From positions 1-29,338 of IMG/VR virus record IMGVR_UViG_3300027608_000111: a DNA stretch of 29,338 bases, one strand, 5' to 3'. The DNA comes from a virus. A program made the translations under genes and the position numbers. The notes beneath the pieces were generated by a model that worked only from the letters and a program-made list of their open reading frames with translations, ran no database searches and was not told where the DNA came from. Shown here one piece after another: positions 1 through 29,338 of the stretch (position 1 is its first letter; each line of letters begins with the position of its first letter).

Positions 1-104
1 ACGCGCAGGAAATGCGAATCCGCGACGACCAAGCCAAGCAATCAATGGCTATCGCGGATGCCGAAGCCGCTGCCAAGATACTACGGGCAAATAGAACTCC
101 ATGA
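1..104 (+). CDS. C-terminal end of a probable portal protein (partial)
   Basis: The frame beginning at base 3 is open to a TGA at 102-104 and encodes the last 33 residues of a protein that starts before the window. The visible tail is hydrophilic, rich in Ala, Gln, Arg and Asp, and looks helical. It carries no diagnostic motif. Its stop overlaps the start of the next gene as ATGA, the same coupling used throughout this window. In many podovirus-like phages the gene just before the scaffold and capsid genes is the portal, whose C-terminus is often a helical tail. The portal call rests on that position only. It could equally be another head protein. Confidence 0.45.
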   Translation, partial: AQEMRIRDDQAKQSMAIADAEAAAKILRANRTP

Positions 105-316
105 CACCTGAAGAACCAAAACCCATGAAAGCAATGCCGGAGGAGGATGTGTTTTACATCACCCTGAAGATCAAACCTAAAGGCAAGATCATCCGAGTAA
201 TGCAGCACCTCGGAAACGGGGAAGCCCGTGAAACCTTCTGTGAGTATGAGAAGCTCTCAAGGGGCATGGCAGCAGTTGGAAAGTTGATTCGAGCTATCGT
301 CCAATTCAAAGCATGA
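101..316 (+). CDS. Small hypothetical protein, 71 aa
   Basis: I do not recognise this protein. It is short and basic, with an acidic Glu-Glu-Asp stretch near residue 15 and Lys-rich beta-like segments after it, which would suit a small single-domain fold. It has no membrane segment or signal peptide. It overlaps both neighbours by 4 nt (ATGA at 101-104 and 313-316), so it is very probably translated by coupling with the probable portal gene before it. No Shine-Dalgarno motif precedes it. Its place between the probable portal and the scaffold suggests a role in head assembly, but that is inference from position. The tight overlaps on both sides are the main evidence that the gene is real. Confidence 0.6.
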   Translation: MTPEEPKPMKAMPEEDVFYITLKIKPKGKIIRVMQHLGNGEARETFCEYEKLSRGMAAVGKLIRAIVQFKA

Positions 317-600
317 CACCCACCCAAAAATGGTATGTGACCCCACTCCCCCAACAGGAGTTGGATCGCCTTCTCACAACCTCATGCCTGAAGGATGCTG
401 TCAGTATTCTCCAGAACCAAGCCAAAGCGAGAGCTATCAAGTCATCTGACCCTGTGGTGATTGCCTTATCCCACGCCCAGTTGGCAGGATACCAAAAAGC
501 CATTGATGACCTCATTGCGCTATCGGCTCCGAAGAACACCAAGCCCCTCTCCGCTCTCCCAACCGAATGGAGTCACCTCAACCCACAAACTGAAAGCTAA
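313..600 (+). CDS. Small hypothetical protein, 95 aa
   Basis: I do not recognise this protein. The middle (about residues 17-70) looks mainly helical, with a regular Leu/Ile/Ala pattern, and the last 20 residues are Pro/Ser/Thr-rich and probably flexible. There is no membrane segment. The start overlaps the previous stop as ATGA, and the stop lies 2 nt before the scaffold start, so the gene sits in one continuous head-gene operon. The reverse-strand frame over the same bases is a shadow. A minor head or assembly-factor role is possible from context only. Confidence 0.6.
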   Translation: MTPTQKWYVTPLPQQELDRLLTTSCLKDAVSILQNQAKARAIKSSDPVVIALSHAQLAGYQKAIDDLIALSAPKNTKPLSALPTEWSHLNPQTES

Positions 601-602
601 TT

Positions 603-1733
603 ATGGAAGACCAAGTATTTGAAGCCATCGCGGCAATTGATGCCCCTGAAACCGAGGCACCCACCACAGAAGTCAATTCTAACCCAGAGGATAGTTCTTC
701 GGGGTTTCTCGACGGTCTTTTTGGAGCCTCGGATGCGGTAGAAGAAGGGGGCGATGAAACCCCTCCAGCCGAGGAAACGGAGGCTTCTACACCGGAGGAG
801 ACAAAGCCTGCGGCGGACGCTGACTTGGAAGATGCCCCAAAAGGCATGAGTGCCAAGAATCAGGAAGGTTGGAAGACCCTCAAGACTGCAAAGCGTGAGA
901 TCGAAAAGGAACGTGACACCCTCCGCAAGGAGATTGAGGAACTCAAGAAAACCCCAGCTACTACCCAGAGTTCCGAGGAAATTGCCGCTGCCAAGCAGGA
1001 GTTGGAAACCGCCCGCGCCCAGTTGGCGGAGTATGACCGCAATATGGCTTTGGTAAACGTGGAGAAAACCCGCGAGTATCAGGAAAACATTGCCACTCCT
1101 CTTGCCAATGCCGAGAACATGATTCAGGCGTTCGCTACCAAGTACGAACTCAGCATCCCCGAGATTGCCCAAGCGGCAATGAACCCAAACATGTTGGAGC
1201 GGAACCAAGCCCTAGCCGACATGGTTGGTGGTATGAACGACTTCGACAAGTATGAGTTCAAGAAGGTGGTTGATGAGGCACAGACTCTCTTCCAGCGTTC
1301 GCAGAGTGTGAAGCAAAACGCTGTGGAATCCCTGAAATATGTGGAGTCTCAGCGTCAGGTGGAGCAGGCCAAAGCAGCTTCCAAGCAGCAGGAGGCATCA
1401 AATGCGGCTGCTGATATGGTTTGGGAGAGCTTTTCCAAGAAGTTGCCCTTCCTCAAGGATGATCCGAAGCTCGCCAGCCAGTTGGATAAGGACGCACGGG
1501 AGGCGGACATCGTTTCTGCTACTCCTGAAATCCAGAAATACGCCAGCTATGCAGGTGTTGTGCTCCCAAAAGTGATGGAAAAGTACAACAACGCCATGCA
1601 GGAGATTGCAACGCTCAAAGCGTCCCTTGCCAAGCGTAGTTCAGCGGCTCCGCAGGCACGTTCTGGGAGTATTCCAGTGACCAAAGGCAATGTGGCAGAC
1701 GATTTCATGTCTGGACTCGACGCAATCTTGTAA
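603..1733 (+). CDS. Capsid assembly scaffold protein
   Basis: This 376-aa protein has the look of a phage scaffold, the internal template that directs procapsid assembly and is then expelled or degraded. Residues 1-80 are very acidic and disordered (Glu, Asp, Pro, Thr). Residues 90-150 form a charged coiled coil with Lys/Glu heptads, and residues 215-340 are again mostly helical. The tail is a short Ser/Gly linker followed by an amphipathic segment ending NVADDFMSGLDAIL, a pattern I associate with scaffold C-termini. It has no cysteines. It sits after the probable portal gene and, with one gene between, before the major capsid gene, which is the usual place. The start follows the previous stop by 2 nt and has no Shine-Dalgarno motif. 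The family call comes from composition and position, not from a catalytic motif. Confidence 0.8.
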   Translation: MEDQVFEAIAAIDAPETEAPTTEVNSNPEDSSSGFLDGLFGASDAVEEGGDETPPAEETEASTPEETKPAADADLEDAPKGMSAKNQEGWKTLKTAKREIEKERDTLRKEIEELKKTPATTQSSEEIAAAKQELETARAQLAEYDRNMALVNVEKTREYQENIATPLANAENMIQAFATKYELSIPEIAQAAMNPNMLERNQALADMVGGMNDFDKYEFKKVVDEAQTLFQRSQSVKQNAVESLKYVESQRQVEQAKAASKQQEASNAAADMVWESFSKKLPFLKDDPKLASQLDKDAREADIVSATPEIQKYASYAGVVLPKVMEKYNNAMQEIATLKASLAKRSSAAPQARSGSIPVTKGNVADDFMSGLDAIL

Positions 1734-1736
1734 AGT

Positions 1737-2243
1737 ATGGACGAAGAGCTTTCTCATTTGGGGTTAATCTTGGTGGAAAACTTCATCACCCCAGATGAGG
1801 AGGCAAAACTCTTGGCAGAACTCCCCAGAGAGAAGAAAAGCCCTCAGAAAAAGACCAGAAACCGCATCTGGAGGTATGGAGAGAAGCGAGTTTACACCGA
1901 TGGCTATGTCGGCAAGGAAGCCCCCTCTATTTTGGGGGATTTGGCGCAAAGATTGGTAGAAAAACTGGACTTTCCAGCGGCTCCGAGGTGTTTTACCATC
2001 AATGAGTATCACGAAGGGCAGACTATTGAGCCTCATATTGACCAACTCTCTTGTGGGCCAGTGATAACCGTGCTCAGCCTGCTATCTACTGCCACCATGC
2101 GGTTTTCAGGAGGCAACAAACTACACCTAGTTGATTTGCCGCCAAGAAGTTTGGTCATTATGACGGGGGAAATCCGAACTAAATGGCTGCACGCCATTGA
2201 CCCAGTAAAAGCTACTCGGTATTCGGTGGTATTTCGGAGATAA
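1737..2243 (+). CDS. AlkB-like 2-oxoglutarate/Fe(II)-dependent dioxygenase
   Basis: This 168-aa protein matches the AlkB superfamily, which uses iron, oxygen and 2-oxoglutarate to hydroxylate and so remove alkyl groups from nucleic acid bases or, in some members, proteins. Visible motifs are NEYHEG at 89-94 leading to the metal-binding HID at 100-102, the distal iron ligand His152 in WLHAI, and the 2-oxoglutarate-binding RYSVVFR (Arg161 and Arg167). All core residues are present, so the enzyme should be active. It starts 3 nt after the scaffold stop, between scaffold and capsid genes where phages rarely carry an enzyme, so it looks like an inserted accessory gene. Likely roles are repair of alkylated phage DNA or RNA, or base modification. 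The substrate cannot be read from the sequence. It is shorter than E. coli AlkB. Confidence 0.88.
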   Translation: MDEELSHLGLILVENFITPDEEAKLLAELPREKKSPQKKTRNRIWRYGEKRVYTDGYVGKEAPSILGDLAQRLVEKLDFPAAPRCFTINEYHEGQTIEPHIDQLSCGPVITVLSLLSTATMRFSGGNKLHLVDLPPRSLVIMTGEIRTKWLHAIDPVKATRYSVVFRR

Positions 2244-2434
2244 AAATTGCCTCTTGACCTTTTGAAGGAATTAGTGCAAACTCTTTGCGGGTAGCCTGAA
2301 TCCCCTTTGATCAGGCAAACAACAACGGAGTTTATTCGCTATCAGGCTCCAGATGGCATCAAACGTGAACGGCTACTAGTTCCACATGGAACTAAATACA
2401 GCCTCAACTGACCCCTCTCCCCCACCCTACCTTT
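2244..2434 (+). promoter_or_regulatory. Capsid-gene leader with inverted repeats
   Basis: These 191 bases are the longest non-coding stretch among the head genes and hold no convincing ORF. They contain three short inverted repeats: GCAAA/TTTGC (2276-2288), GCCTGA/TCAGGC (2294-2316), and a near-perfect palindrome TAGTTCCA-CA-TGGAACTA (2377-2394). The heptamer ATCAGGC occurs twice (2310 and 2341). A weak sigma70-like pair, TTGATC at 2307 and TTTATT at 2331 with 18-bp spacing, could be a promoter. No T-run follows the hairpins, so they are not intrinsic terminators. I infer a promoter or post-transcriptional control region for high capsid expression, but no single element is certain. Confidence 0.4.
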
Positions 2435-3604
2435 ATGCCTTGCGATACCATCAACACCTACCTTGCTAGCGAATCTGGCCGTATCTCCGGCGACATCGCT
2501 CGTCGTGGGCGAATCTCGTCCCCTTGGGTTGCCCTGCTCCCAAAAGACTTTTTCCCCGATGAAATGGGTGAAACCATCACCCGAGTCATCCAACAGCGCA
2601 CGATCCCTACCGTGGGAGCAGGTGCTGGCTGGAATAACATTGCCTTGGCTACCCCCGTTACGGGTTGCCGCCCCACCGCTGCGGTGCTCAGTTCCCGCAA
2701 CACCACGGAAACAGCGCAGATCGCTGAATACGTATTGGACTCTGATCCAATTTGTATCTCGGACGCTCGTATGCGCTACAAGTTCCGCCAGCAGGTTTCG
2801 GAAGTGAAGCGCAACTTTGAGAAGAACGTCATCGACATTTGGGAAGACCGCAACCGCTCTGAATATGTTGCCGCTATCCCCGATGCCAACAAGTACGTCT
2901 TCGTCGGGGGCGCGCTCGTCGCAGGTTCTGCAGGTGACTTTGCTGAAACCGCCCCCGATAGCCAAATTCATCAGGATGCCCTCGACAGCATCCGCTGGAA
3001 GCTGATCCATGACGGTGGTGGTGAAGAAGGTGCCTACGGGCAGATCGACGGCACCCCGATCTTCACTGTCCTGATGTCCAGCGAACAGCAGCGTTCCCTG
3101 ATCAAAGGCAATGCGGACATCCGTCAGGACTACCGCTACGCTGATCCAAAGGAACTCCTCAAGCCTTTCGGCGTGAAGCGTGTCTACGGTGGTCTTTACC
3201 ACCTCATTGACGACAAGGCTCCTCGCTGGGACTTGACCGAGACGGGTTGGGAAGCTGTTCCGTTCTACGTTGAGAACGAAGCCGGAATCGCCGTCGTGAA
3301 CCCAGCCTACGAGGCTGCTACCGCTGAAGACATCATCTTCTACCACCCGAAAGTGGTGAAGTGCCTGATGCAGAAGCCCCTCTCCAGCCTTGGTGCCGGA
3401 ACCGACTTCAAGCCTTGGAACTACTCCGGCGAAGTCAGTTGGGTGAACGAGTACGACAAGGAGTGCAACAAGTACAAGGACAACGGCTACTGGTCGGCTC
3501 GCCTTCGCGCAGCTTACCTCTCCGAAACCCCTGAGTATGGTTTTGCAGTCCGAGTCCTCCGCTGCCCCGGCAGTCTTGGAACTACCGCTTGCCCAACCTC
3601 CTAG
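2435..3604 (+). CDS. Major capsid protein
   Basis: This 389-aa protein is called the major capsid protein from its place after the scaffold, its size, and a central segment I recall from capsid proteins of uncultured phages: GTPIFTVLMSSEQQ near residue 205, then NADIRQDYRYADPKELLKPFG (about 225-245) and a YGGLYHLIDD stretch. It would form the HK97-fold shell. It has no signal peptide or membrane segment. Cysteines are scattered (3, 78, 107 and near the C-terminus). The gene has its own 191-bp leader and a strong terminator after it, which fits a highly expressed unit. The start has no Shine-Dalgarno motif and follows a pyrimidine-rich tract. A 458-aa antisense ORF covers this gene and is a shadow. 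Confidence 0.82.
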   Translation: MPCDTINTYLASESGRISGDIARRGRISSPWVALLPKDFFPDEMGETITRVIQQRTIPTVGAGAGWNNIALATPVTGCRPTAAVLSSRNTTETAQIAEYVLDSDPICISDARMRYKFRQQVSEVKRNFEKNVIDIWEDRNRSEYVAAIPDANKYVFVGGALVAGSAGDFAETAPDSQIHQDALDSIRWKLIHDGGGEEGAYGQIDGTPIFTVLMSSEQQRSLIKGNADIRQDYRYADPKELLKPFGVKRVYGGLYHLIDDKAPRWDLTETGWEAVPFYVENEAGIAVVNPAYEAATAEDIIFYHPKVVKCLMQKPLSSLGAGTDFKPWNYSGEVSWVNEYDKECNKYKDNGYWSARLRAAYLSETPEYGFAVRVLRCPGSLGTTACPTS

Positions 3605-3633
3605 TAGGTTGGTCTGCCCCTGAAACCTCAAAT

Positions 3634-3678
3634 AGGGGGTGGGATGTCTAGAAATAGATTCCCACCCCCTTTTATTTT
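3634..3678 (+). terminator. Rho-independent terminator after the capsid gene
   Basis: An 11-bp perfect stem pairs 3634-3644 (AGGGGGTGGGA) with 3660-3670 (TCCCACCCCCT). Inside it sits a second 4-bp stem, TCTA/TAGA, capped by a GAAA tetraloop at 3651-3654. The stem runs straight into a T-rich tract (TTTTATTTT, 3670-3678). It begins 30 nt after the capsid stop and ends 12 nt before the next gene. It should end or strongly reduce transcripts from the head operon, setting capsid mRNA levels apart from tail genes. Confidence 0.9.
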
Positions 3679-3689
3679 GAAACTCACGT

Positions 3690-4046
3690 ATGCTCCCCGG
3701 ACAATCCACCACGCTCAATGATCAGCTTGCTTTTGTCCAAGGCGACACTTGGGGCGGAATTCCGTCGATTACGCTGACTCCTGCACCGAACTATAATGTC
3801 GTGTCAGCAGAAATTCAGTTTCGGGAGTCCAAGGTATCAGTGTTACCATCCGCTACTTTATCGACGGGAGATGGATCAATCGTGATTAACAATGCAGGGA
3901 CATGGAGTTTTACGGTGCCAGTTCAATATTTGCCTTTGACTGCGGGTACTTACGACTGGCAGTTTCAAACAACCGATACGCAGGGTAGCGTGCAAACTTA
4001 CCTGCAAGGAACCCTTCAAGTCCATTTGGACATCGTTCGCCCATGA
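3690..4046 (+). CDS. Small Ig-like beta-sandwich virion protein
   Basis: This 118-aa protein is rich in Thr, Ser, Gly, Val and Gln and alternates in a beta pattern throughout, with the motif QGDTWGGIP at residues 17-25 and a GTYDWQFQTTD strand at about 87-97. That overall plan (polarity-alternating strands ending in a Trp-Phe strand and a hydrophobic last strand) resembles small baseplate or fibre-base Ig-like proteins that precede tail fibres in many phages. It lies right after the capsid terminator and overlaps the long fibre gene by 4 nt (ATGA), so the two are translated together. I infer a fibre adaptor or decoration protein. No enzyme motif is present, and the start has no Shine-Dalgarno motif. 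Confidence 0.55.
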   Translation: MLPGQSTTLNDQLAFVQGDTWGGIPSITLTPAPNYNVVSAEIQFRESKVSVLPSATLSTGDGSIVINNAGTWSFTVPVQYLPLTAGTYDWQFQTTDTQGSVQTYLQGTLQVHLDIVRP

Positions 4047-6625
4047 GCACTACCGTCAACGTAACCACTGAAGGAGATGTCACCGTTGGCGTCGAGTACA
4101 ACCCTGTAGCAGGGTCGGGAACAGACACCAACATCGGAATAACTCGGACATCTTCAGCGGTTGTTGTCACTTCAAGTTCCGGCACGGACGGCACCATCCT
4201 TGCAGCCGATGGTACGAATGCTGGGGTATTCACTTCAGCCAACTACACCAAGCTAGCAGGGATCAGTGGCACCAACACAGGCGACCAGAGCATCTTCAAG
4301 AATGTAGCGGTAGCTGGGCAGTCCACGGTAGTTGCCGACTCCACTAACGACACGCTCACCCTCGTAGCGGGCACCAACATCACCCTCACAACGGATTCCG
4401 CTACCGATACCATCACAATCACGGCATCAGGAGGTGGAGGCACTGGAGACGTAGTTGGGCCAGCCAGCGCAACCAATGGAGCCTTTGCCCTATTTGACAC
4501 GACCACGGGAAAACTCCTCAAGAATGGATCAGTGCCGGGAGGAGCCGCAACGCTCAACGTAGGCACTACCAACGGCACGGTAGCGGCGGGAGATGACTCT
4601 AGGCTCACAAATGCCCGCACCCCCACCGCTCACGCCTCTACGCACGTCACAGGTGGAACTGACGCTATTCAGTCGGCTACGTCTTCCCAGAACGGCTTGG
4701 CTACTTCCACGCAGATCACTAAGCTCGACGGTATCGAAGCCGGAGCCGACGTGACTGATGCCGCGAATGTATCAGCAGCGGGGGCCGTGATGAAGACCTT
4801 GGCCGATGCCAAAGGAGATTTGTTCGCTGCTACGGCTGCTGACACCGTGACTCGACTCCCGATTGGCGTGTCCAACGGTCATGTGCTTACTGTCGATTCA
4901 GCAGAAACGACAGGGATGAAGTGGACAGCACCTTCCGGCTCTGGCGGGGACGTAGTTGGTCCTGCCAGTTCAACCGATAACGCTTTTGCACGTTTCGATT
5001 CGACTACAGGCAAGCTTCTTCAAAACAGCACCGCTACTTTGGATGACGTAGGCTTGGCTTCTGTTGATGGGGTTCAGTTTGCGACTGCCCCGACTTCCAC
5101 TGTAGGTACGGCCAAAACGGTTTGGGATACGACCAACAGTTGCCCAAGCGTTGGGCTTAACTCATCTGTGATTAGTTTTTTGGGGACTGACCTTCACCTA
5201 AAGGTTTACAATCCTACAGCAAGCGGAATGACTATCATGCAGGTCGTTCGCCAGAGCGGCGCATCGGGGACTCGCTTAAATGTCCAATTAGCCTTGGCGG
5301 ATTCCGAGACAACCTCTGCTACGTCTATCGGTGTAGTGGCTCAGTCCATCGCAAGTCATGGAGAAGGATTCATCCAAACGGCTGGACTCCTTCAAGAAGT
5401 GAACACTAACGCCTACGAAGAAGGAGACACGTTGTGGTTGTCCGCTTCGACAGCAGGGGGGATTACCAACTCCAGACCGTCTGCGCCAAACCACGGAGTG
5501 CGTATCGGTTATTGCATCAAAAAATCCGTAGGGGCTGGAATTATTTTGATCGACATCCTAAATGGGTTTGAAATTTCGGAACTGCATGATGTGCTTATCA
5601 CTGAGCCAGTTGCAGACAACAGTTTCTTAACGTACGATACTACTTCCTCAGTATGGCTGAACGAAGCTCCTTCCGCCGCAAAGTCCTCCATCGGTCTTGG
5701 GAACGTCACCAACGACGCACAGACCAAAGCAGCGATTGTTCCGAATACTGCACCGACAGCGGGGCAACTTCTTGTGGGCAATTCAGGAGGAACGGCTTAC
5801 GCTCCAGTGTCACTCAGCAGCGACGCTACCGTAGCCAGCACAGGCGCACTGACCCTAGCAACAGTGAATAGTAATGTTGGAAGTTACGGAAGCGCAACTC
5901 AGTCAGCAGCAGTCACGGTCAACGCCAAGGGTTTAGTGACCGCAGTTAATGCATCCACGATCACGCCAGCAGTTGGGTCGGTCACAGGTCTAGGGACTGG
6001 AGTCGCAACTGCTTTGGCAGTCAACGTAGGTAGTGCAGGAGCACCTGTCGTAAACGGTGGAGCACTTGGCACACCATTAAGTGGCACACTTTCTGGATGC
6101 ACAGGACTGCCTATTGCTGGACTTACTAGCTCTACAAGCACTGCTATTGGGGTAGGCACGATTGAACTCGGTGCAGCTTCCGATACGACCTTGGCTCGTA
6201 GTAGTGCAGGCAATGTCACCATCGAGGGCAACTTGATTTACCGTGCAGGTGGTAGCTTCGTTGGGATGCCTGTTGAGCTTGCTTATGCTTGCTCAGACGA
6301 AGGCACTGCTCTGACTACAGGGACTGCCAAGGTTACCTTTCGAATGCCGTTTGCCATGACACTGACAGGAATCCGTTCAAGCGTTACGACAGCTCCAACT
6401 GGCAGCACTCTTGTTGTTGACCTTAATGAAAGTGGAACATCTGTCTTGAGCACCAAACTCAGTATTGATGCTACCGAGAAAACTAGTGTCACTGCTGCGA
6501 CTGCTGCTGTTATCTCAGACAGTGCTTTGGTAGACGATGCTGAGATGACTATTGATGTGGATCAAATCGGCTCAACAATTGCAGGAGCAGGTCTGAAAGT
6601 GACCCTAATTGGAACTCGCGCATGA
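4043..6625 (+). CDS. Repetitive tail fibre protein
   Basis: This 860-aa protein consists of low-complexity beta-rich repeats of the kind found in trimeric phage fibres. A GDVVGPAS block followed by FDTTTGKLL recurs at about residues 135-161 and 302-328. Other fibre-type words include GTNTGDQ near 76, HASTHVTGGTDAI near 198-209 and GNVTNDAQTKA near 553. Residues 600-730 are an Ala/Gly/Val/Thr-rich shaft. The last 110 residues form a separate compact beta domain, probably the tip. It has very few charged residues and no signal peptide. It overlaps the genes on both sides by 4 nt. It most likely forms the shaft of a host-recognition fibre, with the LamG protein encoded next as a partner or tip. 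The receptor cannot be told from sequence. Confidence 0.85.
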   Translation: MSTTVNVTTEGDVTVGVEYNPVAGSGTDTNIGITRTSSAVVVTSSSGTDGTILAADGTNAGVFTSANYTKLAGISGTNTGDQSIFKNVAVAGQSTVVADSTNDTLTLVAGTNITLTTDSATDTITITASGGGGTGDVVGPASATNGAFALFDTTTGKLLKNGSVPGGAATLNVGTTNGTVAAGDDSRLTNARTPTAHASTHVTGGTDAIQSATSSQNGLATSTQITKLDGIEAGADVTDAANVSAAGAVMKTLADAKGDLFAATAADTVTRLPIGVSNGHVLTVDSAETTGMKWTAPSGSGGDVVGPASSTDNAFARFDSTTGKLLQNSTATLDDVGLASVDGVQFATAPTSTVGTAKTVWDTTNSCPSVGLNSSVISFLGTDLHLKVYNPTASGMTIMQVVRQSGASGTRLNVQLALADSETTSATSIGVVAQSIASHGEGFIQTAGLLQEVNTNAYEEGDTLWLSASTAGGITNSRPSAPNHGVRIGYCIKKSVGAGIILIDILNGFEISELHDVLITEPVADNSFLTYDTTSSVWLNEAPSAAKSSIGLGNVTNDAQTKAAIVPNTAPTAGQLLVGNSGGTAYAPVSLSSDATVASTGALTLATVNSNVGSYGSATQSAAVTVNAKGLVTAVNASTITPAVGSVTGLGTGVATALAVNVGSAGAPVVNGGALGTPLSGTLSGCTGLPIAGLTSSTSTAIGVGTIELGAASDTTLARSSAGNVTIEGNLIYRAGGSFVGMPVELAYACSDEGTALTTGTAKVTFRMPFAMTLTGIRSSVTTAPTGSTLVVDLNESGTSVLSTKLSIDATEKTSVTAATAAVISDSALVDDAEMTIDVDQIGSTIAGAGLKVTLIGTRA

Positions 6626-7290
6626 ACCTTGTGAATCCATACTTGTTCGCGCCTGCTGGAAATACCGATCCGTATTTCTCCAATGTTGTGCTGCTCGCTC
6701 ACTTTGACGGCACCAACGGAGCGACCACAACAACGGATTCATCAAGTTACGCCCGCACGATCACGCTGAATAGCGGCGCAGCACTCAGCACCACGTCGCC
6801 TAAATTTGGCACGGCATCTCTTCTGACTGATGGCACGGATGATTACGGGTCATGTGCTGCCTCGACTGACTTTTCATTCGGCACAGGCACAGACTTCACT
6901 GTCGAGTTTTGGTTGAAAAGCGACTCAACAGACCCCGACGGATGCGGTGTCGCGCTGCAAGGAAATACGTTTTATGTGACCCTAATCAGTGGCTCTTTAT
7001 ACTTTGGCAACGGTGGCGTGAACATGGTGGTTGCCTCATGGGCAGGACTGAATAACGCATGGCAGTTTGTCATGGCTCGACGTAGCGGCAGCACTTGTGA
7101 GCTATTCATCAACGGCGTATCGCAAGGGACTTATGGTTCATCAGTAACCATTGGTGCCAATCAAGAGCTAAGAATGAACTATGCTGCGGTCAGTGGTTCC
7201 TTTGGCAAAGGGGACATTGATGATCTCCGCATAACTAATGGAGTTGCCCGATCCAATGCCGTCCCAACCGCTGCTTTCCCCGATTCATAA
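6622..7290 (+). CDS. LamG/concanavalin A-like fold virion protein
   Basis: This 222-aa protein carries one LamG-like jelly-roll domain over most of its length. Visible marks are VVLLAHFDGTNG (about 23-34), the FGTASLLTDGTDDYG segment (about 63-77), FTVEFWLKSD (about 94-103), WQFVMARRSG and ELFINGVSQGTYG (about 140-170), and the closing IDDLRITNGVAR. This order is typical of ConA-like domains that bind carbohydrates or act as adhesion modules. It overlaps the fibre gene by 4 nt and the next gene by 1 nt (TAATG), so it belongs to the fibre operon. I infer a receptor-binding tip or fibre accessory that binds surface glycan. Ca-binding residues cannot be assigned confidently by eye. Confidence 0.8.
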   Translation: MNLVNPYLFAPAGNTDPYFSNVVLLAHFDGTNGATTTTDSSSYARTITLNSGAALSTTSPKFGTASLLTDGTDDYGSCAASTDFSFGTGTDFTVEFWLKSDSTDPDGCGVALQGNTFYVTLISGSLYFGNGGVNMVVASWAGLNNAWQFVMARRSGSTCELFINGVSQGTYGSSVTIGANQELRMNYAAVSGSFGKGDIDDLRITNGVARSNAVPTAAFPDS

Positions 7291-7772
7291 TGAGACTACT
7301 CTACAACACACTCACCGAACGACTGCAACCCTATCCCCGTGATGATGACGAGGATGTGGTTGGACTGTCGCCTGAATACCTCACTATGCAGGTGGTCAAT
7401 GCTGCCCAACCAACATTCGACGCAGGGACAGAGATGCTTGTACCAGCCCAGTCCATCGACACCACCACGAAAACGGTGACTAACGGATGGACGATTGCAC
7501 CAAAGCCTGAGCCAATCGCGATGCCTGTTGCGGTCTCCATGCGCTCCCTCCGTTTGGCTTTGATCGACGCAGGACTCTACCAGTCTGTTGTCGCTGCGAT
7601 CAATGGTGTCTCTGACGAGACTGAAAAGCTCAAGGCGCAGATATGGTGGGATGCCTCACCCGTTGTTTTTCGGGATAACCCATATGTAGTCAATATCGGC
7701 GCTGTCTTAGGAAAATCAGAAATTGAGATTGACCAGATTTTCTCAGCCGCTAAGCTTCTCGATCTACCATGA
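7290..7772 (+). CDS. Small fibre-associated protein
   Basis: This 160-aa protein starts with the A of the previous gene's TAATG and overlaps the next by 4 nt. The first 80 residues are beta- and Pro-rich. Residues 84-160 form a helical module, beginning SMRSLRLALIDAGL and ending EIDQIFSAAKLL, with IWWDASPVVFRDNPYV in the middle. I recall this helical pattern from the C-terminal ends of many small phage proteins encoded beside tail fibres, where a fibre assembly or fibre-tip role is suspected. No enzymatic motif is seen. The call rests on that pattern and on the operon position. Confidence 0.6.
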   Translation: MRLLYNTLTERLQPYPRDDDEDVVGLSPEYLTMQVVNAAQPTFDAGTEMLVPAQSIDTTTKTVTNGWTIAPKPEPIAMPVAVSMRSLRLALIDAGLYQSVVAAINGVSDETEKLKAQIWWDASPVVFRDNPYVVNIGAVLGKSEIEIDQIFSAAKLLDLP

Positions 7773-8164
7773 TTATCGAACGCCTTTCAACCCTATGTGA
7801 TGACACGCCTAACTTAGTTTTGGCAAGCATGGTGTCCGCAGCGGTATCCACTTGCACGCTGATAGGAAGCGGAGTGATGGCAATGTTAGGTCAAGTCCCA
7901 ACGCCAACAGAAGCCGGGATGTGGCCTTTCTACGGAGTTCTGATCGTAGCAGTCATCACCCTCTTTTGCTCGTTGGCCTACGTGATTAGATGGATGATGA
8001 CTACTGGAGTAGGGGCAATAGCCTCAGTAAAAGAAGCAGTTGCAGTGTTGAGCACTAGCAACGAGAGTGTAAAAGAAGCGTTGGAGAAACAATCTGCCTT
8101 CTTCGACTCCATTGGAAAAGATGCCATCAGGCAATCACTAACCCAGCATAACTCAAAACCATGA
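7769..8164 (+). CDS. Two-helix membrane protein, holin candidate
   Basis: This 131-aa protein has two clear membrane helices, about residues 19-41 (Ala/Val/Ser/Met-rich) and 52-74 (FYGVLIVAVITLFCSLAYVI), followed by a short Arg-Trp-Met-Met membrane edge. The C-terminal 50 residues are charged and helical (KEAVAVL...NESVKEALEK) and would lie in the cytoplasm. Two membrane spans with a charged soluble tail just upstream of an endolysin fits a holin or a lysis-timing regulator. The gene overlaps the fibre-associated gene by 4 nt and the next small gene by 4 nt. Experimental holin function is unknown. It could also be a membrane-bound superinfection or ejection protein. Confidence 0.6.
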   Translation: MIIERLSTLCDDTPNLVLASMVSAAVSTCTLIGSGVMAMLGQVPTPTEAGMWPFYGVLIVAVITLFCSLAYVIRWMMTTGVGAIASVKEAVAVLSTSNESVKEALEKQSAFFDSIGKDAIRQSLTQHNSKP

Positions 8165-8334
8165 AAAACTTCTTCAAAAACTGGAAAACTACGCTTGCCG
8201 GATTGTTTGGTGTTGCTTCTGTTGTGGTCCCTGTTGTCGCCCCACAATATGCTACAATCGCTCACCAAGTCACTGCGCTTGCGGTTAGCCTTGGTCTGAT
8301 CGTAGCCAAAGACGGGGACAAGACAGGTCTTTAA
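8161..8334 (+). CDS. Small holin-like protein, 57 aa
   Basis: The start ATG overlaps the previous stop as ATGA. The product has a basic N-terminus (MKNFFKNWKTTLAG), a hydrophobic stretch over residues 11-28 (LAGLFGVASVVVPVVA), then ALAVSLGLIVAKDG and a short charged tail. This Trp-Lys-Thr-Thr-Leu-Ala-Gly opening and Ala-Lys-Asp ending is a pattern I know from very small phage holin-like proteins. Such proteins make membrane lesions that let the endolysin reach the cell wall. It has one or two short membrane segments. With the 131-aa protein before it and the endolysin 1.2 kb downstream, a lysis role is likely. Confidence 0.65.
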   Translation: MKNFFKNWKTTLAGLFGVASVVVPVVAPQYATIAHQVTALAVSLGLIVAKDGDKTGL

Positions 8335-8341
8335 CAAAAAC

Positions 8342-8403
8342 GTGGCGAGTGGGGCGGGCGTCTTCCCGTTAGCCCGCAGCATAGTGCAAGCCTTTGCCGC
8401 CAC
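8342..8403 (+). other. GC-rich three-stem RNA-like element, or a 25-codon GTG ORF
   Basis: This gap between two tiny membrane genes is unusually GC-rich. An outer stem pairs GTGGCG (8342-8347) with CGCCAC (8398-8403). Inside are a GCGGGC/GCCCGC hairpin (8354-8359 with 8372-8377) and a short GCAA/TTGC hairpin (8386-8397), making a possible three-way junction. No T-run follows. The same bases can also be read from GTG at 8342 as a 25-codon ORF whose TGA (8417-8419) overlaps the next ATG, the pattern used by real genes here. I cannot tell which reading is right. It is not a tRNA, since the T-arm and acceptor pattern are missing. Confidence 0.3.
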
Positions 8404-8415
8404 ACCCCCTTTGGC

Positions 8416-8514
8416 ATGAAAAATCTTCTGCTGTTTAGCCTTGCTGGACTTAGTGGGGTCGCACTTGCTCTTTTCCTAATCGGAGTCGTCTCCTATTACC
8501 AGCAGTTCAAATGA
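8416..8514 (+). CDS. Tiny membrane protein, 32 aa
   Basis: This ORF has a Met-Lys-Asn start, one strong hydrophobic span over residues 4-26 and a polar tail ending SYYQQFK. The stop overlaps the next tiny ORF as ATGA, which argues for real translation. A single membrane helix with a short polar end fits a small lysis accessory such as a pinholin or antiholin. The sequence also resembles an uncleaved signal anchor. No lipobox Cys is present, so it is not an o-spanin lipoprotein. No known family is recognised. Confidence 0.5.
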   Translation: MKNLLLFSLAGLSGVALALFLIGVVSYYQQFK

Positions 8515-8600
8515 ATCTCATCGCAGATTTTTTAGGTTGGGGGTCATTGGCAATTGCCGTTGTGATCTTCGCGATTCTGTCAATACCCCGTAATCTATGA
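8511..8600 (+). CDS. Tiny membrane protein, 29 aa
   Basis: The ATG overlaps the previous stop and its own TGA overlaps the next gene's ATG (8597-8600), so it sits in an unbroken chain of coupled starts. The product opens MNLIADFLGWGS, then has a hydrophobic span LAIAVVIFAILSI (about residues 12-25) and ends in a short basic tail, PRNL. This is an N-out or N-in single-span peptide of the size of very small lysis or regulatory peptides. I do not recognise a family. The double ATGA overlap is the main support. Confidence 0.5.
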   Translation: MNLIADFLGWGSLAIAVVIFAILSIPRNL

Positions 8601-9565
8601 ACAAGACCCAAATTGCCCGCGAGTATATTGCTCTCTTTCCTGACACGGAAAATCGAACGATAGCGCGGGTAATGAACAAAGAGATGCCAAAGGTCTTCAA
8701 GACCGTGGACGAGGCTCGCAGTGTCGTCAGGACTATACGTGGAGCGAATAGCCCCGTAGCCGATAAGAGCGGATTCAGACCTCTCGGATGGCAGAAGAAT
8801 ATACTCCCAAAAACGCACTCAGTTAAGCGGGAGCCGATAGTTCTTAGCGGAGCTTTGCGGACGTTGATCTTGTCTGACATCCACATCCCGTACCACGATG
8901 AAGTAGCCTTGGCAGCAGCCATAGCTTATGGGAAGAAAAAGAAGCCCGACGTTATCATTCTCAATGGAGACATTGGTGATTTCTACGGAGTAAGCCGACA
9001 CGACAAAGACCCAAGGCGATCACTCGCAGATGAACTCGATGCCCTCCGCCAGTTCCTCTTCTTCCTCCGCCAGCAGTTTCCCAAGGCCCGAATCCTCTAT
9101 AAAATTGGGAACCACGAAGCAAGAATGGAGATGTTCCTCGTCAAGAACGCCCCCGTCCTTCTTGGTGTGAGTGATTTTGAACTCCCTGTTCTTCTCAAGT
9201 TTGACGAGCTTGGCATCGAATTGGTGCCATCGCTGACCCTGATTCGTCTGGGGGATTTGCCTATCTATCACGGGCATGAACTACCTCAAGGTATGTCCTC
9301 CCCCGTGAACCCCGCCAGAGGCATTTGGATGCGCGTTCAAGAGTCCCTCATCTGTGGGCATTGGCACCGCACCTCTGAGCACACCGAAAGCACTGGACTG
9401 AACAAGAAACTTTCGTCGTGCTGGTCAACAGGTTGTCTCTGTGATTTGAGTCCCGACTATGCCATCGTAAACCGCTGGAATCATGGATTTGTTATGGTTG
9501 ACACACAGGCAGACGGCAACTACGAAGTCACGAATCACAAAATCATCAATGGTCGAGTTTATTGA
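8597..9565 (+). CDS. Calcineurin-like metallophosphoesterase with N-terminal helical domain
   Basis: This 322-aa protein has every metal-binding motif of the calcineurin-like phosphoesterases: DIH at 94-96, GDIGD at 124-128, GNHE at 171-174, HGH at 225-227 and GHWH at 254-257. It should hydrolyse phosphate esters, for example in nucleotides or nucleic acids, using two metal ions. Residues 1-80 are a separate helical, HTH-like region (KTQIAREYIALFPDTENRTI) that I have seen attached to phage phosphoesterases of this type. The gene overlaps the tiny gene before it by 4 nt, and its stop lies 1 nt before the endolysin start. Its place in the lysis cluster does not reveal its substrate. DNA processing or host nucleotide turnover are plausible. 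Confidence 0.87.
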   Translation: MNKTQIAREYIALFPDTENRTIARVMNKEMPKVFKTVDEARSVVRTIRGANSPVADKSGFRPLGWQKNILPKTHSVKREPIVLSGALRTLILSDIHIPYHDEVALAAAIAYGKKKKPDVIILNGDIGDFYGVSRHDKDPRRSLADELDALRQFLFFLRQQFPKARILYKIGNHEARMEMFLVKNAPVLLGVSDFELPVLLKFDELGIELVPSLTLIRLGDLPIYHGHELPQGMSSPVNPARGIWMRVQESLICGHWHRTSEHTESTGLNKKLSSCWSTGCLCDLSPDYAIVNRWNHGFVMVDTQADGNYEVTNHKIINGRVY

Positions 9566-9566
9566 T

Positions 9567-10175
9567 ATGTCGCCACTAGAATTTACAAAGACAGTTCAGA
9601 CACGTTTGGGAGTGGATGCGGACGGTCAGCCGGGGACACAGACCTTGGCTGCGCTTGACAAAGCCCTGCCTCTCAAAGCTACTCCTGAGCCTCCGACTGT
9701 TCTCCTGACAGGGGAAAAGGTCGATGAGCGCAGCGAGAAAGTCATCGCGACTCTCCACCCTAACCTACGGGAAAAAGCCCGTGAGCTAGTGCGTAAAGCA
9801 GCCACAAGCGGCATCACTATCAAGCTGATCTCCGGTCTTCGCACCTACGACGAGCAAAACTCGTTGTATGCCCAAGGACGCTCTTCTTCTGGCAAGGTCG
9901 TGACCAACGCTCGCGGAGGATATTCTAACCACAACTTTGGGGTCGCCTTTGATGTCGGCGTGTTTGTGCATGGGGCTTATATTGATGAGTCCCCCGCCTA
10001 CAAGACCGTTGGACAGCTTGGCAAGAATCTTGGGTTTGAGTGGGGCGGCGACTGGTCTAGCATTCAGGATCAACCCCACTTCCAGCTTCGTCCTGTGTGG
10101 GCGAGAGGTATGAAGGAGAGTGAGATGCTTGCCGAGATGCGTGCGCGTAAGGCTTCGGGCAAAGATGTCTTCTAA
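9567..10175 (+). CDS. Endolysin: peptidoglycan-binding region plus M15 peptidase
   Basis: The preferred start at 9567 (after TGA at 9563-9565) gives 202 aa. Residues 1-35 look like a short peptidoglycan-binding repeat (QTRLGVDADGQPGTQTLAAL). Residues 80-180 are an M15 (VanY/L-alanyl-D-glutamate peptidase) domain: SGLRTYDEQNSLYAQGR, SNHNFGVAFDV with His122 and Asp129, and QPHFQL with His171 as zinc ligands. It should cut the peptide part of peptidoglycan to release virions. There is no signal peptide, so it needs a holin, matching the membrane proteins upstream. An in-frame ATG at 9549 would add six residues and overlap the preceding gene. A still longer frame from 9483 is unlikely because it runs deep into that gene. 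Confidence 0.88.
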   Translation: MSPLEFTKTVQTRLGVDADGQPGTQTLAALDKALPLKATPEPPTVLLTGEKVDERSEKVIATLHPNLREKARELVRKAATSGITIKLISGLRTYDEQNSLYAQGRSSSGKVVTNARGGYSNHNFGVAFDVGVFVHGAYIDESPAYKTVGQLGKNLGFEWGGDWSSIQDQPHFQLRPVWARGMKESEMLAEMRARKASGKDVF

Positions 10176-10180
10176 CCTCT

Positions 10181-11044
10181 ATGCTCGCAGTCGTCACCTG
10201 CTTCTTCAACTTTGGCAATTTCAAGCGACCACAGGCCAATCTGCATCGGTTTCTCCGGCAGATGAAACGCGACGGGGTTAAGGTCTTTGGGGTTGAAGCC
10301 CATCTTAAAGGGGCAAATACTACCACCAAGGGCATTGCCAACTGGCAGCAGATTCCTATCGAGTCGCATAACCAAATGTTGTGGCAGAAGGAAGCCGCCA
10401 TCAATCTTGCGGCTAAGGTTATTCCAGCCGAGTTCACCAACTTGGCGTGGATTGATGCCGATGTTTGGTTTGACAACCCCAACTGGGTAAAGGATACGGA
10501 GCGGGCATTAGAAACCTGCGAGGTAGTGCAGATGTTTGATCGAGCCGTTTGGACTGGGCCAGATGGAAAGGCATCCTTGAGCAAATGCTCGGTGGCAGAG
10601 ACGCAACTGGATATGCAGTGGCGGAGCCATCCCGGTTTCGCATGGGCGATGCGCCGAGATGTCTGGGGGCGTATTGGAGGGTTATTCCCCTTTGCGGCAT
10701 CAGGGGCGGGGGACACCGTGATGGCTATGGCTTTTCAAGGCTCCAAGCTGCCACCTACTTTCCAGCAGAATGTGGGGGCTAATCCGGCTCGCTATGACGC
10801 ATGGAAGAGCAATCTTTATCCCTGCATATTGGGGCATATCCAAGGGACTTGTTACCATGAATGGCATGGAACGATGGAAGATCGCGACTACATTGGCCGG
10901 AGAGAACGGGTTGCCAAAATTGATTCTGAAAAAGATTTACAAATAGCCTCCAACGGATTATTGGCGTGGACAGAATCTGCAAACCCCAAAATCATTGGGG
11001 AGGTTCGGCAATACTTCACTTCCAAAAATGACGACAAACTCTAA
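10181..11044 (+). CDS. GT-A-type glycosyltransferase-like protein
   Basis: This 287-aa protein opens with a beta strand MLAVVTCFFNFGNF typical of nucleotide-sugar-binding Rossmann-like GT-A folds and carries an acidic DAD (residues 92-94) in the strand context AWIDADVWFD, the expected metal-binding DxD motif. A further GT-like segment is HPGFAWAMRRDVW (about 149-161), followed by GAGDTVMAMAF and a His-rich GHIQGTCYHEWHG (about 218-230). It probably transfers a sugar from an NDP-sugar, to host or virion surface glycans or to DNA bases. The gene lies 5 nt after the endolysin and its end overlaps the dNMP kinase by 17 nt. The acceptor is not known. It differs from the GT8-like protein at 14892. 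Confidence 0.7.
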   Translation: MLAVVTCFFNFGNFKRPQANLHRFLRQMKRDGVKVFGVEAHLKGANTTTKGIANWQQIPIESHNQMLWQKEAAINLAAKVIPAEFTNLAWIDADVWFDNPNWVKDTERALETCEVVQMFDRAVWTGPDGKASLSKCSVAETQLDMQWRSHPGFAWAMRRDVWGRIGGLFPFAASGAGDTVMAMAFQGSKLPPTFQQNVGANPARYDAWKSNLYPCILGHIQGTCYHEWHGTMEDRDYIGRRERVAKIDSEKDLQIASNGLLAWTESANPKIIGEVRQYFTSKNDDKL

Positions 11045-11573
11045 ACCCATTCTGGTAGCTTTTACGGGCCTTGCTCAAGCAGGCAAAACCACAGCCGCCC
11101 AAGCCTTTTTGTCCCTAGGCTATGATCGCATGTCATTTGCCGACCCAATCAAGGCGATGATCCGGTGCCTGACCCCAGTCACGGACAAGCTGGCAAGACC
11201 CCCTGAACTTTGTGGTAAGTCTATCCGAGAAGTCTACCAGTCCCTCGGAACCGATTGGGGCCGCAATATGGTTGGCGGAGACATCTGGATTCGCGCAGGA
11301 CGTTTTCGGATTGAGACTTTGCTCAGTGATGTCTTGAGTGGAGTCATCCGTGGAGTCGTGATTGACGACATCCGCTTTGACAACGAAGCGGAGCTAATCC
11401 GTAACATGGGTGGAACAGTGATTGAGATTACCCGTCCAAACTCAGTTCAGATGGATCACGCATCTGAAGCGGGAGTCTCCCGTCACCTGATTGATCACAG
11501 TTTCCCCAACCACACGGACATCGACAGCCTGAAGTGCCAAGTCTTGGGCAAGCTCTACTACGGTGCGCCTTGA
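11028..11573 (+). CDS. Deoxynucleoside monophosphate kinase-like protein
   Basis: This 181-aa protein has a Walker A loop GLAQAGKTT at residues 14-22, then a YDRMSFADPIK strand-helix unit of the dNMP kinase type, the segment REVYQSLGTDWGRNM, and a VVIDDIRFDNEAELI strand that matches the acidic switch of these kinases. This resembles T4 gene 1 dNMP kinase, which phosphorylates dNMPs, including modified ones, to diphosphates. It feeds DNA precursors, and its neighbour is a glycosyltransferase-like gene. The ATG at 11028 overlaps that gene by 17 nt. An upstream in-frame TTG at 10995 would add 11 residues but lies deeper in the neighbour, so ATG is preferred. Confidence 0.82.
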   Translation: MTTNSKPILVAFTGLAQAGKTTAAQAFLSLGYDRMSFADPIKAMIRCLTPVTDKLARPPELCGKSIREVYQSLGTDWGRNMVGGDIWIRAGRFRIETLLSDVLSGVIRGVVIDDIRFDNEAELIRNMGGTVIEITRPNSVQMDHASEAGVSRHLIDHSFPNHTDIDSLKCQVLGKLYYGAP

Positions 11574-11607
11574 TTGTCTGTTGAAAAAAGAGTAGTGTAT
11601 TTTTAAC

Positions 11608-14600
11608 ATGGCTACTGCGAACTCCGCCTCAAAACTGCTGCCCTCGCAGCGGATTCCTTTTAACCCTACGAGCACCGATGTGTTTGTGGTGGAGAACTTC
11701 AATGTTGTTCAGTCGCCCAACGACTCGATCCCTGCCTACGGGACTCCGCACAACGACATCTCCAAGCTCAAGTCTTGGCCTGACCACAAGTTCTGCCTTC
11801 AGACTCAGCCGGACGAGAAGGGAAATTATCAGAGGTGGTACGTAGCGGACCAAGTTTCCCAAAACCTATACAACTGGGAAATCAGCGATTCTGGTCCTTG
11901 GCCTGCCATCAACCAGACGTTTGTCATCCCCCGTGCGGATTACCGCACCCTTCCGGCAACACCGTCAACGACCTACCCTGCTCCACCGAATCCGCCTCTC
12001 GACACAACGGACTACGAGATCACGGCAACGCAGGAGCAGCGCATTGGGGAACCGAAGTTGGACAGTCTGTATGTCTCCGTCCAAGTGACTCGGGAGAAGA
12101 CAAGCGTCGTCAATACTGCGTATGAGGTAGATTTGGACACTAACACTGTCAAAGCTACTCAAACCCAGAAAGTAGCCGCAGGCACACAAGCCTCTGGAGT
12201 GGCAGCAGACGGAACGTATAGCAACGTGTCCGTGATCAACTCCCTTTGGTCTACCAAAACGACCCAGAAGGCAGCAGGACTGGCAGGAACGTCCAACAAT
12301 GGAGTTGCGACTCGCATTCTCTACTACCGAGATAACTACACTTGGCCCAGAGTCCTGAACTACATCAATATTCAGGCAATCCAGAGCGACCCACGAAACA
12401 TCTATTCCCCGATTTCTTCTTTCTCTTGGTCGCCAGTCTGGCTTGCGGATGCCTTTGATGGGCCGTGCGACTACACTCTTGTGGAGCGGTGGACACTCGC
12501 GAAACCGATCTTCAATGGGGATTCGGGGTGGAACACAGGGACTGTCTGGGCGGCATCCACCGTGTATGCCGTGGATGCCTACATCACCCGTGTAGTAGGT
12601 AGTTCCCCAACCTACTACAAATGCACTACAGCACACACATCTGGTTCGACGTTTAATGCCGCCTATTGGACTCAGGTTTCTCCCCTGATCCCGCAGGAAA
12701 CGCCAATGTTGCGCTCCGAGATTGTTTTCAATGGAAGGGATTTGAAAATCAATATCCCTGCCTGTTTGCATGATCGCTACAGCCTTTGGGACACCCAGTT
12801 CTCACAGACATACCCAGCAACCAACCCGACCCGCTGGCCTGCAACGGTGCTTGCCCGTGTAACTGTTTCCCCAGACCAAGGCGGATACCTGACTCGGATG
12901 TTCTACGTCAAGTCTCCGAGCACCGCAGGGAACCCGACAGACATTTCTCTCAGTCTCACCGCAGAGACGGCAACTGGCTTCACGCTTTCTGGCAACGTAG
13001 CCAAGACGGTTCCGACAGGAACGATGTACCTTTCCATCGCGACTGACCCGAACTTCGGCGGAGGCTTCTTGGGGAGCTACAACGCTTTGTCGATTGGTAG
13101 TCATACCCTGAATACCGCTAGCTTGACGACAACTGTTGTCACGGGGGCGACTCGCGGAGTCACCTACTACGCCAAACTTGTCTGTGCAGGCGTGACAAGC
13201 AATCTCTGCATAGCATTCACTGACCCGCAGCCTGAACTCCTAGTCTCTACTACAGGGGGCGATAATCTTGTGAGTGAAGCCCCTGCGACGGGGGCCAGCA
13301 CAGCAGATGCTGTTTCGGTTGGGGGCCAGTCCACTTTGGCGCTCACGCTGACGAACATCGGCCTTGAGTCCTTATCTGGGTTCTCCACGACTAAGACATC
13401 AGGTGTAGCGGAGGATGCCGCCATGTTCACGGTGCAGCAATTTCCTGCTTCCATTGCCCCTTCTAATTCGGCGGCATGGAGCATCTACTTCAAGCCAACC
13501 TCTCCCGGCTACAAGAGTGCCACCATCATAATCACAAGCAACGCTTCGACGACTTACGTTATCAATGTCGCAGGGACAGGGGTAGCCGCTGACATCCAAG
13601 TCGAGTTAGTGCAACTCCCCAGTAACCTAGTCTTAACCAATGGTGGAAACACGGTAGATTTTGGCATCGTGACAGGTGGTTCAGCCACTGAGACTTTTGT
13701 TATCAAGAACGTCGGCAACGACTCAGTTCCCTTACGTAGTCTAGCTGTTGCTGTAAACGGGGCAAATGCCTCTGACTACATACCCTCGGCCCTATCCGTT
13801 ACGGAGTTAGCAAGCGGCACGTTCACGACGTTCACGGTCACGTTTTACCCAGTTGACGAGGAGACATCCTCCAGCACTCGCACGGCTACACTTTCCCTCA
13901 CCAGCACAGATGCCGACGAAAGCCCGTTTACCGTCAGTCTGACCGGAGTTTCACAGAACCCATCAGCGCCGGGGGCAGTCGATCTGACTTGGGATGCAGA
14001 CGCAAATGGAGCTATTTACGGGATTGCCCACCAACCCGATGGAAAAGCCATTCTTGTCGGCATCTTTAACAGCATAGGCGGAACAGATTGTTATCGAATT
14101 GCTCGTATCAACACCGCCGATGGTTCAGTTGATGGGACTTTTGACACAGACCCGGGAGCAAACGGAAACGTCCACTGCGTCCTCATACAGCCTGACGGCA
14201 AGATCATCATAGGGGGAGACTTCACATCAGTTGCAGCATCAGCTAGGAACAATATCGCCCGCCTAGACTCAACTGGAGCTATTGACGCAGGGTTCGACCC
14301 AGATGCAGATGGTGTCGTGCGCTGCATGGCCCTCCAAGACGACGGCAGCATCATCGTAGGTGGAGACTTCGCCAACATTGGAGGAGGAGTAAAAGCATGG
14401 CTCGCCCGCATCGACTCTTCTGGAGTTCTCGACACCTCGTTCACAAGTGAAATTGACACGGTATCTAACCCCGCAGCCGTTTATGGCGTGACACTGCTTG
14501 AGGATGGACGGGTAGCCGTTGTTGGGGCGTGGAGTGACGGTATATTCCCAACTCCTTCCCCATCAACGACTCCTACACCGGATGTCAGCCCTACCCCTGA

Positions 14601-14895
14601 CGTTAGCCCTACACCGGATGTCAGTCCTACACCGGATGTCAGTCCTACACCGGATGTCAGTCCTACACCGGATGTCAGTCCTACCCCTGACGTTAGCCCT
14701 ACCCCTGACGTTAGCCCTACCCCGGATGTCAGTCCTACCCCTGACGTTAGCCCTACCCCGGATGTCAGTCCTACCCCTGACGTTAGCCCTACCCCGGATG
14801 TCAGTCCTACACCGGATGTCAGCCCTACCCCTGACGTTAGCCCTACACCGGATGTCAGCCCTACCCCTGACGTTAGCCCTACTCCTTCACCATGA
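11608..14895 (+). CDS. Giant virion adhesin part A: CBM, FN3-like, ASH and delta-60 repeats with PTPDVS tail
   Basis: This 1,095-aa protein begins with a phage-type N-terminus (about 1-300), followed by a CBM5/12-like chitin/cellulose-binding motif at about 312-357 (Trp-rich, with TYYKCTTAHTSGSTFN). An FN3-like region (about 440-540) precedes two choice-of-anchor-D/ASH domains (541-660 and 660-790). Delta-60 beta-propeller repeats run from 792 to 985 (PDGKIIIGGDFTSV type). The fourth repeat is cut short, and the chain then becomes PTPSPSTT plus 17 PTPDVS units (989-1090). It probably forms a host-binding fibre or appendage. The tail and the missing half-repeat, found at the start of the 17291 gene, suggest the gene was split by an insertion. 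It starts after an AT-rich 34-bp gap and overlaps the next gene by 4 nt. Confidence 0.8.
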   Translation: MATANSASKLLPSQRIPFNPTSTDVFVVENFNVVQSPNDSIPAYGTPHNDISKLKSWPDHKFCLQTQPDEKGNYQRWYVADQVSQNLYNWEISDSGPWPAINQTFVIPRADYRTLPATPSTTYPAPPNPPLDTTDYEITATQEQRIGEPKLDSLYVSVQVTREKTSVVNTAYEVDLDTNTVKATQTQKVAAGTQASGVAADGTYSNVSVINSLWSTKTTQKAAGLAGTSNNGVATRILYYRDNYTWPRVLNYINIQAIQSDPRNIYSPISSFSWSPVWLADAFDGPCDYTLVERWTLAKPIFNGDSGWNTGTVWAASTVYAVDAYITRVVGSSPTYYKCTTAHTSGSTFNAAYWTQVSPLIPQETPMLRSEIVFNGRDLKINIPACLHDRYSLWDTQFSQTYPATNPTRWPATVLARVTVSPDQGGYLTRMFYVKSPSTAGNPTDISLSLTAETATGFTLSGNVAKTVPTGTMYLSIATDPNFGGGFLGSYNALSIGSHTLNTASLTTTVVTGATRGVTYYAKLVCAGVTSNLCIAFTDPQPELLVSTTGGDNLVSEAPATGASTADAVSVGGQSTLALTLTNIGLESLSGFSTTKTSGVAEDAAMFTVQQFPASIAPSNSAAWSIYFKPTSPGYKSATIIITSNASTTYVINVAGTGVAADIQVELVQLPSNLVLTNGGNTVDFGIVTGGSATETFVIKNVGNDSVPLRSLAVAVNGANASDYIPSALSVTELASGTFTTFTVTFYPVDEETSSSTRTATLSLTSTDADESPFTVSLTGVSQNPSAPGAVDLTWDADANGAIYGIAHQPDGKAILVGIFNSIGGTDCYRIARINTADGSVDGTFDTDPGANGNVHCVLIQPDGKIIIGGDFTSVAASARNNIARLDSTGAIDAGFDPDADGVVRCMALQDDGSIIVGGDFANIGGGVKAWLARIDSSGVLDTSFTSEIDTVSNPAAVYGVTLLEDGRVAVVGAWSDGIFPTPSPSTTPTPDVSPTPDVSPTPDVSPTPDVSPTPDVSPTPDVSPTPDVSPTPDVSPTPDVSPTPDVSPTPDVSPTPDVSPTPDVSPTPDVSPTPDVSPTPDVSPTPDVSPTPSP
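14572..14877 (+). repeat. 18-bp minisatellite, 17 units, encoding PTPDVS
   Basis: Seventeen back-to-back 18-bp units, all in frame, encode PTPDVS without a single amino acid change. They come in two codon versions: ten read CCG-GAT-GTC-AG(T/C) and seven read CCT-GAC-GTT-AGC. In the second version four codons change together (Pro, Asp, Val, Ser), which is unlikely from random drift in separate units. From 14698 the two forms mostly alternate in 36-bp pairs. The array should change length easily by slippage or recombination, and any whole-unit change keeps the frame. It sits at the very end of part A. Confidence 0.97.
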
Positions 14896-15572
14896 TTAAA
14901 GTATTTATTGGTTATGACCAGCATGAAACAGTCGCCTACCATGCGGCAGCGCATAGTTTGATCCGCCATGCTTCTGAGCCGATCTCAATAGCACCGCTGG
15001 CGCTCCCTCAGTTGAAGTCTTTCTTCAATCGGGAGCGAACACCAACACAAGCAACTGATTTCTCATTCTCTCGTTTCTTGGTACCTTTTCTGTGCGACTT
15101 TGACGGCTGGGCTATTTTTATGGATTCAGACGTTATCGTAGTTGACGACATTGCTAAACTTTGGGCGCTTAGAGACGAAGCGTTTGCCGTGCATGTCGTT
15201 AAGCACGATCATCAACCATCAGAGACAACAAAATTTCTCAATCAGCCGCAGACTCGTTACCCCAAAAAGAACTGGAGTAGTGTGATGCTTATGAACTGCG
15301 CTAAATGCAAAGCTCTGACTCCTGAGTACGTGAATACGGCGAGCGGTTTAGACCTTCATAGATTCAACTGGTTAGCCTCAGAAGATTTAGTTGGCGAACT
15401 ACCATCAAGGTGGAACCACCTCGTCGATTATGACGAGAAAAAACCCATCAACGAACTTTCAATCATCCACTATACAGATGGTGGGCCTTGGTTCATCCCG
15501 ACTCAAGATTGTGGTTATTCAAGTCTTTGGATAGACGAACTTGCGAGAATGTCCCACGCTACTAACTTATGA
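14892..15572 (+). CDS. GT8-like glycosyltransferase
   Basis: This 226-aa protein matches a well-known phage and cyanobacterial glycosyltransferase group. It opens with MIKVFIGYDQHETVAYHA, has SRFLVPFL near residue 62, the metal-binding MDSD at 77-80 followed by DD, VVKHDHQPSE near 101, the KNWSSVMLMNC segment near 125, and the HYTDGGPWF motif near 194. It should transfer a sugar from an NDP-sugar with Mn2+. The acceptor could be a virion protein, a host surface glycan or another phage product. It overlaps part A by 4 nt and the next gene by 4 nt. It is the first gene of the cassette that separates the two delta-60 genes, and the cassette is visibly more AT-rich than its flanks in the lines I counted. 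Confidence 0.88.
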   Translation: MIKVFIGYDQHETVAYHAAAHSLIRHASEPISIAPLALPQLKSFFNRERTPTQATDFSFSRFLVPFLCDFDGWAIFMDSDVIVVDDIAKLWALRDEAFAVHVVKHDHQPSETTKFLNQPQTRYPKKNWSSVMLMNCAKCKALTPEYVNTASGLDLHRFNWLASEDLVGELPSRWNHLVDYDEKKPINELSIIHYTDGGPWFIPTQDCGYSSLWIDELARMSHATNL

Positions 15573-16678
15573 ACCCAGAGACAGCTAAATATCAAGGTCT
15601 TTACGCTAGTAGTGCTAATTACGGCCATCTTAACCACGGCAGCAGAGCAATACCTTTGCTAGTCAAATGGAACCCGGCATCCGTTTTAGACGTTGGGTGT
15701 GGTGGAAATGAGTTTATCAAAAGTTTTCTGGAGTTATGCCCCTCTGCTAAGGCAGTAGGAATGGACTTTGCATCCCCTTTTGCGGATATTCTAGGTGACG
15801 TAGCAAGTATCCCAGCCGGAAATAAAGAGTACGACGTGATAACTTCGTTCGATATGCTGGAGCATCTGACCCCCGAACAGATTGATCCAGTGCTTAAAGA
15901 AATGTCCCGTGTTTCCAAGCGCTTCATCTTCTCTGTTTCTTATGTTCCTAGCAAGAGACTTTGGGAAGGGCAGAATTTACACCCTACAGTCCGTCCTGAA
16001 AATTGGTGGATTCGGAAGATAATCCAAGCTGGAGGCATCGGAGTCAAAGTGAAAGGTGGGTACATTATTGGCGAGTGGCAGACACTTTTTCAAGTCACCC
16101 CAGAAACTACCTGCGTGCTCGTAGGGAACGGCCCTTCGCTACTGGATAAAGACAGAGGGGAGCAGATCGATGCTTTCAATGAGATTGTTCGGTTTAATCG
16201 CTATATTTTGAAAGGGTATGAGAACAAAATAGGGACTCGTACAACTTTGTGGAGCACCTATGGAAGGGGGCGTTTGCCCTTGACCGTAGATGAGCGCCCC
16301 TCCCGTGTCATATACACTCACGGTGAATCCGGGGGTGGCCCTGCGTATACCCCCGAACACCTTTATGCTATCCCTCACTGGTTTTGGGCTGAGACTACCC
16401 GTGATCTGCGTGCTTTCGCAAAATGGGAGTGCGGATTTGATATTGAGGCCCCAAAACTGATACCAACTAGCGGATTGATGGTCGCTGCGTGGTTCCTCCA
16501 AATAATTGGCATCAGTAAAATAAGCTTGGTGGGTTTTGACCACTTTAGAAAAGACCGCAGCAAGCAGCACCACTACTGGGATACACGCCCTTTTAAGAAG
16601 CCGTCAGAGCATAGTGGGGAGGTTGAGGCAGCGATGTTTGCTTATCTCGCAAAGCTAGGGAAAGTCGAATATATTTGA
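15569..16678 (+). CDS. Fused class I methyltransferase and GT29 sialyltransferase-like protein
   Basis: This 369-aa protein has two domains. Residues 1-175 are a SAM-dependent methyltransferase with motif I VLDVGCGG at 39-46 and an SFDMLEHL strand near 93-100. Residues 180-369 match GT29-type sialyltransferases: an L-motif-like VLVGNGPSL at 183-191, VRFNR at 207-211, an S-motif-like PTSGLMVAAW at 299-308, GFDHF at 322-326, and the His pair at 334-335. GT29 enzymes move sialic acid from CMP-sialic acid to a glycan. Methylation could cap or mark the same glycan. Joining both activities in one chain is uncommon. The gene overlaps the GT8-like gene by 4 nt and ends 2 nt from the HNH gene, which reads in the opposite direction. 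Confidence 0.82.
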   Translation: MNPETAKYQGLYASSANYGHLNHGSRAIPLLVKWNPASVLDVGCGGNEFIKSFLELCPSAKAVGMDFASPFADILGDVASIPAGNKEYDVITSFDMLEHLTPEQIDPVLKEMSRVSKRFIFSVSYVPSKRLWEGQNLHPTVRPENWWIRKIIQAGGIGVKVKGGYIIGEWQTLFQVTPETTCVLVGNGPSLLDKDRGEQIDAFNEIVRFNRYILKGYENKIGTRTTLWSTYGRGRLPLTVDERPSRVIYTHGESGGGPAYTPEHLYAIPHWFWAETTRDLRAFAKWECGFDIEAPKLIPTSGLMVAAWFLQIIGISKISLVGFDHFRKDRSKQHHYWDTRPFKKPSEHSGEVEAAMFAYLAKLGKVEYI

Positions 16679-16680
16679 AG

Positions 16681-17163
16681 CTAGCGCACATGCTTCCACG
16701 ACTTGTACAGAGCGATTTTACTTACGTTCTTTTGCGTAGTGTTGAAGTCGCGAGCTATCTTTGTCTGCACTACGCCTTGGTGTAAAAGTTTTCGTATCTG
16801 GGCAACTTTATGCTCTGTCAGACGAGACTGCGGAAGCCTTGTCCCGCGAGCCGTATTACTTCGGCCTTTGGAAATTCTGTCAGCGCAGTTCGTTTGGACA
16901 TCTCCAAGAAATAAATGGTCTGGATTGACGCAACTCCTGCAATCACATTTGTGCAGCACATCCACACCATCCGGTATTGGGCCAAAGTGTATGAGCCAAG
17001 ATAGCCTGTGGGCAAGAACGGTCTGACCATTGGCCTTTGTTTTGCCGTACCCTCCTGCGTTTAAACTTCCAATCCAAGACCAGCATGACAACAGCCCTTG
17101 ATATTGTGGGACACCTTGGTCTGGTCGATAACCAATTCTATTTCTTGACCAAAACAAGCGCAT
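16681..17163 (-). CDS. HNH homing-type endonuclease
   Basis: This 160-aa protein on the minus strand is the only minus-strand gene I call. It opens MRLFWSRNRIG, has a CWSWIGSLNAGGYG segment, then the HNH core: VLHKC with His71, and CVNPDHLFLGD with Asn80 and His83. Residues 114-149 look like a helix-turn-helix (KVAQIRKLLHQGVVQTKIARDF), which would give DNA recognition. This arrangement is typical of free-standing phage homing endonucleases that cut DNA lacking their own copy and spread by repair. An earlier ATG at 17226 gives a 181-aa version, and the frame stays open upstream to 17529. It sits at the right edge of the cassette that separates the delta-60 genes. Confidence 0.85.
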   Translation of the reverse strand: MRLFWSRNRIGYRPDQGVPQYQGLLSCWSWIGSLNAGGYGKTKANGQTVLAHRLSWLIHFGPIPDGVDVLHKCDCRSCVNPDHLFLGDVQTNCADRISKGRSNTARGTRLPQSRLTEHKVAQIRKLLHQGVVQTKIARDFNTTQKNVSKIALYKSWKHVR

Positions 17164-17290
17164 GAGTTGGTGGCTTATCTTGACACTAACGGGTACTATT
17201 GGTATTTGTGCGTTGAAAGCATTCATGTTATGGTGAGTGTGGTTGACCTTAGTGGTAGTATAAGTCGGCTGTAAACGCAAGCGTATTTCT
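17164..17290 (+). promoter_or_regulatory. Upstream region of adhesin part B
   Basis: This 127-bp gap separates the HNH gene from the delta-60 part B gene and contains the possible longer HNH start (17226, minus). A -10-like TATAAG lies at 17259-17264 on the plus strand, 27 bp before the ATG at 17291, but its spacing from the only -35-like TTGACC (17243-17248) is too short at 10 bp. No clear promoter is visible, and no ribosome-binding motif precedes the ATG. Confidence 0.25.
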
Positions 17291-20200
17291 ATGAGCATCC
17301 CTGACCGCATCGCAATCCTCAACTCGGACGGAACCACTGACACATCTTTCGCCGTGGGCGCTGGACTCGACAACACTGGATATAGCATCACAGCACTACC
17401 CACGGGGGAGATCATCGTAGGGGGAGAATTTTTATATGTCGGAAGCCATATCCAAGCACGCCTAGCCGTCCTCAATGCAGACGGCACCCTCGTTCCGAGC
17501 ATCCCGACACCATCCGCAGCCGTCAACACGCTGGCTCTTCAGACTGATGGAAGCGTCATCTTTGGCGGTGATTTCACCACAGTTGGCAGCACCAACCGCA
17601 ACCGACTTGCCAGACTCCTCCCCGACCTGACTCTTGAGGCAGCGTTCAACCCGAACGTAAATGGCAGTGTGAATGCGCTTGCTTTGCAAACCGATGGGAA
17701 GATTCTCGCAGGGGGCTCTTTCACCTCAGTTGGCAGCACAACCCGTAACCGTGTTGCCCGACTCTACAACGGCACAGCAGCCAACAGCCTGTATGTCGTG
17801 AACGCAGACCTCATCAAGTGGGACAGGACAGGAACAAGTGAAGAGACGCAGCGAGTCGAGTTTGAATTAAGCACCGGAGGTCCGTACAGTCAGCTACTTG
17901 GAACTATATCACGCACACCTTCAGGGTGGCAGATCGTTCCGACGTCTTCTCTTTCAGGTTCAACGAACGACATCCGAGCAACGGCTTTTCCTTCTGACTC
18001 CCACAGCGAAGGCATCCAGCAAGCGACAGTCTCCGCACCGATTGACCCTGAAATTGAGGTAGAGATTGACGGAGTTATTCTGACTTCAGGAGCCGGAACA
18101 GTTTACTTCCCGAGCACTCAGGTAGGCTCCAGTTCGCCCAAGGTGGTGACTATTAGGAACATTGGCCTTGATGATCTGACTCTTGATGCAACGCCTGTGA
18201 CTTTTTCTCCGACAGGGCAATATGCTGTCGTAACCCAGCCTTCTTCACCCGTGCTGCCGGGGCAGTCCGTGACGTTCACTGTTGACCTAACCCCAACATC
18301 CGCAGGGACAAAGACAACCACGATGACGATTCACTCCGATGACGGAGACGAAGCAAGCTTCACGGTTGCTTTCTCAGGCGCAGCCACTCCCGGCCCCGGT
18401 TCTCAAGACTCGTCGTGGCAACCCTCTCCTTCAGACTCTGTTCTGGCTATATCCCAGCGCACGACAGGGATCACCGGATTAGGAGGGGGCTTCACCTCTG
18501 TTGGTACACAGACGCGCAATCGTTATGCTTTTGTCGATTCCTCGGGAACTGTGCAAGCGCAGTCGGGTGCAGGGGTAAATAACACCGTGTACTGCATGGC
18601 TCAGTTGCCCGATGGAAAGGCATTGATCGGGGGTAATTTCACCCCCCAACGCATTCGCAGGGTCAACTCAGACGGGTCAATAGATGGAACTTTCCTCTTA
18701 TCTACAGATGGAGTCGTATACTGTATTGCACTACTACCAAGTGGATCCGTTTTGATTGCTGGCGGCTTCACAACCGTTACTCTTGGGGCTACGAGCACTC
18801 GAAAGAGTATCGCCAAAATTGATTTCTCATCTGCTGGAGTCCCTTCGTTGAACGCCTTTTCCTGTCCTTGTGATTCATCTATCTACTCCATTATCCCTCA
18901 ATCGGATGGGAAGATCATGGTATGCGGGAATTTCTATTCTATTGCTGGCTCCCCCCAAAAGTGCGTAGCAAGACTCAACTCGGACGGGTCTATTGATAGC
19001 ACTTTTGCCGCGAATCTGACGGCAGGAGGAACGGAGTCTGGAGTAATCAATTTGGACGCATCAGGCAATGTCCTACTTGGTGGAAAAAATACCTATATCT
19101 CAGGAGTGGATAATCGTGGAGTCATCCGGCTAACTCCGTTAGGGGTCAAGGATACGAGCTTCACCTTAGTTCCTTCATCGGCTCTTTCCCTTGTGCCGCA
19201 AACGGATGGAACTCTACTAATCGGGTCATCTACGAGTTACCCAGCCAGCACTTCGCGGGTCGAACGTGTGACTTCAACAGGCGCAAACGACACCACATTC
19301 GTTGCCGCTGCAACGGGAAACGTGTACTCACTGTGCGTCCAAGAAGATGGAGCACTTTTAACGGGGGGTCTATTCCAGCTAGCAGGTGGGTCTGCGACTT
19401 ATGCCGCCAAACTCATCAATGGAACAGGGTCTAGCACCTTGTCTGTCGTCGGTCAAACAGCCGTGCAGTGGCTTCGTAGCGGCACGCTGCCTGAGACGCA
19501 GATAACCGTGTTCGACCTTAGCCAAGACGGAGGCACGACTTGGACACGCCTTGGGCAAGGCACCCGCATTTCAGGAGGATGGACGCTGACAGGCATCTCT
19601 CTTCCGACAAACGGAATCCTGCGAGCAAGAGCCTATATCCAGTGCGGATATTTCAGCGGCTCGGTATCTATTCAGGAGGATCAACTCTCCTTCTCAGGTG
19701 TGCTTGCTCCAGACTTGGTGGTGCAGGTGCCAGACGGCACGACTATCCCCGACGACGGGGCAACAGGCTATTCTACTGCCATCGGTGGGGCGTTCATCGA
19801 CATCCCCGTGAAGCTCATCAACGCTGGGACTGCTACCCTCTCAAGCATTGCCGCAACCCTTACCGGATGGTTGGCCGAGCACTCTATTACGAGCACTCCA
19901 CCCACTAGCATCTCGGCAGGCAACTCCGACACGATGGTTGTTCGTTTCTCTCCTGCCACTGGAGCAAAGGGCTACCGGAGCACAACGCTCAACATTGCGT
20001 CCAATAACCCCGGCACCAAGAGCACCTACACGATTCAGGTTAATACTGCTGCCGTAGCGGTGCCTGCTGCAACCACCGGAGTCGCAAGCGCAATTGGTGG
20101 AGGCTCCGCGACACTGGCGGGAACCTTTACGCCGAATCACATCGCGGCTACCTGCTATTTCCAATACAAGCTGGTGGCTTCCTCCACATGGCTCACATCC

Positions 20201-20389
20201 AGCACGAACACCGTAGCAGGATTCAGCCCGACAGCTTCAACGAAAGTCGTCTCAGGACTTACTGTTGGGCAGAGTTACCACTTCCGCGCAGTTGTGTACA
20301 ACTCCATCAACACGATCACGTCCATCCCTACTACTGGCACGACGAGCACCGACCCTTGGATTGGGGCAGTCGTTGCCTTCACCGCTTAA
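17291..20389 (+). CDS. Giant virion adhesin part B: delta-60, linker, ASH (twice) and FN3
   Basis: This 1,032-aa protein has no phage-type N-terminus. It starts MSIPDRIAILNSDGTTDTSF, the second half of a delta-60 repeat. Delta-60 repeats fill 1-160 and about 375-711. Each block is followed by a linker domain (167-250 and 715-800, both with a Trp, a Gly-Thr-x-x-Glu motif and a GW motif) and an ASH domain (251-370 and 806-921). An FN3-like domain closes it (925-1032). This delta-60/linker/ASH order is one I associate with secreted proteins of Verrucomicrobiota. It probably assembles with part A as a host-binding appendage. The missing N-terminus and the split repeat suggest it was once fused to part A. 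Translation starts with no Shine-Dalgarno motif. Confidence 0.78.
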   Translation: MSIPDRIAILNSDGTTDTSFAVGAGLDNTGYSITALPTGEIIVGGEFLYVGSHIQARLAVLNADGTLVPSIPTPSAAVNTLALQTDGSVIFGGDFTTVGSTNRNRLARLLPDLTLEAAFNPNVNGSVNALALQTDGKILAGGSFTSVGSTTRNRVARLYNGTAANSLYVVNADLIKWDRTGTSEETQRVEFELSTGGPYSQLLGTISRTPSGWQIVPTSSLSGSTNDIRATAFPSDSHSEGIQQATVSAPIDPEIEVEIDGVILTSGAGTVYFPSTQVGSSSPKVVTIRNIGLDDLTLDATPVTFSPTGQYAVVTQPSSPVLPGQSVTFTVDLTPTSAGTKTTTMTIHSDDGDEASFTVAFSGAATPGPGSQDSSWQPSPSDSVLAISQRTTGITGLGGGFTSVGTQTRNRYAFVDSSGTVQAQSGAGVNNTVYCMAQLPDGKALIGGNFTPQRIRRVNSDGSIDGTFLLSTDGVVYCIALLPSGSVLIAGGFTTVTLGATSTRKSIAKIDFSSAGVPSLNAFSCPCDSSIYSIIPQSDGKIMVCGNFYSIAGSPQKCVARLNSDGSIDSTFAANLTAGGTESGVINLDASGNVLLGGKNTYISGVDNRGVIRLTPLGVKDTSFTLVPSSALSLVPQTDGTLLIGSSTSYPASTSRVERVTSTGANDTTFVAAATGNVYSLCVQEDGALLTGGLFQLAGGSATYAAKLINGTGSSTLSVVGQTAVQWLRSGTLPETQITVFDLSQDGGTTWTRLGQGTRISGGWTLTGISLPTNGILRARAYIQCGYFSGSVSIQEDQLSFSGVLAPDLVVQVPDGTTIPDDGATGYSTAIGGAFIDIPVKLINAGTATLSSIAATLTGWLAEHSITSTPPTSISAGNSDTMVVRFSPATGAKGYRSTTLNIASNNPGTKSTYTIQVNTAAVAVPAATTGVASAIGGGSATLAGTFTPNHIAATCYFQYKLVASSTWLTSSTNTVAGFSPTASTKVVSGLTVGQSYHFRAVVYNSINTITSIPTTGTTSTDPWIGAVVAFTA

Positions 20390-20395
20390 CCCACT

Positions 20396-20593
20396 ATGCC
20401 CGATGTCGATCCTGAAGCCGAAGACCGAGTTGCCACTCTCCAAGGAGAAAATGGCGATGACGCACAGTTCTTGGCTACGCGAGATCGAACGAAGGAAATC
20501 GTTGATCAGCGGTTTGATCTGTATCGCTTCATCTCAGGCGAAGGGGCAACCGTTCACAACTGCCAAGAATCCCTGATCTCCTCCTCCGAATGA
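20396..20593 (+). CDS. Small acidic hypothetical protein, 65 aa
   Basis: The start lies 6 nt after the part B stop and the stop overlaps the next ATG as ATGA. The protein is strongly acidic in its first half (MPDVDPEAEDRVATLQGEN) and mostly helical in the second. It has no membrane segment. Another frame over the same bases (103 aa, from 20265) is rejected because it starts inside part B and is very Pro/Ser-rich. I do not recognise a family. A chaperone or connector role for the neighbouring virion genes is possible from position. Confidence 0.5.
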   Translation: MPDVDPEAEDRVATLQGENGDDAQFLATRDRTKEIVDQRFDLYRFISGEGATVHNCQESLISSSE

Positions 20594-20775
20594 TCCCGCA
20601 AGAAACTTGGGAAGCCATGTCCCCTGAGCAACAAGCCGGAGCTTGGTGGGCCGAACTGGACGGGATGCTCACTACTGCTTTGGATGATGTCTCGTATCAG
20701 GCGGATAATGAGGACACCATCGTTCTCTCTGGCCTGACTTTCATGGTTGGAACCCGTGTTGCTGTCACCCCATGA
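20590..20775 (+). CDS. Small hypothetical protein, 61 aa
   Basis: ATGA overlaps on both sides (20590-20593 and 20772-20775) support this short gene. The product is helical at the start (MIPQETWEAMSPEQQAGAWW) and beta-like at the end, with several Trp residues and an acidic middle. No membrane segment, signal peptide or known motif is seen. It may be a small virion or assembly protein translated together with the 187-aa gene that follows. Confidence 0.55.
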   Translation: MIPQETWEAMSPEQQAGAWWAELDGMLTTALDDVSYQADNEDTIVLSGLTFMVGTRVAVTP

Positions 20776-21335
20776 ACTACGATCAATACCAGCAAATCTA
20801 CAACGCAGCCAAGGCTCAGATCGCAGATCGGGTCAGCAAGCTCCAGCCTAGAGCGGGCAACAATGCTAGTGTCAACGGGGGCGGGATTTCAATTGAAGTG
20901 GGTCGAGCCGAAGAAGCTGCTGCGGAGGATACTTGGCGATATGTCCTGCTTGGAAGAGTTGTGGGGAGCACGACTATCGGTGGAGCTTTTGATGTCGGGC
21001 CGGATAACGCCGCAGTTGTCTTTAGAGACGGTTTTGTTTCCAGCACCTCCTTTTGGCAGGAGACACAACTGGAACAAAGTGAGACGTATTCCCGCAGTTA
21101 CACGCTATTTTTAACCTCTGCCTCGGTCAATGCAGACAGCAGCGAAGGAGAGTTCAAGTTTCCTACCAAAGTGGTTCTGGAACTCTACCCTACGGACGAG
21201 AATGGGTTGCCCCTCGACCCCGTGGCAGAATACGCTTTTTATGTAGGCTACGATGGAGACTCCCGTGCTTTTGTTGCCCCCGCTCCAGACATCATCTACG
21301 GATTGAGAATTAAGAGCATCGAGCGCACAGCATGA
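20772..21335 (+). CDS. Hypothetical virion-type protein, 187 aa
   Basis: I do not recognise this protein. The first 35 residues are helical (MNYDQYQQIYNAAKAQIADR) and the rest is beta-rich with many Val, Thr, Gly and Phe residues and acidic loops. The region around 100-187 (SYTLFLTSASV, KVVLELYPTDENG, EYAFYVGYDGDS) looks like an all-beta tail or neck domain. It overlaps the gene before it by 4 nt and is followed by a promoter, so it ends a transcription unit. Its place before the tail-tubular-A-like gene suggests a neck or tail part, but nothing specific identifies it. Confidence 0.55.
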   Translation: MNYDQYQQIYNAAKAQIADRVSKLQPRAGNNASVNGGGISIEVGRAEEAAAEDTWRYVLLGRVVGSTTIGGAFDVGPDNAAVVFRDGFVSSTSFWQETQLEQSETYSRSYTLFLTSASVNADSSEGEFKFPTKVVLELYPTDENGLPLDPVAEYAFYVGYDGDSRAFVAPAPDIIYGLRIKSIERTA

Positions 21336-21339
21336 ACCT

Positions 21340-21368
21340 TTGACATAAGGCCCATCGTCAAGTAAAAT
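21340..21368 (+). promoter_or_regulatory. Sigma70-type promoter with almost no leader
   Basis: A perfect -35 TTGACA (21340-21345), 17-bp spacer and near-perfect -10 TAAAAT (21363-21368) lie just after the stop at 21335. The ATG at 21379 is only 11 bp past the -10 end, so transcription starting about 7 bp downstream of the -10 would leave a 5' leader of only a few bases. This is the best promoter match in the window and it fits the general lack of ribosome-binding motifs. Confidence 0.7.
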
Positions 21369-21378
21369 CAAACTGCTT

Positions 21379-22326
21379 ATGGACACCCGCCTCACTGTTG
21401 CCGATTGCCGCACCGCCCTCTATGAGGAGGTGGACGCTACCGACATCAACTCGGCGGCTTTTATCCCCCGTTTGAACGAGGTTTGTGAGCGTTTCATCAA
21501 CTCGGGCAAGTGGAAAGGCACCGTGTCCAAAGTAACGCTTCCCGTATCCACGGGTTTTGTCACCCTCCCACGGTGGTATCAGTCGGTCTTGGTGATGCGA
21601 TACCAGAAGGCTCCCTTCCCAATCTTCTCGCCATTTTATGAGTTCTCGGATAACGGCCCCGGCGAGATTTCCGACACCTACCACTTCCCCGGCGTATTGA
21701 TCGACCTTGGTGACGGTTTCTGCACTCAGTCAGACATCACCACTGCGGGAACGCTGCGAGTCACGATTACGGGAGCCGGAGATGCTTCCAAAGTGATTCG
21801 CCTATTTGGGGAGGACGCTGACGGAAACACTATCTACGACACCTCGGGGAATCAAGGGATCAACGTCACTACCGTCAATCCCAGCGTTACAACTAGTGTG
21901 GTTTTCTCCCGTGTGACAGGCATCCAAGCTCCAGCGAACATGACGCTTCCTTGGACACTGAGTGTTGTGGATGGGGCTACCGTGACGCAAATTGGTCGCT
22001 ATTACCCCGGCGAGGCTCGCCCCTCTTACCACCGCTATCAGACAGGAAAGACCTCTGATCCCATCCAAACTCTCTGCAACTTGAGGTTCATTCCGTTGGT
22101 GGCAGAGACGGATTATGTGAGGCCGGGCAACTTGAGTGCGCTCCGCTACGGGCTAAAAGCCCTCGCTTTTGAGCGTGCGGGTCAACTCGATATGGCAGGC
22201 CCATCGTTCACAACGGCGATGACCTACTTGAACCAAGAAGCTAAGGCATCCAGAGGTGGAGCCGCAGGCATCCCTAACCTACACTTCTTTGGCGTTCGCG
22301 GACGCTCAATTCCAACCGTATTCTAA
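21379..22326 (+). CDS. Tail-tubular-A-like or connector protein
   Basis: This 315-aa protein has the general plan of T7 gp11 (tail tubular A): an N-terminal helical region (RLNEVCERFINSGKWKG near 31-47, then VTLPRWYQSVL near 60-70), and a C-terminal helical end (LRYGLKALAFERAGQLDMAG near 256-275) of the kind that packs in the tube wall. Residues 110-210 form a beta-rich inserted region (many Thr, Val, Gly, Asp) absent from T7 gp11. It probably joins the portal to the tail tube or starts the tail. It has its own strong promoter and no Shine-Dalgarno motif. The match is by plan, not by a motif, so an unrelated virion protein cannot be excluded. Confidence 0.5.
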   Translation: MDTRLTVADCRTALYEEVDATDINSAAFIPRLNEVCERFINSGKWKGTVSKVTLPVSTGFVTLPRWYQSVLVMRYQKAPFPIFSPFYEFSDNGPGEISDTYHFPGVLIDLGDGFCTQSDITTAGTLRVTITGAGDASKVIRLFGEDADGNTIYDTSGNQGINVTTVNPSVTTSVVFSRVTGIQAPANMTLPWTLSVVDGATVTQIGRYYPGEARPSYHRYQTGKTSDPIQTLCNLRFIPLVAETDYVRPGNLSALRYGLKALAFERAGQLDMAGPSFTTAMTYLNQEAKASRGGAAGIPNLHFFGVRGRSIPTVF

Positions 22327-22328
22327 TT

Positions 22329-22868
22329 ATGAAAATGTCAGCATCCGGCCCAGACCGCACCAGCAACGATTTTGGAGCACAGTCCCTCTCTGCGGGACTC
22401 AGTGGCAACATTGCGGCTTCTGGAGGTCTTGGTAACACAAGAGCCACGGCTGTTGGTCGCCCCACAACTGACATTGGTCGAGTCGCTGGGATGGTGTCGC
22501 GGGGAACGGCAAGGCCGGGGCAAGTTCAAGCAGCCCAAATGATGCCGCAAGCAGCGAATCAGGAACGTGGCGTTGCCGCTTTGGAGAACCACTACAAGAA
22601 TCAGCCTCAGAATCCGTTAGCTACCGCCGCTGGAGCTATGGGAGTGGCTACCCCTGCGCCCCCCACCCCGCTTCCTCCTCCAGCCCCAGCATCCACCAAC
22701 TTATCGGCTCCTCCCGTAATTGGGACGAACCCAACGGGTACTCCAAACAACCTGACTCCCACCGTGGGAACTATAAATCCTATGGCTCCTAAAAAGCCCA
22801 ATACGCTCAACGCCTTGATGGGGTCGGCATATACGATGGGCGTTCAACCTATGTTCCCAGCTTCTTAA
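22329..22868 (+). CDS. Ala/Pro-rich hypothetical protein, 179 aa
   Basis: I do not recognise this protein. Residues 1-75 are Gly/Ser/Ala-rich with Arg, and residues 95-150 are a Pro/Thr/Ala-rich disordered region (TPAPPTPLPPPAP). The end (APKKPNTLNALMGSAY) is short and basic. There is no membrane segment. The start follows the previous stop by 2 nt with the sequence AATTATG, as at two other genes in the window. It is the first of three genes of similar unordered composition before the giant gene, probably internal virion or ejection proteins. Confidence 0.5.
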   Translation: MKMSASGPDRTSNDFGAQSLSAGLSGNIAASGGLGNTRATAVGRPTTDIGRVAGMVSRGTARPGQVQAAQMMPQAANQERGVAALENHYKNQPQNPLATAAGAMGVATPAPPTPLPPPAPASTNLSAPPVIGTNPTGTPNNLTPTVGTINPMAPKKPNTLNALMGSAYTMGVQPMFPAS

Positions 22869-22870
22869 TT

Positions 22871-23893
22871 ATGGCTACCTCCATGTTCGACCAATCCGGC
22901 AGGCTTTCGTCCGCTGATCCTAAAGTTTCAGAAGCTTTTCTCAAAGCCACTGGAGGACAAACGCTGCCGAGTTCTCCCGCCGCCCAGCGAGCTTGGGAAC
23001 TCTCCCAGCAGCGAGCTATGCAAATGCAGCAGGGCATGGCCGAGGGTCGTCAAGCAGTCGCTTCTCTAAAAGAGCAGCAAGCCGCAAATCCAGCCACTAT
23101 TTCCGGACTTCCGTCCAGCCGAGTAGTGACTTCGGACACCGGAGCTAAGGCTGTTTTGGATGCTCAGGGAAATATCGTTGGAACCAATATTCCGGTTTCT
23201 CCGGCCCCTCTAGGGGCCAAAGCAATCAATCAAGGACAAGGAACTAGTGTCGAACAAGCCGTACTCGGTCCTAACATTCGGGATGCTTTTTTAAGAGAGT
23301 ATGCAAAAAAAGCCCCTTTGACGGCTGCTCAGGAAGCTGCTGCGTATAACGAACAAAATATTGCTATGGAGAAAGCAGCGGAGGAAGCTCGCCAAGGAGG
23401 TGCATCCACGGATACTTTGAGAAAAAGAATTGCAGAATTACAAGCTCAGAAAGAACCCTCGGGAGCACCACCTAACAACCCCCCAACGGTTCCTCAACAA
23501 GCCAGCCAACTATTGGAAACAGAGTCTTTGTTTGGCTCTGCCGGAATACAGTCCCCATTTCAAGCGGAAGCCGCGAAACAAAGAGCGCAACTCTATAAGG
23601 ATAAGCAAGACTTGGAATCTCAACTCACAACGGGCCAAACGTCTCTTGGGGGCAATACCGACTCTTGGGTAAGTAGTGGAGGTCCCTTTGCTCCAAAAAC
23701 TATTTCACTCGACACGGAGCATAAATCAAATGTAGCCAAGCAACTTCAAAAAGTTCGAGAAAAGATTAAGTCCCTTGGAGCCACTCCTTCTGAAATGCCC
23801 CAGCCAACAATTGAGGATATGAGCAAATGGTTAAAGCTCAAAGGTTACACGGATGCTGAAATCGCTAAGTGGTTTGAAGCCCCTAAGAAATAA
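22871..23893 (+). CDS. Helical, Gln/Ala-rich protein, probable internal virion protein
   Basis: This 340-aa protein is mostly helical and Gln/Ala/Glu/Lys-rich, with long runs such as RAWELSQQRAMQMQQGMAEG near 38-57 and KAAEEARQGGASTDTLRKRI near 170-189, and a C-terminal helix ending DAEIAKWFEAPKK. It is charged, soluble and without signal peptide. Such composition is common in internal (ejection) proteins of podovirus-like phages. The gene starts 2 nt after its neighbour and ends 2 nt before the next, so the three form one unit. No catalytic motif is seen, and the function is inferred from composition and place. Confidence 0.45.
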   Translation: MATSMFDQSGRLSSADPKVSEAFLKATGGQTLPSSPAAQRAWELSQQRAMQMQQGMAEGRQAVASLKEQQAANPATISGLPSSRVVTSDTGAKAVLDAQGNIVGTNIPVSPAPLGAKAINQGQGTSVEQAVLGPNIRDAFLREYAKKAPLTAAQEAAAYNEQNIAMEKAAEEARQGGASTDTLRKRIAELQAQKEPSGAPPNNPPTVPQQASQLLETESLFGSAGIQSPFQAEAAKQRAQLYKDKQDLESQLTTGQTSLGGNTDSWVSSGGPFAPKTISLDTEHKSNVAKQLQKVREKIKSLGATPSEMPQPTIEDMSKWLKLKGYTDAEIAKWFEAPKK

Positions 23894-23895
23894 GT

Positions 23896-24846
23896 ATGGC
23901 ATACAACGAACTCACTCCCGAAGAACAGCAAGCAGTGCAGCAGGCTCTCTATGCGCCTCCTCCTGCCATGTTCCAAACCGCGCAACCCCAACCAAGTGGA
24001 ATTGACCCCAAAACTAGGGCAATGGCTGCGGCTGGGATGCTCGGTTCTTCGGGGCAGTTCATTGAGCAGATTGCCCGCGAGCAGGAGAAGCAGCGGGAAT
24101 TGGCGAGGGTAGCGGACGTTGCCCGTGCCGCTGCGGCAATCAATCCTCTCGATCCCGACTACACCAAGAAGGTGCAGTCCTTGGCGATGCGCGACCCCCA
24201 AGCCTTCGCCACAGGACAGGTGCAGCAGACTTTGGCTATAGGAGAGCAACAGCGTCGAGAACAGACGGCACAGCAGAAGCTCATGCAGACGGCAATGGAA
24301 GAACAGCAACTGGCGCAGGCCAATGCCGCCCTCCAGACCGCTACTCCTGAGCAGATTGCCGCCTTCCAAGCCTCCGGTTCCCCTACCTCCTACAAGCTGC
24401 GGGATACGGCACAAGCTGCCCAAAGGAGCCAGTCTGAAGCCGCCGACTATGCGATGCAGATGCCAGAACATCTCCGCAAAGGTTTGGAAGCTGCTCCAGC
24501 CTACAAGGCAAAAGCTGAACTCAATAAGTTCCGCAGCCAACTCCCTCCGGCTCTCGCCAAGATTCAGTCTTTGGATGCCCAGCGGGAGATCGTTGATTTG
24601 GCTAAGGAATGGGAACTCGCCACCCAGCAGGATGCAGAAGCCATCAAGGGCAAGAGCAAGCGTGAGCTTGCAGACATCCCACAGAAAGCCCCTGCCATTG
24701 CTGCTGACATACATGCGTTGTTAGGCAAGACCGATGGCAAGGAAGCCTCTGAGGCAACCATCCGCGCTCTACGGGCTGCGGATAAACACTTCCAAGGCCC
24801 AGTCGATCACGTCAATGACTATCTAGGAACTGTGGTGAAACCTTGA
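23896..24846 (+). CDS. Coiled-coil protein, probable internal virion protein
   Basis: This 316-aa protein is almost wholly helical, with Gln/Glu/Ala-rich coiled-coil segments such as EQIAREQEKQRELARVADVA near 56-75 and EQQRREQTAQQKLMQTAMEE near 119-138. Residues 210-265 repeat the pattern. A Pro-rich turn is present near 25-35. It has no membrane span and no enzymatic motif. It starts 2 nt after the previous gene and lies 33 nt before the giant gene, fitting a set of internal virion or ejection proteins. A scaffold-like or DNA-ejection role is plausible but not shown. Confidence 0.45.
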   Translation: MAYNELTPEEQQAVQQALYAPPPAMFQTAQPQPSGIDPKTRAMAAAGMLGSSGQFIEQIAREQEKQRELARVADVARAAAAINPLDPDYTKKVQSLAMRDPQAFATGQVQQTLAIGEQQRREQTAQQKLMQTAMEEQQLAQANAALQTATPEQIAAFQASGSPTSYKLRDTAQAAQRSQSEAADYAMQMPEHLRKGLEAAPAYKAKAELNKFRSQLPPALAKIQSLDAQREIVDLAKEWELATQQDAEAIKGKSKRELADIPQKAPAIAADIHALLGKTDGKEASEATIRALRAADKHFQGPVDHVNDYLGTVVKP

Positions 24847-24879
24847 CCAACTAGGTATTTTCGAGCATTGTAGCCAGAT

Positions 24880-27800
24880 ATGGCTACCCTACCTCTTTGG
24901 TCAGAAATTGAAGCAAATCCTACTTTCCAAGGATACAGCCCAGAACAGAAGTCAGCGGTTCTCACCGATTGGTCAACACAGACCCTCAAAGGTATCAAAA
25001 CACCGGAAGAAAGGCTTGCCGTTGAAGCCGTCACCGATGCAAAGCACAAGTATTTTGCAGGTGCTCCGATGCCTGAAAACATGGGCGATTACGTCAAGAC
25101 GTATGCCCAGCAGAAAACTCAACAGGAAGTTGATGCCCAAGCTAAGGAGAAGGCAGACCGTCCCTTCTTTGGGTTTGGGGATACTCTCAACGCTCTTGGC
25201 ACCATTGCCAGCAACCTGCCCACCAATGTCAAGGCTGCTGCCTACCAACTCAAGGAAGGCTTGGCTATGCCCAGCGAGCGTTCCCAAGGCTACCGAGATG
25301 CTATGGCGGAGAAGAAGGCGGCTGACGAAGCCGTTCAAGCGGATCAAGCTCAACGCGAAGCTCAAGGCTTGGCTACTTCTGTGGGCAGTGCTGGACGCGA
25401 GTTCAGCAACAGTTCCGGTTTCTCTGGTGTTGCAATGGGCGCTGCCTTAGCGGGTGGTCAAGCAGGCGCAGCCCTCGGAACTCCTATTGGTACTGCTATT
25501 GGTGGCGGAGCTACCCTTCCTGCGGGCGGTGTGGGTGCTGCTCCCGGTGCGGCTTTGGGAGCCACCGCAGGAGCCGCCGTCGGGGCTATCGGAGGACTTC
25601 TTTCCTCTGGAGCCGCTGCTTACCGTATGGCGGGAGCTTCCTTCTTGGATGACGCTTTCGACATGGCTAACAAGCAGTCGGTCGAAGAGAAAGGTCGCCC
25701 GCTCAATAAGGAGGAAGAAAAAGCCCTCCACGATCAGATTCTCCCCATCGCTCAGAACACTGCCCTTTGGGAAGCAGGACCGGAAGCTATCGGCAACGTC
25801 TTCACGATGGGTGTTGGCAAATACCTGTTCAAAGGCATTGGTAAGGAAGCTCTCAAAAAAGCTGGAACTGATCTAGCTGCTCGCGCTCTCGCTACGGGGA
25901 CGGCTGTGGCGGAAAAGGCTCCAATTTCTGCAACCAGAAAGCTACTCAACAAAGTAGGTTTGGTTGCCGCCGACGTTGGCGTAGAACTCGCAGGAGAAAC
26001 CGCTACTCAGGTCGGTGGGCAAGGCTGGGATCAAGCCAAGATGGAAGCTATCCTTGCGGGCAAGAACCCTGATGAAGTTGCCAACCCCTATGCCGGAGCC
26101 GCTGGCATCGCCCGAGGGTTTGAGGAGGTTGCTCCCGCTACGCTGTTCGGTTCCGCCCTTATGGGCGGCGGTGCTGGCTTGGTTGGTCTTGCCAAAGATC
26201 AATACGTCAAAGCCCAGAAAGCCAAGGCTGAAGAGATTGCAAACATTGCTGCTGCTTTGACAGGCGTTGCCTCCCAGACGCAGGAGGCGTTGGTGCAGAC
26301 GGCTGTTGAAGTGGCTTCGGCTCCTCCTGCTCCTGTTGAGGTCGCCCCTGTTGCCAGAGACGTTGAAATTCAGCAAAGGCTTGAAGCACTTGCCGCCATG
26401 TTTGGCCCACGCGATCAGACAACCTTTACTCCCGATGGAACCCCAGTCACTGTCCCCTATCGCGCCTTAACCACTGAAGAAGATTCCTTGCTCAAAGAGC
26501 AAGCAGCGTTAGAGCAGAAACAGCCTGCTCCTGTTGCTCCCGCTCCCGCTCCCGCTCCCGTTGCTCCCGCGAACGCTCCGTCTCCCAATATTTTGCCTAG
26601 AGCTACTGAAAATGCGCCTCCTAGACCTGTGTATGAGTCTCGCCCAGAAGGAGAAACTAGGGCCGAGTTTGTAACTCGAAGAGAAGAATGGGACAGCAAA
26701 TATGAAAAAACTCATAATCCTGACGGGACACCTTACCAGCCGACTGTTCTTGATGAGACGGTTTCAAATGCTGTTGCTGCTCTAAAAGATAAAACCTTCG
26801 ATGAGAGCATAGACGCCGTAGGTGTGGATAAAGGTATTGAACTCAACCGTGCTCTTGAACGGCTTCTTAACGACGGATGGGTGTGGGATGCTGCCACGGA
26901 ACGGATGGTTGACCCACAAAACCGAGGTGAGTCACCAGTGCAAGCTCTTGAGCGACTCAAAAAAGCTGACACATCACCTGCTGCCTCTCCTCCACGACCC
27001 TTACAACCGCTGACCGTTAGACCTGCTCCTGCTCCTGTTGCCTCCGCCCCAACCACTCCCGAGGAGACGGCTCCTCCAACCCCAACCCAGCCAGCAAATG
27101 CCCCTACCGAAGAACGTAAAGTCGAAAGCCCAAGTGGGACTCCTCCTATCGAAGGCAAGCCCCCTGTCGAAACCCCAACAGTCCAAACTGAAGAGGGAAC
27201 TCCACAGCGGCAAGGTCAAGGTGAAGTAGCGACGACCCCCGCCGCTGTGGGGGAAGTTCCCACAGCGGCTCCTGTCGAAGAAGTTGCCCCCTCGGGCGTG
27301 ATCAAGGTAGTTGCCGACACCTCCAAGAAGTATCCTGTTGGGACTTCACAAGAGCAGAAGGTGATGATCGGAGAGACGCAAGTTTTCACAATCAAGCACG
27401 AACCTAGCCGTAGTACTCCGAAGTTCAAAGCCTATGCCATCTACAATCAGGCAGGGGAATTTGTGAAAGAGTTACCCTACCTGAACAAGGCTCAGAAAGA
27501 GGCGAAGAAAATGGCTAAGGAGTTGACTGACGTAAAGCCAAAAAGCTACCGTAAAACTTCCCGTTTTTCCGACAACCCCAATACGCAGCAGCCCGACATC
27601 CTCAATTTTGTGGCTGATTCGGACATGGTTGTGCCGAGTGCAAAGTTCAAAGCTGCTGAGAAAAAAGCTGGGAAATCCGTTGGCGGAGAACGCGACCCTT
27701 TACGGGATGTTGAGCTTGATGAAGGGGAGAAAGCCAAACTTTGGACGGTTTCGGACACGATGCCCTTTGACTCCAACACGATTGATGTTGTTGCCAATTT

Positions 27801-29338
27801 AGCGTTTGAGGCGAACTTCATCTCCGCACCAAATGCTGATGCCTTGATTGAGGCGATGGTCAAAGCCAGCAAGGAGCGCAAAGCCGGAAGCATTGCCGAC
27901 CAACAACAAGCAGTGTTGGACGAGCAGGAGAAACAGACCTTGGCTTTTGAGAAAGCTGTCACTACTCCCGCCGAGGATAAAGAGCGTATCGTTTCCTCTG
28001 CGGTTGTTGTTGGTAAAAAATACACCATCTTGGGCGAAGAATTTACTGTCACAGAAATCACCTATGACGAGGCGGATGGAACCCCTGTCGGGGTCGTCTT
28101 AACCAGCCCTACCTTTGGGGAGCAGAAGGCAAGTTTGGAAGAGCCTTTCTATGTAACCAAGGTAGCGACTCCCAAGAAACAAGCTGGGCTTGAAAGTCTC
28201 CTTGAGGGAACCCAATCCACTCGCCCCAAGAACAAAGGGGAAACAGCAAAGCCACAGGCTCCCGACTTGCTTGCTGAACTTGGTGCGGCTACCCGCGCAG
28301 GAAAAGCCGAGCAGGATCAAGGCAAGATGGAGATACCCGCTACGGAGTCGGAACAACTCACACCAGAAAAAGGGGACGAAGCCTTCGTGAAAGGCGGAGA
28401 TGCTAGAATCACACGTCGCATTGATAATATCTTCACCGCAGAAGGCAAGCAGATGGTCCTGCTACAAGGGCTTCGTGAGCCATTACCGTTGGAGAATATC
28501 ACGGTTGATCCTAAATCTGACCACCGTAAGCGGAAGCAAAAGAAACCGATGACGCCCGCACAACTGGCTGCTGCCGCTTTTGGCGAAGAAAGGCTCAAGC
28601 GGCAGATGCAAGACATAGAGGATACAAAATCACGAGAACGCATCGCCCCCGCCGAGCCTGCCACAAAGTCGGAGAAGCCCACGGAGTCGGTGAAACCCAC
28701 GGAAGTTGCGCCCGCCACGGAGTCGGCGCAGCCCACGGAGGCTCCACAGCTAACTGAAAGACAGAAGGCTCGACTTGCCCGAAAAGAAGTTACCCAAGAA
28801 AAACTCGATGATTTGGCAAAGAGGAGACAAGCGGCTGCGGACAAGTTCAGAAAATCTCTGGGGCGAACCAGTATGGCTGGCTTGGACTCGGAGCAATTTG
28901 CTGCGGCTATGGAACTTGCCGTAATCTCCGCTGAAACGGGGGCTGTGAAGTTTCTTGATTTTGCTCAAGACGTTCGGGATCAGTTCCCCGATCTTTGGGA
29001 TAACGTCAAAGACTACCTTTCTGGAGTCTGGAATCAGCTTGCCCTCAACAATGAGGAGCTTGAGGAAGCCCCTTTGCCGAGAGAAGCAAGAAAGCTGATT
29101 GCCCAGATGGAGGCTACCGAAGTCGCTCCCGCCACAACGTCGGTGAAACCCACGAAGTCGGCGCAGCCCACGGAAGTTGCTCAAGCCACGGAAGTTGCTG
29201 CTGCCACAACGTCGGCGCAGCCCACGGAAGTCACTCCCGCCATCGAAGAAGAGCCAGTAACCGAGCCTATCAATGGGAAGCTCAGTATTGAGACTCTGAA
29301 AGAGAAAATGGGTTTTGGGAAGCAGCGCAGAAAAACGG
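24880..29338 (+). CDS. Giant internal virion/polyvalent protein (N-terminal part)
   Basis: The frame from ATG 24880 is open to the window end, giving at least 1,486 residues. It was read codon by codon. After a helical start, residues 185-255 are a Gly/Ala-rich hydrophobic stretch (GAALAGGQAGAALG type) that could insert into a membrane. Regions near 548-570 and 700-787 are Pro/Ala-rich linkers, and others near 790-1250 look like several small mixed alpha/beta domains. Residues 1262-1290 and 1413-1455 are PTE/AT-rich repeats. Such long proteins with a glycine-rich segment and many linked domains recall phage internal ejection or polyvalent proteins. No catalytic motif is clear in this part, and enzymatic domains may lie beyond the window. 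It starts with no Shine-Dalgarno motif. Confidence 0.6.
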   Translation, partial: MATLPLWSEIEANPTFQGYSPEQKSAVLTDWSTQTLKGIKTPEERLAVEAVTDAKHKYFAGAPMPENMGDYVKTYAQQKTQQEVDAQAKEKADRPFFGFGDTLNALGTIASNLPTNVKAAAYQLKEGLAMPSERSQGYRDAMAEKKAADEAVQADQAQREAQGLATSVGSAGREFSNSSGFSGVAMGAALAGGQAGAALGTPIGTAIGGGATLPAGGVGAAPGAALGATAGAAVGAIGGLLSSGAAAYRMAGASFLDDAFDMANKQSVEEKGRPLNKEEEKALHDQILPIAQNTALWEAGPEAIGNVFTMGVGKYLFKGIGKEALKKAGTDLAARALATGTAVAEKAPISATRKLLNKVGLVAADVGVELAGETATQVGGQGWDQAKMEAILAGKNPDEVANPYAGAAGIARGFEEVAPATLFGSALMGGGAGLVGLAKDQYVKAQKAKAEEIANIAAALTGVASQTQEALVQTAVEVASAPPAPVEVAPVARDVEIQQRLEALAAMFGPRDQTTFTPDGTPVTVPYRALTTEEDSLLKEQAALEQKQPAPVAPAPAPAPVAPANAPSPNILPRATENAPPRPVYESRPEGETRAEFVTRREEWDSKYEKTHNPDGTPYQPTVLDETVSNAVAALKDKTFDESIDAVGVDKGIELNRALERLLNDGWVWDAATERMVDPQNRGESPVQALERLKKADTSPAASPPRPLQPLTVRPAPAPVASAPTTPEETAPPTPTQPANAPTEERKVESPSGTPPIEGKPPVETPTVQTEEGTPQRQGQGEVATTPAAVGEVPTAAPVEEVAPSGVIKVVADTSKKYPVGTSQEQKVMIGETQVFTIKHEPSRSTPKFKAYAIYNQAGEFVKELPYLNKAQKEAKKMAKELTDVKPKSYRKTSRFSDNPNTQQPDILNFVADSDMVVPSAKFKAAEKKAGKSVGGERDPLRDVELDEGEKAKLWTVSDTMPFDSNTIDVVANLAFEANFISAPNADALIEAMVKASKERKAGSIADQQQAVLDEQEKQTLAFEKAVTTPAEDKERIVSSAVVVGKKYTILGEEFTVTEITYDEADGTPVGVVLTSPTFGEQKASLEEPFYVTKVATPKKQAGLESLLEGTQSTRPKNKGETAKPQAPDLLAELGAATRAGKAEQDQGKMEIPATESEQLTPEKGDEAFVKGGDARITRRIDNIFTAEGKQMVLLQGLREPLPLENITVDPKSDHRKRKQKKPMTPAQLAAAAFGEERLKRQMQDIEDTKSRERIAPAEPATKSEKPTESVKPTEVAPATESAQPTEAPQLTERQKARLARKEVTQEKLDDLAKRRQAAADKFRKSLGRTSMAGLDSEQFAAAMELAVISAETGAVKFLDFAQDVRDQFPDLWDNVKDYLSGVWNQLALNNEELEEAPLPREARKLIAQMEATEVAPATTSVKPTKSAQPTEVAQATEVAAATTSAQPTEVTPAIEEEPVTEPINGKLSIETLKEKMGFGKQRRKT
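28664..28742 (+). repeat. Low-complexity PTE/AT repeat in the giant gene, first block
   Basis: This block encodes short repeats of the type PTESVKPTEVAPATESAQ. At DNA level the 18-mer gtcggcgcagcccacgga occurs here at 28722-28739 and again at 29157-29174 and 29211-29228. It looks like a flexible linker built by short duplications. Confidence 0.75.
29116..29230 (+). repeat. Low-complexity PTE/AT repeat in the giant gene, second block
   Basis: The second block encodes repeats such as TEVAPATTSVKPTKSAQPTE and carries two more copies of the 18-mer found at 28722, plus GTCGGTGAAACCCACG shared with 28686. About 370 bp of non-repetitive coding sequence separates it from the first block, so the two linkers may have arisen by copying one into the other. 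Confidence 0.7.

Follow-up and report, generated by a model that had tools for sequence, protein, structure and literature searches.

In the window, by which we mean the whole 29,338-nucleotide stretch of viral DNA analysed here, one ancestral delta-60 propeller gene is divided in the middle of a repeat, and an accessory cassette lies between the two halves, both of which are still open (Table 1). The earlier note had read the region in this way, and that part of its reading stands. We think it somewhat probable that the products, parts A and B, constitute a permanently two-chain, fibre-like propeller that reassembles and bears a mucin-like arm, itself the target of cognate enzymes that can be exchanged.

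Table 1. Features of the divided propeller gene and its cassette (window coordinates).
Feature	Position	Strand	Description or evidence
Part A, 1095 aa	11608..14895	+	delta-60 chain carrying first half of propeller 1
Propeller 1 half from A	13978..14532	+	repeat profile, AF2 strands, pN/pS
Pro/Thr/Ser/Asp low-complexity tail (PTPDVS repeats)	14533..14892	+	proposed O-glycosylation arm
GT8-like glycosyltransferase	14892..15572	+	Pfam Glyco_transf_8 E=9.3e-9; phrog_28018
Methyltransferase-GT29 (sialyltransferase-like) fusion	15569..16678	+	Pfam Glyco_transf_29 5.3e-18, Methyltransf_25 2e-9
HNH (HNH_3) endonuclease	16681..17226	-	right border of cassette
Part B, 1032 aa	17291..20389	+	delta-60 chain with second half of propeller 1
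B half-blade (blade 4 strands c-d, IPDRIAILNSDGTTDTSFAVGAGL)	17297..17368	+	conservation, pN/pS
Propeller 2, intact, inside B	18377..19456	+	seven repeats; internal control

Domain matches place both A and B among the DUF5122/delta-60 proteins. Part A consists, from N- to C-terminus, of a conserved N-terminal region, two Ig-like domains (HYDIN/choice-of-anchor D type), 3.5 blades and a mucin-like tail; its full-length relatives are 54–84% identical. The repeat array stops at ...VYGVTLLEDGRVAVVGAWSDGIF and is followed by (PTPDVS)n, encoded by an 18-bp tandem array of 17.3 copies at 14572-14882. A single-repeat profile detected three full repeats plus an LEDGRV turn at the end of A, which contributes to propeller 1 a permuted strand d (DLTWDA), blades 1–3 and strands a–b of blade 4 (the last reading ..LLEDGRVAVVGAW). 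The delta-60 array of A ends after strands a–b of blade 4, in agreement with the earlier observation that it stops mid-repeat. In the AF2 model of A, which was poor overall (pLDDT 52) with a propeller portion mostly at pLDDT 75–87, the last strands lie at residues 958–963 and 969–973.

Part B, whose N-terminus reads MSIPDRIAILNSDGTTDTSF, comprises the rest of propeller 1, Ig-like domains, the intact propeller 2 and more beta domains. It starts with strands c–d of a blade; the profile gave a partial match at residues 6–21 (profile positions 26–41 only), followed by three repeats. The AF2 model of B alone had no regular strands before residue 25, where pLDDT was 53–70, and seven a–b–c strand sets in propeller 2. 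In Foldseek, the full-length B model matched long Ig-chain proteins at TM < 0.25, an uninformative result.

When A and B were joined, the profile detected seven delta-60 repeats, the number also found in each intact comparator: propeller 2 of B and two bacterial single-chain homologues, L151 (2056 aa, from a Verrucomicrobiaceae MAG) and L152 (from another bacterial MAG). The blade 4-to-5 turn spacing after joining was 51 residues, within the 49–54 of the neighbouring spacings in A and B; with this spacing and a total of seven, the halves make up one normal repeat, as had been claimed. The chain break lies in the b–c loop of blade 4 of propeller 1. On the joined repeat count, the pair belongs with the seven-bladed delta-60 (DUF5122) beta-propellers, closure of the ring between chains being predicted. 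We propose that a single ancestral fibre-like protein of phages was permanently cut in this loop, A and B being its two chains. After translation, strands a–b of blade 4 in A would pair with strands c–d in B, and blade 7 of B would be closed by the N-terminal d strand of A.

Propeller fragments can homo-oligomerise, and laboratory attempts to obtain seven-bladed hetero-oligomers from them failed (PMC6805158), so that assembly of A with B in trans is not automatic. The same findings would suit chains that are now independent, their half-blades being unpaired leftovers or each chain forming homodimers. We consider this distinctly improbable, since A with B is the one pairing that would complete both of the broken blades; A with A would lack strand c, and B with B would have it twice. 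Furthermore, both half-blades are under purifying selection: pN/pS was 0.34 over 10 phages for the last 22 codons of A before the tail and 0.17 for the B half-blade, which ranks first in conservation among the 1009 windows of 24 residues in B. On these values, recent pseudogenisation of A and B was also rejected. If the two chains do reassemble, they would represent a natural split propeller of a kind for which seven-bladed hetero-assembly failed in the laboratory (PMC6805158).

The same split, in the same loop, is retained in all ten related phage contigs, a further argument against independent chains, even though the split phages are as little as 54% identical to the window in A and 44% in B. 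The split is thus old and fixed. In every contig, A closes with a tail rich in Thr, Pro and Ser, about 90–149 residues long (68–90% T+P+S and 90–149 aa at the nine loci measured; PSPS type in L036), two or three glycosyltransferase/methyltransferase genes precede part B, the first of them starts within about 10 nt of the A stop codon or overlaps it, and cassette GC is below flank GC. Ten contigs agree in where the split falls, in having the tail and in the classes of gene present, so that chance can be set aside. Mis-assembly is possible at long low-complexity arrays, but an assembly artefact, or a decaying pseudogene pair around the 18-bp array, is hardly conceivable here: many separate metagenomes yielded contigs with this layout but with differing tail repeat units, and the frames are intact and under purifying selection.

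The earlier note had envisaged a landing of the cassette inside a fibre gene, moved by HNH homing, with both halves still open; we weighed this as a recent landing in an intact gene, the halves being open by accident. An HNH gene does sit at the right border of the cassette in the window and in L003, and there is a GC dip of about 7 points, from 54.0% in A before the split and 54.2% in B to 47.0% in the cassette, a real contrast but a smaller one than claimed. A recent landing is nevertheless contradicted by the shared split point at such levels of divergence, and HNH as the general driver by the eight of ten cassettes without an HNH gene (the two that have one are of a single type). We regard this scenario as very improbable. 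Homing-endonuclease insertion was likewise rejected on the two-in-ten occurrence of HNH and the lack of an empty site in the phage contigs. Nor did we find a phage in which A and B are fused into a single ORF, the test that the earlier note had proposed. Searches started from A, from B, from diverse alignments and from a domain of B well away from the split; beyond the split relatives, they gave nothing closer in phages than distant delta-60 proteins (L045–L058), the single-chain homologues being distant and bacterial. The N-terminus of A gave no match in the genome collection queried, and isolated phages gave only weak delta-60 matches (Stenotrophomonas and Leptospira phages).

Movement of cassettes, by contrast with the proposed agent, was borne out: comparison of flanks indicates that cassettes are exchanged between phages while the flanks stay. 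In L016 and L026, the first 1 kb of A and the first 800 nt of B around the split are 88–100% identical, yet the tail and first gene are unrelated. L003 and L006, in which the nearest 1 kb of A is mostly 82–98% identical per 100-nt bin, have wholly different cassettes. L004 and L026 have a first gene in common (87% identical) with flanks mostly 45–70% identical, and L007 and L016 a TTTTEEP tail and a methyltransferase (78%) with divergent flanks. By these comparisons, tail type travels together with the enzyme gene set. That the tail is a swapped Thr/Pro/Ser-rich domain had been missed in the first reading. Recombination in the conserved flanks would swap the tail and first genes, or the whole cassette, between phages, so that the sugar coat could be switched with the scaffold untouched. 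Tentatively, and with a little less than even confidence, we suggest that the cut loop of a fixed two-chain, seven-bladed propeller is a docking site for cassettes of a mucin domain plus cognate glycosyltransferases, giving modular sugar-coat switching by enzymes that resemble the animal mucin-type O-glycosylation machinery.

The genes between the halves are those described before (GT8, methyltransferase plus GT29, minus-strand HNH). The GT8 gene overlaps the A stop codon (ATGA), and the fusion gene overlaps the GT8 gene by another ATGA. The GT8-like protein contains MDSDV (DxD); no PDB relative was found by phmmer. The GT29 domain resembles mucin-type sialyltransferases: it matches the ST3Gal1 structure 2wnb (3.9e-8), and its membership in GT29 is indicated by four segments that align in order to ST3Gal1 (VLVGNGPSLLDKDRGEQID.., PTSGLMVAAWFLQ.., HHYWDTRP and H..GEVE), which we take to be sialylmotifs L, S, III and VS.

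The commonest cassette enzyme, present in seven of the ten, is a GT2 of 276 aa. It aligns with GalNAc-T10, T4 and T12 (3.3e-5 to 2.9e-4) over the greater part of its sequence, spanning profile positions 35–227. Its conserved motifs are DxH and WxHRF; D90-x-H92 and H213 are invariant among 21 sequences, and H213 is presumably the counterpart of the GT27 metal ligand. The GT2 of the related cassettes thus has the DxH, the distal His and similarity along both catalytic-domain halves of GT27. Polypeptide GalNAc-transferases of GT27 transfer GalNAc to Ser/Thr, and most animal members have a C-terminal ricin-type lectin domain. Pfam found glycosyltransferase domains only in the GT2, and no lectin domain; we call it GalNAc-T-like, a predicted activity, rather than a GT27 member. 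The window's own cassette lacks this gene, so its initiating enzyme would have to be GT8.

Adjacency and co-travel suggest that the Thr/Pro/Ser-rich tail is probably the substrate of the cassette enzymes. The cut loop would be freed to bear a mucin-like arm at the C-terminus of A, on which the glycosyltransferases and methyltransferases would build and cap O-glycans, giving the virion a sugar surface. In unrelated phages (L066–L068), Thr-rich C-termini are followed by homologous MT/GT2 genes, and Thr-rich tracts number 8 in 135 kb upstream of this GT2 versus 1 in 720 kb elsewhere. On the other hand, 34 of 42 non-redundant phage GT2 loci have no Thr tract nearby, and the same glycosyltransferase classes also modify LPS or capsule (the L036 cassette carries GT9 and Capsule_synth-like genes). 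The enzymes might then act elsewhere, on surface polysaccharide of the host, on the DNA of the phage or on a different virion protein, with the tail an unmodified flexible stalk or spacer. We consider this unlikely, given the co-travel of tail type and enzyme set across swaps, the overlap or direct abutment of tail and enzyme genes, and the GalNAc-T-like and sialyltransferase-like homology.

Mucin-type O-glycosylation employs polypeptide GalNAc-transferases (GT27) and ST3Gal/ST6GalNAc enzymes (GT29). The likeness here is of Thr/Pro/Ser-rich repeats beside GalNAc-T-like (related cassettes) and ST3Gal1-like (window) enzymes; the differences are that these are phage genes, without ER or Golgi, with remote similarity and, in the window, no GalNAc-T-like gene. 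For mycobacteriophages, Freeman et al. 2023 reportedly described virion glycosylation. The passages citing that work tell of phage-encoded glycosyltransferases and of glycans at the C-termini of capsid and tail tube proteins, and mention no split propeller or exchangeable unit of tail and enzymes (PMC12619734, PMC11256854). Phage-encoded glycosyltransferases are common to both systems, whereas glycans on virion-protein C-termini, reported there, are here predicted from genes, and in the present phages the candidate acceptor tail is exchanged as a unit with the enzymes, within a fibre-like gene. In the open-licence literature, searches for glycosyltransferases associated with mucin-like or Thr-rich proteins of phages gave no matching report, and no paper was found that pairs the delta-60 repeat with phages.

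If right, our preferred reading of a reassembling propeller with a modified arm would join three features not found together before, as far as searched: a propeller cut within one blade and re-formed by two half rings that are synthesised separately; a mucin-like acceptor that is swapped as a unit along with its enzymes; and enzymes in phages related to GalNAc-transferases and mucin sialyltransferases. This reading would provide O-glycosylation enzymes from bacterial viruses that come with a candidate substrate of their own, and make testable how phages gain and change protein-linked sugars. The same holds for why fibres would bear sugars (shielding, adhesion or mimicry) and for whether a scaffold protein, once split, can serve as a socket for gene exchange.

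Closure of a propeller by a piece of another chain, as predicted for A and B, is known from Sec13 and Seh1, incomplete beta-propellers completed in trans by Nup145C, Nup85, Sec31 or Sec16 (PMC8907234). There, one chain lacks one blade, which the partner inserts, whereas in these phages the join would fall within a blade, between two half rings of almost equal size. Verrucomicrobia delta-60/DUF5122 choice-of-anchor D proteins such as L151 resemble A plus B in repeat family, seven repeats, post-propeller domain and order, and differ in having a single chain with a signal-peptide-like N-terminus, no split and no cassette.

The repeat array of part A in the window, a 29,338-bp virus record, stops in ...VYGVTLLEDGRVAVVGAW, after which an 18-bp tandem repeat encodes PTPDVS, and part B starts with MSIPDRIAILNSDGTTDTSF; reading of the window confirmed that these are two open parts with a break in mid-repeat. 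Repeats were counted with a profile made from single delta-60 repeats, after A and B had been joined by script. A ends with three full repeats and the turn of a fourth, while residues 6-21 of B match only the second half of the profile, with three further repeats behind. The joined chains have seven repeats, with a spacing of 51 residues between the turns of blades 4 and 5. The same profile gave seven repeats each for the second, intact propeller in B and for the first propeller in each of two single-chain homologues from bacteria, which have the post-propeller domain in common with the A/B protein. One of these two, a protein of 2,056 residues with matching repeat and anchor domains from a Verrucomicrobiaceae pond MAG (L151), hints at Verrucomicrobiota as hosts of the phage family.

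The AlphaFold models agree with this arithmetic. In B modeled alone (pLDDT 81), the second propeller has seven a-b-c strand sets and the first part three, with no regular strand predicted in residues 1-24. The propeller part of A has three a-b-c sets followed by a single a-b hairpin (residues 958-963 and 969-973); the rest of A was poorly modeled. The permuted d strand usual for propellers (DLTWDA) comes from A. Given this hairpin, the d strand and the partial blade of B, both broken blades would therefore be completed only by A plus B.

Relatives were collected from viral contigs by scans that used A, B and diverse alignments as queries, and ten phages with both sides present were compared (window, L003-L008, L016, L026 and L036). 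In all ten, A ends after the identical half-repeat and B starts at the identical residue, M(S)IP(D/N), which together with the seven joined repeats bears out the proposal of the earlier note that a single gene was divided in mid-repeat. That note had also proposed a recent, HNH-driven landing of the cassette. Protein identity to the window falls to 54% for A and to 44% for B (L036) with the split point unchanged, and HNH is limited to the window and L003 (and a contig practically identical to the window), so neither the recent date nor the driver held up. No fused A+B protein was found in the viral contigs, and a scan with the B domain behind the second propeller returned the same contigs. Judged from these sequences, the split is old and fixed. 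By codon counts, pN/pS over the ten phages was 0.34 for the A half-blade and 0.17 for the B half-blade, with many synonymous changes, and among the 1009 windows of 24 residues in B the latter ranks first in conservation, a pattern expected under constraint on a pairing interface. The GC dip noted earlier is present, but smaller than the hand count (A before the split, 54.0%; cassette, 47.0%; B, 54.2%).

A Thr/Pro/Ser-rich tail of PTPDVS, TTAPP, TTTTAPP, TTTTEEP or PSPS repeats terminates A in all ten phages; the nine tails measured are 90-149 residues long, with 68-90% T+P+S. In all ten, the start of the first cassette gene either overlaps the stop codon of A or is at most about 10 nt away, and two or three glycosyltransferase/methyltransferase genes fill every A-B gap. 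GT2 accompanies all seven Thr-rich tails; the three Pro/Ser-rich tails are without it.

Coordinates and gene content of the features discussed (MT, methyltransferase)
Feature	Locus	Coordinates	Strand
2OG-Fe(II) oxygenase	window	1737-2243	
Laminin-G/concanavalin-like lectin domain protein	window	6622-7290	
Gene upstream of A	window	10181-11044	
Part A (1095 aa)	window	11608-14895	+
A residues 310-360	window	12535-12690	
GT8 gene, between A and B	window		
MT-GT29 fusion gene, between A and B	window		
HNH gene, between A and B	window		opposite
Part B (1032 aa)	window	17291-20389	+
Cassette: GT8, MT-GT29	window, L003		
Cassette: 423-aa protein with FkbM MT domain, GT2	L004, L026		
Cassette: second GT2, FtsJ-like MT, GT2	L005		
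Cassette: two GT2	L006		
Cassette: MT, GT2	L007, L008, L016		
Cassette: GT9, capsule-synthesis-like protein	L036		
Tail + enzyme locus	L066	5082-7846	
Tail + enzyme locus	L067	5322-7852	
Tail + enzyme locus	L068	5962-7822	
Two consecutive tract genes	L120	42-6175	
Delta-60 single chain (1587 aa)	L052	4984-9747	
Delta-60 single chain (1771 aa)	L054	2498-7813	
Single-chain homologue	L151	8431-14601	

Tails and enzymes have been exchanged between these phages. DNA identity between L016 and L026 is 88-100% in the kb of A that leads up to the split and 96-100% in the opening 800 nt of B; despite these near-identical flanks, their tails and first genes are unrelated. L003 and L006 have 82-98% identity per 100-nt bin in the kb of A adjoining the split, and wholly different cassettes. 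The 423-aa gene is 87% identical between L004 and L026, with flanks mostly at 45-70%, and L007 and L016 have the TTTTEEP tail and methyltransferase (78%) in common, with divergent flanks. The natural reading is that the tail and enzymes are swapped as a unit through recombination in conserved flanks. A residues 310-360, which resemble a small carbohydrate-binding insert, are found in most relatives and absent from L007 and L008, and form another indel module within A. The gene upstream of A has weak beta-1,4-glycosyltransferase similarity (phrog_13126); L004 and L005 have a homologue, and none was seen at the corresponding position in L006. The oxygenase and lectin-domain genes lie in the same gene region.

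A GT2 profile built from 21 sequences matched GalNAc-T10, T4 and T12 over most of the profile (3.3e-5 to 2.9e-4). A bacterial glycosyltransferase had a better score than these (2.8e-6), over the N-terminal part only, as in most other matches. D-x-H and the distal W-x-H-R-F are kept in all sequences. The GT29 domain of the window matched ST3Gal1 (3.9e-8) and ST6GalNAc2 (1.4e-4).

The locus is real, conserved and unusual; the split, the repeat count, the conservation, the tails, the cassette genes and the swaps were all shown here. Beta-propellers are nearly always formed by a single chain. Laboratory hetero-assembly from propeller fragments failed (PMC6805158); in Sec13 and Seh1, the propeller is completed in trans by one blade (PMC8907234). 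Chains A and B may reassemble into one propeller, presumably on the virion, and the neighboring cassette enzymes would O-glycosylate the tail of A, the benefit perhaps being a change of sugar coat. Mycobacteriophages are known to carry glycans near the C-termini of virion proteins, according to work cited in PMC12619734 and PMC11256854. The more interesting part of the locus is the exchangeable unit of mucin-like tail and enzymes.

The tail-enzyme unit is portable. Three unrelated phages without such a propeller (L066-L068) have a small structural-looking gene with a Thr/Ser/Pro C-terminal tail, directly followed by a methyltransferase and/or the GalNAc-T-like GT2, homologous to the genes of the window relatives; L066 additionally encodes a protein homologous to the N-terminal portion of the 423-aa protein. 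Outside the family, 42 non-redundant loci had 8 Thr/Pro tracts in 135 kb upstream of GT2 versus 1 in 720 kb elsewhere, an enrichment tempered by the 10 tracts in 472 kb of control delta-60 phage loci, since tracts are therefore not rare in such phages generally. Upstream of the same GT2 family, L120 has two large genes (1077 and 953 aa) with long TTTTTTPEP/TTTTTTAEP tracts. The phage single chains in L052 and L054 have Pro/Thr-rich linkers just before their repeats.
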